From Geoalkalibacter ferrihydriticus DSM 17813 (GTDB lineage Bacteria > Desulfobacterota > Desulfuromonadia > Desulfuromonadales > Geoalkalibacteraceae), in NCBI RefSeq assembly GCF_000820505.1, contig NZ_JWJD01000004.1, forward strand, positions 128,955 to 192,954: a stretch of DNA of 64,000 nucleotides, written 5' to 3'. This document shows, one piece after another, positions 1 to 64,000 of the stretch. The position numbers and the translations under genes are program-made. Positions within the stretch are counted from its first letter, which is position 1; every line of letters starts with the position of its first letter. Under the pieces are notes generated by a model that was not told where the DNA came from, did no database searches, and saw only the letters and a program-made list of their open reading frames with translations.

Positions 1-1
1 C

Positions 2-697
2 GACACGGTGATCCTTTCCTCCAAATTCATCCCCGGCAACGAGAAGGCCATCAGCAACCTCATCAATCACCTCTACCGACGTGGCGCAGAGGTCTATTAC
101 GAGACCACCAGCGAAATCCATGTCTCGGGGCATGCCGGGCAGGAGGAACTCAAGCTTATGCTGGCGCTGACCCGGCCGCGCTATTTCGTACCGATTCACG
201 GCGAGTACCGCCATCTGGTGCGCCATGCGCAACTGGCGCGTACCATGGGGGTGGCCGCCGATTACGTCCGGGTGCTGGAGAACGGCCAACCGCTGGTGGT
301 GGGGCCCAACGGCCTGCGCCGGGAGGCGCGGGTGGACAGCGGCCGGGTGCTGGTCGACGGCAAAGGGGTGGGGGACGTGGGCGCCATGGAACTGCGGGAT
401 CGCCGCCATCTGGCCAATCACGGCCTGGTTATGGCGATTCTCGGCGTCAATCAGAAAAGCGGCGAAATCGTCTATGGGCCAGAAATCTTTACCCGCGGCT
501 TCATCCCTGAAGAAAACAGCGCCGCCTATCTGGAGGAGATGCGCGCAGTGATTCTGCAGGTATTCCAGGAACACAGCCTCGAAGCCGTCACCGAATGGGA
601 AGAGCTGCGGGTCGAAGTTCGCAAGGCTCTGCGCCGCCTCTTTAATCGCACCATAAAACGCCGGCCGCTCATCGTGCCGGTGATCATGGAACTTTAA
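2..697 (+). CDS. rnj: Ribonuclease J, C-terminal part (5' end outside the window)
   Basis: The frame is open from base 2 and encodes about 231 residues, less than half of the roughly 550 usual for RNase J. RNase J is a metallo-beta-lactamase/beta-CASP enzyme with 5'-3' exonuclease and endonuclease activity in RNA decay and maturation. Visible family signatures are the opening [17 protein letters not shown] stretch of the beta-CASP region, the HVSGHAG motif near residue 40 and PIHGEYRHL near residue 65, which supply metal and phosphate ligands, followed by the C-terminal RNase J domain. The catalytic HxHxDH motif must lie upstream. It ends 13 bases before ftsK. Confidence 0.93.
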
Positions 698-710
698 GCA
701 GAATTCAACT

Positions 711-2990
711 ATGTCCAAAGATGAGAAGAAATCCCTGGCCGGTGTTCTGAAAAAGGAAATCTCCGGCCTCCTGTGGTTGGCGGCGGGACTGTTCGTGCTG
801 CTGTGTCTGGTCTCCTACAACAGCGGTGACCCGTCCTTCAACAACAATCTGCACCCGGAAAAAATTCACAATTTCGGCGGTGTGGTCGGCGCCCATGTGG
901 CCGACCTGCTTTATCAGGCCGTCGGCCTGCCCGCTTTGCTCATCCCACTGATCTGCTTTCTGACGGCTTGGCGCCTGCTGAAAATGCGCGAGGTCAGATT
1001 CCGGCTCTACAAATCCCTGGCCTTTGTGGCCCTGCTGCTCTCCTTGGGAGGCATGCTGGCCCTGGGTCTCGATCAGGTCATGCTGTTCGGCCAGACCATC
1101 AACGAGGCCGGGGGCGGCGCCGGGCGCATCCTGGTCGACACCCTCTCGCTGTGGCTCAATGTGACCGGGGCGGCCATTGTGCTTTCCGTCTTTTTTCTCG
1201 TCTCGCTGATTCTTGCAACGCGCTTTTCCATGGTGCTGTTTCTCTCCGGTCGCCTGGATCTCCTTGGCCGCAGCCTCGAAGAACGCCGCTCCCGGCGGGA
1301 TGCACAAAAAGCCCGGAAAGCCAGGGAAAAAGGCGAGCGCCAGGAAAAGGGCCCGCTGATTCAGGCGCCCGTGACGCCCGCCCCGGTGGCGCGCGTCAAT
1401 CCGAAAAAAAAGAAAAAACAGGAGGAGCAGGAACGCCAGGTCGCCTTTGAATTTCTTGAACCCTCCGGCACCTACCACCGCCCGCCTCTGTCGTTACTCG
1501 ACCATGAAGGCGGCCCCGCGCCGCCCGTCGATCGCGAGTCGCTGATGGCCAACGCCCGGCTGCTGGAAAACAAGCTCAGGGATTTTGGTGTTCAGGGCGA
1601 GGTGGTCGAAGTCAAGCCGGGGCCAGTGGTGACCATGTACGAGTTCGCTCCTGCAGCCGGGGTCAAGGTCAACAAGATCGCCGGCCTCTCCGATGATCTG
1701 TCCATGGCCTTGCGCGCCCTCTCCATCCGCATCGTCGCACCCATTCCCGGGCGCGGCGTGGTCGGCATCGAGATTCCCAACCGCGAGCGCGCAACCGTGT
1801 GGCTCAAGGACATCATCGAGACCGATGTCTTTCAGCGCGCCGGGGGGCGGCTGCCCATGGCGCTGGGGCAGGATATTTTCGGCGGCACGGTGGTCGCCGA
1901 TCTGGCCAAAATGCCGCATCTGCTGGTCGCCGGTTCCACCGGCAGCGGCAAGTCGGTGTCCATCAACACCATGATCCTCTCCCTGCTCTACCGCGCCACC
2001 CCCGAGGACGTGCGCATCATCATGGTCGACCCCAAGATGCTCGAACTCTCCATTTACGAGGGCATCCCCCACCTGCTGCTGCCGGTGGTGACCAACCCCA
2101 AAAAAGCCGCCCTGGCCCTCAATTGGGCGGTGCGCGAGATGGAGCGGCGCTACCGCCTGATGGCAGACAAAGGGGTGCGCAACATCGACGGCTACAACAA
2201 GAAGCTGGCGCGCGAGGAAAAGGACAAGGCCGAGCAGAAAGCCCAGGGGGTGATGGTGGTGGAGAGCACCGATCTCATGGAGGACGAGCTGCCGGAGATC
2301 CAACCCATTGCCGGGGAGGAACTCGAACACGGGCATCTGCCCTTCATCGTGGTCATCGTCGATGAGCTAGCCGACCTGATGATGGTTGCCGGACGCGAGA
2401 TCGAAGAATCCATCGCGCGTCTGGCACAAATGGCGCGCGCCGCCGGCATCCATCTGATTCTCGCCACCCAGCGCCCCTCCGTCGACGTCATCACCGGGCT
2501 GATCAAGGCCAACTTTCCCACGCGCATTTCCTTCAAGGTCTTCTCGCGCATCGATTCGCGCACCATTCTCGACTCCATGGGCGCCGAAACCCTTCTCGGC
2601 ATGGGTGACATGCTCTACCTGCCGCCCGGCACCGGCGCTCTGCAGCGTGTGCATGGGGCGTTTGTCAGCGAACTGGAAGTGCAGCGGGTGGTCGATTTCC
2701 TCAAGAAACAGGGGGAGCCGGAGTACGACAAGTCGATTCTTGAAGCGCCGCCCAGCGCCGAAGGCGGCGGCGAGGACGACGATGATGAACTGGACGAAAA
2801 GTGGGATGAAGCCCTGGCGCTGGTCACCGATTCCCGCCAGGCGTCCATTTCCATGCTGCAACGCCGCCTGCGGGTCGGCTACAATCGCGCCGCGCGCATG
2901 ATCGAGAAGATGGAGCAGGAAGGGATTATCGGTCCCTCCGACGGCACCAGCCGCCCCCGTGAAGTATTCATCAACCGCATCGATCCCTGA
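711..2990 (+). CDS. ftsK: FtsK/SpoIIIE DNA translocase
   Basis: A 759-residue septal DNA translocase that pumps chromosome ends through the closing septum. The N-terminus has about four membrane segments (roughly residues 18-36, 65-90, 100-121, 148-180). The linker is short, basic and Lys-rich (near 195-235), unlike the very long linker of E. coli FtsK. The motor has Walker A GSTGSGKS at 408-415 and a Walker B strand ending at D551 ([11 protein letters not shown]). The last 70 residues form the winged-helix gamma domain, which in other species reads KOPS sequences. It follows rnj by 13 bases, without a clear Shine-Dalgarno sequence. Confidence 0.96.
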
Positions 2991-3001
2991 GACGAGCGTT
3001 C

Positions 3002-4069
3002 ATGGCCAACCAGAAAAACAATGAACAGAGCATCATCGAACTATGTCTGGCCTCGCTCCATGCCCTGCCCGGCTGTCGTTTTGAATTTTCTCCGGCCGCG
3101 GCGGGCAGCGATCATGCCGGCCACCTGGAGCTCTCGGGCCCCTGGGGCGCCTGCCGCTACCAGGCACAGGTGGTGACCCGCCTTACCCCGCTGGCCGCAC
3201 AACTGGCGATACACCAGGCCCAGGCGACAAGGGACTTCCCCTTGCTACTGCTCGCAGACTTTGTTTCCGAGCGCCTGGCCGGACAACTGAGAAGCCACGG
3301 CATCGCCTATCTGGATACGGTGGGCAATGCATCGCTGCATGAAGGCGGTTTGCTGGTCGAGGTCAGCGGACGCAAACGCAAGGCCCGCCCGCCACGCACC
3401 AGCCGCGGCTTTCAGCCTTCGGGCCTGCGTCTGATCCATCTGCTGCTGCGCAAGCCTGAAGCCCTCAACTGGAACTACCGGCGCCTGGCCAAGGAGGCCG
3501 GGTTGGCTCTGGGCGCGGTGGGGCCGGTTCTCAAGGAACTCGAAGAACGCGGCTTCAGTGTCGACGACGCCGGCGGCAAGCGCCGTCTGCGCAATCGGCT
3601 CGACCTGTTCCGCCGCTGGGAGATCGGCTACCTGGAGCGGCTGCGCCCGAAACTGCTGGTGGAGCATTGCCGCCCCGCCGCCGACATCGGCTTGGGTGCC
3701 CTGACGGATCTGATTCGCCGGCAAAATCTTCAAGGCCAGATTCAGATCGGCGGCGAACTCGGAGCCGCCCTGGTTCTTGAAGGGGTCAAGCCCCAGCAGG
3801 CGGTGTTGCATCTCAACGGCGACCCACTGGCCATTATGCTGCGCCTGCGCCTGGTCCCTGATCCCGATGGCGAAGTCATTCTGCTTAAGGCCCTGGGTAC
3901 GCGCAGCGACGGCGAACGTCTGGCCCTGGCGGATCCGCTGCTGCTGCATGCCGAACTCATGGGGATCGGCAGCACGCGCGAAGAACTGGCCGAGCAGCTG
4001 TTCGAACGCTATCTGTCGCGTCACTTTCAGTCTCCCACCCTGGGCGGATCCGCGGAAAGGTCGAAATGA
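3002..4069 (+). CDS. AbiEi-like winged-helix protein (type IV antitoxin family), orphan
   Basis: A 355-residue protein resembling the AbiEi-type transcriptional regulators of type IV toxin-antitoxin systems. Seen in the sequence: an N-terminal region with the family-like LLLLADFVSERLAGQLR followed by GIAYLDTVGNASL (about residues 80-118); a basic linker; a winged-helix-like segment near 140-185 (NYRRLAKEAGLALGAVGPVLKELEERG); and a C-terminal part ending in ADPLLLHAELMGIGSTREELAEQLF. The family assignment rests on my recognition of these motifs. No AbiEii nucleotidyltransferase toxin adjoins it. Its stop overlaps the larB start (ATGA), so it may be translated with, and possibly regulate, the larBC genes. 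That role is inference. Confidence 0.6.
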   Translation: MANQKNNEQSIIELCLASLHALPGCRFEFSPAAAGSDHAGHLELSGPWGACRYQAQVVTRLTPLAAQLAIHQAQATRDFPLLLLADFVSERLAGQLRSHGIAYLDTVGNASLHEGGLLVEVSGRKRKARPPRTSRGFQPSGLRLIHLLLRKPEALNWNYRRLAKEAGLALGAVGPVLKELEERGFSVDDAGGKRRLRNRLDLFRRWEIGYLERLRPKLLVEHCRPAADIGLGALTDLIRRQNLQGQIQIGGELGAALVLEGVKPQQAVLHLNGDPLAIMLRLRLVPDPDGEVILLKALGTRSDGERLALADPLLLHAELMGIGSTREELAEQLFERYLSRHFQSPTLGGSAERSK

Positions 4070-4824
4070 ACGCCACCGAACTCCGAGAGTTATTGACGAC
4101 TCTACAGCAAGGACAGACCAGCGTTTCCGAGGCTCTGGAACGGCTGCAACGATTGCCCTTTGAGGACATCGGCGTGGCCATGATCGATCATCACCGCGAA
4201 TTGCGCCAAGGCGCTCCCGAGGTCATTTTCGGCGAGGGCAAGAGCGCCGCGCAATTGCAGGCCATCGTCGCCCGCATGCAGCAGCGCGGCGGCAACATCC
4301 TCGCCACCCGCCTCGACCTGGACAAGGGCCGGGCGCTGCTCTCCGATTTTCCCGAAGGACAATTCGATCCCGAGGCACGGACCTTTGCGCTGATCCAGAA
4401 ACCCGTGAACCAAATCGGGCGTGGCACCATCGCGGTGGTCTCGGCCGGCACCTCGGATCTGCCGGTGGCGCGCGAGGCAGCGGTCACCGCGCGTCTGCTC
4501 GGCCATCAGGTGGAAGAGCTGGTGGATGTCGGCGTTGCCGGTCTGCACCGCCTCTTCGCCCGCGCCGACGTGTTGCGGCGCGCCGCGGTGATCATCGTCG
4601 TGGCCGGCATGGAAGGCGCACTGCCTTCGGTGGTCGGCGGGCTGGTCGCCGCACCGGTCATCGCCGTGCCCACCTCGGTGGGTTACGGCGCGGCTTTCGG
4701 CGGGGTCGCCGCCCTGCTCGGCATGCTCAACTCCTGCGCCGGCGGCGTCACCGTGGTCAACATCGACAACGGCTTCGGCGCAGCCTATGCCGCGCATCGC
4801 ATCAACCAGGGCGAGACACCATGA
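4066..4824 (+). CDS. larB: LarB, pyridinium-3,5-biscarboxylic acid mononucleotide synthase
   Basis: This 252-residue protein belongs to the PurE/AIR-carboxylase-like LarB family. LarB carboxylates and hydrolyses nicotinic acid adenine dinucleotide, the first step to the nickel-pincer nucleotide cofactor of lactate racemase and related enzymes. Supporting features are the N-terminal FGEGKSAAQL segment, the central VVSAGTSDLPVAREA motif (about residues 125-140) and the glycine-rich C-terminal half (GMEGALPSVVGGLV, PTSVGYGAAFGGVAALLGMLNSCAGGV). It overlaps its neighbours by ATGA on both sides and is followed directly by larC. Neither larA nor the sulfur-transfer gene larE is in the window. Confidence 0.93.
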   Translation: MNATELRELLTTLQQGQTSVSEALERLQRLPFEDIGVAMIDHHRELRQGAPEVIFGEGKSAAQLQAIVARMQQRGGNILATRLDLDKGRALLSDFPEGQFDPEARTFALIQKPVNQIGRGTIAVVSAGTSDLPVAREAAVTARLLGHQVEELVDVGVAGLHRLFARADVLRRAAVIIVVAGMEGALPSVVGGLVAAPVIAVPTSVGYGAAFGGVAALLGMLNSCAGGVTVVNIDNGFGAAYAAHRINQGETP

Positions 4825-6008
4825 GAACCCTCTACCTTGATCCTTTTTCCGGCATCTCCGGCGACATGTTTCTCGGGCTGCTGGTCGATCTCGGGGTGCC
4901 CGTCGCGGATCTGGAAACGGCGCTAACGATGCTGCCCGTCACTGGCTGGCGGCTGCAAGCCGCTGTGGAACGCCGCCAGGGCATCGCCGGCACACGGCTA
5001 CGGGTCGAGTGCGAGGAAACTCACCATCACCGCACGTGGCGCGACATCGACGCGATGCTCGCGCAAAGCTCACTGGCGGGGCCGGTGCGCGAATCGGCAC
5101 GGCGTATTTTCCGCCGCATCGGCGTCGCCGAAGCCAAGGTGCACGGCATCGCCCTGGACGAGGTCCACTTTCATGAGGTCGGCGCCCTCGACTCCATCGT
5201 CGATATCGTCGCCGCCGCCGCCGGCTTGGCCGTGCTAAGTGTCGACCAAGTCATCTGCGCCCCCCTGCCCCTGAGTCGCGGCTTCGTGAGGTGTGCCCAC
5301 GGCAACTTCCCCCTGCCCGCGCCGGCCACCGTGGAAATTCTGCATGGAGTTCCGGTTGTGGACGGCAATTCAGAGTTCGAACTGGTCACCCCGACGGGGG
5401 CCGCGATTGCCGCCGAGATTGCGACCTTCGGCCCCCTGCCGGCCATGCACGTCGCACGCAGCGGCTATGGAGTTGGTGGCCGCCATCTTGCAGATCGCCC
5501 CAATCTGCTGCGTGGCATCCTCGGTGACACCTCAGTGCCGAGCGACACCGACCAGGTCGAGGTGCTGGAAACCCACATCGACGACAGCAACCCCGAATGG
5601 CTCGGGGCGCTAATGGAGGATCTGCTCGCCGCCGGCGCTCTGGATGTAGCCTACGTCCCTTTGCAGATGAAAAAAAACCGCCCCGGCGTCGGCGTCACGG
5701 TGATCGCTCCCCAGGGGCGCGGCGCTGAACTGGCAGGGCATCTGCTGCGTGAGAGCAGCGCCATCGGCGTACGGAAGCAGACGGTTGAGCGCCTCAAGCT
5801 CGAGCGCGAAACCGCCACCCTGGCAACCGAACTTGGTGCGGTCGAGGTCAAATTACTGCGCCAAGCCGGGCGCCTGCTGCGCATCGCTCCCGAATACGAG
5901 GGCTGCCGGCGTCTCGCCCGGGCCGCCGGCCGCCCCCTGCCCGAAGTTTACCGTCTGGTGGAACGCGCAGCGCAGGAGATGGCGTCAAGGATGCAGGATG
6001 AGGAATGA
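4821..6008 (+). CDS. larC: LarC, nickel insertion protein for the nickel-pincer cofactor
   Basis: The 395-residue LarC is a CTP-dependent cyclometallase that inserts nickel into the pincer cofactor. Recognisable are FSGISGDMFLGLLVDLG at the N-terminus, a His-rich segment THHHRTWRDI (about 68-78), the HFHEVGALDSIVDIV motif (about 115-130) and the C-terminal ETHIDDSNPEWLG...MKKNRPG region (about 250-290). In Lactiplantibacillus plantarum the protein is made as two segments joined by programmed frameshifting; here it is one unbroken frame. The start overlaps larB by ATGA and its last codons overlap pgpA. Confidence 0.94.
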   Translation: MRTLYLDPFSGISGDMFLGLLVDLGVPVADLETALTMLPVTGWRLQAAVERRQGIAGTRLRVECEETHHHRTWRDIDAMLAQSSLAGPVRESARRIFRRIGVAEAKVHGIALDEVHFHEVGALDSIVDIVAAAAGLAVLSVDQVICAPLPLSRGFVRCAHGNFPLPAPATVEILHGVPVVDGNSEFELVTPTGAAIAAEIATFGPLPAMHVARSGYGVGGRHLADRPNLLRGILGDTSVPSDTDQVEVLETHIDDSNPEWLGALMEDLLAAGALDVAYVPLQMKKNRPGVGVTVIAPQGRGAELAGHLLRESSAIGVRKQTVERLKLERETATLATELGAVEVKLLRQAGRLLRIAPEYEGCRRLARAAGRPLPEVYRLVERAAQEMASRMQDEE

Positions 6009-6471
6009 AGGCGTAAATAAACAAAAACTTGTCCTGCTGCTGTCGAGCAACGCAGGGCTCGGCTATTTTCCCTGGGCACCCGGCACCATCGGCACCCTGG
6101 CCGGGATTCCCGCCTTCTGGCTGCTGGCGCGGCTCTCCGTGCCGCTTTATCTACTGAGCTGGACGGTGCTGTTGGTCCTGGCTTTCTGGGCCGCCGCGGA
6201 GGCGGGGCGCATCTACGGGGTGGTCGATGATGGACGCATTGTCATCGACGAGCTGGTGGGTTATCTTGTCACGGTGGCCTTTGTGCCCTTTTCCTGGACA
6301 ACGGCGCTGCTGGGCTTTGTGTTTTTCCGTTTTTTCGATATTGTCAAGCTCTGGCCTGCCAGTTGGTTCGACCGCCGCATGAAAAACGGCGTCGGGGTGG
6401 TTCTCGACGACGTCGTCGCAGGCATCTACGGAGCCGTCGCTCTGCATCTGTGCCTGGCGTTTCTGGGGTAA
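5998..6471 (+). CDS. pgpA: Phosphatidylglycerophosphatase A
   Basis: About 157 residues; a membrane phosphatase that removes the phosphate from phosphatidylglycerophosphate to give phosphatidylglycerol. Family signatures are GLGYFPWAPGTIGTL (about residues 20-35) and DDGRIVIDELVGYLV (about 76-90), whose acidic residues are conserved in PgpA, plus FRFFDIVKLWPASWFD in the third quarter. Several hydrophobic helices are present. I placed the start at the ATG of 5998, which lies inside the end of larC; the open frame extends further upstream but lacks similarity there. Confidence 0.9.
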   Translation: MRNEGVNKQKLVLLLSSNAGLGYFPWAPGTIGTLAGIPAFWLLARLSVPLYLLSWTVLLVLAFWAAAEAGRIYGVVDDGRIVIDELVGYLVTVAFVPFSWTTALLGFVFFRFFDIVKLWPASWFDRRMKNGVGVVLDDVVAGIYGAVALHLCLAFLG

Positions 6472-6494
6472 ATTTTATTGCATCGGAGGTTGTC

Positions 6495-7745
6495 GTGAAT
6501 CTCGACATCGCAGTCCTCGCCGTCGGGGATGAACTGCTCAACGGCGAAATTCCCGACACCAATACCGCGACCATCGGGCGTCTGCTCAATGCCGGGGGCT
6601 ATCGGCTGGGCGAGGGGCGCACCGTTCCCGACCAGGAGGAAACCATTGCCCTGGCTCTGCGCGACCTTGCGGCGCGTCATCAGGTGGTGGTGGTCACTGG
6701 CGGCCTGGGCCCGACGCGCGACGACCTTACCGCCCGCGCTGCCGCCCGCGCCTTCGATCTCCAGCTGACAATCAACGATGAGGCCCTGACTCTGATCCGC
6801 GCCTTTTTTCAGGAACACGACCTGGAGATGGACCCGCGCAACGAAAAACAGGCCCTGTTGCCGCAGCAATGCCTGGTACTGCCCAATCTGCGCGGCACCG
6901 CTCCCGGTTTTCTCCTTGAGCAGAAGCAGAGCCTGCTGCTGTTTTTTCCCGGCGTCCCGGTGGAAATGGAGGCCATGGTCGAAGCCGAGCTTCTGCCGCG
7001 CCTCGACGCTCTGAGCGGCGGCCATCCGCCTCTGTGCGAGCGCATTCTCAAAATATTCGGTCTCTCCGAGCCCAAGACCGAAAGCCTGCTCGACGGCCTG
7101 ACCCTGCCATCCGGCGTGAATATCGGATTCGGCGTCGACTTTCCCCTGGTGCACCTCAAATTGCGCGCCACCGGTCGCGCGGCCGAAGACCTGCTCGATC
7201 AGGCCGAAGTCAGCGTTCAACGACGCCTGGGCGATTTCATCGTCGCCCGTGGGCGCGAAACCTTGCCCCAGACTGTCGCCCGCCTGCTGAGCGCCAGCGG
7301 CCTGACCCTGTCGTTGGCTGAATCCTGCACCGGCGGTTTGGTGGCCGCCTGGCTCACCGATATTCCCGGCGCTTCAGCCTTTCTCGATCGCGGCGCGGTG
7401 ACTTACTCCAACCAATCCAAGAACGATTGGCTGGGCGTGTCCAAACGCATGCTGCACGACCAGGGCGCGGTCAGTGAAACCTGCGCGCGCGCCATGGCCA
7501 CGGGGCTACGCCAGAGTACCCGCACCGATATCACCATCGCCGTGACCGGCATCGCCGGACCTGACGGCGGCACCCCGGACAAACCGGTAGGCACGGTCTT
7601 TATCGCCCTTTCGGCCAATGACGCTGAGCAGGCCAAAGGCTACAGGTTCAGCGGCAGTCGTGACCAGATTCGCAAACTTTCCGCTTGCATGGCCCTGGAA
7701 TGGATCCGCCGCTATCTGGTGGAGCGGGGACAGCCCAAACGCTGA
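6495..7745 (+). CDS. cinA: CinA-type nicotinamide-nucleotide amidase / competence-damage protein
   Basis: A 416-residue two-domain CinA. The N-terminal MoaB/Mog-like (MoCF) domain has VGDELLNGEIPDTN and VTGGLGPTRDDLTA; in bacteria with full-length CinA this half acts as ADP-ribose pyrophosphatase. The C-terminal PncC domain has LAESCTGGLVAAWLTDIPG (about 275-293) and AVTGIAGPDGGTPDKPVGTV and deamidates NMN to recycle NAD. I chose the GTG start at 6495 because a clear CGGAGG lies at 6484-6489 and similarity begins there. In many bacteria cinA is linked to recA, as here (2.7 kb downstream). Confidence 0.95.
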   Translation: MNLDIAVLAVGDELLNGEIPDTNTATIGRLLNAGGYRLGEGRTVPDQEETIALALRDLAARHQVVVVTGGLGPTRDDLTARAAARAFDLQLTINDEALTLIRAFFQEHDLEMDPRNEKQALLPQQCLVLPNLRGTAPGFLLEQKQSLLLFFPGVPVEMEAMVEAELLPRLDALSGGHPPLCERILKIFGLSEPKTESLLDGLTLPSGVNIGFGVDFPLVHLKLRATGRAAEDLLDQAEVSVQRRLGDFIVARGRETLPQTVARLLSASGLTLSLAESCTGGLVAAWLTDIPGASAFLDRGAVTYSNQSKNDWLGVSKRMLHDQGAVSETCARAMATGLRQSTRTDITIAVTGIAGPDGGTPDKPVGTVFIALSANDAEQAKGYRFSGSRDQIRKLSACMALEWIRRYLVERGQPKR

Positions 7746-7779
7746 CAGCGATCCACAACCTCACCTGCCCGAGGACGTC

Positions 7780-9888
7780 ATGGTCGCAGCAACAAAAAAA
7801 ACCCACCGCCGCTCATTTGCCATGGCGCTCTGCGCAGCCTTGATTCTGCTGCCGGGCACCGCTCTGTCGACGGTCGCCGCTGCGGACCCGGTCATGACTA
7901 CGGAGCGGAACCTGAACGCGAACCGCGCGCTTCATACGGCATTGATTCAGGGTGCCGCCTTGCCCGCCTTGCCGGCTCTGGCCCTGGGCCTCGCCTGGCT
8001 TCACCAACGTCGCCGCCGCAACGTTCTGAGGGCTGAACTCAGAAACAAGGAGCAGGAGAACGCCCTGGCCCTGCGCGATCTTGAGCATTCACGCCGTCGC
8101 TTTCAGCAACTGCTCGACAATGCCGGCGATGCCATCTTCTTCATTGCACCTGACAGCGGCCATCTGTTACAGGTCAATCGCCAGGTCGAAAATCTCCTCG
8201 GCTATAGCGAGACGGAAATCCGCGCCCTGTCCCTCGCCGAGCTGTTTCCCGGCCACCACGAGCGCCGCTATCTGCGCCTTATGCGCCGGGTTGTGCGCAA
8301 CGGCTATGCAGAAGAGCCCAATCTGCATTTTCGCACCAAAAACGGCCAGCGGCTGGTCGGCGCGGTTCATGCCCGCCTCGGCCACCTCGATGACGCGCAG
8401 GTGGTGCACGGCGTGGTGCGCGACGTCACCCGGGTGCGCTTGAGCGAACAGCAGCTACGCCGTAAAAACCGCGAACTGACCCTGCTCAACGAAATCGCCC
8501 GGCGCATCGCCGGCCACCGCGGCCTGGATGAATTGCTGCAAGCGATTCTCGAAGATGTCATCAACGTCTTTGAAGCCCAGGGTGGCGGCATCTACCTGGT
8601 TCATCACTCAGACGGCACCTTGCAACTTGCCGCCCACCGCAACATCGAACCGGAGGTGCTGGCCGACATCCAGAAGGTGCCGCAAGGCACCGGCATGGCC
8701 GCCCGAGTCGCCGCCAGCGGCCGCCCGCAAAGTTCCGCGGACCTGAGCAACGATCTGCGCCTGCGCAGCCAAGCTATTCGCACCGCGGGTTGGCGTGGAT
8801 TCCAGGCGATCCCTTTGAGCGCTAAAGACCAAACCGTCGGCGTGCTGTTTCTCTACAATCGCGACCAGCGCGTACTCAGCCGCGACGAAGTCCACCTGCT
8901 GATGGCCATCGGGCATCAGGTCGGCAGCGCCATCCAGGGGGCCGAACTTTATGAGGCATTGCGCTGGCAGAACCGCCTCACCGAGGCGAGCAACCGCGAA
9001 CTGCAACGCTCACGCAGGCAACTGCGGGAAAACCTAGATCAAGCACAGCGCCACAATCGCGAACTCGCGCGTCTGGAGGCCATGAAGAGCAATTTCATGG
9101 CCCTCGCCTCGCACGAGTTACGTACTCCCCTGACCTGCATTCTCTCGGGCGCGCAATTTCTCGTGCAACGCCTGGAATCGCGCCTGGATGCCGAAGAAAC
9201 GCAGCTTTTAGCGGCCCTGGTCCAAGGGGGGGAGCGCCTCGAAGCAATTGTGCGCGACATGCTCGAAGCGGCGCGCCTCGAGTCCCAATCTCTTTACCTG
9301 GCCCGGGAAAAAATTGATCTCTGCCAAATTTTGCATGAGGTCCATGGGGAGTTTCGGGCGGTTCTCGCCGACCGGCGGCTCGACTTCAAACTTCACAGCG
9401 TCCCCGAGGGAGCGGAACTCACCGGCGACGCCTACCACCTGCAACGCACCTTCGCCCGGCTGCTGGAAAATGCAGTCAAATACACCCCGTCCGGCGGCGG
9501 CATTGAAATCCGCAGTCGGTTGCGCTGTTTTGCCGAGCTGCACGGGGACAAGGAAAGCCTGAGCCGCTTCTCCCCGGTGTTTTTTCAGGAAACCCTCGGC
9601 GGACCGCTGATACAGGTCACCGTTGCGGACAACGGCATCGGCATCGAGGACGAAGAGCAACTGCGCGTCTTTGACAAATTCTATGAAGTCGGCGACATCA
9701 ACGCCCACTCCACCTCGCGCACCGGCTTCGGCGGCAAGGGCTTCGGGTTGGGGTTGACCCTGGTCAAGGGCATGGTGGAAGCCCATGGCGGCATGGTCTG
9801 GGTGGAGAGCGGGCCCGCGGGCGGCAGCGCCTTTCATGTCCTGCTGCCGGTCATGCTCGCCGCCGCAACGGAAGATCAGGGAACATGA
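7780..9888 (+). CDS. Membrane-associated PAS-GAF sensor histidine kinase
   Basis: 702 residues from the ATG preceded by GAGGA at 7771. Order seen: an N-terminal hydrophobic stretch (about 13-34), a second one (about 55-73), a short coiled coil, a PAS domain (about 100-215, with ITPxSGxLLxVN-like and NLLGYSETEI features), a GAF domain (about 235-385), a second coiled coil, a HisKA domain with phospho-accepting H445 in ALASHELRTPLT, and a HATPase domain with ADNGIGIEDEE and GKGFGLGLTLVKGMV. There is hardly any periplasmic loop, so the signal is probably read inside the cell by PAS or GAF. No response regulator is adjacent; thpR follows with an ATGA overlap. Confidence 0.92.
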   Translation: MVAATKKTHRRSFAMALCAALILLPGTALSTVAAADPVMTTERNLNANRALHTALIQGAALPALPALALGLAWLHQRRRRNVLRAELRNKEQENALALRDLEHSRRRFQQLLDNAGDAIFFIAPDSGHLLQVNRQVENLLGYSETEIRALSLAELFPGHHERRYLRLMRRVVRNGYAEEPNLHFRTKNGQRLVGAVHARLGHLDDAQVVHGVVRDVTRVRLSEQQLRRKNRELTLLNEIARRIAGHRGLDELLQAILEDVINVFEAQGGGIYLVHHSDGTLQLAAHRNIEPEVLADIQKVPQGTGMAARVAASGRPQSSADLSNDLRLRSQAIRTAGWRGFQAIPLSAKDQTVGVLFLYNRDQRVLSRDEVHLLMAIGHQVGSAIQGAELYEALRWQNRLTEASNRELQRSRRQLRENLDQAQRHNRELARLEAMKSNFMALASHELRTPLTCILSGAQFLVQRLESRLDAEETQLLAALVQGGERLEAIVRDMLEAARLESQSLYLAREKIDLCQILHEVHGEFRAVLADRRLDFKLHSVPEGAELTGDAYHLQRTFARLLENAVKYTPSGGGIEIRSRLRCFAELHGDKESLSRFSPVFFQETLGGPLIQVTVADNGIGIEDEEQLRVFDKFYEVGDINAHSTSRTGFGGKGFGLGLTLVKGMVEAHGGMVWVESGPAGGSAFHVLLPVMLAAATEDQGT

Positions 9889-10454
9889 GCCTGCGCTCCT
9901 TCATCGCCGTCCCTCTGCCCCTGGAATTGCAACAGCGCATCCTGGCGCTGCAGAGGGATCTCGCCGGCGTGCTGGACGCAGTGCGCTGGGTCAAGGCTGA
10001 ACAGATACATCTGACCTTGCGCTTTTTCCCGGCGCTGCCCGAAGAATGCCTTGATCCTGTGCGGGAAACTATGCTATCGGTAGGGAATTTCCATGCGCCG
10101 TTCAGAGTGGAAATCGGCGGGCTCGACGCCTTTCCCAACCTCGCCCGACCTCGGGTTTTCTGGCTCGGTCTTACACCGGAAGAACCTCTGCTCAGGTTGC
10201 AGCAGGATCTAGACGAGAAGCTTAAGATGATCGGCCTGGGGAGCGATGAGCGGCCCTTCAGACCCCACCTGACTCTCGGACGGGCCAGAGAAACCCGCAA
10301 AATCTCTCCTGCTCGGCTCGCCGGATACCAGAACCGCGTGGGAGAAACCTGGTCGGTGACGGAAATGCGGTGCTATCAAAGCCGCTTGACACCGGCAGGC
10401 GCCGTTCATACCTGCCTGTTTCGCGCCGCCCTCGGCAACGCAGGATCTTCCTGA
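9885..10454 (+). CDS. thpR: RNA 2',3'-cyclic phosphodiesterase (LigT/ThpR family)
   Basis: A 189-residue 2H-phosphoesterase. Both catalytic HxT motifs are present: HLTLRFF near residues 42-48 and HLTLGRAR near 128-135. Family members hydrolyse 2',3'-cyclic phosphodiester RNA ends and were first described as RNA ligases in vitro. The opening RSFIAVPLP is typical. The start overlaps the kinase stop (ATGA). The last residues run to within 37 bases of recA, so recA's promoter may lie within or upstream of this gene. Confidence 0.92.
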
Positions 10455-10491
10455 ACATCAAACGTTTCACCTTTCGGAGGTTTTTCCTTTT

Positions 10492-11517
10492 ATGGCTGAC
10501 GACAATCGCAACCGCGCCATCGATCTGGCATTCGGTCAGATCGAAAAACAATTCGGCAAGGGCAGCATCATGCGCCTGGGTGAGAATACGGTCCTGCCCG
10601 GGATTGAGGCGATTCCCAGCGGTGCCCTCTCTCTGGATATCGCCCTGGGCGTCGGCGGTGTGCCGCGCGGACGCGTGATTGAGATTTTCGGTCCCGAATC
10701 CTCGGGTAAAACCACCCTGGCCCTGCATATCGTGGCCGAAGCCCAGAAAAAGGGCGGGATTGCCGCTTTCGTCGATGCCGAGCACGCTCTCGACATCAAT
10801 TACGCCAAGAAGCTCGGCGTTAAAGTCGAGGACCTGCTGGTCTCCCAGCCGGACACCGGTGAGCAGGCCCTGGAAATCACCGAAGTGCTGGTGCGCAGCG
10901 GCGCTATCGACGTGCTGGTCGTCGACTCGGTGGCCGCGCTTACCCCCCGCGCTGAAATCGAAGGGGAAATGGGGGACGCCCACGTCGGCCTCCAGGCACG
11001 GCTCATGTCCCAGGCTCTGCGCAAGCTCACCGGAACCATCAGCAAATCCAAGTGCTGCGTGATCTTCATCAATCAGATCCGCATGAAAATCGGGGTCATG
11101 TTCGGCAACCCCGAAACCACCACCGGCGGCAACGCATTGAAATTTTACGCTTCGGTGCGCATGGATATCCGCCGCATCGCCTCTCTCAAACAGGGGCAGG
11201 ATGTGATCGGCAACCGCACACGCGTCAAGGTGGTCAAGAACAAGGTCGCGCCGCCCTTCAAGGAGGCGGAATTCGACATCATGTACGGCGAGGGCATTTC
11301 GCGCGTCGGGGACCTCGTGGACCTCGGCGCCGCCTGCGAAATTGTCGAAAAAAGCGGGGCCTGGTATTCCTTTCAGGGCGAGCGCATCGGTCAGGGACGG
11401 GAAAATGCTAAAACCTTTCTCAAGGAGCATCCCGAAACGGCCCAGGCCATTGAGGAACGCCTGCTCGAACATTTCGGCCTCGGTGCGAAGAAGGTCGCGC
11501 AACCGCAGGAAGGATAA
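10492..11517 (+). CDS. recA: Recombinase A
   Basis: A full-length 341-residue RecA. Walker A GPESSGKT is at 67-74. The Walker B strand is in [12 protein letters not shown], the L2 loop in [19 protein letters not shown], and DNA-binding and interface residues follow the usual order. It catalyses strand exchange and stimulates LexA self-cleavage. A CGGAGG Shine-Dalgarno is at 10475-10480. I could not recognise a LexA operator in the 37-base gap upstream. The neighbours pilT/pilU, recX and alaS follow on the same strand. Confidence 0.98.
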
Positions 11518-11531
11518 AACAAAGGCACACC

Positions 11532-12692
11532 ATGGACCTCAACGACGTCCTCAAACTGGCCCTGCGCGCCCGCGCTTCTGACATTCACATCAAGGCCGGG
11601 CTGCCGCCTGTCTATCGCATCGACGGAGCCCTCAAACCTCTGCCCAACGCGCCGCGCATGGTCTCCGAAAGCATTGCGCGCATGGCCGATGGCGTGATGA
11701 CCGAGGCCCAGCGCCGCAAATTCGCCGACACCCATGAAGTCGATCTCGCCTATGGCGTGCCGGGACTGGGGCGCTTTCGCGTCAACGTCTTTTCTCAGCG
11801 CGGTTCGGTGTCCATGGTGCTGCGCGTCATTCCCTTCAAGGTACAGAACCTCGACGAATTGCAGCTGCCCGGAGTTCTCAAAAAAATCGCCATGGAACAA
11901 CGCGGGCTGGTGCTGGTCACCGGCGCCACGGGCTCGGGCAAATCGACCACCCTGGCGGCGATGATCGATCATATCAACAGCAGCCGCACCTGCCACATCG
12001 TCACCATCGAAGACCCGATTGAGTACCTGCATCGGGACAAGAAAAGCATCGTCAACCAGCGCGAGGTGGGCTTTGACACCGAGGGCTTCGATGTCGCCCT
12101 CAAGAGCGCCCTGCGCCAGGATCCCGATGTCATCCTGGTGGGCGAGATGCGCGACTACGAAACCATCGAAACCGCGCTGACCGCTGCGGAAACCGGGCAT
12201 CTGGTACTCTCCACCCTGCACACCATTGATGCACCTGAAACCATCAATCGTATTGTCGCGGTGTTTCCTCCCTACCAGCAGCGCCAGATCCGCATTCAGC
12301 TCGCCAGCGTACTGCGCGGCGTGGTGTCGCAGCGCCTGGTACCGCGCGCCGATGGTCAGGGCCGGGTTCCGGCCGTCGAGGTGCTGGTTTCTACCGCACG
12401 CACCCGCGAACTGGTGGAGGACAAGGACAAGACCAAGTTGCTGCGCGATTCCATTCAGCAAGGCTTTGTCTCCTATGGCATGCAGACTTTTGATCAGTCG
12501 CTCATGACTCTGCTGAAGAAAAAACTCATCACCTTTGATGAAGCCTTGCGCCAAGCCTCCAATCCCGACGATTTCAAGCTCAAAATGTCGGGCATTTCCT
12601 CAACGTCTGACCTGTCTTGGGAAGATTTTGACAAAGAGGAGGCGGACGAGGGAGAACAAACCGGAAACGACGTCGACATTGAGCGCTTCTGA
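11532..12692 (+). CDS. Type IV pilus retraction ATPase, PilT/PilU family (PilU-like C-terminus)
   Basis: A 386-residue hexameric secretion-type ATPase. Walker A GATGSGKS is at 131-138, the Asp box is IEDPIEYLH, Walker B is DPDVILVGEMRD and the His box is GHLVLSTLHT. It powers pilus retraction from the cytoplasmic face. The C-terminal part, YGMQTFDQSLMTLLKKKLITFDEALRQASNPDDF in segments, fits PilU-like proteins better than PilT, whose AIRNLIRE signature I do not find. Thus pilU or a PilT paralogue are both possible. It sits between recA and recX, and its end overlaps the likely recX start. Confidence 0.9.
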   Translation: MDLNDVLKLALRARASDIHIKAGLPPVYRIDGALKPLPNAPRMVSESIARMADGVMTEAQRRKFADTHEVDLAYGVPGLGRFRVNVFSQRGSVSMVLRVIPFKVQNLDELQLPGVLKKIAMEQRGLVLVTGATGSGKSTTLAAMIDHINSSRTCHIVTIEDPIEYLHRDKKSIVNQREVGFDTEGFDVALKSALRQDPDVILVGEMRDYETIETALTAAETGHLVLSTLHTIDAPETINRIVAVFPPYQQRQIRIQLASVLRGVVSQRLVPRADGQGRVPAVEVLVSTARTRELVEDKDKTKLLRDSIQQGFVSYGMQTFDQSLMTLLKKKLITFDEALRQASNPDDFKLKMSGISSTSDLSWEDFDKEEADEGEQTGNDVDIERF

Positions 12693-13143
12693 TCCGCTAA
12701 CTTGCGCCCTGCGGCTGCTGAGCGCGCGCGACCGCTCCGTTGCCGAACTCAGCGCCGGCCTTCAGCAACGAGGCTATCCAGAGGAAGAGATCCAAGAGAC
12801 CGTGCAACGCTGCTCTGAACTGGGTTACCTCGACGACCAGCGCTATGCCCATGAACGGGCCCGCGCCTTGGCGCGCAGCGGCCGCGCGGCAGGCAGCAGA
12901 ATTCTTCTCGATCTGCGCCGCCGGGGCATCAGCGAGGAACTCGCGGTCGCGGCCCTGAGCGCCGCCGAGGCCGAACTGGCACCGGAGCAGATGCTGCGCG
13001 ACCTTCTGGAGCGACGTTTTCCCGGCTTTGATTACGCCCATGCCGATGAGCGTCAGAAACGACGGGTTCTGAGCTTTTTTCAGCGACGCGGCTTCAGCCT
13101 CGAACAGATTTTTGCCATAATCAGACAGGAAAGGGATCTGTAG
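12679..13143 (+). CDS. recX: RecX, regulator of RecA
   Basis: About 154 residues if translated from the TTG at 12679. The open frame continues upstream inside pilT/pilU, but RecX similarity begins near DPLTCALRLLSARDRSVAELSAGL. Typical features are the three-helix repeats, with LGYLDDQRYAHERARALARSGRAAGSRILLDLRRRGIS in the middle and RRGFSLEQIFAII at the end. RecX caps or disassembles RecA filaments. The start codon is uncertain because no strong Shine-Dalgarno is visible. It overlaps the previous gene by 14 bases and precedes alaS by 6 bases. Confidence 0.85.
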   Translation: MSASDPLTCALRLLSARDRSVAELSAGLQQRGYPEEEIQETVQRCSELGYLDDQRYAHERARALARSGRAAGSRILLDLRRRGISEELAVAALSAAEAELAPEQMLRDLLERRFPGFDYAHADERQKRRVLSFFQRRGFSLEQIFAIIRQERDL

Positions 13144-13149
13144 ATCACC

Positions 13150-15807
13150 ATGATGACAGGACATGAACTTCGCACCCGGTTTCTTAAATTTTTCGAGGAT
13201 CGCGGCCACACGCTGGTTCCCTCCTCCTCCCTGGTGCCACACAACGACCCGACGCTGCTTTTCACCAATGCCGGCATGAATCAGTTCAAGGACTGCTTTC
13301 TCGGTCGCGAAAAACGCGCCTATGTGCGTGCGGCATCCTCGCAGAAATGTGTGCGCGCCGGCGGCAAGCACAACGATCTGGAAAATGTCGGCCGCACCGC
13401 GCGCCATCACACATTTTTCGAGATGCTCGGCAACTTCTCCTTTGGAGATTACTTCAAAAAAGAAGCCATTTCCTACGCCTGGGAATTTCTCACGCGCGAT
13501 CTGAATCTCGACACAAGCCGCCTTTACGTCACGGTGTTTACCGACGACGACGAGGCTGCCGATATCTGGCATAAGCAGGAAGGGGTGCCCCGCGAGCGCA
13601 TTTTCCGCTTCGGCGAAAAGGACAATTTCTGGAGCATGGGCGATACCGGCCCCTGCGGTCCCTGCACGGAGATTTTCTGGGACAACGGTCCCGAAGTTGG
13701 CTGCGGCAAGCCCGAGTGCGCCGTCGGTTGCGACTGCGACCGCTACATGGAAATCTGGAACAATGTCTTCATGCAGTTCGACCGCTCCGCCGACGGCACC
13801 CTGACGCCCCTGCCCAAACCCTCGGTCGATACCGGCATGGGCCTGGAGCGCATCGCCACGGTCATCCAGGGGGTGAGTTCCAACTACGACACCGATCTGC
13901 TGCGCGGCCTCATTGATTTTGTCGCCGAAATCACCGGCAACCCCTACGGCGCCGACGCCGACAACGATGTTTCCATGCGCGTCATCGCCGACCACAGCCG
14001 CGCAACCACCTTTCTCATCGGCGATGGGGTGCTGCCGAGCAACGAAGGGCGCGGCTACGTTCTGCGCCGCATCATGCGCCGCGCCGCGCGCCATGCCAAG
14101 ATGCTCGGTTATAACGAACCGCTGCTCTGCCAGAGTACCGGTCGGGTTATCGAGATGATGAGCGGCCCCTATCCCGAACTCGGCGAGCGCGCCGCCTACA
14201 TTGCCAAGGTGACCCGCAACGAGGAAGAGCGCTTTATCCAGACCCTTGACAACGGCCTGCGCATGCTCACCGAGGAGATGGCGCGCCTCAAGGGCGAGGG
14301 GCGCTCGCGGATTCCCGGCGATGTGGTGTTTCGCCTCTACGACACCTTCGGCTTTCCCGTGGACCTCACCGCGGACATCGTTGAAGCCGAAGGGTTCACC
14401 CTGGATGAGGAGGGATTTGAAGCCTGCATGCAAGAGCAGCGGCGCAAGGCCCGTGAACACTGGAAAGGCTCCGGCGAGACGGCTGTCGACGCGGTCTGGC
14501 GGGAACTGGCCGAAGCCGGTATCCGTTGCGAATTCACCGGCTACGGCCGCCTCACCGACCATGGCACGGTGCTCGCCATCCTGCGTGAGGGACAACGGGT
14601 CAGCAAAGCCGCAGCGGGCGACAAGGTGCAGTTGGTGACGTCCGCCACGCCCTTCTACGGGGAATCCGGCGGTCAGGTCGGCGATCGCGGCGAAATCACG
14701 ACCGCCGGTGCGCACCTGCGCGTCGCCGATGCGCAACGCCCCCTGCCAGAGCTCATCGTACACCATGCCGAGGTACTCGAAGGCAGCCTGTGTGAAGGCG
14801 ACGCCGCCGAACTTTTGGTCGACGGTGCCGCGCGTCAGGGCACGGCGCGCAACCACACTGCCACCCACATATTGCAAGCAGTACTGAGCGAGGTCCTCGG
14901 TGATCATGTCAAGCAGGCCGGCTCGCTGGTTACCCCCGAGCGCTTGCGTTTTGATTTCACGCATTTTTCGCCTTTGACCGACGAGGAACTCACGCGCATC
15001 GAACGTGAAGTCAACCGCCGAATCCGCGAAAACGCCGAAGTCGACAGCCAGGAGATGGCGGCCGCCGAGGCCCTGGCCGCCGGCGCCACCGCCCTGTTCG
15101 GCGAAAAATACGGCGAAAGCGTGCGCGTCATCGCCGTCGGCGACTTCAGTATGGAGTTGTGCGGCGGCACCCACGCCCGCGCCGCAGGCGATATCGGTCT
15201 GTTCAAAATTCTGCAGGAATCCGGCATTGCCGCAGGTGTTCGCCGTATTGAGGCGGTAACCGGCGAACGGGCGGTGGAACACATTCTGCGGCAGGAAGAG
15301 ACTCTGGCGCGCATGGCCGCGCTGGTGAAAAGCGACCCCCAACAGATGGAGAGTCGCCTGCAGAAGCTCCTGGAACGCCAGCGTGAGCTGGAGCGCGAAG
15401 TCGAGTCCCTGCGCGCCAAGCTCAATGCCGGAAAGTCAGGCGAACTCATGGAACGGGTGCGCGAGGTCTCCGGGGTGCCATTTCTCGCTGTGCGGGTTGA
15501 TGGCGTCGACGGCAAGGGACTGCGCGACTTCTCTGATCAGGTGCGCGATCGCTTGGGTTCCGGCGTCGTGGTGCTGGGCTGTGAAAGCGACGCCAAGGCC
15601 AACCTGCTGGTTGCAGTCAGCAAGGACCTCACCGCTCGCCTGCAGGCCGGCGCCATCATCAAACAACTTGCCGCCGTAGTCGGCGGCGGCGGCGGCGGAC
15701 GTCCGGATCTCGCCCAGGCCGGCGGCAGTCGCCCGGAGAAACTCGACGAAGCTCTCGCGCAGGTTGAGCAAGTGCTCGCCGAAACCTTGCAAAAACAAAT
15801 GTCATGA
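13150..15807 (+). CDS. alaS: Alanyl-tRNA synthetase
   Basis: An 885-residue full-length AlaRS. The N-terminal class II catalytic core begins [20 protein letters not shown] and includes [15 protein letters not shown]. The editing domain carries the zinc/catalytic motifs [11 protein letters not shown] (about residue 570) and [13 protein letters not shown] (about 670). A coiled coil follows ([15 protein letters not shown]), then the C-Ala domain with a run of glycines ([15 protein letters not shown]). The first ATG is at 13150, and 13153 is an equally possible start. The downstream cupin is 21 bases away. Confidence 0.98.
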
Positions 15808-15828
15808 ATCTTTCAGGAGGCTGAGACT

Positions 15829-16173
15829 ATGGGTGGAACAACGTTGAACACAGCTGAGCAGCCCGAATACCAGCACCCCAAGCACAAAGACTACCATCTG
15901 CGCGATATCGTCACTGCGGCAGCCAATCCCGCCATGTCCATGCACCTGGGGCGGCTGGAACCGGGCGGCGAAATTTTTGTGCACACCCACGAAGCCCAGA
16001 GCGAAACCTTCTATATCCTTTCCGGCGAGGCCGTTTGCACTATGGGAACCGAGCAGATCCCCTTCCCTTCGGGCGCCTGCGGTGTTGCACCACCCGGGGT
16101 TCCCCACGGCCTGCGTAACGACAGCCGCGAAACCGTCACCCTTCTGGCGCTGTTCACCCCTCCCCTCAAGTAA
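15829..16173 (+). CDS. Small cupin-domain protein
   Basis: A 114-residue single-domain cupin of the Cupin_2 type. Motif 1 residues are in GGEIFVHTHEAQSETFYILSGE (about 45-66), containing the two His and one Glu expected for metal binding, and motif 2 is in GVAPPGVPHGLRN (about 83-96). It is preceded by a strong AGGAGG at 15814-15820. Cupins this small include metal-binding sensors, isomerases and dioxygenases; nothing in the sequence or neighbours points to a substrate. Confidence 0.88.
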   Translation: MGGTTLNTAEQPEYQHPKHKDYHLRDIVTAAANPAMSMHLGRLEPGGEIFVHTHEAQSETFYILSGEAVCTMGTEQIPFPSGACGVAPPGVPHGLRNDSRETVTLLALFTPPLK

Positions 16174-16191
16174 CAGGGCACGGAGGCCGGA

Positions 16192-17316
16192 GTGCAACTC
16201 GAAATGCGGGGAGAACCCGGACTGCGACAGGAAATGCAGGGCCGCACGGTGCTGGTGGTTGACGACGAAGCCATTATTCGGGAGCTCTGCGCCAAGGTCA
16301 TTAAAAACCACCGGATCCTGGAGGCCGCAAGCGGCGAGGAAGCTCTCGAAATTCTGGGGCGCGAAGCGATCGATGTCGTTCTCACCGATGTCATGATGCC
16401 GGTCATGGACGGGCTTGATCTGCTGAAAAAGATCAAGGAAGAAGATCCCGCTCAACCGGTAGTGATCATGACCGGCTTTGCCGACAAGGATGTCATCCTG
16501 CGGGCCCTCAAGGCCGACGCCGACGATTTTATCAGCAAGCCGATCAACCTGTTGCAGTTGCGCACGACCATCGATCGGGTTCTGGAGAAAAAGGCACTGC
16601 GCGAAGAGTTGCATAACCTCAAGCGCATGGATCGGCTCAAAACAGAGTTCCTCGGTCTCGTCTCTCACAAGCTCAAGACCCCGACCACCGCTATATCCCT
16701 GTTTATCCAGAACCTTGTGCAGGGCATCGGCGATCCTCAGGATCAGGGGTTTCAGCAAACCCTGAAAATGATCCTTGAAGAATCAACCTACCTCGAAAGC
16801 CTGATTCAGGATCTGCTTTTCTTCAGCGAGGTGATTCTGCGCGAAGGGCCGCCCCGCCTCGCACAGGTCGACCCCAGCGCGGTCTGCCGTCAATCCGTCA
16901 AGGATATCTACCCCCGTGCAGCAGCCAGAAACATCAGCCTCGATCTGCACCTGCCCGCAGACCTGCCCCTCATCCTGACGGACCGCGAGCAGCTCGCCTT
17001 TATTCTTCATGCCCTGCTCGACAATGCCATCAAATTTACGCCGCTAGGCGGCCAGGTTACCCTCGCGGGCGAAATCATCCCTGAGGCCGTGCGCCTTAAG
17101 ATCCGCGACACGGGGGCGGGCATCGCCCCGGAGGAACGAGCGCGCGTCTTCGAGAAATTCTATCAGATCGACCCGGCCCATAGCGGCCAGGTGCGCGGCT
17201 TCGGCCTCGGACTGTTCTACGCGCGCAGTTTCGTGCAGAACCTCGGCGGCAAGCTCATTCTCGAGAGCGAATCCGGGGTGGGCACGACAGCCGTCCTGTC
17301 CCTGCCCCGCGCATAG
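16192..17316 (+). CDS. Receiver-histidine kinase hybrid (cytosolic)
   Basis: A 374-residue soluble protein starting at GTG 16192 behind GGAGG. The N-terminal receiver domain has acidic D24/D25, phospho-acceptor D66 (VVLTDVMMP) and K116. It is joined by a coiled coil to a histidine kinase core with H159 in [11 protein letters not shown], then a HATPase domain with N box [22 protein letters not shown] and [13 protein letters not shown]. The H box has lysines where SHELRTPL is usual. No membrane segment is present, so it is probably an intermediate in a phosphorelay. Partners are not adjacent. Confidence 0.92.
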
Positions 17317-17336
17317 CTGCATTACGGCATTTTTCT

Positions 17337-17364
17337 TTGTATCATCAGATCCCTGTGCTATATT
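17337..17364 (+). promoter_or_regulatory. Putative sigma-70-type promoter of hslVU
   Basis: A -35-like TTGTAT (17337-17342) and a -10-like TATATT (17359-17364) are separated by 16 bases. The -10 is preceded by TGC, which makes it an extended -10. It lies in the 97-base gap between the hybrid kinase and hslV, with expected initiation near 17371. No experimental start site is available. Confidence 0.45.
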
Positions 17365-17378
17365 CTCGATATTTTTCC

Positions 17379-17398
17379 GCGGCTGGGCCGCTTTTTTT
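17379..17398 (+). terminator. GC hairpin with T-tract in the hslV leader
   Basis: GCGGC-TGG-GCCGC (17379-17391) forms a 5-bp stem and is followed by seven T (17392-17398). This has the form of an intrinsic terminator. It lies downstream of the putative promoter and 4 bases before the GGGAGG ribosome-binding site of hslV. It could end transcription from the upstream kinase gene, attenuate hslVU, or stabilise the leader; a leader stem-loop has been reported for E. coli hslVU mRNA. Confidence 0.55.
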
Positions 17399-17413
17399 CA
17401 TCCGGGAGGTTTC

Positions 17414-17940
17414 ATGTTTCACGCAACCACCATTCTCTGTGTGCGCAAGGACGGCACGGTGGCACTGGCCGGCGACGGCCAGGTGAGCTTCGGCAACACG
17501 GTGATGAAGCATACCGCGCGCAAAATCCGCACCATGAATGACGGCAAGGTCCTTGCCGGATTTGCCGGCAGCGCCGCCGACGCCTTCACCCTTTTTGAAA
17601 AATTTGAAGGAAAATTACAGGAGTTTCGCGGCAATCTGACGCGCGCGGCGGTGGCTCTGGCCAAAGACTGGCGCACCGACCGTGTGTTGCGCCGCCTTGA
17701 GGCACTGCTGGTGGTCGCCGACCGCGAGGCGACACTGGTGATTTCCGGTGCCGGGGACGTCATCGAGCCTGACGACGGCATCGCCGCCATCGGCTCGGGC
17801 GGCCCCTATGCTCTGGCCGCGGCCCGCGCCCTGGCGGAAAATTCGGCGTTGAGCGCTGGTGAAATCGCCGAGAAGGCCATGCGTATTGCTGCCGATATCT
17901 GTATATATACCAACGACCAGATCAAACTGGAGACTCTGTC

Positions 17941-17944
<4 letters not shown>
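17414..17944 (+). CDS. hslV: HslV, peptidase subunit of the HslUV protease
   Basis: A 176-residue threonine peptidase forming a double hexamer capped by HslU. The conserved [37 protein letters not shown] and [16 protein letters not shown] stretches are present. The catalytic Thr must be N-terminal in the mature protein; here it is preceded by Met-Phe-His-Ala (MFHATTI), so a short propeptide must be removed to expose Thr5. A GGGAGG ribosome-binding site lies at 17403-17408. The hslU start overlaps the stop codon. Confidence 0.96.
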
Positions 17945-21471
<3,527 letters not shown>

Positions 21472-21480
21472 AAAATCTCT

Positions 21481-21548
21481 CACCGCAGACAGCGCCGAGT
21501 ACGCTGAGAAAACCTGGGAAAAGAAATCTCTCGGCGAACTCTGCGGTG
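21481..21548. repeat. Imperfect inverted repeat between argD and argF
   Basis: CACCGCAGACAGCGCCGAG (21481-21499) pairs with CTCGGCGAACTCTGCGGTG (21530-21548) at most positions, leaving a loop of about 30 bases. The sequence resembles the common dispersed 'CACCGCAGAG...CTCTGCGGTG' family of extragenic repeats. It sits just before the AGGAG of argF and would be a hairpin in the mRNA. Confidence 0.6.
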
Positions 21549-21572
21549 CAAAAGAGTTTGAGGAGTTAGATC

Positions 21573-22481
21573 GTGAAAAAAGACTTTCTTTGCCTGACCG
21601 ACTGGAGTCGGGATGAACTGGAACAGATTTTCGGTCTGACCCGGGAGCTCAAGGCCAAGCAGAAGCGTGGCGAGGAGCATCACCTGCTCAAGGGCAAGAC
21701 CCTCGGGATGCTTTTCGAGAAGAGTTCGACGCGCACCCGCGTGTCTTTTGAGGTCGGCATGTTTCAGTTGGGCGGCCACGCCTTGTTTTTGTCCTCGGGA
21801 AATACCCAGATGGGACGTGGCGAGCCCATCAAGGACACGGCGCGCTGTATGGCGCGCTATGTCGACGGGGTCATGATCCGCACCTTTTCCCAAAGCGTTG
21901 TTGAAGAATTCGCCGCGTGCAGCAGTGTGCCGGTGGTCAACGGCCTCACCGATCTCTACCACCCCTGCCAGGTGATGGCCGATCTGTTCACCGTCAGCGA
22001 ACATCGCGCCAACTGGCGCGAGCTGAACTACTGCTGGATCGGTGACGGCAACAATATGGCCAATTCGTGGATCAATGCGGCCGCTGTGTTCGGCTTCGAA
22101 CTGCGGGTGGCCACGCCCGACACCTACCGCCCCGACGGCACAGTCATGGAGCGGGCCCGCAAGATGGGGGCGCGCATCAGCTACACCAACAGCCCCCGGG
22201 AGGCGGCGCGCGGCGCCCACGTTCTCAACACCGATGTGTGGGCGAGCATGGGACAGGAAGCCGAGCAGAAGGAGCGCGAAATAGCCTTCCAGGGCTACCA
22301 GATCAACACCGAACTGCTGAAGACCGCAGCCGCAGACTGCCTGGTCATGCACTGTCTGCCCGCTCATCGCAATGAGGAAATCACCGACGAGGTTATCGAG
22401 GGGCCGCACTCCATTGTGTTCGATGAAGCGGAAAACCGTCTGCACGTGCAAAAAGCCATTCTGGCCACTCTGATGCAATAG
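21573..22481 (+). CDS. argF: Ornithine carbamoyltransferase
   Basis: A 302-residue enzyme that carbamoylates ornithine to citrulline. The carbamoyl-phosphate-binding STRT motif is at 52-55 (FEKSSTRTRVSFEVGM), HPCQVMADLFT follows near 130, and the ornithine-binding HCLPAHR lies near 258. The start is the GTG at 21573 behind GAGGAG (21560-21565). It is followed after 10 bases by an unrelated RDD membrane protein. Confidence 0.96.
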   Translation: MKKDFLCLTDWSRDELEQIFGLTRELKAKQKRGEEHHLLKGKTLGMLFEKSSTRTRVSFEVGMFQLGGHALFLSSGNTQMGRGEPIKDTARCMARYVDGVMIRTFSQSVVEEFAACSSVPVVNGLTDLYHPCQVMADLFTVSEHRANWRELNYCWIGDGNNMANSWINAAAVFGFELRVATPDTYRPDGTVMERARKMGARISYTNSPREAARGAHVLNTDVWASMGQEAEQKEREIAFQGYQINTELLKTAAADCLVMHCLPAHRNEEITDEVIEGPHSIVFDEAENRLHVQKAILATLMQ

Positions 22482-22491
22482 CAGAGGGACC

Positions 22492-23136
22492 ATGACACTG
22501 ACCTGTCCCGAGTGCGGCTTGAGCCGCGACATTCCGCAGGAGCGCCTGCCCGCGCGCGCGGCGCGCGTGAAATGTCCCCGCTGCACGGCGGTATTTTCCT
22601 ATCCGGGCGCCTCGGTGCAAACGGGCGAAAACACCGGCAACGAAGAATCCTCGCTCAAAGCTGTTAAGCTTACAGAAAGCGCCGCGCCGGACACGGACAA
22701 TCGCGCGCTGCGCCCCAAAGCGGGCTTCTGGATGCGCGGCGTGGCGGCCCTTATCGACGGAATGCTCATCAGCCTGGTGCAGATGGTGTTAGGCGGCTTT
22801 CTTGGCTGGGCCGGACAGCTAACCTTTGGCCCCGGCAGCGAAACCACCCACTTGTTGGTGCTGACCCTGGCCCTGTTCAACTTTGTGCTGTGGCAGACCT
22901 ACAAAGTGTTTTTCACCGGCTACTGCGGACAGACGCCCGGCAAGATGGCCTTGCGCATTCAGGTCATCCGCCATGACGGCGCCTCGGTAGGATTTATGCG
23001 TGCCTTCGTCCGGGAAGTGGTCGGCAAGTTCATTTCAGGAATTCTTTTTGGCCTGGGCTTTCTCATGGTGGCCTTCGACGCTCAAAAGCAGGGACTGCAC
23101 GATCGCCTGGCCACGACCTACGTCATCAAACTTTAG
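22492..23136 (+). CDS. Zinc-ribbon / RDD-family membrane protein
   Basis: 214 residues. The N-terminal 45 residues form an MJ0042-type zinc ribbon (CPECG near residue 5 and CPRC near 26, followed by F-Y-P). A low-complexity linker follows, then an RDD domain from about residue 75 (GFWMRGVAALIDGMLISLV), with three hydrophobic segments and the closing DAQKQGLHDRLATTYVIKL. Function is unknown; RDD proteins are membrane proteins, some implicated in ion transport. It is embedded between argF and argG, with no evident tie to arginine. Confidence 0.85.
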   Translation: MTLTCPECGLSRDIPQERLPARAARVKCPRCTAVFSYPGASVQTGENTGNEESSLKAVKLTESAAPDTDNRALRPKAGFWMRGVAALIDGMLISLVQMVLGGFLGWAGQLTFGPGSETTHLLVLTLALFNFVLWQTYKVFFTGYCGQTPGKMALRIQVIRHDGASVGFMRAFVREVVGKFISGILFGLGFLMVAFDAQKQGLHDRLATTYVIKL

Positions 23137-23196
23137 GCTTAAGGAGGGCGGGCCTTTTTCTTTCGCCGTCTTATTTCAACCTCAGGAGACTTATTC

Positions 23197-24420
23197 ATGT
23201 CCAAAAAGGGAAGCGTCAACAAGGTCGTTCTGGCTTATTCAGGGGGTCTTGACACCTCGATCATTCTCAAATGGCTGGTTGAGGAATACGGTTGTGAAGT
23301 CATTGCCTATTCCGCCGACCTCGGGCAAGGCGAGGAACTTGACAACATTCCGGAAAAAGCCAAAAAAACCGGGGCTTCAACCTGCCACATCCTCGACCTC
23401 AAAGAAGAATTCGCCCGCGATTTCGTTTTCCCCATGTTCCGCGCCAATGCCATCTATGAAGGTCGCTATTTTCTCGGCACCTCCATCGCCCGGCCGCTCA
23501 TCGCCAAGGCGCAAATGGACATTGCCGCCCAGGAAGGGGCCGACTCCGTCTCCCATGGCGCCACCGGCAAGGGCAACGATCAGGTGCGCTTCGAGCTGGC
23601 CTACTACCATTTCGATCCGGCGATCAAGGTCATAGCTCCCTGGCGCGAGTGGGATCTCAAGAGCCGCACCGCCTTGGAGGAATATGCGCGCAAGCACGGC
23701 ATTCCCGTGCCGACCAGCAAGAAATTTCCCTGGAGTTCGGACCGCAACCTGCTGCACATCTCCTTCGAGGGCGACATTCTCGAAAATCCCTGGGCCGAGG
23801 CCCCGGAGGAAATGTATGTACTCACCGTTCGTCCCGAGGATGCCCCGGATCAGCCGGAATATGTCGAAATCGACTTTGAAAAGGGCGATGCCGTAGCGGT
23901 CAACGGTGAGCGACTCTCGCCCGCCAAGCTCCTGGCCAAGCTCAATGAATTGGGCGGCAAGCACGGCATCGGCCGCGTCGACCTCATGGAGAACCGCTAT
24001 GTCGGCATGAAGAGCCGCGGCGTCTATGAAACCCCCGGCGGAACCATTCTCGAGGAGGCCCACCGCGCGGTGGAATCCATCACCATGGACCGCGAAGTCA
24101 TGCACCTGCGCGATTCGCTGGTGCCGCGCTACGCCGAGATGATCTACAACGGCTACTGGTTTGCCCCCGAGCGCAAGGTACTCCAGGCCCTCATCGACGA
24201 ATCGCAGAAGACCGTCAACGGCAAGGCGCGCATCAAGCTCTACAAGGGCCATTGCCGAGTGGTCGGCCGCCAGTCGGACACTGACAGCCTGTTCAACGTC
24301 GACTTCGCCACTTTCGAGGCGGACGAAGTCTACAACCAGGCCGACGCTGAAGGCTTCATCAAGCTCAATGCCCTGCGTCTGCGCATCGCCGCCATCCAAA
24401 GACTGGCGAAAACCAAATAA
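23197..24420 (+). CDS. argG: Argininosuccinate synthase
   Basis: A 407-residue enzyme that condenses citrulline and aspartate with ATP. The PP-loop [18 protein letters not shown] is near residue 10, [17 protein letters not shown] near 115, and [11 protein letters not shown] near 275. CAGGAG lies 10 bases upstream of the ATG. The gene is separated from the next reading frame by a palindromic repeat. Confidence 0.97.
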
Positions 24421-24430
24421 CGCGAAATCC

Positions 24431-24478
24431 GGGACGCGGAGCGCGAAGGGCCGTTTTGCCTTTCTCGCCCCGCGTCCC
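24431..24478. repeat. GGGACGCGG-type palindromic repeat after argG
   Basis: GGGACGCGGAGCGCGAA (24431-24447) pairs with TTCTCGCCCCGCGTCCC (24462-24478) at 15 of 17 positions around a 14-base loop containing TTTT. A second member of the family lies at 31902-31965. It may terminate argG transcription on either strand, or be a dispersed extragenic palindrome. Confidence 0.65.
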
Positions 24479-24492
24479 GCATTCCGACTTTT

Positions 24493-24996
24493 ATGGAATT
24501 CAAAAAACAACAGGCCATCAAAACCTCCGTCGTCGCTTGCGTCATCGACGAGAACGAACGCGTGCTGCTGACGCGGCGCTGCATCGAGCCTTTCTGCAGC
24601 CTGTGGGTCATGCCCGGCGGCAAAATCGATCATGGCGAGTCGATTCTGGCGGCGTTGCACCGCGAGGTGCGCGAGGAAGTGGGCATCGAGATCCACGTTG
24701 AGGGCCTCATCGATGTCTTTGAACACATCGATGTCGGCGACCGTAAGGATCATTTCGTCATTCTTTACTACCGCGCCGTGCCTTTAAGCCTTGAGCTTTC
24801 ACCCAACGGCGACGAATGCACCGAAGCCATCTGGGCCCTCAAGAACTGTTTGCCGAAAATGGCCCTGCCGCCGGGTGGCCGCCACATCCTCACCCAGGTG
24901 TTCCCCGATCTGCCCTGGGAGCAGCCACGTCCCGCCGATCTTGACCTGAACGAGGAACTTCCCGGCGGGCAACTCACATCCTCCAGCCAGAACTGA
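24493..24996 (+). CDS. NUDIX hydrolase
   Basis: A 167-residue NUDIX protein. The Nudix box is complete, from G42 to about residue 64: GGKIDHG-E-SILAALH-REVREEVGI, matching the Gx5Ex7REUxEExGU pattern. Substrates in this superfamily are nucleoside diphosphates linked to another group; the order of residues outside the box does not let me choose one. It is followed after 4 bases by the nitrilase-like gene, so the two are probably co-translated. Confidence 0.9.
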   Translation: MEFKKQQAIKTSVVACVIDENERVLLTRRCIEPFCSLWVMPGGKIDHGESILAALHREVREEVGIEIHVEGLIDVFEHIDVGDRKDHFVILYYRAVPLSLELSPNGDECTEAIWALKNCLPKMALPPGGRHILTQVFPDLPWEQPRPADLDLNEELPGGQLTSSSQN

Positions 24997-25000
24997 GCGC

Positions 25001-26203
25001 ATGTTTCAGATCGTCGACCAGCAGATCAACGTCGAATTTCCCCTCGGGCACCATCTGCATTGTCTCATCGCGCAGATTCCCAACAGCTTGGGGTTGTCGA
25101 GCTTTGCCTGCAAACTGACCGATCCCCAGCCGCAATGGGAGCGCATTCGCTCGATTCTCGAACTCGCCGCCGAAGGTCCGGGAAACCTCAAGAAACTGCA
25201 CTTTCTCATGCTGCCGGAATCCTCCATGCCCGCAGCGCATGTGGGCGAAGCTCTGACCTTTATCGATCGCCACTTCCGCCCCAACACCATCACCATGTTC
25301 GGCGTCGAGCACATTCGCCTGCACGAATACCGCGCTCTTCTTGAAGACTACCGAGCCGACAACCAAGAGGTTCTGGCCTCGGTTCTGAAAGACAGCGATG
25401 CGGGCGACATCGAGCAGCTGCCGGTCAACTGGGCGGTGATCGCGGTCAAGGAGACGGACGGGCGCCTGCGGGTTTTCCTGCAGGCCAAAAGCCATCCCAT
25501 GGTGGCCGAGGAAACCATCGACCCCTTTCACGACCTCTATCGCGGCAAGGCCTTTCCCCTGCTACGCTGTACGCCGGTCGGCTTCAACTTCATGGCCATG
25601 ATCTGCCTTGATTACATCTACCGCGATCTCTACCAGTCCAACATCAACACGGTGATCGAGAGGGCCAACGATCTGTTCTTCCGCACCCGCCAGCGCCTGG
25701 ACCTGCTGGCGGTTCTGCAATGCAATCCCAAGCCCGAGCATCAGGCCTTTCGCGACGTGGTCAACGGCTTTTACGGCGAATATCTGGCCTACACCCCCGG
25801 GGTGCGCGACACGGTCACGGTGTTTGCCAATACCTCCAACGAAACCAGCGGGCTCAGCGTCAAAGGCGACTACAGCTTCGGCCATTCATCGGTCATTATT
25901 CACAAGAGCCACAAGATTCTGCCGGTCAGCTATCCTGAATTCGCCAGCGACGATTTCGACGGGCTGCCGGTCTGCCGGCTGCGTTTTGGCGCCGACACCC
26001 GCCTTTATTATGTCAACCTGCCGCTGTTTCACGAACTTGATCCCCGCACCACCCGCTTTCCCCTCAAGGTGCATGGCATTTACCGCCTCGCGGGGAAATT
26101 GGGCTGGACACGCCTTGAGGATACCGACCTGCAACCCCTTGGCGATATCAGGGAAAAGGCCGCCGCTTGCCCCCTTACTCCGGCCCCGAACGGCACCAAG
26201 TAA
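25001..26203 (+). CDS. Divergent nitrilase-superfamily (carbon-nitrogen hydrolase-like) protein
   Basis: A 400-residue protein I do not recognise as a named family, but three elements fit the Glu-Lys-Cys triad of the nitrilase superfamily in order: E73 in LHFLMLPESSMP, K163 in RVFLQAKSHP, and C202 in FNFMAMICLDYIYRDLY. The fold would predict C-N bond hydrolysis or transfer. Later segments (LAVLQCNPKPEHQAFRD, FANTSNETSGLSVKG, GHSSVI) also fit the late strands of nitrilase-like folds. It lacks a signal peptide or membrane helix. It is paired with a NUDIX gene inside the arginine cluster. The assignment to the superfamily is inferred from spacing of the triad. Confidence 0.6.
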   Translation: MFQIVDQQINVEFPLGHHLHCLIAQIPNSLGLSSFACKLTDPQPQWERIRSILELAAEGPGNLKKLHFLMLPESSMPAAHVGEALTFIDRHFRPNTITMFGVEHIRLHEYRALLEDYRADNQEVLASVLKDSDAGDIEQLPVNWAVIAVKETDGRLRVFLQAKSHPMVAEETIDPFHDLYRGKAFPLLRCTPVGFNFMAMICLDYIYRDLYQSNINTVIERANDLFFRTRQRLDLLAVLQCNPKPEHQAFRDVVNGFYGEYLAYTPGVRDTVTVFANTSNETSGLSVKGDYSFGHSSVIIHKSHKILPVSYPEFASDDFDGLPVCRLRFGADTRLYYVNLPLFHELDPRTTRFPLKVHGIYRLAGKLGWTRLEDTDLQPLGDIREKAAACPLTPAPNGTK

Positions 26204-26257
26204 CCCGCGACACCCAACTATTGACCCGCAATCCACCGACAGGGAGACATCGAGTCC

Positions 26258-27646
26258 ATGGCACAGGATAAACTCTGGGGCGGACGCTTCAGCCAGCCCA
26301 CCGACAAGTTCGTCGAAGAATTCACCGCCTCCATCACCTTTGACCAGCGCATGTACCGCTACGACATTCAGGGTTCCATCGCTCATGCGCGCATGCTGGC
26401 CCGGCAAAACATCATCGCTCAAACCGAAGCCGAGCAGATCATCGCCGGCCTCGAAGAAATTCTCGCCGAAATCGAGGCGGGCCGGTTTGAATTCAAGGTC
26501 AGCCTTGAAGACATCCACATGAACATCGAATCGCGCCTCATTGAGCGCATCGGCCCCGTTGGGGGCAAGCTGCACACCGCTCGTTCACGTAACGACCAGG
26601 TGGCCCTTGACGTTCGCCTTTACCTGCGCGATGAGCTCAAGGCCATCGCACGCTATCTTGACAGCCTGCAGGACGCGGCACTCGGGCAGGCCGAAGCCAA
26701 CCTCGCCGTCATCATGCCCGGTTATACCCACCTGCAAACCGCCCAGCCGGTGCTTTTCGCCCACCACATGCTGGCCTATTATGAAATGTTCCGGCGCGAC
26801 GCGGGACGTCTTGCCGATGTCGCCAAACGGCTCAACGAATTGCCCCTCGGCGCCGGCGCCCTGGCAGGAACCACCTTTCCCATCGACCGGGAGTACGTCG
26901 CCGAACAACTCGGCTTTGACGGGGTGACGCGCAACAGTCTCGATTCGGTCTCCGACCGCGATTTCGCCCTCGAATTCTGCTCTGCCGCCGCGATTCTCAT
27001 GATGCACCTCTCGCGTCTCTCGGAGGAGCTGATCCTGTGGTCTTCGGCTGATTTCAACTTCATCGAGCTGACGGACGCTTTCTGCACCGGCAGCTCGATC
27101 ATGCCACAGAAGAAAAATCCCGACGTTCCCGAACTGGTGCGCGGCAAGACCGGGCGCGTCTACGGCAATCTGATCAGCCTGCTGACCCTGATGAAAGCCC
27201 TGCCCCTGGCCTACAACAAAGACATGCAGGAAGATAAGGAGCCGCTGTTCGACACCATCGACACGGTCAAGGGCAGCCTCAAGATTTTTGCCGACATGAT
27301 CGCGCAGATGCGGGTTAAGGCCGAGCCCATGCGCATCGCCGCGGCACGCGGGTTCTCCACCGCCACCGACGTCGCCGACTATGTGGTGCGCAAGGGTTTG
27401 CCCTTTCGCCAGGCTCATGAAGTGGTGGGCAAGACGGTGCGCTACTGTATCGAGCAGGGCAAGGATATCCCTGAGCTGACCCTGGAGGAGTTCCAACAGT
27501 TTTCGCCGCTCATCGAAGCCGACATCTACGACTACGTTACCCTCGAAGCCTCGGTTAACGCCCGCCGCGCCACAGGCGGCACCGCGCGCCAAGCGGTAAC
27601 GCGCGAAATCAAGCGGGCCCGTGAGGAGCGCCAGGCCCAACCCTGA
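26258..27646 (+). CDS. argH: Argininosuccinate lyase
   Basis: A 462-residue fumarase/aspartase-superfamily enzyme giving arginine and fumarate. Key segments are [23 protein letters not shown] at the start (in part), [38 protein letters not shown], and the catalytic signature [12 protein letters not shown] (about 280). An AGGGAGA ribosome-binding site precedes ATG 26258. A fragment of a dispersed repeat begins 6 bases after its stop. Confidence 0.97.
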
Positions 27647-27652
27647 AAAAAA

Positions 27653-27689
27653 GTAACTATTCAGCGGCAACGTCCGAGAGTACCGCAGG
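27653..27689. repeat. Partial copy of a 134-bp dispersed palindromic element
   Basis: A 37-base stretch matches positions 30845-30881 at 34 of 37 bases. It contains the terminal GTAACTATTCAGC and the ACCGCAGG box but lacks the right-hand inverted end. It lies between argH and the lipoprotein gene. Confidence 0.8.
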
Positions 27690-27728
27690 GAAAACGCCAT
27701 ACGGTCGGGCATGGGAGGATTTTTTAAG

Positions 27729-28511
27729 ATGAGATTTTTTGTTCGCAGGCCTTTCCCCATTCTGCTCCTGCTGGCCGCCCTCGGACTTTCCCTCGGCGCC
27801 TGCGGCAAGAGAGGTCCGGTGCGGCCCTTGGCCGAACTCAGCCCCGCCGCGCCACCGAATTTCAGCGCCGAGCAGAAGGGGGAAAGTATTTTGCTTTCCT
27901 GGGATCTCCCCAGAGTCAACCAGGACGACTCTCCCCTGGTTGACCTCGCCGGCTTTCGCATTTATCGCCTGACCTTTCATCCCGAAGACCCCTGTCCGGA
28001 ATGCCGCGAGGAACAGGCACCTTTGGTGGCCGAACTTGATCTCGATTACCTGCCGTCAGGCAGCCGGCTTGACGAACGATTGTTCTGGTTCGACACGTGC
28101 GCCGCCCTCGGCAGCGGCTACCTTTACCGCATCCTGCCCGTCAATCACAAAGGCCGTCCCGGCGCTGCCGCCCGCAGCCACCTGATCCTCGGTGAACCGC
28201 CCGCGCCGCCCGTTGGGCTGTCGGCCGCCGGCCACGACCGCCTGGTGCGCTTGAGTTGGGCACCTGTCACCAGCCTGCCGGAAGAGGCCGAGTTGCTCGG
28301 CTATCACCTTTATCGGCGCAGCGGCGACGCGCCCTATTCCCCGCAGCCCCTGACGCGTGAGCCGCTCAGCGCAGCGCAGTTCGAGGATTTTTCCGTGGCT
28401 AACGATCAGGTCTACAGCTACGCATTGCGCACGGTCATGGTGGTGGAAGACCGCCGCATTTTCTCGAGCCGCTCAGAGGAAATCAGTGTCGTTCCCAAGG
28501 CCGGTCGCTGA
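27729..28511 (+). CDS. Lipoprotein with two fibronectin type III-like domains
   Basis: 260 residues from ATG 27729, chosen over 27711 because GGGAGGA (27713-27719) is well placed for it. A signal peptide ends in lipobox LGAC, so the mature protein begins with lipidated Cys followed by GKRGPVRPL, similar to the start of small LptM/YifL-type lipoproteins. Two FnIII-like modules follow (about residues 45-150 and 160-255), the second opening PPAPPVGLSAAGHDRLVRLSWAP. It contains a CPEC pair. It precedes lysA by about 107 bases. The function is unknown; a cell-envelope role is inferred. Confidence 0.82.
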   Translation: MRFFVRRPFPILLLLAALGLSLGACGKRGPVRPLAELSPAAPPNFSAEQKGESILLSWDLPRVNQDDSPLVDLAGFRIYRLTFHPEDPCPECREEQAPLVAELDLDYLPSGSRLDERLFWFDTCAALGSGYLYRILPVNHKGRPGAAARSHLILGEPPAPPVGLSAAGHDRLVRLSWAPVTSLPEEAELLGYHLYRRSGDAPYSPQPLTREPLSAAQFEDFSVANDQVYSYALRTVMVVEDRRIFSSRSEEISVVPKAGR

Positions 28512-28618
28512 CCTCGAAGCGAGGCTGCTTTTGACTTATCCCTTCGGGTATGTTAGTTATTTTGGTTTATTCAGGCGCCGCACCCGTATTCTCATCCACC
28601 TCAGGAGGATCGATCCCT

Positions 28619-29872
28619 ATGCATCATTTTCAGTACAAAGGCAATGAACTCTACGCCGAAGACGTCGCCCTGCGCGACATCGTCGCCCAAGTGGGCAGCC
28701 CCGTCTATGTGTATTCCCAGGCCACCCTGGAGCGCCACTTCAAGGCCTTCGACGAAGCCTTTGCCGGTGCGCCGCATACCATCTGCTACTCAGTCAAGGC
28801 CAACTCCAACCTGGCGATTCTCAAGACCATCATCCGCATGGGCGGCGGCGTCGACATCGTCTCCGGCGGCGAACTCTACCGCGCCCTGCAAGCGGGGGTG
28901 GATCCCAAGAAGGTGGTTTACTCCGGGGTGGGCAAGCGCGACGACGAGATCGAATATGCTCTCAACACCGGCATCCTCATGTTCAACGTCGAATCCGAGC
29001 AGGAAATCGATCGGTTGAATGAAATCGCCGGACGACTCGGCAAGAAAGCGGGCATCGCCCTGCGCGTCAACCCCGATGTTGATCCGCAGACCCACCCCTA
29101 TATCACCACCGGCCTGAAAAAAGCCAAGTTCGGCATTACCATGGATCGTGCCGTCGAGGAATACAAGCGCGCGCGTGACATGGAGAATCTCGAAATTCTC
29201 GGCATCGACTGCCACATCGGCAGCCAGTTGACCAAAGTTGAGCCTTTCGTTGATTCAATCCGCAAACTCAAAGAGCTGATCGGTGAACTCAAGGCACTCG
29301 GCATCAACCTGAAATATCTTGATCTCGGCGGTGGTCTCGGCATCCAGTATGACGCCGAGGATCCGCCCCTGCCCGCCGATTACGGCAGCGCTATCAAGGC
29401 AGAAACCAAGGATCTCGGCCTGCACCTGATTTTTGAACCGGGGCGCAACATCGCCGGCAACGCCGGTGTGCTGGTGGCCAAATGCCTCTACACCAAAGAG
29501 CGCGACGAAAAGAACTTCATCATCATCGATGCAGGCATGAACGATCTGGCTCGCCCTGCTCTCTACGGCAGCTTTCACGGTGTGCAGCCGGTGGTCAAGG
29601 ACCAGGACGGCATGATTCCGGCCGATATCGTCGGTCCCATCTGCGAAACCGGAGACTTTCTGATCAAAGAACGCAGCGTTCCAATGTTCAAGCAGAATGA
29701 CCTCATGGCCTTCATGTCCGCGGGCGCTTACGGCTTCACCATGAGTAGCAACTACAACACGCGTCCGCGTGCTGCCGAGGTGCTGGTCAACGGCGATAAG
29801 TTCGTCGTGATCCGCGAGCGGGAAAAGGTCGAGGATCTGGTGCGCGGCGAATCCATTCCCGCATGGCTGTGA
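28619..29872 (+). CDS. lysA: Diaminopimelate decarboxylase
   Basis: A 417-residue fold-III PLP decarboxylase making lysine from meso-diaminopimelate. The PLP lysine is K60 in ICYSVKANSN. VSGGELYRAL, HIGSQLTKVEPF and EPGRNIAGNAGVL follow in order, and the active-site Cys is in VGPICETGDFL. The start at 28619 is supported by AGGAGG at 28603-28608; the open frame upstream is not similar. It heads the lysine genes lysA-dapA-dapB-dapL. Confidence 0.97.
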   Translation: MHHFQYKGNELYAEDVALRDIVAQVGSPVYVYSQATLERHFKAFDEAFAGAPHTICYSVKANSNLAILKTIIRMGGGVDIVSGGELYRALQAGVDPKKVVYSGVGKRDDEIEYALNTGILMFNVESEQEIDRLNEIAGRLGKKAGIALRVNPDVDPQTHPYITTGLKKAKFGITMDRAVEEYKRARDMENLEILGIDCHIGSQLTKVEPFVDSIRKLKELIGELKALGINLKYLDLGGGLGIQYDAEDPPLPADYGSAIKAETKDLGLHLIFEPGRNIAGNAGVLVAKCLYTKERDEKNFIIIDAGMNDLARPALYGSFHGVQPVVKDQDGMIPADIVGPICETGDFLIKERSVPMFKQNDLMAFMSAGAYGFTMSSNYNTRPRAAEVLVNGDKFVVIREREKVEDLVRGESIPAWL

Positions 29873-29961
29873 CGGGACAGGTGTATTTCTTTATGCTTGG
29901 GTGCCTGCCGGCCAGTGTTTTTTGCTGACCGGGACGCAAGCATTTCCGGGAGGAGGACATT

Positions 29962-30837
29962 ATGTTCAAAGGTTCCATGGTCGCCATCGTCACGCCGTTC
30001 AAGGCCGATGGCAGTTTTGACGAAGAAACCTATCGACAGCTTATCGATTTTCAGATCGCAAGCGGCACCGACGCCATCATTCCCTGCGGCACGACCGGGG
30101 AGTCGGCGACGCTTGACTTCGATGAGCACGCACGCGTCATCCAGGTCTGCATCGAGCAGGTCAACAAACGCGTCCCGGTGATTGCCGGGACCGGCGCCAA
30201 CTCCACCACCGAGGCCATCGGGCTGTCGAAGAATGCCAAGGACATGGGAGCCGACGGCCTGCTGCTGGTCTGCCCCTATTACAACAAACCTTCGCAGGAG
30301 GGCATCTACCGGCATTACAAAGCCATTGCCGAGGCGGTGGCCCTGCCGCAGGTTCTGTACAACGTACCGGGGCGCACCGGCGTCAACATGACGGCCGAGA
30401 CGACCGTGCGCCTGGCGGAGATCCCAAACATCGTCGCCATCAAGGAAGCTGCGGGCGACCTGACCCAGGTGAGTGAAATTCTTGCGCGCGCCGGCGACAA
30501 GATCGACGTGCTCTCGGGCGATGATTTTCTTACCTTCCCGATGCTGGCCTGTGGTGGCAAGGGCGTGATCTCGGTGTCCGCAAATATCGTCCCTGCCCAG
30601 GTCAAGGCCATGGTCACGGCCTTTTTCGCCGGCGACTGGGAGCAGGCGCGCCGCCTGCATCTGGAACTTCTCGATTTACACAAGGCCATGTTCATCGACG
30701 CCAATCCGGTTCCGGTCAAAACTTCGCTCGAACTCATGGGCAAATGTGCGGCGCAGGTGCGCCTGCCCTTGTGTGAACTGGGCGCGGCCAACCTGGAAAA
30801 ACTCAAAACCGTGCTGAAAAAGCACAAGCTGATTTAA
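29962..30837 (+). CDS. dapA: 4-hydroxy-tetrahydrodipicolinate synthase
   Basis: A 291-residue TIM-barrel aldolase condensing pyruvate with aspartate semialdehyde. The Schiff-base lysine is K161 in VAIKEAAGDL, Y133 is in VLYNVPGRTG, and the TTGES loop is at 44-48. A strong GGGAGGAGG ribosome-binding site lies at 29949-29957. A 134-bp palindromic element separates it from dapB. Confidence 0.97.
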   Translation: MFKGSMVAIVTPFKADGSFDEETYRQLIDFQIASGTDAIIPCGTTGESATLDFDEHARVIQVCIEQVNKRVPVIAGTGANSTTEAIGLSKNAKDMGADGLLLVCPYYNKPSQEGIYRHYKAIAEAVALPQVLYNVPGRTGVNMTAETTVRLAEIPNIVAIKEAAGDLTQVSEILARAGDKIDVLSGDDFLTFPMLACGGKGVISVSANIVPAQVKAMVTAFFAGDWEQARRLHLELLDLHKAMFIDANPVPVKTSLELMGKCAAQVRLPLCELGAANLEKLKTVLKKHKLI

Positions 30838-30844
30838 AAACCGG

Positions 30845-30978
30845 GTAACTGTTCAGCTGCAACGTCCGACAGTACCGCAGGATGCGGCGGTTGAGCGCTG
30901 CGGCAAATGTTTGAGCCGCAGGTGAGTTTTTGCCTCCCGCGATGCCGCCTCACCCTGCGGTGCATGCTGAACAGTTAC
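30845..30978. repeat. 134-bp palindromic element with 13-bp perfect terminal inverted repeats
   Basis: GTAACTGTTCAGC (30845-30857) and its exact complement GCTGAACAGTTAC (30966-30978) bound the element. Inside, ACCGCAGGATGCGGCGG (starting at 30875) and CCGCCTCACCCTGCGGT (ending near 30963) pair at 14 of 17 positions, and GAGCCGCAGGTGAG lies near the middle, so most of the unit can fold into a long hairpin. Related copies occur at 27653-27689 and 59688-59769. No transposase is encoded. It lies between dapA and dapB. The frame upstream of dapB that crosses it is not coding. Confidence 0.85.
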
Positions 30979-31080
30979 AAAAACCGTTTCTCGCAGAGCC
31001 GTCGAGCACTGAGGTTTCTCCGGCGCAAAGTGCGCGCTGCGTGTGTACGGCGCATCGGAGAAATAGAAAAGGACTTATAC

Positions 31081-31884
31081 ATGATCAAAATTGCCGTTAC
31101 CGGGGCCGCCGGACGCATGGGCGGGCGCATCATCACCGCCATCAAGGAAGCCGAGGGGCTGGAACTGGCCGGAGCCGCCGAGCGTCCCGGGCACGCCATG
31201 GTCGGACAGGATGCCGGCCTGGTGGCCGGCTGCGGCCCCCTGGGAGTGAACATCAGCGATGACCTGGAGCAGGTTCTGTCCGGGGCCGATGTGCTCATTG
31301 ACTTCACCTTTCCCGAGGTCACCCTGAAAAACCTGGAAATCTGCGCGCGCCTGGGCTGCAAGATGGTCATCGGCTCCACCGGCTTCACTCCCGATCAGCG
31401 CGAAGGGGTGGCGCGCCTGGCCCGGAAAATACCGGTGGTGCTGGCGCCCAACATGAGCGTCGGCGTCAATGCCTGCTTCAAACTGCTCAAGGAGGCGGTG
31501 CAGATTCTTGGCGACGGCTTTGACGTAGAGATTGTCGAGCTGCACCACAACAAGAAAAAGGATGCGCCCAGCGGCACTGCGGTGCGCATGGGCGAAGTGG
31601 TGGCCGACGCTCTGGGTCGCGACTACAATGAATGCGCGGTGTTTCATCGTGAAGGCATGACCGGTGAGCGCACCCATGAGGAGATCGGCATGCAGACGGT
31701 GCGTGGCGGCGACATCGTCGGCGAGCACACGGTCTATTTCATCGGCATGGGCGAGCGCATCGAAATCACCCATCGCGCCATGAGCCGCGACATGTTCGCC
31801 CGCGGCTCGGTGCGTGCCGCTCACTGGCTGGACGGCAAGACGCCTGGGCTCTACGACATGCAGGATGTCCTGGGCCTGAAATAA
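31081..31884 (+). CDS. dapB: 4-hydroxy-tetrahydrodipicolinate reductase
   Basis: A 267-residue NAD(P)H-dependent reductase. The nucleotide-binding GAAGRMGGRI is at residues 8-17, with TGFTPDQREG in the middle and the substrate-binding ELHHNKKKDAPSGTA near 155-170. The start at 31081 is where similarity begins; the longer frame runs through the palindromic element. The upstream GGAG is about 20 bases away and the nearer AAGGA at 31070-31074 probably serves as ribosome-binding site. Confidence 0.96.
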   Translation: MIKIAVTGAAGRMGGRIITAIKEAEGLELAGAAERPGHAMVGQDAGLVAGCGPLGVNISDDLEQVLSGADVLIDFTFPEVTLKNLEICARLGCKMVIGSTGFTPDQREGVARLARKIPVVLAPNMSVGVNACFKLLKEAVQILGDGFDVEIVELHHNKKKDAPSGTAVRMGEVVADALGRDYNECAVFHREGMTGERTHEEIGMQTVRGGDIVGEHTVYFIGMGERIEITHRAMSRDMFARGSVRAAHWLDGKTPGLYDMQDVLGLK

Positions 31885-31901
31885 GCCAAAACCTGGAACG
31901 C

Positions 31902-31965
31902 GGGACGCGGAACGAGGAACGCGAAAAACTGGCCTACTCATCCCGCGTCACGCGTTCCGCGTCCC
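31902..31965. repeat. GGGACGCGG-type palindromic repeat between dapB and dapL
   Basis: GGGACGCGGAACG (31902-31914) pairs perfectly with CGTTCCGCGTCCC (31953-31965) across a 38-base loop that itself contains GGAACGCG and CGCGTCACGCG. A T-rich stretch follows. It is related to the repeat at 24431-24478. Confidence 0.75.
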
Positions 31966-31992
31966 TATTTTCTTCAACATACGGAGGTTACA

Positions 31993-33228
31993 TTGGCACG
32001 TCTCAACGACAACTACCTGAAACTCAAAGCCGGCTACCTGTTTCCCGAAATCGGCCGCCGCATCAAGGAATTCACTCAGGCCAACCCCGACGCCAAGGTG
32101 ATCCGCCTGGGCATCGGCGATGTTACCCGCCCTCTGGTTCCGGCGGTGGTGGATGCCTTTCACAAGGCCATTGACGATCTGACCCGTCCGGAAACCTTCA
32201 TGGGTTATGGCCCTGAGCAGGGCTACGATTGGCTTATTGAAACCATCATCGACAAGGCCTATCGCCCCTTGGGAGTCGAGCTCAAGACCTCGGAAGTATT
32301 CATTTCCGACGGCTCCAAGTGTGACTGCGCCAACATCCTCGACATCTTCGACCTGTCCAACAAAGTGGCTATCGGCGATCCCGTTTACCCGGTGTACAAC
32401 GACACCAACGTCATGGTCGGACGTACCGGCGAAGCCGACGACAAGGGCTACTATGAGGGCATCGTCTATCTGCCCTGTACCGAAGAAAACAATTTCACCC
32501 CCGACCTGCCCAAGGGAAAGGTCGACATCATCTACTTGTGCTTTCCCAACAATCCCACCGGCACCGTCGCCGACAAAGCCGAGTTGAAAAAGTGGGTGGA
32601 TTACGCCAACGCCAACGACGCCATCATCTTTTTCGACGCCGCTTACGAGGCCTTCATTACCGAACCCGGCATCCCGCATTCCATTTATGAAATCGAAGGC
32701 GCGAAAAAATGTGCGATCGAGTTCCGCTCCTTCTCCAAAACCGCCGGGTTCACGGGCGTGCGTTGCGCCCTGACGGTGGTTCCGGAAGCGGTCATGGCCA
32801 CCACCTCCAAGGGTGAGAAAGTCGCTCTCAACAAGCTGTGGAACCGCCGCCAGTCGACCAAATTCAACGGCGTGTCCTACCCGGTGCAGAAAGCCGCGCA
32901 GGCGGTTTACTCCGAGCAAGGCTGGCGCCAGACCAAGGATGTCATCGACTACTACATGGAAAACGCGCGCATCATCCGTGAGGGTCTCCAGGCCGCGGGC
33001 ATCACCTGCTACGGCGGCGTCAACGCTCCCTACATCTGGCTCAAGACCCCCGAGGGCATGAGCAGCTGGGATTTTTTCGACAAGCTGCTCAATGAATGTC
33101 ACGTGGTCGGCACGCCGGGCAGCGGCTTCGGCCCCAGCGGCGAAGGCTATTTCCGCCTGTCCGCTTTCGGCGATCGCGAAAACGTGGTAGCGGCCGTCGA
33201 ACGCATTCAGCGCAAGTGGGGAAAGTAA
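31993..33228 (+). CDS. dapL: LL-diaminopimelate aminotransferase
   Basis: A 411-residue class I/II PLP aminotransferase that converts tetrahydrodipicolinate directly to LL-diaminopimelate, bypassing the succinylase steps. [36 protein letters not shown] and the PLP-lysine motif [14 protein letters not shown] are present. The start is the TTG at 31993 behind CGGAGG (31982-31987), giving [21 protein letters not shown] in part, as in other DapL proteins. A strong terminator follows 45 bases after the stop. Confidence 0.97.
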
Positions 33229-33273
33229 AGCTGATTCGAGCCGCACATTCAACATTGTAACCGTTCAACTTGG

Positions 33274-33303
33274 GGGGTGGGCACGCGCCCACCCCTTTAT
33301 TTC
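33274..33303 (+). terminator. Intrinsic terminator after dapL
   Basis: GGGGTGGGC (33274-33282), loop ACGC and GCCCACCCC (33287-33295) form a perfect 9-bp GC-rich stem followed by TTTATTTC. It ends the lysine genes and lies 10 bases before the chosen dprA start. Confidence 0.85.
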
Positions 33304-33312
33304 TCCTTGGCC

Positions 33313-34428
33313 ATGCATCGGGACAATCTTTCTTCACAAGAGTTGGGCTGGCTGCGCCTGCACCTCACGCCACGCCTGGGTCGAAAAGCTTTGCGACGCC
33401 TGCATCAGGTTTTCGGCTCCCTTGAGGCAATTCTTGCCGATACCACGCCCGCGCGCCTGGCACGCGGCGGCCTGTCGCCAAAACTGGCGACGGCGATTCC
33501 CGCGGAGGATGATCCGAATTTGGCCGCCACGGCCGCCAAACTCGCGCAGGACGGCGTGCGGCTGGTGAGCCTGTGGGACGCGGATTTTCCGCCCCTGCTC
33601 GCCGGCATCCCCGATCCGCCGGCGCTGCTTTACGTGCGCGGCCACTGGCCTCCGGCGCCGGGACTCGCAGTGGTAGGCGCGCGCCGCGCCGGCGCGGAAA
33701 GTCGTCAGATGGTACGTGAGATTGCCCGCGATCTGGCAGGCCACGGCGTCTGCATCATCTCGGGGCTGGCACGGGGCATCGACACCGCCGCCCATCTCGG
33801 CGCGCTTGATGCGGGGGGCGCGACCGTTGCGGTGCTGGGCTGCGGCATTGACCGCATCTACCCTCCAGAAAACCGGAAACTCTTTCATCAGATCGCCACC
33901 CAGGGCACGCTGATTTCCGAATACGCTCCCGGCACCCCGCCCCTGGCGGGCAACTTTCCGGGACGCAACCGCATCGTGAGTGGTTTGGCGCTGGGTGTGC
34001 TGGTGGCCGAGGCCGCCGTCGGCAGTGGTTCCCTGATCACCGCCGATTTTGCCCTGGAACAGGGCCGCGAAGTGTTCGCCCTGCCCGGCGCGCCCTACGG
34101 CGCCTCCTGTACCGGCTCAAATACGCTGCTCAAGGAGGGCGCACATCTGGTTACCGAGGCGCGCGACATCCTCGATCTGCTCTGGTCGGACCTGGCGCGC
34201 AGCGCTTTGGGCGCTCCGGCTGCGGCGCCTGCACCCCTGCCGGAGCTTTCCAAGGAGGCTCTCCAGGTATTGGAGCCCATGGACACAAACGCCCTGCACA
34301 TCGATGAAATCGTCCGGAAAAGTGGGTTGACTCCCATGGAGGTTTCCGCTATTTTACTGCACTTGGAACTTCAGGGGGGCGTCAGACAGTTGCCCGGAAT
34401 GCATTATCAGCGCATTCGTCCTGGATGA
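33313..34428 (+). CDS. dprA: DNA-processing protein DprA (Smf)
   Basis: 371 residues from ATG 33313; the frame also has a GTG at 33277, but that lies inside the terminator hairpin. DprA loads RecA on incoming single-stranded DNA. The order is an N-terminal helix-hairpin-helix/SAM-like part, a Rossmann fold with VVGARRAGAESRQMV, ISGLARGIDTAAHLGAL, TVAVLGCGIDRIYPPENRKL, FPGRNRIVSGLA, and a C-terminal winged helix (about 305-370, HIDEIVRKSGLTPMEVSAILLHLELQG). Confidence 0.95.
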   Translation: MHRDNLSSQELGWLRLHLTPRLGRKALRRLHQVFGSLEAILADTTPARLARGGLSPKLATAIPAEDDPNLAATAAKLAQDGVRLVSLWDADFPPLLAGIPDPPALLYVRGHWPPAPGLAVVGARRAGAESRQMVREIARDLAGHGVCIISGLARGIDTAAHLGALDAGGATVAVLGCGIDRIYPPENRKLFHQIATQGTLISEYAPGTPPLAGNFPGRNRIVSGLALGVLVAEAAVGSGSLITADFALEQGREVFALPGAPYGASCTGSNTLLKEGAHLVTEARDILDLLWSDLARSALGAPAAAPAPLPELSKEALQVLEPMDTNALHIDEIVRKSGLTPMEVSAILLHLELQGGVRQLPGMHYQRIRPG

Positions 34429-34458
34429 ATCCGGGGTTTGGTTCCCAGAGGAGGTTTT

Positions 34459-34929
34459 TTGAGAGACAGGGTTCTGGCCATTGTCAGCATCATTACGCAG
34501 TTTATCCTCGAAGAGAACGACCTGCTGACGAATGAAAATGAAATCGTTCAGGAACTGCTGGATATCGGCTTTGAGGTCGATGAGATCGACGCAGCCTTTT
34601 CCTGGATGGAGAATCAGACCCTGGAGCCGCTGGAACCCTCCCTGCCCAGCCTGGGAGTTACCAGTCAGCGCGTCTTTACCCTGCGCGAGAGTCTGATGTT
34701 GTCCCTGGAAGCGCGCGGCTTTCTCGTGCGGTTGCGCAGCCTGGGCATTGTCGATGACAATGTGGAAGAGGAAATCATCGAGCGAGCCATGTCCACCGGT
34801 GAGGATGAGGTGGGTCTCAAGGAGATCAAGCACATCGCGATTCTCGCTCTTTTTTCCCGCGCTCAGCAGCAGTGGCGCAAAGAGGTCGACTGCATTCTGG
34901 ACGACGACTGGTCAGCTCTTTATCATTGA
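34459..34929 (+). CDS. smg: Smg family protein (DUF494)
   Basis: 156 residues from the TTG at 34459; AGAGGAGG at 34447-34454 lies 4 bases upstream, so the exact start is a little uncertain. Smg proteins are small conserved proteins of unknown molecular role, usually encoded between dprA and topA as here. The N-terminal RDRVLAIVSIITQFILEEND and the C-terminal WRKEVDCILDDDW fit the family. A perfect terminator follows within 10 bases. Confidence 0.9.
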   Translation: MRDRVLAIVSIITQFILEENDLLTNENEIVQELLDIGFEVDEIDAAFSWMENQTLEPLEPSLPSLGVTSQRVFTLRESLMLSLEARGFLVRLRSLGIVDDNVEEEIIERAMSTGEDEVGLKEIKHIAILALFSRAQQQWRKEVDCILDDDWSALYH

Positions 34930-34937
34930 AAATCAGC

Positions 34938-34965
34938 AGGCTGCAGGATTTCCTGCAGCCTTTTT
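34938..34965 (+). terminator. Intrinsic terminator after smg
   Basis: AGGCTGCAGG (34938-34947), loop ATTT and CCTGCAGCCT (34952-34961) make a perfect 10-bp stem followed by TTTT. It separates dprA-smg from topA. Confidence 0.85.
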
Positions 34966-35013
34966 CGTTTCTGACCCGGCATGCCTCAAAACCGTGCGGG
35001 CAGCGAGGAACCT

Positions 35014-37389
<2,376 letters not shown>

Positions 37390-37448
37390 TTTAAAAACCC
37401 TGCGACGTCTTGCCGCCGCACAAAAATGTGGATTTAAAGCTGACTCTT

Positions 37449-37477
37449 CAGCGCCGGCTGTGAATACGCCGGCGCTG
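37449..37477. repeat. Perfect 10-bp inverted repeat between topA and trmFO
   Basis: CAGCGCCGGC (37449-37458) and GCCGGCGCTG (37468-37477) form a strong stem with a 9-base loop. The following CTGCTTTCTG is a poor T-tract, so it is at most a weak terminator; it may instead be an mRNA-stabilising or leader hairpin for trmFO, which starts 21 bases on. Confidence 0.55.
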
Positions 37478-37497
37478 CTGCTTTCTGTGAGCCTGAT

Positions 37498-38838
37498 ATG
37501 AATGAGCAACTGAGCATTATCGGCGCCGGCCTTGCCGGTTGTGAAGCTGCCTGGCAAGCCGCCGAGCGCGGTCTGAGGGTGCGGCTTTACGAAATGAAGC
37601 CACAGCGCTATTCCCCCGCCCACCAGAGTCCAGGCCTGGCGGAACTGGTCTGCTCCAACAGCCTGCGCGGCGTGGCTCTGAATAACGCTGTCGGACTGCT
37701 CAAGGAAGAGCTGCGCCGCTGCGGAGCCCTGTTCATGGCGGCCGCAGACGCCACCGCGGTGCCCGCCGGGGGGGCCCTGGCGGTGGATCGAGAGGAGTTT
37801 AGCGCGTATATCAGCGCCCGCATCACCAGCCATCCCCGGATTACCCTGGTGCGCGAGGAAGTGACCGAAGTGCCTGCCGAAGGTCGGGTCATCATCGCCT
37901 CCGGCCCCCTCACCTCCGAAGACCTTTCCAGAGAAATCGCGCATCTCACCGGTGCCGAGCATCTGTATTTTTATGACGCCATCGCTCCGATCGTCGAAGC
38001 CGACTCCATTGACATGAACAAAGCCTGGCGCGCCTCGCGCTATGGCAAGGGCAGCGACGACTATCTCAACTGTCCCCTCGACGAAAACCAATACCATGCC
38101 TTTGTCGCAGCACTGCGCAGCGCCGAAAAAGTTCCAACGCGCAACTTTGAGAAACTGATTCACTTTGAAGGCTGCATGCCCATTGAGGAAATGGCGGCGC
38201 GCGGTGATCTGACACTGGCCTTCGGTCCCATGAAACCGGTAGGCTTGAGCGACCCACGCACCGGCCGTGAGCCCTTTGCCGTGGTCCAGTTGCGCCAGGA
38301 CAATCGGCACGCCAGCCTCTACAACCTGGTCGGATTTCAGACCAAACTCACTCATCCCGAACAGCGCCGCGTTCTGCGCACCATTCCCGGTTTGGAAACT
38401 GCCCGCTTCGCCCGCCTGGGCAGCATGCACCGCAATACGTTTCTCAACGCACCGCGCTGCCTGAACCGTCACCAGCAGTTGAAAAAGGATGCGCGCCTGA
38501 TTTTCGCCGGGCAGATTACCGGTGTCGAGGGTTACGTGGAATCGGCAGCGAGCGGCTTTCTCGCCGGCTTGTTCGTCGGTGCGGCGCCTGACAACCAGAC
38601 GCCCCCGCCACCCGCAACGACCGCCTTGGGTGCTCTCCTGGCGCATCTGGCCGACGCCGACCCCGACGACTTTCAGCCGATGAATATCAACTACGGCCTG
38701 TTTCCGCCCCTGGAAAAACGCCTGCGCAAGCGCAGCGAACGGCGGTTGGGACTCGCCGAACGGGCCCTGGCAGACCTGGAAGCCTGGTGGCGACCAATCC
38801 AGGAAAGTTTGCCGAGGTCCGGCGACCCCGCAAAATAA
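37498..38838 (+). CDS. trmFO: tRNA (uracil-5-)-methyltransferase, folate/FAD-dependent (TrmFO)
   Basis: A 446-residue flavoprotein methylating U54 of tRNA with methylenetetrahydrofolate. The FAD-binding [20 protein letters not shown] is at the N-terminus, and [47 protein letters not shown] in pieces, [18 protein letters not shown] and [12 protein letters not shown] follow in the standard order. It shares the topA-trmFO linkage common in TrmFO-containing bacteria. Confidence 0.97.
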
Positions 38839-39345
38839 CCAGGCGACAGCGTCAAATACCCGAGCCGGCATGCCCAATACCCCATCCTGACCCCTCGCCG
38901 CCCGAGGCTTCCCCAGCCGGTCTTTTGCTTTGTGCAAACCCGGATTTTATTCTGCAAGCGCGCCTCCTTAATGAGGAATTGGCAATCCCCTGTCGTGGCC
39001 CGCCAACTCCAGGGATTGCTGCCGCACGACGCCTTCTGTTCTCTCGCGCACTGACTAATAAACTCTTTATAAACAATCAATTTTATGTTGTTTTTGCGCC
39101 TCGCCAGTGATACCTAAGAGAGGTTTCGCCGCTCTGCGCCGAGGAATATTTCTTAATTCGCCTCTCTTTCGCAAACCGAGTCGCCAGGCTGTCCGCCAAC
39201 CAGCACCGGATGCACTCCAGGCTGAAATCTTTCCACGCCTTGATCATCTGGGGGTAGGGGATCGGTACATAATTTAATGTCAGGTATGTTCTTTGCTTGT
39301 ACTGGACAAGTCTTTGTCCCTCACCCTGCTGAACGGATTGATCGC
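38839..39345. other. Gap of about 500 bases with no gene recognised
   Basis: No convincing gene on either strand. An AT-rich stretch (about 39050-39100) interrupts the otherwise GC-rich DNA and may hold a promoter or a decayed insertion. On the minus strand a frame from about 39367 to 39083 reads YLTLNYVPIPYPQMIKAWKDF, with a vague resemblance to transposase C-termini, but I cannot assign it. The last third could include a longer N-terminus of the downstream cyclase (in-frame ATG at 39277). Confidence 0.5.
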
Positions 39346-41400
39346 ATGGTCCACGAACACCCACCAATGGATGATCTGACCACGCTCAGTCCTGCGGAAG
39401 TGCTGGAGACTCTAGAGTCAGTCCCCTTTCTCGCGCCCTACGCGCTGGCCCTTTACTGTGAAACCCGCGGCCTGATCTGCCCCGAGGGACAGCACTTCAA
39501 ACTCTTCGGGCCCTGCAGTCACTCGCTGCTGTGCGACGATCAATGTCGACCCATTCACGAAAATGCTCTCTCTCAGGCCATCACGCGCAACGAACCGGGG
39601 GTTTTTCGCTGCAAGAGCGGACTGCTCAACTTTATCGTCCCCTTTAAGCTGACCCGCTCTCAAACCTGCTGCCTTCTGGGGGGCGGGGTTCGCGCACCGG
39701 AGCTTGACCTCTCCACCTCGAAACTCCTGAGCCTGGCACGAGAAATCAACGATCCGGGTCTCGTGGAAGACATCGAAAAATTACCGATACACTCCGAAGA
39801 AGACTTGCAGGTTGTCGCCGGCCGGGTCGCCCAACTCATGGATGGCACTCAGGGCGACAACCTTTTGCGCCTCGCCTTCGAAAAGACCATGATGCGACTC
39901 AATGCCGTCACCGGCATGCTTCCCGAGTTCGACCGCGCGACAAACGTCGAACAGATTTTTCAGCTGCTCGGCGAAACCCTCACGGTTCTCTTCGATCTGC
40001 CGCGCGCGGCCGTTATTCTGGCCGCGGACGCCGCACGCAAACCCGTCCTGCGCGGCCTCGGTCAATGGCTTGAGCAGACGGTTTCCTTGAGCGAGGAACA
40101 GATCGGCTTGCTGCTCCGCGCCCAGGAGCGGCGCCATTTCTTCCTCGAAGAGGAAGACTGCCTCGGGCAGTTGCCGGGGGTGAAAGGCGAGTCGGCCAAC
40201 TGCCTGCCGCTGGTCTACGGAAACCGCTCCCTAGGCACTCTCGCGCTGTTCGACGCGGATCTTGCGCCCCGCGATCTCCTGCTTATCGAGTTGCTCGCCG
40301 GACGCGCGGCCATGCGCATGGCAAGCCTCGAAAGCGAACGCGAACAAAGCCTCGAAGCCCGCATCTCGGCGCAGATCATCCAAATGGTCAGCGACTTTTC
40401 CCTGCTTGATCAGCGCGAGGCCCTGTTCAGCCGGATTCTTGACCTGACGGCCGAGTTGCTGTGCGCATCCAAGGGTTCATTGATGGTGCTTGACGAAGAC
40501 GGCGAGCATCTCTTCATCGCCGCTGGAAAAGGAATGAATCCCGAACTGGCGCGCAACATGAGGGTGCGGGTCGGCAGCGGCATCGCCGGTCGCGTCGTGA
40601 GCAGCGGCCATTCCCTGCTGGTCAACGACATCGAAAAAGATGATCGGGTGCGCTCGGCCAACCGGCCGCGCTTTCGCACCAAATCCTTTCTCAGTATTCC
40701 CCTCAGGGTCCGGGGCGAAATTTTCGCCGTTCTCAACCTGTCCGACAAGGAAAACCAGGCGACCTTTGATGAGACCGATCTGCGGATACTCTCGGCCTTC
40801 GCTCCGCATTTTTCGGCGCTCATCGAACGCACCACGTCTCTGGAGCACGCCGCCGCCATGGAGGAACTCTCCATCACCGATCCGCTGACCGGTCTTTACA
40901 ATCGCCGCTTTCTGGAACGGCGCATGGAAGAGGAAATCAGCCGCAGCCTCCGCCAGAGCTTATCGCTGACCATCATCATGCTCGATCTCGACAACTTCAA
41001 GCACTATAACGATCTGTGCGGCCATCTCGCCGGCGACAAGGCGCTCAAGCGCACGGCGCGCATTCTGCGCCATTCGGCGCGGGAAATGGATATCGTCACA
41101 CGCTTCGGCGGCGAGGAGTTCTGTATTCTGCTGCCGGCGACCTCGAAGAAAGAATCGCTGCTGGTCGCCGAACGCATTCGTCACGCCATCGAAAAGGAAA
41201 GTTTTTTTCGCGAGCAGCATTTGCCCACGGGCAAACTCACCGCCAGCATGGGGCTCGCCTCCTTTCCGGTGGATGGCAACACGGCGCGAACCCTGATCAA
41301 CGCGGCCGATATCGCTCTTTATCGGGCCAAAAGTGCAGGGCGCAATCGCTCCGTGGTATTTGAGCCTTCCTTTCGCGGCGACCAGGCGTCCTCGGCCTGA
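39346..41400 (+). CDS. Diguanylate cyclase with PocR-like and GAF sensor domains
   Basis: 684 residues from ATG 39346 (39277 and 39367 are also possible). The N-terminal part (about 30-115) is Cys-rich with FRCKSGLLNFIVPFKLTRSQTCCLLGGGVR in pieces, resembling the PocR ligand-binding domain. A GAF-like region (about 190-330) and a second, clearer GAF (about 360-510, with VGSGIAGRVVSSG and IPLRVRGEIFAVLNLSD) follow, then GGDEF. The active-site motif is RFGGEEF, intact, and REMD five residues upstream forms the inhibitory I-site. It makes c-di-GMP. No membrane helix is evident. Confidence 0.92.
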   Translation: MVHEHPPMDDLTTLSPAEVLETLESVPFLAPYALALYCETRGLICPEGQHFKLFGPCSHSLLCDDQCRPIHENALSQAITRNEPGVFRCKSGLLNFIVPFKLTRSQTCCLLGGGVRAPELDLSTSKLLSLAREINDPGLVEDIEKLPIHSEEDLQVVAGRVAQLMDGTQGDNLLRLAFEKTMMRLNAVTGMLPEFDRATNVEQIFQLLGETLTVLFDLPRAAVILAADAARKPVLRGLGQWLEQTVSLSEEQIGLLLRAQERRHFFLEEEDCLGQLPGVKGESANCLPLVYGNRSLGTLALFDADLAPRDLLLIELLAGRAAMRMASLESEREQSLEARISAQIIQMVSDFSLLDQREALFSRILDLTAELLCASKGSLMVLDEDGEHLFIAAGKGMNPELARNMRVRVGSGIAGRVVSSGHSLLVNDIEKDDRVRSANRPRFRTKSFLSIPLRVRGEIFAVLNLSDKENQATFDETDLRILSAFAPHFSALIERTTSLEHAAAMEELSITDPLTGLYNRRFLERRMEEEISRSLRQSLSLTIIMLDLDNFKHYNDLCGHLAGDKALKRTARILRHSAREMDIVTRFGGEEFCILLPATSKKESLLVAERIRHAIEKESFFREQHLPTGKLTASMGLASFPVDGNTARTLINAADIALYRAKSAGRNRSVVFEPSFRGDQASSA

Positions 41401-41461
41401 GCTTCTTTTTTGCTGCACTCGCCACACCGCTCTTGCCTTTTTCACACCAAGGATATCTGCT

Positions 41462-42085
41462 TTGACCAGCCCCATAACGCATCTGTTCCGCAACCCTCCG
41501 GGCACACTGGTGCTCGCTTCGGCCTCCCCGCGGCGCCGCGAACTGCTTGCATCTCTGGGGTTGGATTTCGCCGTGATACCGAGTTGCGCGGAGGAAACCC
41601 CTCTGGACGGCGAACTCCCCCGCGCCCATGTTCTGCGCCTGAGTTGCGCCAAAGCGCTCGATGTCGCCGAGCGCAAAGACATCGGCGGTCGCTGGTTTGT
41701 CGGCAGCGATACCATTGTCGTGCAAGACGGCCTGCTACTCGGCAAGCCTGCCGATGACAAACAGGCCCACTCCATGCTGAGCGCTCTCCAAGGTCGCCGG
41801 CACGATGTCTACTCCGGCTTTGCCGTCTACGACCGCCAGACCGGACAAACCCTGAGCGGTGCGGCGCGCACCGGAGTCCAGTTCCGGGAGTTGACAGGTG
41901 CGGAGATCGCGGGTTACATTGCCACGGGTGAGCCTCGGGACAAGGCTGGTGCTTACGCCATCCAGGGACTCGGTGCCTACCTGGTGCGCGCTATCGAGGG
42001 CAGCTACACCAGTGTCGTCGGCCTGCCCCTGAGCGAAGTCGTTGATGCGTTGCTGTCGCTGGGGGCCATACAAACAGCTTCCTGA
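41462..42085 (+). CDS. maf: Maf-type nucleotide pyrophosphatase
   Basis: 207 residues from TTG 41462, preceded by AAGGA at 41449-41453; the longer open frame runs back through the cyclase gene. Maf proteins hydrolyse dTTP/UTP or modified nucleotides as house-cleaning enzymes. LVLASASPRRRELLASLG, GSDTIVVQDGLLLGKP, SGFAVYDR and YAIQGLGAYLVRAIEGSYTSVVGLPL in pieces are characteristic. It is followed by the yggS homologue. Confidence 0.93.
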   Translation: MTSPITHLFRNPPGTLVLASASPRRRELLASLGLDFAVIPSCAEETPLDGELPRAHVLRLSCAKALDVAERKDIGGRWFVGSDTIVVQDGLLLGKPADDKQAHSMLSALQGRRHDVYSGFAVYDRQTGQTLSGAARTGVQFRELTGAEIAGYIATGEPRDKAGAYAIQGLGAYLVRAIEGSYTSVVGLPLSEVVDALLSLGAIQTAS

Positions 42086-42116
42086 GTAAACCTCCTCTCT
42101 TTGCAGTGTTTCGGCC

Positions 42117-42803
42117 ATGAGTGTAACCACCAATCTCAATCAGATCCGCGCAGAAATCACCGCGGCCTGCCTGCGCGTCGAGCGGGACCCGCAAGGGATA
42201 CGCCTGGTGGCGGTCTCGAAAACCAAGTCCTCGGCCGCCATTGCGCAGGCCGCCGAGGCCGGACAGAAGATCTTCGGCGAAAGCTACGTCCAGGAGTTTC
42301 TGGACAAGGCCGATGAGGTTCACCAGCCGGTGGAGTGGCACTTTATCGGCCATTTGCAGAGCAACAAGGTCAAATACCTGCGCAATCGCGTCAGCATGAT
42401 CCACAGTGTCGACCGCCTTTCCCTGGCGCGCGAAATCAATCGGCAGTGGAAGAACCTCGAGCGTCCCCTCGATGTTCTGATCCAGGTCAATCTGGGGGAT
42501 GAGGAGAGCAAATCAGGTGTCAGCTCCGATCAGACCGCCGACCTGGTGCGCGAGATTTCCGCTCTGCCCCATTTGCGCATACAGGGATTAATGGCCTTGC
42601 CGCCCTACTGTGAAGACCCGGAGGATGTCCGCCCCTTCTTCCGCCGCCTGCGCGGGCTTGCCGACGAAATCGCCGCCCTCGAACTTCCCGGCGTCAACAT
42701 GGGCGAATTGTCCATGGGCATGAGCCACGATTTTGCCGTCGCCGTCGAAGAAGGAGCGACCCTGGTGCGCATCGGCACCGCGATTTTCGGCGCACGCAAC
42801 TGA
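42117..42803 (+). CDS. PLP homeostasis protein (YggS/PROSC family)
   Basis: A 228-residue fold-III PLP-binding protein without enzymatic activity that controls the free PLP pool and amino acid balance. The PLP lysine is K35 in VAVSKTKS. FGESYVQEFLDKADE, WHFIGHLQSNKVKYL, HSVDRLSLA, QVNLGDEESKSG and LSMGMSHDFAVAVEEGATLVRIGTAIFG in pieces define the family. It starts 31 bases after maf. Confidence 0.95.
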   Translation: MSVTTNLNQIRAEITAACLRVERDPQGIRLVAVSKTKSSAAIAQAAEAGQKIFGESYVQEFLDKADEVHQPVEWHFIGHLQSNKVKYLRNRVSMIHSVDRLSLAREINRQWKNLERPLDVLIQVNLGDEESKSGVSSDQTADLVREISALPHLRIQGLMALPPYCEDPEDVRPFFRRLRGLADEIAALELPGVNMGELSMGMSHDFAVAVEEGATLVRIGTAIFGARN

Positions 42804-42848
42804 TTCGTTCAACCCGACTCTCGCCCCATCCCCCTTGAGGTATGCACC

Positions 42849-44231
42849 ATGAACCAGACAGCACCGCGCTCCCTTTGGGCCAGCCGCCTGGGATTCATTC
42901 TCGCCGCTGCGGGCAGCGCCGTCGGTCTCGGCAACATCTGGAAATTTCCCTATGTCGTTGGTGAGAACGGCGGCGGTGCCTTCGTTCTGGTGTATCTCGC
43001 CTGTATCCTGCTGGTCGGTCTGCCCATCATGATGGCTGAATTCATGCTCGGCCGCCACACGCGGCGCGATGCCGTGGGCGCATTTGTCCAACTCGAGGGC
43101 AAGCGCTCACCCTGGATTGCGGCCGGCTGGGTCAGCATCACCGCCGCCTTTCTGATCCTCTCCTACTATTCCGTGGTCGCCGGCTGGACCCTGGACTACG
43201 TCTATCGCGCCCTGCGCGGCAGCTTCAGCGGAGTACCGGCGGCAACCATCGAAGGCATGTTCGACGGCCTGATCGCGGATGGCCCACGGCAGATTCTCTG
43301 GCACCTGGTATTCATTTGCCTGTGCCTGGGCATCGTCATCGGCGGGGTGCAGAAGGGCATCGAGCGCTGGAGCAAAATCCTCATGCCGATCCTGTTGGCG
43401 CTGCTGGCGCTCTTGTTCATGAACGGCATGCTGAGCAAGGGCGCCTGGGAGGGCATCGCCTTCATGTTCCGCCCCGACTTTGAGAAGCTCACCGCCGGAT
43501 CGGTGCTGGAGGCCATGGGCCACGCCTTTTTCACCCTGTCTTTGGGCATGGCGGCGATGATCACCTACGGCTCCTATATCAAGCGCAACGAAGATCTCCT
43601 CGGTTCGAGCCTGCGCATCGTCGGCCTCGATGTGACCATCGCACTCATGGCGGGCCTGGCCATTTTTCCCATCGTGTTCTCCGTGGGCATGGAGCCGGGA
43701 GCCGGTCCGGGACTCATCTTCAAAACAATCCCCGTGGTTTTTTCGCGCATACCCGGCGGCTTCGTGCTGGCCATTCTGTTCTTTCTGCTGCTCTCCTTTG
43801 CCGCTCTGACCAGTGCCATTTCCCTCCTTGAAGCCCAGGTCGCCTATCTCATCGACGAGCGCGGTTGGGGCCGCAAGCGCGCCACGGCGCTTCTGGCCGG
43901 ACTGGCCTTCCTGGTCGGCCTGCCCACCGCCCTGTCCTACAATTCCCTGGCGCAGTGGCACCTGATCGGTGAGCGCACCTTTTTCGACTCCGCCGATCTG
44001 CTCACCTCCAATTACCTGCTGCCCATCAGCGGTCTGCTGATTTCCATCTATGTCGGCTGGTTCTGGAGCGGCAGCGAGGAAAAGCAGGAACTGGTGGCGG
44101 GGGGCTCGGGTTGGGTCTATCCCCTGTGGCATTTTCTGATTCGCTACATCGCCCCTTCGGCCATCGCCATCGTGCTGTTTTTCAAGATGCGCGAAACGGG
44201 GCTGTTCGCCTGGTTCGGGAACCTGTTCTGA
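42849..44231 (+). CDS. Sodium-dependent transporter, NSS (SNF) family
   Basis: A 460-residue membrane protein of the LeuT-like neurotransmitter:sodium symporter family. TM1 has the unwound substrate/sodium-site signature AAAGSAVGLGNIWKFPY (about 19-35), followed by the ENGGGAFVLVYL segment. About eleven hydrophobic helices can be counted, consistent with the shorter bacterial members. LeuT relatives import amino acids with sodium; the substrate cannot be read from the sequence. The stop overlaps the next start (TGATG). Confidence 0.93.
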   Translation: MNQTAPRSLWASRLGFILAAAGSAVGLGNIWKFPYVVGENGGGAFVLVYLACILLVGLPIMMAEFMLGRHTRRDAVGAFVQLEGKRSPWIAAGWVSITAAFLILSYYSVVAGWTLDYVYRALRGSFSGVPAATIEGMFDGLIADGPRQILWHLVFICLCLGIVIGGVQKGIERWSKILMPILLALLALLFMNGMLSKGAWEGIAFMFRPDFEKLTAGSVLEAMGHAFFTLSLGMAAMITYGSYIKRNEDLLGSSLRIVGLDVTIALMAGLAIFPIVFSVGMEPGAGPGLIFKTIPVVFSRIPGGFVLAILFFLLLSFAALTSAISLLEAQVAYLIDERGWGRKRATALLAGLAFLVGLPTALSYNSLAQWHLIGERTFFDSADLLTSNYLLPISGLLISIYVGWFWSGSEEKQELVAGGSGWVYPLWHFLIRYIAPSAIAIVLFFKMRETGLFAWFGNLF

Positions 44232-44875
44232 TGGCCGGGATTCTGGATACCTTTCTTTTGGATCTGGACGGCACCCTGGTCGATTCCGTCGCGGATCTGA
44301 CGACCGCCGTCAATGCACTGCGCGCTGAATCGTCGCTGCCGCCCCTGGATCTGGCCCAGGTGCGCACTTACGTCGGCGACGGCGCGCGCCTGCTGGTCAC
44401 CCGCGCCTTGCCCGCCGGTGCGTTTAGCGAAGAGAAGCTGGCGCGCTTTCTTGCACTGTACCGCGTCCATCTCCTCGACCAGACCCGCCTCTATCCCGGC
44501 ATCGCAAGCTTTCTCCGCGCCCACGCCCCTGCCCGCATGGCGGTGGTCACCAACAAACCCACCCAACTCAGCGGCGAGTTGCTTGCGGGACTGGGCCTGG
44601 AGCGACAGTTTGCCGTCGTGCTCGGCGGCGATAGCTGCGCGACCAAAAAGCCCGATCCGCAACCCGTCCTTGAAGCCTTGCACCGCCTGGGGGCACGCCC
44701 CGAGCAGGCAGTGATGATTGGCGACCACCATACCGATCTGCGCGCCGGCCGCGCCGCCGGCACCGCCACCTGTTTCTGCGCCTGGGGCCTGGGGCACGAT
44801 GACGGGTTGGAGGTGGATTTCCGCGCCACCCATCCGGAGGATCTGCTGCGCCTGTTTCCCGGGGTCGGCGTGTGA
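44231..44875 (+). CDS. HAD-family phosphatase, phosphoglycolate phosphatase-like
   Basis: A 214-residue HAD subfamily I phosphatase. Motif I is LLDLDGTLVDS with nucleophile D11 and acid D13; motif II lies in VVTNKPTQL; motif III/IV is KKPDPQPVL and MIGDHHTDLRAGRAAG. The small alpha-helical cap and length fit Gph-type phosphoglycolate phosphatase, though related HADs act on other small phosphates. The start overlaps the transporter stop, so the two are probably co-translated. Confidence 0.88.
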   Translation: MAGILDTFLLDLDGTLVDSVADLTTAVNALRAESSLPPLDLAQVRTYVGDGARLLVTRALPAGAFSEEKLARFLALYRVHLLDQTRLYPGIASFLRAHAPARMAVVTNKPTQLSGELLAGLGLERQFAVVLGGDSCATKKPDPQPVLEALHRLGARPEQAVMIGDHHTDLRAGRAAGTATCFCAWGLGHDDGLEVDFRATHPEDLLRLFPGVGV

Positions 44876-46176
44876 CGACCAAGCCCCTGACTCTGCGGGA
44901 AATCTCCCTGTTTTTCTTTCCGCTCATGCTCAACGTCCAGTTCATGAGCGTCTCCCATTCGTTCATCAACGCCGCCCTGGCTCGCCAGCAGGACCCCGTC
45001 ACCTCCCTGGCCGCCTTTTCCGTAGCCATGGTGCTGCACATGTTCGTCGCGGCGCCCTCCTACCAGAACCAGGCGATCACCATCGCCATGGTCCGCGGCC
45101 GCAAAAGTCTGCGCGCAACCTGGATTTTCGTGCTGCTCACGGCGGTCTATGTGGCCACCCTGCTGGCGCTGCTCGCCTGGACGCCCATCGGCGATTTCGT
45201 TCTTTACCGCTTTCTCGGTGTCGAAGAAAAAGTAGGGGTAGAAGTGCAGGCCGTTCTGGCCATTCTGGTGCCGCTTCCCTTTCTCACCGGCGCCCGCGGC
45301 TTGCTGCAAGGGCTGGTCATCCAGGCACGGCGCACCGGGCTCGTCTCCACCGCCACCGGCATCCGCATCGGCGCGCTGCTGGCCTTTCTCGCCCTCGGCG
45401 CGCCCTGGTTGTCCGGGGCACGCCTGGCAGCCTTTGCTCTGCTCGGCTGCATCGCGGTGGAGACGCTGTTCGCGGCCTGGTTCGCGCGGCATTGCCGCAT
45501 CGATCACCAGGGAGCCCAAGAACATTCGCTGGGTGAAATCTTTCGTTTTTCCCTGCCCCTGGCATTTTCCTCAAGCCTGCAGTACACCATTCCCCTGTTA
45601 ATCAACGCCATAATCAGCCGATTGCCCGACGGCCCCCTGGCCCTGGCCGCCTTCGGCGTGATTCGCGGATTTCTGTTTTTGCTCGCCGGCCCCCTGCGCA
45701 ATCTGCAACAGGCCTACCAGACCCTGATTCGCAACGCCGCCGACTACCCGGCACTGCTGCGTTTTCACCGACGGGTCTCCGGTTTCCTGGCCGTGCTCCT
45801 GCTTCTCACCGCCTATCCTCTCAACGGCCCCATTCTCGGCACGGTCATGGGCCTGGATGCCGAAATGCGCGCCTACATCGCCCTGCCCCTGGCGAGTTGC
45901 GCTCTGTTTCCCATCTTTCACGGCGCCTCCAATCTGCTGCGCGGGATATTCACCCAGAACCATCAAACGGGCATGCTCGGCCGCGCCACCCTGTATAAAT
46001 TCTTTTACCTGCTGATCTGCTGGGGACTGATTCTGTTGTGGACCCCACCGATTCCAGGGGTGGCCGTCGCCATCTTCCTCATCGTTTCTGCCGAATTATT
46101 GGAACTGATCTACATGCACCTGCGCTGCCGCGCCCGCTTGCCCGAAGCATTTGCCGGGGTCGATTCCACGCGATAG
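44872..46176 (+). CDS. Polytopic membrane protein of the MATE/MOP type, possibly ANKH-like
   Basis: 434 residues from GTG 44872, which overlaps the phosphatase stop (GTGTGA). About twelve hydrophobic helices are visible in two similar halves, beginning LREISLFFFPLMLNVQFMSVSHSFINAALAR and, in the second half, FRFSLPLAFSSSLQYTIPLLINAIISR. This two-fold pattern is typical of the MOP flippase/MATE superfamily. The spacing and the FFPL...INAALAR start recall the bacterial ANKH-like branch. Substrate unknown. Confidence 0.72.
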   Translation: MTTKPLTLREISLFFFPLMLNVQFMSVSHSFINAALARQQDPVTSLAAFSVAMVLHMFVAAPSYQNQAITIAMVRGRKSLRATWIFVLLTAVYVATLLALLAWTPIGDFVLYRFLGVEEKVGVEVQAVLAILVPLPFLTGARGLLQGLVIQARRTGLVSTATGIRIGALLAFLALGAPWLSGARLAAFALLGCIAVETLFAAWFARHCRIDHQGAQEHSLGEIFRFSLPLAFSSSLQYTIPLLINAIISRLPDGPLALAAFGVIRGFLFLLAGPLRNLQQAYQTLIRNAADYPALLRFHRRVSGFLAVLLLLTAYPLNGPILGTVMGLDAEMRAYIALPLASCALFPIFHGASNLLRGIFTQNHQTGMLGRATLYKFFYLLICWGLILLWTPPIPGVAVAIFLIVSAELLELIYMHLRCRARLPEAFAGVDSTR

Positions 46177-46197
46177 ACTCAGAGGGAGAGGTAAATC

Positions 46198-46359
46198 ATG
46201 GAGAAAAAGCATCCTTGCCCCGATTGCAAGATGTGCCAGTGGTGTTCGGATGACCGCTGTCGGCTGTGTCTGCGCACCGGCTGCCGCAAGAAGCTCAGCA
46301 TGGCCGAGCAGATTGCCTTGTACGAAAAACTCAATGCCTTGAACAAAAAGGTTGATTGA
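46198..46359 (+). CDS. Small Cys-rich protein, 53 residues
   Basis: An ATG preceded by AGGGAGAGG (46182-46190) opens a 53-codon frame ending at TGA 46357-46359. It encodes MEKKHPCPDCKMCQWCSDD followed by RCRLCLRTGCRKK and a helical charged tail. Seven Cys in 23 residues (positions 7, 10, 13, 16, 21, 24, 29) suggest a metal site, zinc or iron-sulfur. No signal peptide is present. It lies 21 bases after the membrane protein and directly before a long terminator, so it is probably the last gene of that unit. Function unknown. Confidence 0.7.
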   Translation: MEKKHPCPDCKMCQWCSDDRCRLCLRTGCRKKLSMAEQIALYEKLNALNKKVD

Positions 46360-46390
46360 GCAGCTGCACTCACCTGAGCCGGCACAAAAA

Positions 46391-46435
46391 AAACAGGCCC
46401 TTGGCGCTGCGAGAAGCAGCGCCAAGGGCCTGTTT
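46391..46435. terminator. Bidirectional intrinsic terminator (20-bp perfect stem)
   Basis: A 20-bp perfect stem (46391-46410 with 46416-46435) around the loop GAGAA is flanked by A8 on the left and TTTA on the right. It sits between convergent transcription units: the Cys-rich gene on + and the carboxypeptidase-regulatory-like gene on -. Confidence 0.92.
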
Positions 46436-46458
46436 ACATTCTGAGTCGAAAAGGCAGG

Positions 46459-47283
46459 TCAGTTTTTCGCGTCATCCGCCGGTGATTGCGCGGGTCGCAT
46501 AGGACGACGCTCTTCGCTTCCCGCGGGGGGCAGCTTGATCACCTCGATGTCGATATCCTCGACAATCCCCTGCTCCGGCAGCGCCACCGCGCGCGGCTCG
46601 GCGCCGCCATAGACACCAACGTAGCCGCCGCCCATGAGGGGGCCACCACCATAGGATTCGCGCACCCGCAGAAATACCGGCTGGGGCCGATCGAGGCGCA
46701 GCAGATAGTGCCCTTGGGCGTCGGTGCGGTCGGATACGCCCACCGGCTGCAGCGACATGCTCGGATCAGCGAAAGCGAACACCAGCAGATCGGCAACCGG
46801 CTCGCCGGCCGTATCACGCACTGTGCCGCGAATGGCGAGATCCGCCTCGGGGGCAAAACCGTCGTAACGCCAACCGCCGGAGCGTGTGCCGACATCAAGC
46901 GTTTCTCCCGCACGCACTTGCACCTTGAAATACTCGCCTTCACCGCCGGGGCTCAAAAACACCTGGTCGCCGGGACGCGGAGGCCCGAGGGGCGGGCCGG
47001 GAGTTTGACGCACGATAGCGCCAAGATAATAGATGCCGGGCGCGGCCTGCAATTCGAAGGAGCCGTCCGCATCCAAAGCGGCCATGGCAGAGGGAATAAC
47101 GATGTAGCGCCTGGGATCGGGAATTTTGCCCGAAGCGACATCCCACAAAGAGGCAACGCCGCGGTAAGTGTCGACGCCTTCGACCTGGATACGCCCGATG
47201 ACTCGGCCGGTGTCGGAGGAGAGAGCCCCCTGGGGAAAAATCAGGAGAAAAAACAGAAGAAGGGAATACCGTGAGTAATTCAT
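46459..47283 (-). CDS. Exported protein with carboxypeptidase-regulatory-like domains
   Basis: 274 residues from the ATG at 47283, chosen over an upstream in-frame TTG because GAGG precedes it. A cleavable signal peptide is evident (RYSLLLFFLLIFPQGALSS). Two regulatory-like beta-sandwich domains follow: GRVIGRIQVEGVDTYRGV (about 28-120), with the GSFELQAAPGIYYL strand, and LAIRGTVRDTAGEPVADLLVFAFAD (about 150-230), with TDAQGHYLLRLDRPQPVFL. The tail is Pro/Ala-rich. Such domains are common in surface and adhesive proteins of these bacteria. It is the last gene of the putative sigma-54 operon. Confidence 0.82.
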   Translation of the reverse strand: MNYSRYSLLLFFLLIFPQGALSSDTGRVIGRIQVEGVDTYRGVASLWDVASGKIPDPRRYIVIPSAMAALDADGSFELQAAPGIYYLGAIVRQTPGPPLGPPRPGDQVFLSPGGEGEYFKVQVRAGETLDVGTRSGGWRYDGFAPEADLAIRGTVRDTAGEPVADLLVFAFADPSMSLQPVGVSDRTDAQGHYLLRLDRPQPVFLRVRESYGGGPLMGGGYVGVYGGAEPRAVALPEQGIVEDIDIEVIKLPPAGSEERRPMRPAQSPADDAKN

Positions 47284-47360
47284 GGGCAACCTCAGCCGAA
47301 AGAGTCAGAGAGAATCTATTTATCCCCCACCGACAGGGCCGCTGTCAACCCGAGCCAAAG

Positions 47361-48143
47361 CTATTTGTTGTGGCAGGCCAGGCACATGGCACTGCCGGTA
47401 TTGGGCATGATGAGAAAGGGACGGTACTTTTCGTCGGCGGTGGGATCATCCCAAGGAATGGTGGAGTCATAATTTACATGAGGGTCGTGGCAGGAGCCGC
47501 ATTCCACCCGGTTGCCCGCGCCATAAAAACGCACCCCGGCGGTAGCAGCCTCTACAGCGGAGTGCAGTTGATTGCCGCGCCCGACACTCTGGTAAGCGGT
47601 GCGCACCGCATCATAACTGAAGGAGATGGGATGGTCATCAGTCAGATTCCGGGTTTCCTCCGTAAGCATGCCGTCCTCGCCAAAAGCGCCGCCGATCCGC
47701 CCGGCGATGACAGGACCCAGCCAGACCAACGCCACATCGGTCTGCCCACTGTTCATGGTCGGATTGCCTGCCGAGCCGCTGCTGGGCCGCAGCACATGGT
47801 TGACTGCCATGGCCCCGTCATGACAGCTCATGCACAGCAGAGATTCATCACTGAGGGCGCGGGTGGCCCCGCCTGCCACGCTGTCAAGGGTTGCGGTGGT
47901 ATAGTGGGTGAACTCCATGGCGCCCGGCAAGGCCCGGTTCCACAAGGGACCATCCAGGGAGCCTCCGTGAGGTGTATGGCAGAAAATACAGACCTGGTCC
48001 TCCTCGTCGGCCACATAATACCACTCGGAGCTGGTTGAAAGATTATGCACCGTGTTCGCCACGCGCTGCGGACCCATGGCGGCCAGGGCGCAGGTTCCGG
48101 CAAAAAAAAGTAGGAGAACGATTAAAATTGGAATGCGCACCAT
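47361..48143 (-). CDS. Periplasmic tetrahaem c-type cytochrome
   Basis: 260 residues from ATG 48143. A signal peptide (PILIVLLLFFAGTCALA) directs export. Four CxxCH haem-c motifs are at 52-56 (CIFCHTPHG), 104-108 (CMSCH), 215-219 (CGSCHDPH) and 254-258 (CLACH), the last almost at the C-terminus. The CxxCHTPH and CxxCHDPH contexts match the doubled-CxxCH/cytochrome c family. It is probably an electron carrier or a haem-bearing structural partner of the large protein encoded 90 bases upstream. The leader carries a 12-bp GGGGAATTCCCC palindrome at 48165-48176. Confidence 0.93.
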   Translation of the reverse strand: MVRIPILIVLLLFFAGTCALAAMGPQRVANTVHNLSTSSEWYYVADEEDQVCIFCHTPHGGSLDGPLWNRALPGAMEFTHYTTATLDSVAGGATRALSDESLLCMSCHDGAMAVNHVLRPSSGSAGNPTMNSGQTDVALVWLGPVIAGRIGGAFGEDGMLTEETRNLTDDHPISFSYDAVRTAYQSVGRGNQLHSAVEAATAGVRFYGAGNRVECGSCHDPHVNYDSTIPWDDPTADEKYRPFLIMPNTGSAMCLACHNK

Positions 48144-48233
48144 TTTTCGAACATACTCCCGCCGGGGGAATTCCCCAGGCAAAGGTCAAAAAAACCGTCG
48201 CGGTCAACCTGCCGACTTAAGAACCTTCAATAT

Positions 48234-51194
48234 CTATTCCACTTTTTGAAGCACCAACCTAATCTCTGCAAGAGCCCTCTGGATTTCTGGCAAATCGGCC
48301 GCTTCCTCGGCCAACTCCGCTGCCAATGCGAGCGCTTGCTCCGTCCGTTCACCTTTGAGCGCCGCGCGGAGTGCGACGGCCTGAGTTTGGGACTGTCCCT
48401 CCAACTGGGCCTCCAGCCAGGTGACCCTGTCGGCCAGGGTGTGCCAAAAAGCAGACGCCGGCACACGCCCCTGGCCTTGCAGCAGTTGCAAATCGTGATT
48501 TTCGTCCACGAAAATCACATCCTTGCCGCCGCGCCCATCGACATCGGCGATAAAGAAGCGGAAGATATCGGGCATGAGAATGAAAGTCTTGCGCCCTTTC
48601 TGGGCAGCCTGTCCACCTTTACCACCTTTACCACCCTTAACGGACTTACCGACAGCGACTTCCGGAAGCCGTTCGAGACCGACTCCGCCCCCCCGACGCG
48701 GCCCTTCATTTACGGCGAGACGCGGCTCGGCCAGTTCCTGCCATTGCCCCTGGTCGTCACGGGCAAAGACGACAATTTCACCGTCGACGGCAACCAGCAA
48801 TTCTTTTTGGCCTGCGCCGGCCAGATCCCCCAGGAAAGGACTGCGCGCCCCTTCAAGGTGAAACCAGCCCTGAGCAGAGCCCAGCTGCGGATGGTCATCG
48901 CTGCCCTGGTTAAAATAGGCAAAAACCTGTCCGCTCTTGCCTCCGACCAGCAGATCTTTTAGCCCATTGCCGTTGAGATCGGCCACAAAAGGCACGGCCA
49001 TGGCGCCCACATCCACAGGGCCGCCAGGCGTGGAGAGATAGGAGCCTTGATCGAAGCGCGGCAAACCTGCCTGCCCCTGGTTGAGAAACAGGCGTACGCT
49101 TCCGTCGGCGCCACCGACGAGCAGATCGGGAAAATCGTCGTTGTTCCAGTCAACGACAAAGGGCGCCGCGCCCGGGATCAGGGGCAGGTCAAGCGCCTCA
49201 GCGGCAGCAAAGGCCGGCAGTTCGCGGCCGCTGTCCACTCCGCCCAGCAGCAGGATGCGCCCGTCCTGATCGCCGATAAGCAGATCGAGGCGACCGTCAG
49301 CGCTCAAATCGACCAGAAACGGAATACCGCTGCCCCCCGACACCGACGCGCCGAGGGAGCGCAGCGCGAATTTTTCAGGAAGGAATTGTGGAACCAATTC
49401 CGCGTAATGGCTCATGCTGATCCCGGAGACAACGGCGAGGGTCGCCACATGGGGCTCGAATCCGGGCGCTTTGACGACGACCGCGTAATCTCCATGTGCA
49501 ATATCCCTCAAAGTCAAGGGCGTTTCACCCACCAGGCGCCCCGCGTAGGCATGATTGCCACCCAGATAGACCTGGGCGCCGCTTAGACTGCTTTCAATGC
49601 GGACAATGGTTGCGCCATAGGTAAAGGCTCCGGTTTCGCTGGGATCGGACGCCAGGCCGTGATTATCCACGCCCCGCACCCGCCATTGGTAGAAAACACC
49701 CTGCTCCAGCGCCTCATAGTCGGGAAGATCGCTGAGCATGATTGACGTATGCTCCAGGGCAACACTGATCAGCGGGTCGTTGAAGCCGGGTTCCGTTGCA
49801 ATTTCCAGCCAATAATGAACCTGATCGAAGGGGTCTGGATCCGTCACTTCGGTCCATTCCAGCAGGCCCTCGCCTTCCATTAATTCGCCGGACAGCGGAC
49901 TGATGAGTTGGGGAGTTCCCGGCGGTTCCTGAACGGCATTGACGTAAAAGGTTTCCAGGGTACTCCAGGAGCTCTGAGCCTCACCGTCGAAGGCCTGTAC
50001 GCGCCATTGGTAGCCGGCATTTTCTTCGAGAGCGCCGGGCAGGGTGACACTCGTGGTGCCTTCGCCCTCTTCGACGTCGGAAATTTCCATGACCAGGGCT
50101 TCGTGACGATAGACCTCAACGGTATACGTCAGAACGTCACCATCGGAATCCAGGGCATTGTTAAAAGTCAAGGTCGGCAAGGCGGTCGCCACCTGGCTGC
50201 CGCCTAATGGAGAAACCGGAACCGGGGCCTCAGGGGGGTTATTGATCCGCACCGGCATGGTGCCGCCGTCAATACCGAAGATTTCCACGCGGCCATCGGC
50301 GCAGAGCACGAACAGACGTTTGAATTCGACATCGTAGGCCGCCGTCAAGGGCGTGGCCAATTGCCCCAGGCCGTAGCCGACCTGCTTGTAGGTCGACAGA
50401 AAAGTGCCCGGCAACCTGAGGATGCGAATCTCGGCTTTGAGCGAGTCGAGAAAATAGCCGCGTCCCTGGTCATCAAAGGCCATGCCGCCAAATGTGCTCA
50501 GGGCCGGAGTGCCGAAAGCGTTTTTGCCAAGCAGGGTGCGTAACAGGGCGCCGGCCTTGCTGAACACCTGGATTTTGGGCTCAACCGTGGTGCCCTGGCT
50601 GAAGTTGTCAGCTACGTGAATTTCGTCCCGAACGTTGTCGAGTCCCAAAGCGGCGATATTGGCGAACTGAGACGGTCCAACGCCAGGTGCGCCGAAACGA
50701 AACTGCAGACCACCGCCCGGTGCATAGATACCGATATTTTTCGCTTCCCCGTCGGCAACGAAAACATAACCCTGGGCGTCGACGGCAAGATTGAAGGCGA
50801 GGCTGAATTCTTCCGGGCCGCTGCCCAAGTAGCCGAGGACCTCACCGCTCTGCGTAGCGATGCGCACAACCGCCGTTTTGCCCCCGGCGTAAAGCACCTG
50901 GGCATCAGGGCTTATGGCCACACAACTTGCCTCAATGGGCAGGGGACCATAGGCACCGGCCGGCTCACCGTATCGGTCGAAGCGCAGAATCATTTGCGAA
51001 CGCGGTTCGGCCACATACAAATTGCCCTCGGCGTCGAGGGTCAGGTCCGTCGGCGCAGTCATGCCTTCACTGATGCGACCCAGGGAAGTAATGGTCGGAG
51101 CCACAGCAGCCACGGCGACGGCTTGCCAAATCACTCCGATGGCCAGCGAAATGGCGGCAAAAATCAAGCCTGATCTCAAGCTGAACTTTAGCAT
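48234..51194 (-). CDS. Large exported beta-propeller/FnIII/PEGA/FG-GAP protein
   Basis: 986 residues from ATG 51194, which has GAGGAGG 7 bases upstream. Order: signal peptide (about 1-32); NHL-type beta-propeller (about 40-325, repeats such as APTDLTLDAEGNLYVAEP and LAVDAQGYVFVADGE); two FnIII-like modules (about 330-530, each with YQWRV); a PEGA domain (about 535-605, GETPLTLRDIAHGDYAVVVKAPGFEP in pieces); FG-GAP/VCBS-like repeats (about 620-880, for example PFVVDWNNDDFPDLLVGGADGSV); a Gly-Lys tract (VKGGKGGKGGQAAQKG); and a helical, Glu/Ala-rich C-terminus. No enzyme signature is seen. An extracellular scaffold or binding role is inferred. Confidence 0.85.
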   Translation of the reverse strand: MLKFSLRSGLIFAAISLAIGVIWQAVAVAAVAPTITSLGRISEGMTAPTDLTLDAEGNLYVAEPRSQMILRFDRYGEPAGAYGPLPIEASCVAISPDAQVLYAGGKTAVVRIATQSGEVLGYLGSGPEEFSLAFNLAVDAQGYVFVADGEAKNIGIYAPGGGLQFRFGAPGVGPSQFANIAALGLDNVRDEIHVADNFSQGTTVEPKIQVFSKAGALLRTLLGKNAFGTPALSTFGGMAFDDQGRGYFLDSLKAEIRILRLPGTFLSTYKQVGYGLGQLATPLTAAYDVEFKRLFVLCADGRVEIFGIDGGTMPVRINNPPEAPVPVSPLGGSQVATALPTLTFNNALDSDGDVLTYTVEVYRHEALVMEISDVEEGEGTTSVTLPGALEENAGYQWRVQAFDGEAQSSWSTLETFYVNAVQEPPGTPQLISPLSGELMEGEGLLEWTEVTDPDPFDQVHYWLEIATEPGFNDPLISVALEHTSIMLSDLPDYEALEQGVFYQWRVRGVDNHGLASDPSETGAFTYGATIVRIESSLSGAQVYLGGNHAYAGRLVGETPLTLRDIAHGDYAVVVKAPGFEPHVATLAVVSGISMSHYAELVPQFLPEKFALRSLGASVSGGSGIPFLVDLSADGRLDLLIGDQDGRILLLGGVDSGRELPAFAAAEALDLPLIPGAAPFVVDWNNDDFPDLLVGGADGSVRLFLNQGQAGLPRFDQGSYLSTPGGPVDVGAMAVPFVADLNGNGLKDLLVGGKSGQVFAYFNQGSDDHPQLGSAQGWFHLEGARSPFLGDLAGAGQKELLVAVDGEIVVFARDDQGQWQELAEPRLAVNEGPRRGGGVGLERLPEVAVGKSVKGGKGGKGGQAAQKGRKTFILMPDIFRFFIADVDGRGGKDVIFVDENHDLQLLQGQGRVPASAFWHTLADRVTWLEAQLEGQSQTQAVALRAALKGERTEQALALAAELAEEAADLPEIQRALAEIRLVLQKVE

Positions 51195-51274
51195 GGGAAT
51201 CCTCCTCAAGGCGCCAGTGGTCGGCGGCGCCGGGCAGACATTTAGGCAAACTTATGAGCCTGCCCTAAACATCC

Positions 51275-51290
51275 TGCAAGGGAGGTACCA
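51275..51290 (-). promoter_or_regulatory. Sigma-54 (-24/-12) promoter of the exported-protein operon
   Basis: Read on the minus strand the site is TGGTACCTCCCTTGCA: GG and GC are separated by exactly 10 bases, close to the consensus TGGCAC-N5-TTGC. Expected initiation is near 51264, giving a 70-base leader before the ATG at 51194. The leader starts with an inverted repeat (CTGCCC at 51260-51265 with GGGCAG at 51232-51237). The gene directly upstream encodes a sigma-54 activator. Confidence 0.8.
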
Positions 51291-51325
51291 AAAGAAGAAA
51301 AGAGCGAGAAAGAGATGGGTGAATT

Positions 51326-51360
51326 GCGCGCCCCCGAATCCCGAGGATCCGCGGGCGCGC
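51326..51360. promoter_or_regulatory. Long inverted repeat upstream of the sigma-54 promoter
   Basis: GCGCGCCC (51326-51333) and GGGCGCGC (51353-51360) flank a further imperfectly paired core, giving a stem of about 16 bp. It is centred about 79 bases upstream of the predicted start. This spacing suits an activator (enhancer) site for the adjacent response regulator. It could equally be the factor-independent end of that regulator's gene, but no T-tract follows it on the minus strand. Confidence 0.45.
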
Positions 51361-51368
51361 GGTCGACT

Positions 51369-52745
51369 CTAAAGAAATCCGAATTTTTTCATGCGATAGC
51401 GAAAGGCATCGATGCCGAGATTGAGTTTTTTGGCCGCCTTTGACTGGTTGCCGTCGGTCAATTCCAGAGATTGGCGAATGAGTTCGCGCTCGACCTCTTC
51501 AATGTCGATGCCCTCGGGGGGAATTTGAAAACTTAGCGGGCCGCTGCTCAGCACGCCGGCCTTACCGACGATTTCCTGAGGAAGATGCTCAAGGAGCAAA
51601 GTTTCTTCGTTTTCCAGAATGATGGCGCGCTCGATCACGTTACGCAATTCGCGGATATTTCCCGGCCAGGGGTATTCAAGCAGAAACTTCTCGGCCATGG
51701 GAGAGACGCCCTTGACACTTTTGCCGAACTCGCGATTGAAGTGAGCGATAAAGTGTTCAACCAAAGGCAGTATATCGTCTTTTCGCTCACGCAGAGACGG
51801 CAGGAACAGGGGAATCACTTGAAGACGGTAGTAGAGGTCGGCACGGAAACTTTTGTCGGCGATGGCTTCGAGCAGATCCTTGTTGGTGGCGGAGATGATG
51901 CGCACATCAACGCTGATGTCCTTGGACCCACCGACCCGGCGAAAGGTGCGTTCTTCGAGGACCCGCAAAAGCTTGGCCTGCATGCCCATGGCCATGTCGC
52001 CGATCTCGTCGAGAAAGATGGTTCCCCCGTCGGAGAGTTCGAACAGACCTTTTTTCTGGACCTTGGCGTCGGTAAAGGCACCGCGTTCATGGCCCATCAA
52101 CTCGCTCTCGAGGAGCGTTTCGGGAACGGCCGCGCAATTGATGGCCATAAACGGCTTATCGGCACGGGCACTTTCGTAATGGATGGCCTTGGCGACCAAT
52201 TCCTTGCCGGTGCCGCTTTCGCCTTGGACGAGGACGGTACTCGCATCACTTTGCGCCACCTTCTTGATCAGACTCAGCACATTTTGCATGTGGCGGCTGT
52301 CGCCGATGAGGTTGCTGATGCCGAAGTGGCGCGACTGCTCCGAGCGCAGATGTGCAACTTCGCGCTTGAGTTCGCCGGTCTCCAGGGCTTTTTTGATGGT
52401 GATGGCCAACTCATCGAGGTTGAACGGCTTGCCGATATAGTCATAGGCGCCCATGCGCATGGCCTTGACCGCCGTTTCCAGAACCCCCAAGGCGGTGATC
52501 ATAATGACGATCAGCTCGCCGTCAAGATCCTTGGCCTTTTGCAGGACCTCGAGTCCGTTGATCCCGGGCAACTGGATATCGAGCAGCACCAGATCGGGGG
52601 ATTCGTCCCTGATCAGGCGCAGGGCGTCCTCTCCGGACCCGGAGGTGAGAACCTCGTAGCCCTGTTTGCTGAGATTTTGCTCCAGGGACCAGCGAATCAG
52701 GTGCTCGTCATCGACCACCAGAATCTTATGTTTGCCCACAGTCAT
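51369..52745 (-). CDS. Sigma-54-dependent response regulator (NtrC family)
   Basis: A 458-residue activator. Receiver domain with phospho-acceptor D56 (LVLLDIQLPG) and K106; AAA+ domain with Walker A GESGTGKE at 175-182, the sigma-54 contact loop reading GAFTDA at 222-227 instead of the usual GAFTGA, Walker B GGTIFLDEIGDM and the R-finger region FRADLYYRLQVIPLFLPSLRER in pieces; and a C-terminal Fis-type helix-turn-helix (about 415-455, IRQSLELTDGNQSKAAKKLNL). Its start lies inside the end of the haem-c kinase gene, its evident partner. Confidence 0.96.
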   Translation of the reverse strand: MTVGKHKILVVDDEHLIRWSLEQNLSKQGYEVLTSGSGEDALRLIRDESPDLVLLDIQLPGINGLEVLQKAKDLDGELIVIMITALGVLETAVKAMRMGAYDYIGKPFNLDELAITIKKALETGELKREVAHLRSEQSRHFGISNLIGDSRHMQNVLSLIKKVAQSDASTVLVQGESGTGKELVAKAIHYESARADKPFMAINCAAVPETLLESELMGHERGAFTDAKVQKKGLFELSDGGTIFLDEIGDMAMGMQAKLLRVLEERTFRRVGGSKDISVDVRIISATNKDLLEAIADKSFRADLYYRLQVIPLFLPSLRERKDDILPLVEHFIAHFNREFGKSVKGVSPMAEKFLLEYPWPGNIRELRNVIERAIILENEETLLLEHLPQEIVGKAGVLSSGPLSFQIPPEGIDIEEVERELIRQSLELTDGNQSKAAKKLNLGIDAFRYRMKKFGFL

Positions 52746-54252
52746 CGCCTCCCTTGGCGTTGTTTCCCACCGGATCGGCGGGCAATTCTATGGTGAACAC
52801 GGCGCCCTGCCCTGGACGGCTTTCCATGAAAAGCCGTCCCCGGTGTTCTTCCAGCAGGCGGCGGCAGATGGCAAGGCCCAAACCCGTTCCCTGACTTTTG
52901 GTGGTAAAAAAGGGTGTAAAAATCTGCTCAAAGGCCTCCGGAGGAATTCCGGGGCCGCTATCGGCGACGCGGATACGCACCCATTGGCGCCCGTCCTGCT
53001 CATGAAGCTCGGTCGCCACATGCAGAGTTCCTCCCTGCTCCATGGCCTGCAGAGCGTTGATGACGATATTGAACAACACTTGCTGAATCTGTTTTGCATC
53101 GACCCACACCGGCGGCAGCGCATCCGCCAGAGACTTGCGGCGCTCGACATTACCGGCTTCGGGATGCTGATCAGCAAAAAACAGGGTGCGGCCGACAAGA
53201 TCGTTGATATCGACATGAGAAAACTCCGGCCGGCCCGGGCGGCCGAAATGCAGCAAATCCGTCGCAGTCTTGTTGAGTCGGGCAATCTGCACCAGCACTT
53301 CGTCGACCACGGATTTGCGCTCATCATCGCGGTCAAATGCCTCGGAGAGCACCTCAATCGCCGCGCTGATGCCCGCCAAGGGGTTTTTTATCTCATGAGC
53401 GACGCCGGTTGCCATCTCACCCACCGAGGCCAGGCGGTCGGCGTGTTCCATCTGTTGAAAGTGATAGTCCTGAAGCTGCTTTCTGGCATTTTCCAGATTA
53501 TCGACCATGGCATTGAAACCCAGCGCCAGTTGGCCGATTTCGTCGTTATGCAACGGCTTGGCGCGCACAGCCAAATCGCCCTGCTCCACCTGGGTCATCA
53601 GCCCGGCCAACTGGCCCAGGGGCCGCTGAACGAAACGCAGCAACACCCAACTGATCCCGGCCACCAGAACCACAACCATGATGAGCGTCGAGCCTGCAAA
53701 AAGGGCAGTCGTAGCGCGCAATTGCTCGCGGGTTTCGGCCAGGGACACATGCAAACCCAACACTCCGAGGACCTCCTCGTCGGCCTCGTGGCAGACAATG
53801 CAGGCCGATCCGGATCGGATCACGGATTGAATGCTGAGCCACTCCTCGTTGTCCGCGACGAAAATCCCGTCCCGTTCTCCGTTGCGAAATAACTGCAAAT
53901 CCCTGACGTCGACGGGTTGGCCGATCTCGGTTGCCCGTGATGAGCGCAGCACCCTGCCGTCGGGATGAAAAATCTGCACTTTGCGCAGATGCGGGCTGTT
54001 GCCCACCAGTTCAAGCACGATCTGCACTTCCTCGGTGTTGCCGGTACACATGGCATTGGCGATGGAACGCTCGACCGTGGAGAGCAGCACATCGGCATGC
54101 TGGCGCGAAACATCGAAGAGGTGCTGACGTTCGCGCTGGAGGTGAAAAAGAGTAAAAGTGCCGATGCCCACCACCAGCAGGGTGACATTGAAAATGAGAA
54201 TCCGGGTGATCAGGCGGACATCGGCATTTTTCAATGATCGAAACCTTTCCAC
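52726..54252 (-). CDS. Histidine kinase with a haem-c motif in its periplasmic sensor domain
   Basis: 508 residues from GTG 54252. TM1 is at about 17-36 and TM2 at about 184-206, enclosing a periplasmic domain of about 150 residues. Near its end lies CIVCH (151-155, in RSGSACIVCHEADEEVLGVLGLHVSL in pieces), a c-type haem attachment site. A HAMP domain (about 207-260), a HisKA with H286 (VAHEIKNPLAG) and a HATPase with NALQAMEQGG, ADSGPGIPPE and GTGLGLAICRRLL follow. Haem attachment in the periplasm would make it a redox, oxygen or NO sensor. It is 5 bases downstream of the transketolase gene and overlaps its regulator by 20 bases. Confidence 0.93.
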   Translation of the reverse strand: MERFRSLKNADVRLITRILIFNVTLLVVGIGTFTLFHLQRERQHLFDVSRQHADVLLSTVERSIANAMCTGNTEEVQIVLELVGNSPHLRKVQIFHPDGRVLRSSRATEIGQPVDVRDLQLFRNGERDGIFVADNEEWLSIQSVIRSGSACIVCHEADEEVLGVLGLHVSLAETREQLRATTALFAGSTLIMVVVLVAGISWVLLRFVQRPLGQLAGLMTQVEQGDLAVRAKPLHNDEIGQLALGFNAMVDNLENARKQLQDYHFQQMEHADRLASVGEMATGVAHEIKNPLAGISAAIEVLSEAFDRDDERKSVVDEVLVQIARLNKTATDLLHFGRPGRPEFSHVDINDLVGRTLFFADQHPEAGNVERRKSLADALPPVWVDAKQIQQVLFNIVINALQAMEQGGTLHVATELHEQDGRQWVRIRVADSGPGIPPEAFEQIFTPFFTTKSQGTGLGLAICRRLLEEHRGRLFMESRPGQGAVFTIELPADPVGNNAKGGDDCGQT

Positions 54253-54257
54253 CCCAC

Positions 54258-55196
54258 CTAACGGATGCGCTTTTTCTGAATAACCCTCTCGGCCGCCTCG
54301 ACCAGTTCGGCCGCCGTCAATCCGTAATAAGCCAGCAACTCCTCGGCGGTGCCTGATTGTCCGAAGACATCGCGCAGCCCGATTCGTTCCACCGGCACCG
54401 GATAACCCTCGGCCACCACTTCACACACCGCGCCGCCCAGACCGCCGATAACGGAGTGCTCCTCGGCTGTCACCAGCGCACCGGTTTCACGCGCCGCCTG
54501 CAAAAGCAGATCGACATCCAGAGGTTTGATGGATCCCATGTGCACGACGCGCGCATCGATGCCGCCTGCGGCGAGAATCTCCGCCGCCGCCAGCGCCTGT
54601 GCCGTCATCAGGCCGGTGGTGACAAAGGTCAGATCCTTGCCTGGGCGCAGCAGACGCCCCTTGCCTATGGAAAACTCGGTATTCTCGGGAAACACCTGCG
54701 GCACCTTGGAGCGCCCCAGACGCATGTAAACAGGTCCGTCATAAGCGGCGACAGCCCGCACCGCGGCAGCGGTTTCCGGCCCGTCGGCGGGGCAGAGCAC
54801 CACCATGTTGGGCAGCGCCCGCATGATGGCCAGATCTTCCACGGATTGGTGAGAACCGCCGTCTTCACCGACAGTGATGCCGCCGTGGGTAGCGACCACC
54901 TTGACATTCAGGCGCGGATAAGCCAGGGATTGGCGAATCTGCTCAAATGCGCGCCCGGAGGCAAATACGGCAAAGGTTGAAGCGAAAGGGATCTGACCAC
55001 CGGCCGCCAAGCCGGCCGCCATCCCCACCATGTTGGCCTCGGCGATGCCGGCGTTGAAAAAGCGCTCGGGGAATTCTTTGGCGAACTGGGCGGTCTTGGT
55101 CGAGCCGGACAGGTCGGCATCGAGCACGACGATGGAAGAGTTTTCGCGGCCGAGTTCCACCAGGGTCCGGCCGTAAGCGTCACGCGTTGCAATCAT
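54258..55196 (-). CDS. Transketolase, C-terminal subunit
   Basis: A 312-residue protein corresponding to the pyrimidine-binding and C-terminal domains of transketolase. ATRDAYGRTLVELG opens it, then FNAGIAEANMVGMAAGLAAGG, carrying the catalytic Glu that activates thiamine diphosphate, and GGSHQSVEDLAIMRALPNM. The C-terminal domain has DVFGQSGTAEELLAYYGL. With the N-terminal subunit encoded just upstream it forms a split transketolase, which moves two-carbon units between sugar phosphates. In anaerobes lacking the oxidative pentose pathway this supplies ribose and erythrose phosphates. Confidence 0.94.
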   Translation of the reverse strand: MIATRDAYGRTLVELGRENSSIVVLDADLSGSTKTAQFAKEFPERFFNAGIAEANMVGMAAGLAAGGQIPFASTFAVFASGRAFEQIRQSLAYPRLNVKVVATHGGITVGEDGGSHQSVEDLAIMRALPNMVVLCPADGPETAAAVRAVAAYDGPVYMRLGRSKVPQVFPENTEFSIGKGRLLRPGKDLTFVTTGLMTAQALAAAEILAAGGIDARVVHMGSIKPLDVDLLLQAARETGALVTAEEHSVIGGLGGAVCEVVAEGYPVPVERIGLRDVFGQSGTAEELLAYYGLTAAELVEAAERVIQKKRIR

Positions 55197-55260
55197 GGGC
55201 TGCGAGTTCCTTTATGCAAGAGCTTAAAAAATGAGGTCCGCGGGCCGGCCTGATCATGGC

Positions 55261-56088
55261 TCAGGCGTGGCCCAGGTGCTCCAGGGCGCGCTCAAGTTCC
55301 TCGTCGCTGGGCGGCACGCCGTGGTAGCTGGCCTTGTGCTCGAAGAAAGGCACACCTTTGCCCTTGACCGTGCGCGCGATAATCAGGGTCGGGCGGCCGC
55401 TGCAGTCGGCGGCATCGGCTAGGGCGCGGGCAATGGCATCAAGGTCGTGACCATCGACTTCCAGAACGTGCCAACCGAAAGCCAGAAACTTTGGACCCAG
55501 GGGCGCCACGCGCATGACTTTGTCGACTTCGCCGTCGATCTGCAAACCATTCCAATCAAGCAGCGCGCACAGGTTGTCAACGCCGTAATGGGCGGCGGCC
55601 ATGGCCGCTTCCCAGATCTGGCCTTCCTGCACCTCGCCGTCGCCGAGCAGGCAATAGGTACGGCTCTTGCGCCCCTGCAGACGCGCCGCCAGGGCCATGC
55701 CCACCGCCTGGGACAGGCCCTGCCCCAAAGAACCGGTGCAGACTTCAACTCCGGGGGTTTTTCGCATGTCGGGATGGCCCTGCAAGTGACTGCCGAGGCG
55801 CCGCAGGGTTTTGAGATCCTCAGCCGGAAAATAACCGGCCTGAGCCAGGCACGCATAAAGGGCCGGCGCCGCATGCCCCTTGGAAAGGACGAAACGGTCA
55901 CGGTCGACCCAGTGCGGATTGCTGGGGTCGTGACGCATCTGGTGAAAAAACAGCACCGTCAAGGCATCAATGGCCGAAAGACTGCCACCGGTATGACCCG
56001 AGCGGGCCGCGTTGAGCATCTTGAGTACATCGACCCGCAATTGGCGGGCCTGTTCGCCAAGTTCCTGCAGCTGCAATTCGTCGAGCAT
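55261..56088 (-). CDS. Transketolase, N-terminal subunit
   Basis: 275 residues from ATG 56088, preceded by GGAG; an upstream in-frame start would fall in sequence without similarity. It forms the ThDP-diphosphate-binding half: KMLNAARSGHTGGSLSAID, SKGHAAPALYACLAQAG, GSLGQGLSQAVGMALAARL and the GDGEVQEGQIWEAAMAA metal/ThDP motif (about 150-166). The two halves are 64 bases apart. Confidence 0.94.
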   Translation of the reverse strand: MLDELQLQELGEQARQLRVDVLKMLNAARSGHTGGSLSAIDALTVLFFHQMRHDPSNPHWVDRDRFVLSKGHAAPALYACLAQAGYFPAEDLKTLRRLGSHLQGHPDMRKTPGVEVCTGSLGQGLSQAVGMALAARLQGRKSRTYCLLGDGEVQEGQIWEAAMAAAHYGVDNLCALLDWNGLQIDGEVDKVMRVAPLGPKFLAFGWHVLEVDGHDLDAIARALADAADCSGRPTLIIARTVKGKGVPFFEHKASYHGVPPSDEELERALEHLGHA

Positions 56089-56144
56089 GGTAGATCGATC
56101 TCCTTTGAGGGCGCCGGGCCGGAACAGATACGGGCCCAAATGGT

Positions 56145-56549
56145 CTAGAGGTCCTTGTCAGTAAGATAGGAAAAAATAAGATCATCAAGACTGGTGGGTT
56201 GCGCATCCGGGGCCGGCGGCGCAACCCGAGGTTGATCCGCACCTGCCGGGGAGTCGCAAGCGGCGCCGGGAATCCGCGCCGCGATCAGTGCGTCGAAGCC
56301 CCCATCCTTAAGCCGGCGCAACATGGTTTTGTGCTGCTCCTTCATGAGGTCTTCGACAACGGAGGCCAAACGATCGGCTTTGATGATGTCGGCGTAAGAT
56401 GTCTTTTTGCTGGCGATGATGGTGCCGCCGCGATAGAGCAGAGTTATGATAAACGGGTTCTTCTGTCCGCCATCTTCGGTCTGGACATGATAGAGTTCGC
56501 CCTCATAGCGAACATTGTGATTGAACCCAACGACCATCGCAACTCTCAT
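56145..56549 (-). CDS. Small conserved protein of unknown function
   Basis: 134 residues, or 130 if translation begins at the second ATG (56537). The N-terminal 75 residues look like a compact domain: VVGFNHNVRYEGELYHVQTEDGG, then FIITLLYRGGTIIASKKTSYADII and VVEDLMKEQHKTMLRRLKDG. A Pro/Ala-rich linker and a short helical tail (SLDDLIFSYLTDKDL) follow. I have a sense that the domain is conserved in Geobacter relatives but cannot name it. There is no signal peptide, membrane helix or catalytic signature. It lies between metH and the transketolase genes. Confidence 0.72.
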   Translation of the reverse strand: MRVAMVVGFNHNVRYEGELYHVQTEDGGQKNPFIITLLYRGGTIIASKKTSYADIIKADRLASVVEDLMKEQHKTMLRRLKDGGFDALIAARIPGAACDSPAGADQPRVAPPAPDAQPTSLDDLIFSYLTDKDL

Positions 56550-56590
56550 GAAACCAGTGGAAAATCAATCCCTTGATAACACACTCCGCG

Positions 56591-56618
56591 AAATGGCGCA
56601 ACCCTGTTTCCGCCATTT
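56591..56618. repeat. Inverted repeat between metH and the small conserved gene
   Basis: AAATGGCG (56591-56598) and CGCCATTT (56611-56618) form a perfect 8-bp stem with a 12-base loop, just downstream of the metH stop on the minus strand. No T-tract follows it in that direction, so it is more likely a leader or processing hairpin than a terminator. Confidence 0.45.
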
Positions 56619-56625
56619 AACAAAA

Positions 56626-59019
56626 TTATTTAATAAGGAGCCTCTTTATTTTCTCCACGGCGGCCATGGCGTCGCCGCCATAAAGGTCGGCGCCGATGCG
56701 CGCGGCATATTCTTCCGTGACGACCGCGCCGCCGACCAGGGTAAAGGCCTTGATCCCTTCGTCGCGCAAACGCTGGAGGGTATGCTCCATCTGCGCCAGG
56801 GTGGTGGTCATGAGCGCCGAGAGTCCGACGGCATCTACCTGGCGCTCACGTGCAACGGAAACAATGCGCTCGGCGGGCACATTCTTGCCCAGGTCGATGA
56901 CTTCGAAGCCGTGATTTTCCAGCAGGGTGCAGACGATATTCTTTCCGATGTCATGGATATCGCCTTCCACGGTCGCCATAAGGATGCGTCCCAGGCGCGG
57001 ACCCATCTCGCCCGGCATGCGCTCCTTGATGCGGGCGAAGGCGGCATGCATGGTTTCTGCGGACAACATGACCTGGGGCAGAAAGATCTGCTTGGCACCG
57101 AAGCGCCGCCCGATCTCTTCGAGTCCGGGCAGCAACCCCTCGTTGCTGATGGTCATGGCCTCGAGTCCCTCGGCAAATGCCTGGTCCACCAGGGCCGCGA
57201 CACCTTCGCGATCGCCTTCGATAATCGCCGTGGCCAAGCGATCTCGAATCCCCGCGCCCCCCTCGGCCAAGGGCACGGCCAGGGGCGCGGTCACACCGCT
57301 GTAATGGGCGATGAATTCCTCGGCCCGCACGTCCCGACCCAACAACACCATGGCGGCGCGAAAGCTGTCCATCATTCGCTCTTCTTTGGGATTGATGATG
57401 GCGAGATCCAGTCCGGCCTCAAGAGCCATGGCAAAAAACGCCGAGGAAAGAATGATCCGGCTGGGCAGTCCGTAGGAGATATTGCTGACCCCCAGCACCG
57501 TCGCCAAACCCAGTTCGGACTTCACCTGGCGCAGGGTACGCAGAGTTTCCGGCGCCCCCTTCTGCTCGGCGGACACGGTCAACACCAGCCCGTCTATCAC
57601 CACATCACAGGCCGGCAATCCAGCCTGCTGCGCGGCCTGCAGAATCTTGCGGGCAATGGCGACGCGACCTTCGGCGGTGGCCGGGATTCCTTCCGCGTCC
57701 AGGGCCAGACCGATGACCGCCGCTCCGTACTTGCGGGCCAGGGGCAAAACAGCCCGCAGGCTTTTTTCTTCGCCCGACACCGAATTGATGAGCACCTTGC
57801 CATCCACCGCCTTGAGCGCCCGCTCCAAAGCCAAAGGGTCGGAGGAATCAAGAACCAGGGGCGCGGCCGCCACGCCGGCGACCGCGAACACCGCTCGCTC
57901 CAGGGCTGCCGGCTCGTCCACTCCCGGCGCGCCGCAGTTGATGTCGAGCAGCGCCGCCCCGGCCGCCGTCTGCTCCTGGGCCTCGCGGCGGATGTAGCCG
58001 GTCTTGCCCTCGCGCAGCTCAGCGGAATAGGCTTTTTTCCCCGTAGGATTGATGCGTTCGCCGATCACCGCGCAGGGGGCCGTACCGCCGACCGGCACGA
58101 CCGCGCCGCGGCTGGAAAGAAATAAGCGACGCGGCGGTGGCGTCCAGGATTGATCGCGCCCCTGGAGGGCGGCACGCATGGCATGGATATGGGTGGGCGT
58201 TGTACCGCAGCAGCCGCCGATGACGCGCACTCCCAGCGCAATCATGCGACCGTGAAAAGCTGTCATATCCTCAGGCGTTCCGGGAAAAACGGTCTGGCCA
58301 TCGACCAGCTGGGGCAGGCCGGCATTGGCCTGGGAAATGAGCGGAAGATGGCAGACCGCGCGCATTTTTTCCAGCAGAGCGACAATCCCTTCAGGCCCCA
58401 GCCCGCAATTGGAGCCGATTACATCCACGCCGAGGCCTTCGAGAGTCACAGCCGCGGCCTCCGGCGGCGTACCAAGAACGGTGCGACCACCGTCGTCGAA
58501 AGTCATTTGTGCAATGATCGGCAGTTCGGAAAATTCACGACAGGCAACCACCGCGGCGCGCAATTCACGAATATCGAGGAAAGTTTCACAGCTCAGCAGA
58601 TCGGCGCCGGCATCGACCGCAGCCCGCACCTGCTCACCGAAAACCTCCACCATTTCATCGAACCCGGCATCGCCCACCGGCTCCAGAAAACGCCCCGTCG
58701 GCCCCAGAGACAGGGAGACAAAGCCTTCACCGGCCGCGGACCGCGCCAGTTCGACCGCCCGCGCGTTGATCTCGCGAACCCTGTGCTCCAAGCCGTAATG
58801 CCCGAGCTTGACGCGGTTGCCGCCGAAAGTGTTGGTCACGATAATGTCGGCACCGGCCTGGGCATATTCGCGATGTACGGCGGCCACCACGTCGGGCGCG
58901 GCGAGATTCATCTCCTCGGGACAGCCTCCGGGCGCCAGTCCCCGCTCCTGCAGCATGGTGCCCATGGCGCCGTCAAGAACCAGCACACGCTCTTTTAGGG
59001 CCTGAAGAAAACGACTCAT
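56626..59019 (-). CDS. metH: Cobalamin-dependent methionine synthase, short form without reactivation domain
   Basis: 797 residues. Homocysteine-binding domain (about 1-290) with the zinc ligands ending in VIGGCCGTTPTHI; pterin-binding domain (about 310-570, opening VIGERINPTGKK, with DINCGAPGVDEP); helical cap and B12-binding Rossmann domain (about 590-797) with the cobalt-ligating GDIHDIGKNIV. The C-terminal AdoMet activation domain of E. coli MetH (1227 residues) is absent, as in several anaerobes, so another protein must rescue oxidised cob(II)alamin. The start overlaps the GerMN gene stop (ATGA). Confidence 0.96.
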   Translation of the reverse strand: MSRFLQALKERVLVLDGAMGTMLQERGLAPGGCPEEMNLAAPDVVAAVHREYAQAGADIIVTNTFGGNRVKLGHYGLEHRVREINARAVELARSAAGEGFVSLSLGPTGRFLEPVGDAGFDEMVEVFGEQVRAAVDAGADLLSCETFLDIRELRAAVVACREFSELPIIAQMTFDDGGRTVLGTPPEAAAVTLEGLGVDVIGSNCGLGPEGIVALLEKMRAVCHLPLISQANAGLPQLVDGQTVFPGTPEDMTAFHGRMIALGVRVIGGCCGTTPTHIHAMRAALQGRDQSWTPPPRRLFLSSRGAVVPVGGTAPCAVIGERINPTGKKAYSAELREGKTGYIRREAQEQTAAGAALLDINCGAPGVDEPAALERAVFAVAGVAAAPLVLDSSDPLALERALKAVDGKVLINSVSGEEKSLRAVLPLARKYGAAVIGLALDAEGIPATAEGRVAIARKILQAAQQAGLPACDVVIDGLVLTVSAEQKGAPETLRTLRQVKSELGLATVLGVSNISYGLPSRIILSSAFFAMALEAGLDLAIINPKEERMMDSFRAAMVLLGRDVRAEEFIAHYSGVTAPLAVPLAEGGAGIRDRLATAIIEGDREGVAALVDQAFAEGLEAMTISNEGLLPGLEEIGRRFGAKQIFLPQVMLSAETMHAAFARIKERMPGEMGPRLGRILMATVEGDIHDIGKNIVCTLLENHGFEVIDLGKNVPAERIVSVARERQVDAVGLSALMTTTLAQMEHTLQRLRDEGIKAFTLVGGAVVTEEYAARIGADLYGGDAMAAVEKIKRLLIK

Positions 59020-59639
59020 TGGATTCCCCCTTGGGCAGGCGATGTGGAAAGATCATCACTGCCGCCAACGCCCAGGGGCGGACGGCCGTAACGAAAATCA
59101 GCCGGCACCGGCGCGCGCAGATCGACATGACCCTTAAGCGACTCCACCGCCTGACCGGCAACGAGAATACGCACCTGGCGCAGATGCGGAAAATTGACCG
59201 CCAAGGTGTTGGCCAGGCCGTAAACGGTCAGCAGTTCCGAGATGCTTCCGCCGGGATGGCGCGTTACCAGGTCGCGGGTGAAGTCGACGGTTACCGTCTC
59301 CTCATCAAAAGCCACGCCCAGGACACGGGTTTGCGGCGGCAGCACCGGTATCAGATCGGCGCGCGGGCCCTTGATCAAGGCTTCAATCACCGCATGAACG
59401 CACTTCTCGTTATCGGGACAGTCCGGCATCTCGCGCTGCTCGGCCACCAGGAACTCACCCTGAAGGTCGGCAAAATAGAGAATAATTTCACGCATTGCCG
59501 GTGCCTCGGCAGGGGTCTCGACACCCTTTTGCGCGGGCGCGAACCAGCCCGCCTTGCCTGCCCAAAACGCCAGCGCGCCAACCACCAGCAGTAAAACAAC
59601 CAGCCCGGCAATCCATTTACCGGTGCGATCAAAGATCAT
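59016..59639 (-). CDS. Membrane-anchored GerMN-domain protein
   Basis: 207 residues from ATG 59639. A single N-terminal membrane anchor (about 8-26, WIAGLVVLLLVVGALAFWAG) is followed by a linker and a GerMN domain (about 50-180): EIILYFADLQGEFLVAEQREM, AVIEALIKGPRADLIPVLPP, VTVDFTRDL and LTVYGLANTLAVNFPHLRQVRILVAG in pieces. GerMN domains occur in spore germination and envelope lipoproteins; in this Gram-negative setting the role is unknown. It overlaps metH by 4 bases, a linkage that may just be operonic. Confidence 0.82.
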   Translation of the reverse strand: MIFDRTGKWIAGLVVLLLVVGALAFWAGKAGWFAPAQKGVETPAEAPAMREIILYFADLQGEFLVAEQREMPDCPDNEKCVHAVIEALIKGPRADLIPVLPPQTRVLGVAFDEETVTVDFTRDLVTRHPGGSISELLTVYGLANTLAVNFPHLRQVRILVAGQAVESLKGHVDLRAPVPADFRYGRPPLGVGGSDDLSTSPAQGGIQ

Positions 59640-59687
59640 GGCGTACCCCTTGCCTTTTCCTCTATTAATTGTGTTACGCCCAATCGC

Positions 59688-59769
59688 GCCGCGGGACGTG
59701 GCGGTTGAGTACCGCCGTGAATGTCTGAGCCGCGGGCGAGTTATTGGCCGCAAGCGATACCGGCGCCGC
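59688..59769. repeat. Diverged copy of the 134-bp dispersed palindromic element
   Basis: The stretch aligns with about 30874-30950 at roughly three quarters of positions, sharing GGCGGTTGAG, AATGT and TGAGCCGC at equal spacing. Neither 13-base terminal repeat is kept. It lies downstream of murI and ends at its stop codon. Confidence 0.6.
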
Positions 59770-60581
59770 TAACCGATTTCGACCTGCTTGACACCCCCCA
59801 GAGGTGCGCCCCAAAAAGTGCCGCCGACGCGCTCGAAACGCTCCGGTACGTCGGTCACGAAAAAACGGTGTGGACCGGGCGGCGAGCGTCGCAACAGATC
59901 TTGCTCGGCCAGTGCCCGGGCCACAGTCGCGGCCGTTTCTTCCGCCGAGTCGACCAGTGCCACCTCGGGGCCGAAAAAATCTCCGAGAATAAGTTTAAGC
60001 AGGGGATAGTGCGTACAACCCAGCACCAGCGCATCGATTTTTTCGGCGGCCAGGCCCGTCAGGTACTCCTGTGCAACCAGACGGGCAATGGGATGCTCAG
60101 ACCAGCCCTCCTCCGCCAGGGGCACAAACAGGGGACAGGCCGTCGTACTCACCTGAATTCGCGAATCAAGGGCCTGGATAGCCCGGGTATATGCGCTGCT
60201 CTTGATGGTGCCTTCGGTGCCGATCACGCCCACGCGCCGACTGTGCGTCAACTGAACCGCACGCGCGGCGCCTGGCTGGATAACACCGAAGACGGGGATC
60301 TGAAAACGCTCTTCCAGCACCGGCAGCGCCACCGCCGAGGCGGTGTTGCAGGCGACCACCAGCACCTTGACGCCAAGGGCGGTGAGAAAACCCGCCGCCT
60401 CCTGGGCATAGCGAGTAACGGTTGAACCACTCTTCGTCCCGTAAGGAACCCGCGCGGTGTCGCCCAAATAGATCAACTCTTCATCAGGCAGCAGGCGGGA
60501 CAGCTCTTTTAGTACCGTCAACCCCCCGACGCCGGAGTCGAAAACGCCTATCGCACGTTCGGAAACCACTGCCGTGTCCAT
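59769..60581 (-). CDS. murI: Glutamate racemase
   Basis: 270 residues from ATG 60581; the longer open frame extends upstream without similarity, and a GTG five codons in is another possible start. It makes D-glutamate for peptidoglycan. The N-terminal IGVFDSGVGGLTVLKEL is typical, and the two catalytic cysteines are C78 in VVACNTASA and C189 in LGCTHYPLL, with the acidic residues in their usual places. A GGAGAGG lies directly before the chosen ATG. Confidence 0.95.
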   Translation of the reverse strand: MDTAVVSERAIGVFDSGVGGLTVLKELSRLLPDEELIYLGDTARVPYGTKSGSTVTRYAQEAAGFLTALGVKVLVVACNTASAVALPVLEERFQIPVFGVIQPGAARAVQLTHSRRVGVIGTEGTIKSSAYTRAIQALDSRIQVSTTACPLFVPLAEEGWSEHPIARLVAQEYLTGLAAEKIDALVLGCTHYPLLKLILGDFFGPEVALVDSAEETAATVARALAEQDLLRRSPPGPHRFFVTDVPERFERVGGTFWGAPLGGVKQVEIG

Positions 60582-60726
60582 CCTCTCCGGAAATGCCCGA
60601 GCCCCTGTGACGCACCCCCGAAAAAACCAATTATTTTCCAAGGATTCAAGCCAGGGAATGGTAGAAAAGCGACCCGACAAAGTCAAGAGAAATGGCGGTT
60701 TTTGACTTCCTCCCAAAATGGAAAAC

Positions 60727-60735
60727 TGCTATAGT
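60727..60735 (+). promoter_or_regulatory. Putative extended -10 promoter before the small membrane-protein gene
   Basis: TGCTATAGT fits the extended -10 pattern TGnTATAAT with one mismatch. The nearest -35-like TTGACT (60702-60707) is too far (22 bases) to be its usual partner. Expected initiation is near 60742, about 40 bases before ATG 60783. Confidence 0.35.
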
Positions 60736-60782
60736 CAGAATTTGGCTCCACGGCAGACCTCGTTAACCCGCAAAGGCTCGAC

Positions 60783-61115
60783 ATGGACTGGTCAGGCATA
60801 ACAGAGTTTTTCCGTCACCTGCGAACCGACCGCATCCTTGACACTCTGCGCCAGTGGAATCTCGGCGAACTCATTGCCACCCCCTGGTTCCTCGGCTCGG
60901 TCCTGGCGCTGGCACTGACAGCCTTCTTCCTGCGCCGGCGCATGCTGCTGGCAATAATTCTTGGCGCTGCGGGATTCGCCTGGCTGACTTCCTATACCCT
61001 GGAGCGCGGCACCTCCCTGGAGGGCGGATCCAACGAAGGACTGCTGGTCTTTGTCGGTGGCGGCGTGGTCTTGGTGGGCGTGGTTCTCTACCTGGTATTT
61101 ATTCGCTCCGACTGA
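60783..61115 (+). CDS. Small membrane protein of unknown function
   Basis: 110 residues with about three hydrophobic segments: PWFLGSVLALALTAFFL (about 34-50), MLLAIILGAAGFAWLTSY (about 54-71) and LLVFVGGGVVLVGVVLYLVFI (about 87-107). The first 30 residues are amphipathic and charged. I recognise no family. It precedes the dehydratase-like gene by 52 bases on the same strand. Confidence 0.65.
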   Translation: MDWSGITEFFRHLRTDRILDTLRQWNLGELIATPWFLGSVLALALTAFFLRRRMLLAIILGAAGFAWLTSYTLERGTSLEGGSNEGLLVFVGGGVVLVGVVLYLVFIRSD

Positions 61116-61167
61116 AAGCTGTCCGCTGGACCAGGATCGTTTACCCACTCTTTTTCGCAGAAGCCCA

Positions 61168-62148
61168 ATGATTGGATTTACCACAACAATTCCCCTGGAG
61201 ATTCTGGTCGCCGCCGGACGTCGCTCCGCTGACCTCAACAATCTCTTCATTACCGATCCCGACCCTCAGGCGCTCATCGAAGACGCCGAGGTCGCCGGCT
61301 TCCCACGCAACATCTGCGGCTGGATCAAAGGACTCTACGGCACAGTGCTGCGTCATGGCATCTCCGAAGTCATCGCCGTGACCGAAGGCGACTGCTCCAA
61401 CACCCAGGCGCTGATGGAAGTTCTGACCCTGCAAGGGGTAAGGACCATCCCCTTCGCCTACCCATATGACCGCTCGCGAGAGACGTTGGCACTGGAGATC
61501 AGCAAGCTGGCACGGCACTTCGGCGTGGACAAGGAGCAGATCGAAGCAGCCCGCAGCCGCCTTGACCAACTGCGCCGCAAAGTCCACGAAATCGACCGCC
61601 TGACGTGGCAGGAAAACCGAGTGAGCGGCGAGGAGAATCACCTGTTTCAGGTCTGCACATCCGACATGAAGGGCGACATCTGCGGCTTCGAGCAGGAGAT
61701 CGACTCTTTTCTGGGCAAGGTCCGCCTGCGCCCTCCTTTCGCCGAAAAGATTCGCTTGGCCTATATGGGCGTTCCGCCCATCGTTACCGACCTCTATCCG
61801 CGCCTGGAAGAGATGGGGGCGCGCGTGGTCTTCAATGAAACCCAACGCCAGTTCTCCATGCCCTATCTTTGTGCCGACATCGAAGAGCAATACCGGCGCT
61901 ACACCTATCCCTATGACATCTTCGCCCGCCTCGACGATATCGAAGAACAGATCGCTTTACGCCGGGTTGACGGGATCATCCACTACGTTCAATCTTTTTG
62001 CTTCCGCCAGATCGAGGATCTCATTGTGCGCAAACGCCTGAAAGTGCCGGTGCTCACCCTTGAAGGCGACCGGCCCGGCCCCCTCGACGCCCGCAGCCGC
62101 ATCCGCATTGAAGGATTTCTCGAAATGCTCAAGGCCCGCAAACCATGA
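61168..62148 (+). CDS. 2-hydroxyacyl-CoA dehydratase / double-cubane-type iron-sulfur protein
   Basis: 326 residues from ATG 61168, the point where similarity begins. Members of this family (HgdB, FldB, E. coli YjiM) hold [4Fe-4S] or double-cubane [8Fe-9S] clusters through cysteines. Cys residues are at 50 (PRNICGWIKG), 76 (TEGDCSNTQ), 163, 172, 235 and 278 (VQSFCFRQIEDL); the C-terminal VPVLTLEGDRPGPLDARSRIRIEGFLEML in pieces is the family end signature. The partner ATPase overlaps it by ATGA. No second dehydratase subunit or CoA-transferase adjoins it, so a single-subunit YjiM/double-cubane-type protein is more likely than a classical dehydratase. Confidence 0.82.
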   Translation: MIGFTTTIPLEILVAAGRRSADLNNLFITDPDPQALIEDAEVAGFPRNICGWIKGLYGTVLRHGISEVIAVTEGDCSNTQALMEVLTLQGVRTIPFAYPYDRSRETLALEISKLARHFGVDKEQIEAARSRLDQLRRKVHEIDRLTWQENRVSGEENHLFQVCTSDMKGDICGFEQEIDSFLGKVRLRPPFAEKIRLAYMGVPPIVTDLYPRLEEMGARVVFNETQRQFSMPYLCADIEEQYRRYTYPYDIFARLDDIEEQIALRRVDGIIHYVQSFCFRQIEDLIVRKRLKVPVLTLEGDRPGPLDARSRIRIEGFLEMLKARKP

Positions 62149-62921
62149 CGACACTCGGAATCGACCTGGGCAGCCGCAAGGTCAAAATCGCCGCTCTGCG
62201 GGCAGGCGAAATCCTGTGGCTGCGCGACTTTGACACCATCCCCTTCTACAAGAGCTACGGCGGCCTGCACAAGGGGCACCTGACCATCGACTTTGCCGCG
62301 CTGGAATTGTTCCAGGACGGCGATGCGCCCGCGGCGATGGTGGCCACGGGCTACGGCCGCAACACCATCAACCTTCAGGGCGCCCGCGTCATCCCCGAAA
62401 TCCAGGCGCATGTCGCCGGCGCGCGCTTCCAGACCGGTTGTGATACGTTCACCCTCATCGACCTGGGCGGCCAGGACACCAAGGTGGCGCGGGTGGAAGA
62501 GGGCATTCTTCAGGACTTTCTGATGAACGACAAATGCGCCGCCAGTTCCGGCCGCTATCTTGAAAACATGGCCCAGGTACTCGACATCGACCTTGACGAA
62601 CTGGCCCGCTATGCCGATAATCCAGTAGCTCTCGATGCCACCTGCGGTATTTTTGGCGAAAGCGAACTGATCGGCAAAATTGTCGAAGGGCACCCCCTGC
62701 CGCACCTGTGTGCCGGCATCAACGCAACCCTGGTCAAGCGGGTAATGCCCATGCTGCGCCGCTTTCCCCAGGACGTACTGTTGGTCACCGGGGGCGTGGC
62801 GCGCAACCAGGCATTTCGGCAACTTCTGCAACAGGCCGTCGCGGCCCGCCTGCTGATGCCGCCACACCCGCAGCACAACGGCGCCATCGGCTGCGCGATC
62901 CTCGCCTCGACCTCAAGTTGA
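62145..62921 (+). CDS. BadF/BadG/BcrA/BcrD-type ATPase (dehydratase activator)
   Basis: A 258-residue ASKHA ATPase that delivers low-potential electrons, one per ATP cycle, to a dehydratase or double-cubane protein. TTLGIDLGSRKVKIAAL is the phosphate-1 loop, FTLIDLGGQDTKVARV the phosphate-2 loop, and NDKCAASSGRYLE and DATCGIFGESELIGK supply the two cysteines (about 129 and 164) that bind the bridging [4Fe-4S] cluster of the dimer. TGGVARNQAFRQLL is the adenosine motif. It overlaps its partner by 4 bases. Confidence 0.94.
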   Translation: MTTLGIDLGSRKVKIAALRAGEILWLRDFDTIPFYKSYGGLHKGHLTIDFAALELFQDGDAPAAMVATGYGRNTINLQGARVIPEIQAHVAGARFQTGCDTFTLIDLGGQDTKVARVEEGILQDFLMNDKCAASSGRYLENMAQVLDIDLDELARYADNPVALDATCGIFGESELIGKIVEGHPLPHLCAGINATLVKRVMPMLRRFPQDVLLVTGGVARNQAFRQLLQQAVAARLLMPPHPQHNGAIGCAILASTSS

Positions 62922-62967
62922 ACGACACAACCGACCACACCGCCTCGCACTTTGAAAGGAACACATA

Positions 62968-63234
62968 ATGAAACTCAAAAAACGCGACATCCTCCTGGTA
63001 ACAATCGGCGCGGCAATCGTTGTCTTTCTTCTGTCCGCCCCGCCTGCAACCACCAACCCGGTCCCATACGACGACACTCACCGGCAGTATTACGACCTGG
63101 CGCGCGATGAAGGCAAAAAATCGGCTGAGAGGTTCTGTGAAGACTGCCACAACCAGGACATGATGCCGCTGCCCGAAGGGCATCCGCCCAAATACCGCTG
63201 CCTGTTCTGCCATAGACTTGAGCGCGACAAATAG
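62968..63234 (+). CDS. Small membrane-anchored dihaem c-type cytochrome
   Basis: 88 residues. An N-terminal hydrophobic stretch (about 9-24, after MKLKKRD) is a signal anchor or uncleaved signal peptide. Two haem-c motifs are CEDCH (57-61) and CLFCH (78-82), spaced by 16 residues. It ends RLERDK. The 46-base gap to the ATPase, with AAAGGAA at 62953-62959, allows cotranscription; a role as electron donor to the ATPase/iron-sulfur pair is unlikely because it would lie outside the cytoplasm. Confidence 0.88.
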   Translation: MKLKKRDILLVTIGAAIVVFLLSAPPATTNPVPYDDTHRQYYDLARDEGKKSAERFCEDCHNQDMMPLPEGHPPKYRCLFCHRLERDK

Positions 63235-63613
63235 CCATTCACCGCCATTTGCCGACACGTGGCCGGTCCTTTGGCGGATCGACTCGGCCGACAACCCGAG
63301 CACAGAGTGGCCACAAAACCGTTGCCCCTTTTTAACATTAAATTTCGCCCCGCTTCTTTATTGAAAACGCTTTCATCTCTCAGAAAAACAAACGGGCAAG
63401 AAAAGAAAAAGATTAACAGGCCCGAACACTTAGAAAATCGACCACGGGGAACACCAGCACGCCCCTTGAGCTTGACCACTTACCGAAGCCGTCGGCAGCA
63501 TGGCGAAAACTTCCTCGGCCATCTTGCGGTTTTTTGTCTGGCACATTAAGTTCATAACCGACAGCGTATGCCCTGCGGACTTCCAACACACGGCAAAAGG
63601 TTTGACTCAAATC
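63235..63613. other. Gap of 379 bases with no gene recognised
   Basis: Open frames here on both strands lack codon character or similarity that I can name. A GTGGCC/GGCCAC pair brackets 63270-63315. A long AT-rich, purine-rich stretch at about 63335-63415 may hold the promoter of the downstream gene. I see no riboswitch core. Confidence 0.5.
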
Positions 63614-64000
63614 ATGACTCAGCAAAACACCCATCACGCACAGACCGGCAGCCTCGCGACCTTTTTCGCCCCCCTACTAGTGGCGGCGCTGGCCTGCATT
63701 CTCGTGGCGACCGCTGCAAAGGCCGCCGACGACACCCGCGAAGTTGCCGCGCGCGTCAATGGCGCCCCCATTTACATGGACCAGGTAACCCCTCTGGTTG
63801 AGAGCCAGTTGCAGCGCAATCCGCGCATCGCCGAGCAGGCCAGGGGAGAAGCCCTGCTGCACGACATGCATATGAGGGCCTTGAATCAACTGATTGATGT
63901 TGAGTTGCTTTACCAGGCAGGAAGCGAAATCGAGATTCCGGATGCTCAGGAACAGATCGCGGCCTATGTCGACCACTATCGCGCCAACAACCTGACCGCG
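63614..64000 (+). CDS. SurA/PrsA-type peptidyl-prolyl isomerase, N-terminal part (runs off the window)
   Basis: 129 residues are visible from ATG 63614 and the frame is open to the last base. A signal peptide (FFAPLLVAALACILVATAAKAAD) is followed by VAARVNGAPIYMDQVTPLVES, then LNQLIDVELLYQAGSEIEIPDAQEQIAAYV, the helical N-terminal chaperone region of SurA/PpiD-like foldases. The parvulin catalytic domain would lie outside the window, so isomerase activity is not shown. Confidence 0.8.
   Translation, partial: MTQQNTHHAQTGSLATFFAPLLVAALACILVATAAKAADDTREVAARVNGAPIYMDQVTPLVESQLQRNPRIAEQARGEALLHDMHMRALNQLIDVELLYQAGSEIEIPDAQEQIAAYVDHYRANNLTA

Follow-up and report, generated by a model that had tools for sequence, protein, structure and literature searches.

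Two overlapping genes of Geoalkalibacter ferrihydriticus DSM 17813 probably encode a BCR/HAD-superfamily module that activates electrons at the expense of ATP and has a one-cluster form, a reading to which we assign a probability of roughly 0.6. The HGD-D protein of this pair is best read as a reductase or radical enzyme that is driven by ATP, carries one cluster and probably forms a homodimer, and the adjacent ATPase probably feeds electrons to this iron-sulfur protein. Because just three of the six double-cubane cysteines are kept, the HGD-D protein is placed in a separate, widespread family of anaerobic bacteria that is apparently uncharacterised. The pair lies in a stretch of 64,000 nt of contig NZ_JWJD01000004.1, which was analysed as a whole and is called the window here; all coordinates refer to it, and the features concerned are as follows.

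59769..60716, minus strand: glutamate racemase MurI, divergent neighbour (TIGR00067)
60783..61115, plus strand: small membrane protein of 110 aa, leading gene of a probable operon
61168..62148, plus strand: HGD-D family protein of 326 aa with one predicted [4Fe-4S] cluster (PF06050)
61315..61317, plus strand: Cys50 codon, predicted cluster ligand of the HGD-D protein, aligned with BzdN Cys73
61393..61395, plus strand: Cys76 codon, predicted cluster ligand of the HGD-D protein, aligned with BzdN Cys100
61999..62001, plus strand: Cys278 codon, predicted cluster ligand of the HGD-D protein, aligned with BzdN Cys327
62145..62921, plus strand: activator ATPase of BcrA/HgdC type with ASKHA fold, 258 aa (TIGR00241; 1hux_A)
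62535..62537, plus strand: ATPase Cys131 codon (NDKCAA), predicted ligand of an inter-subunit [4Fe-4S]
62643..62645, plus strand: ATPase Cys167 codon (ATCGIF), second predicted ligand of the inter-subunit [4Fe-4S]
62968..63234, plus strand: small c-type cytochrome, 88 aa, predicted N-terminal membrane anchor, two CxxCH

The genes for the HGD-D protein, the ATPase and the cytochrome stand in a row, as a preliminary description of this DNA had reported, and the first two overlap by ATGA. Promoter and terminator predictions were no different from those on shuffled sequence (2 versus 1.1 ± 1.1 and 4 versus 4.8 ± 2.2, respectively). Gene context was compared in 81 closest loci, namely the best 80 taken from 271 confirmed HGD-D relatives plus the window's own locus; the gene-context clusters of the compared loci still include a few antisense frames. 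The gene grouping goes beyond chance, because an ATPase relative shares the locus with the HGD-D gene in 70 of the 81, the window's locus counted.

Family placement and cluster cysteines

The superfamily assignment of the HGD-D protein is borne out by PF06050 (113.5 bits against a cut-off of 28.4) and by a shared fold. Its predicted structure (pLDDT 90.8) gives VIA Z scores of 25.8–31.9 across BzdN, DCCP, MbdN, HadC, HadB and BzdO, with BzdN at 31.9, DCCP at 31.2, HadC at 30.0, HadB at 26.2 and BzdO at 25.8. The protein had been described as standing alone with its ATPase in a YjiM/YjiL-like layout and as shorter than expected, and all of this is upheld. It is the sole PF06050 match in the genome (listed completeness 100%), and the ATPase family likewise gives a single match at E ≤ 1e-10. 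A second HGD-D subunit elsewhere in the genome is thus ruled out, and with the tree this argues against a classical CoA dehydratase with a distant second subunit. Family members measure 322–339 aa in 80 of 81 cases, with start codons picked by a simple rule and the remaining member interrupted by a contig end, versus 383 aa for YjiM and 421–422 aa for the Carboxydothermus protein.

In the tree, the HGD-D family forms its own clade, outside the HadB/BzdO clade and apart from DCCP. It is present in 44/148 genomes of the window's phylum and in 43/199 genomes of the phylum of genome G186. Openly accessible titles, abstract starts and passages yielded no published description of a one-cluster HGD-D family. 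A possible link to selenium was set aside: the accessible passage, a STRING table, lists activase and dehydratase genes from another species and has nothing on this family (PMC5322559). In the mlp-cluster preprint the term double-cubane occurs only in the reference list (PMC10418091).

Accessible passages on BzdN give Cys36, Cys73, Cys100, Cys263, Cys293 and Cys327 as its [8Fe-9S] ligands (PMC11971306). In the alignment these map, in the same order, to Thr5, Cys50, Cys76, a gap, Arg244 (a variable position) and Cys278. Cys50, Cys76 and Cys278 are cysteine in 137 of 139 aligned family rows and in 81/81 of the closest-loci set; the remaining three BzdN ligand positions hold cysteine in 0/139 rows. 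Six cysteines had been listed as candidates for known cluster ligands, and the alignment retains Cys50, Cys76 and Cys278 but not those at 163, 172 and 235, none of which is conserved (position 163 is cysteine in 36/81, and most members have a different residue at positions 172 and 235).

The activator ATPase and the neighbouring genes

The ATPase matches TIGR00241 (176.6 bits, cut-off 125.4), PF01869 (109 bits) and 1hux_A (E 7e-39), and its nearest relatives of solved structure, 1HUX and 4EHT, both activate dehydratases. It carries the two cluster cysteines of such ASKHA proteins: Cys131 and Cys167, which line up with the NDKCAA and STCTVF cysteines of 1hux_A, respectively, are invariant in 15/15 rows. 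A dedicated ATPase (>250 bits) occurs in 10/148 genomes of the window's phylum, all ten of them HGD-D-positive with the two genes adjacent by coordinates, and in Bacillota an ATPase gene lies at most six genes from the HGD-D gene in 35/38 loci. Pairing in cis is not universal, since 34 of the 44 genomes in the window's phylum that carry the HGD-D gene are without a dedicated ATPase at >250 bits and the seven of these examined hold generic activator-type ATPases only. At loci L110, L113, L114 and L117, other genes separate the HGD-D and ATPase genes.

An ATPase that is probably an orthologue, judged from a paper's description, is Gmet_0544 of Geobacter metallireducens, once named benzoyl-CoA reductase alpha. 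For three species that paper shows it beside genes labelled "conserved hypothetical" and "potential cytochrome", and it reports no change on benzoate for Gmet_0544 or its neighbours (PMC1924859). The accessible part of that paper reports that the catalytic subunit was not found there, whereas in the window the gene adjoining the ATPase encodes the HGD-D protein.

Two orthologues without the cysteines bear on this pairing. At L133 and L134, Asp/Ser, a gap and Pro replace the three conserved cysteines, and the HGD-D gene occupies the same place, beside MurI, the small membrane protein and the cytochrome, the last following directly with no ATPase gene between. The best ATPase matches elsewhere in these two cases reach 156 and 167 bits, versus >250 for the dedicated ATPase. 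That both orthologues have lost the ATPase gene along with the three cysteines links the ATPase to a putative cluster of the HGD-D protein, although the cysteine loss is less clear in L133 than in L134 because L133 has a cysteine one position ahead of Cys50.

The remaining neighbours are probably not partners. The cytochrome, found in 35/81 closest loci, has a hydrophobic N-terminus and exactly two CxxCH motifs in 35/35 copies (window included); its gene cluster is present in 0/38 Bacillota loci, as judged by cluster membership and not by a search with the cytochrome itself, and a PHROGs scan of it gave no match. The haems of c-type cytochromes generally lie outside the cytoplasm. The cytochrome would accordingly be membrane-anchored with external haems, which makes direct partnership with the pair unlikely; MurI, too, is probably no more than a neighbour. 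MurI (TIGR00067, 249 bits, cut-off 146.65) probably has its true start near 60563, because residue 52 is the first that the model covers. It lies at most six genes from the HGD-D gene in 50/81 closest loci and 22/38 Bacillota loci, and was set aside as a functional partner despite this frequent proximity. Its position may be inherited, since murI, gerM, rph and rdgB form an old gene string, as in Bacillus.

The small membrane protein, whose hydrophobic windows begin near residues 27–55 and 83–92, has no Pfam or NCBIfam match. Homologues occur in 52/139 loci, always on the same strand as the HGD-D gene; 43 of them pass a strict directly-upstream test and the other nine have long overlapping open frames. 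Other neighbours of HGD-D genes vary widely and include the tRNA thiolase TtcA, RNA cyclase, KsgA and acetyl-CoA synthetase.

Candidate substrates and alternative functions

Our leading guess for the substrate, a tentative one, is a glutamate-derived C5 dicarboxylate or amino acid and not a CoA ester, because in some Bacillota the pair is located alongside genes of the methylaspartate pathway. In that phylum GlmE exceeds its cut-off in 20/43 HGD-D-positive and 26/156 HGD-D-negative genomes (Fisher p 1.4e-4, kinship ignored). The GlmE and HGD-D genes stand together on one strand in 16 of the 20 genomes with both, directly adjacent in seven and with methylaspartate ammonia-lyase between them in nine. 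GlmE cannot be required, since it is absent from the window's genome and over cut-off in 0/44 of the genomes in the window's phylum that carry the HGD-D gene (G072 lies just below, at 381 bits).

In four Bacillota genomes (G188, G263, G268 and G304), GlmE is encoded directly upstream of the HGD-D gene and GlmS is over cut-off nowhere in the genome; GlmE arginines that we take to bind the substrate are kept in the three of these that can be aligned. It is conceivable, though very improbable, that the HGD-D [4Fe-4S] protein replaces B12 as radical source in such Bacillota, giving a B12-free carbon-skeleton rearrangement, and that it has another partner elsewhere.

Among the alternatives, the cysteine columns speak for a homodimer of HAD or class I BCR type that dehydrates or reduces CoA esters, with acyl-CoA handled at an open site in the manner of HadB and BzdO. 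HadB and HadC (3O3M), which share the fold, have cysteine in all three columns of Cys50, Cys76 and Cys278. In BzdO, accessible passages describe Cys95, Cys128 and Cys380 as holding a single open-site [4Fe-4S] ([4Fe-4S]-OH2) (PMC11971306); Cys95 and Cys380 align with Cys50 and Cys278, and the match is not exact because Cys128 sits one column before Cys76, with which BzdO Cys129 aligns. Acetyl-CoA synthetase is encoded directly upstream in L152 and, judged by sequence start, in L147, and an acyl-CoA thioesterase-family gene lies near the pair in seven Negativicutes loci. We nevertheless consider this function unlikely: HadB and HadC need two HGD-D genes and the window's genome has one, the HGD-D protein is shorter than HadB, HadC, BzdN and BzdO and outside the HadB/BzdO clade, no CoA gene is consistent among the neighbours, and no CoA transferase occurs in the annotated subset of neighbour clusters. 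BzdN (8S02) is the best structural match, tied with DCCP, but the HGD-D protein lacks both its [8Fe-9S] ligand set and a second subunit, and the class I benzoyl-CoA reductase models TIGR02260, TIGR02263, TIGR03190 and TIGR03191 give no match at E ≤ 0.001.

Doubtful, too, is a role as reductive activase, in which the pair would not convert a metabolite but sustain the activity of a different metallo-enzyme; reduction of cob(II)alamin in methionine synthase or glutamate mutase would be an example. B12 enzymes do recur nearby (GlmS/L/E in Bacillota; MetH in 28/81 closest loci and in L142), the match of the window's MetH (797 aa) to metH ends at position 843 of 1182, and ATP-driven activation has been reported for the metal-cofactor enzyme methyl-coenzyme M reductase (accessible part of PMC12176620). 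However, the MetH gene points away from the pair and occurs in 0/38 Bacillota loci, and GlmE adjoins the pair even where GlmS was not found. PF02965 is over cut-off in 32/148 genomes, of which 7 are HGD-D-positive against 9.5 expected, and exceeds 90 bits in 13 genomes, of which 2 are positive against about 4 expected. These counts are near expectation, so there is no clear exclusion between the MetH activation domain and HGD-D, and MetH reactivation, as suggested by the missing activation domain, was set aside for want of a useful signal in them.

The preliminary description had called the protein double-cubane-type, and that label falls with the three of six ligand positions that are without cysteine in all 139 rows. 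A true double-cubane protein (DCCP/YjiM type), reducing small molecules such as acetylene, azide or hydrazine at an [8Fe-9S] cluster with the missing ligands supplied by other residues or a second subunit, is improbable. DCCP of Carboxydothermus (6ENO, 7YYL) and E. coli YjiM/YjiL do have in common with our pair the fold (Z 31.2 for DCCP), the PRNxCxxIK motif, three cysteines and a lone protein with its ATPase. They differ in length (383–422 aa against 326) and clade, and on the NCBIfam double-cubane model NF040772 the HGD-D protein scores 38.6 bits, far below the cut-off of 350 and the controls (YjiM 531, L083 521 and L084 499 bits); moreover, genomes G186 and G188 hold both an HGD-D family protein and a DCCP over cut-off. 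Double-cubane identity was rejected on ligands, NF040772 score and tree.

A sulfur-handling enzyme like the TudS desulfidases, acting on thiolated nucleotides or tRNA, is highly improbable. In its favour, TudS is related, consists of one domain and uses an iron-sulfur cluster for catalysis (accessible passages of PMC11971306 and PMC10611767), TtcA-like genes lie downstream in L137, L139 and L143, and RNase PH and RNA cyclase occur as neighbours. TudS is not known to require an ATPase, however, the TtcA-like genes are limited to two genome families, and RNase PH belongs to an old operon order.

Proposed mechanism and significance

The one-cluster reading starts from what the sequences display, namely the three-cysteine set, the lack of cysteine at the other three positions, the intact two-cysteine ATPase and the joint loss; cluster type, dimer, electron direction and substrate are what we infer. 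The ATPase homodimer would hold one [4Fe-4S] by Cys131 and Cys167 of both subunits and would be reduced by a ferredoxin-like donor. ATP hydrolysis would then drive one very-low-potential electron onto the single [4Fe-4S] of the HGD-D protein, which probably acts as a homodimer. With Cys50, Cys76 and Cys278 as its ligands and one open iron, this cluster may bind or reduce a small substrate where double-cubane proteins hold their second cubane.

The published superfamily scheme, as far as accessible passages give it, has homodimers with two double cubanes first and then stepwise sub-cluster loss in heterodimers; the double cubane of BzdN shows a 600–900 nm shoulder (PMC11971306). The HGD-D family would extend the scheme by one more end point, a protein that stands alone and has lost one sub-cluster. 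Pfam labels the HGD-D protein after CoA dehydratase. The methylaspartate pathway is a lead toward the substrate, and the family offers a clean way to test the contribution of the second cubane, with the orthologues that are without the three cysteines as natural controls.

A single HGD-D protein and its activator ATPase

The HGD-D protein (PF06050) of the window belongs to a row of four plus-strand genes, with a divergent MurI gene upstream:

60783-61115, +, membrane protein of 110 aa without family match, first of the row
61168-62148, +, HGD-D protein of 326 aa (PF06050, 113.5 bits)
62145-62921, +, activator ATPase of 258 aa, overlapping the HGD-D gene by ATGA
62968-63234, +, two-haem cytochrome of 88 aa, last of the row

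The preliminary description of a dehydratase-like protein standing alone with its ATPase is borne out. Listed as 100% complete, the genome (3.84 Mb in 23 contigs) yielded a single PF06050 match and a single ATPase-family match (E<=1e-10), so the two proteins very probably belong together in G. ferrihydriticus. A CoA dehydratase is unlikely, since a single PF06050 match does not fit its two-subunit feature. The small membrane protein recurs with the HGD-D gene, with homologues in 52 of 139 loci. A 797-aa methionine synthase at 56626-59019 apparently lacks its activation domain, since the metH model is matched only to position 843 of 1182.

Distribution and neighbouring genes

The HGD-D family occurs in 44 of 148 genomes of the window's phylum, Desulfobacterota (>250 bits), where other matches reach at most 36 bits except for the second fragment of a split G103 gene (172.8 bits), and in 43 of 199 genomes of Bacillota, the phylum of the Desulfofundulus genome G186 (locus L055). 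Matches are present in 21 of 40 close genomes, the window's included, two of them only at E ~5e-4. Positive genomes carry one copy, split or partial pieces aside. The dedicated ATPase (>250 bits) occurs in 10 of the 148 Desulfobacterota genomes, all HGD-D-positive with the two genes adjacent. At this threshold it was not found in the other 34 positive Desulfobacterota genomes; seven of these that were tested (G054, G060, G061, G063, G092, G098 and G138) have generic ATPases only (best 139-174 bits). In many species the HGD-D protein would thus rely on an ATPase in trans or do without one.

Within six genes of HGD-D in the 81 closest loci (the window and the best 80 of 271 relatives), the neighbours include the ATPase (63), MurI (50), the small membrane protein (35), GerM (33) and MetH (28). 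Direct phmmer searches of these loci, among which the L065 and L073 stretches end just past the HGD-D gene, found the ATPase in 70/81 and the cytochrome in 35/81. The 38 Bacillota loci have the ATPase (35), RNase PH (25), GerM (23), a metallo-beta-lactamase fold (23), MurI (22), glutamate mutase genes (GlmE 13, GlmS 10, GlmL 10) and methylaspartate ammonia-lyase (8). Several other genes separate HGD-D from the ATPase in L110, L113, L114 and L117. Other neighbours speak against any single theme. Seven Negativicutes loci carry a gene of the acyl-CoA thioesterase family, L152 and probably L147 an upstream acetyl-CoA synthetase gene, and L144 KsgA; RNA 3'-terminal phosphate cyclase lies directly after HGD-D with the ATPase not adjacent (L046, 6646-7674, +, confirmed; L069, by clustering), and TtcA-like genes lie directly downstream of HGD-D:

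L137, 6979-7740, +, TtcA-like tRNA thiolase, over the TtcA cut-off
L139, 5308-5988, -, TtcA-like, PP-loop match only
L143, 6976-7731, +, TtcA-like tRNA thiolase, over the TtcA cut-off

A metallopeptidase-like gene (L027, 8063-8644, +; phage-metallopeptidase model PF18894, tested on L027) occurs in 30 further loci, and in Geobacteraceae and their relatives this type is found repeatedly downstream of the cytochrome.

The glutamate mutase link

GlmE exceeds its cut-off in 46 of 199 Bacillota genomes, comprising 20 of 43 HGD-D-positive versus 26 of 156 negative genomes (p 1.4e-4, kinship ignored). Coordinate comparison places the two genes together on the same strand in 16 of these 20 genomes, directly adjacent in 7 and with methylaspartate ammonia-lyase between them in 9; in the other four (G222, G227, G305 and G348) they are on different contigs. 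The adjoining GlmE of G278 is truncated at the contig start and matches as a 262-bit fragment. Grouped by HGD-D identity at 90%, the 16 GlmE-linked loci analysed (L067 and L097 being the same stretch) give 12 sets, and the lowest identity is 55.9%. Clusters of class I fumarase subunits lie nearby in 6 of the 38 Bacillota loci; this type can act as mesaconase, according to PMC4682846. NCBIfam cut-offs were exceeded by one or two representatives per family (GlmE L077 and L128; GlmS and GlmL L107; ammonia-lyase L051 and L095; fumarase L130). PMC8473912 treats the 2-hydroxyglutarate and methylaspartate routes as alternatives in glutamate fermentation, making an HGD-D-type gene within a methylaspartate cluster unusual. 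AtuA-family and DUF4387 genes lie downstream of the ATPase in L095, in one run with methylaspartate pathway genes, and in L109, beside the HGD-D pair (models tested on L109 only).

GlmE lies directly upstream of HGD-D with no GlmS or GlmL alongside in L077 (G188), L115 (G263) and L116 (G304), and by coordinates at the same distance in G268. Genome-wide searches found no GlmS over the cut-off in G188, G263, G268, G304 and G222, while five comparison genomes were positive; the G304 contig (3.72 Mb) approximates the whole listed genome. The 11 canonical GlmE proteins share 245 invariant positions, and at 27 of these all three stand-alone proteins differ; the latter keep Arg67, Arg101 and Arg150, presumably the substrate-binding arginines, and lose Tyr178. 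With generic B12-binding proteins present in the GlmS-negative genomes, a B12-free mutase is no more than the boldest interpretation.

GlmE exceeds the cut-off in 3 of 148 Desulfobacterota genomes, none HGD-D-positive (the positive G072 has a match just below it, at 381 bits). The link is therefore strong where both genes exist and is not the general purpose of the HGD-D protein.

Predicted cluster ligands and likely mode of action

PMC11971306 gives six [8Fe-9S] ligands for BzdN of class I benzoyl-CoA reductase (BCR; Cys36/73/100/263/293/327) and three [4Fe-4S] ligands for BzdO (Cys95/128/380), whose cluster occupies the proximal sub-cluster site. Across 139 family rows (the window and 138 relatives) aligned with 13 reference proteins, the BzdN Cys36 column is Thr5 (T in 138/139 rows, the remaining row being cut short), the Cys263 column is a gap in 139/139 rows and the Cys293 column is the variable residue 244. 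Only the Cys73/100/327 columns hold Cys, as Cys50, Cys76 and Cys278 (137/139 rows). Three of the six cysteines proposed earlier match known ligands; Cys163 is Cys in 36 of the 81 closest members, which show no conservation of Cys172 or Cys235. The same three columns are also Cys in HadB and HadC of 2-hydroxyisocaproyl-CoA dehydratase, a 2-hydroxyacyl-CoA dehydratase (HAD). BzdO Cys95 and Cys380 align with Cys50 and Cys278; its Cys128 lands on Asp75, one column short of Cys76, which aligns with BzdO Cys129.

The double-cubane assignment did not hold, because the six-cysteine set that defines double-cubane cluster proteins (DCCP) is incomplete, the DCCP model NF040772 gives 38.6 bits where 350 is required (controls: YjiM 531, L083 521, L084 499), and the family forms a separate clade. 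With hhalign, YjiM Cys40 falls on Thr5 and Cys59 on Asn24. A DCCP over this cut-off and a member of the window's HGD-D family coexist in G186 and G188. A tree built from 62 rows (49 of the 139 plus 13 references) places the family in a single clade (100/99) apart from DCCP with HadC/BzdN (99/95) and from HadB/BzdO (98/92); with an unsettled bootstrap (program warning) and several long reference branches, the tree serves only for separateness and not for deep order. The predicted model of the window's protein (mean pLDDT 90.8, pTM 0.89) retrieved only BCR/HAD members with Foldseek (19/19 chains at E<=0.001). VIA gave Z 31.9 for BzdN (rmsd 2.3, 311 residues), followed by DCCP (31.2), MbdN (30.1), HadC (30.0), HadB (26.2) and BzdO (25.8), with differences <1 treated as ties.

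Two orthologues, belonging to separate genera of one family in the same order, have no Cys at any of the three cluster positions:

L133, 6001-6966, -, HGD-D orthologue
L134, 6001-6963, +, HGD-D orthologue

Both are nested among the Desulfuromonadales members in the family tree (99/80) and retain the gene order MurI, membrane protein, HGD-D, cytochrome; no ATPase gene was found in either locus, and the best activator-ATPase matches elsewhere in their genomes reach 156 and 167 bits, whereas the dedicated kind scores >250. In L133 a Cys stands just ahead of position 50, and L134 has none there. Of 72 positions conserved at >=97% in the other 137 rows, both proteins differ at 28, one of them at 12 and neither at 32. 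Loss of function is possible, given their long branches, and the losses may be one event since both genomes are from one family. The joint loss of cysteines and ATPase supports Cys50/76/278 as putative cluster ligands and the ATPase as the likely electron source of the cluster; retention of the membrane protein and cytochrome sets the cytochrome apart from this function.

Going by its description in PMC1924859, Gmet_0544 of Geobacter metallireducens is probably the orthologue of the window's ATPase. That paper describes a gene once named benzoyl-CoA reductase alpha, for which no catalytic subunit was found and which, with its neighbours, was unchanged on benzoate; in three species it is drawn next to genes labelled 'conserved hypothetical' and 'potential cytochrome'. 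Overall, it is well supported at the sequence level that the HGD-D protein would work like an ATP-activated BCR/HAD enzyme.
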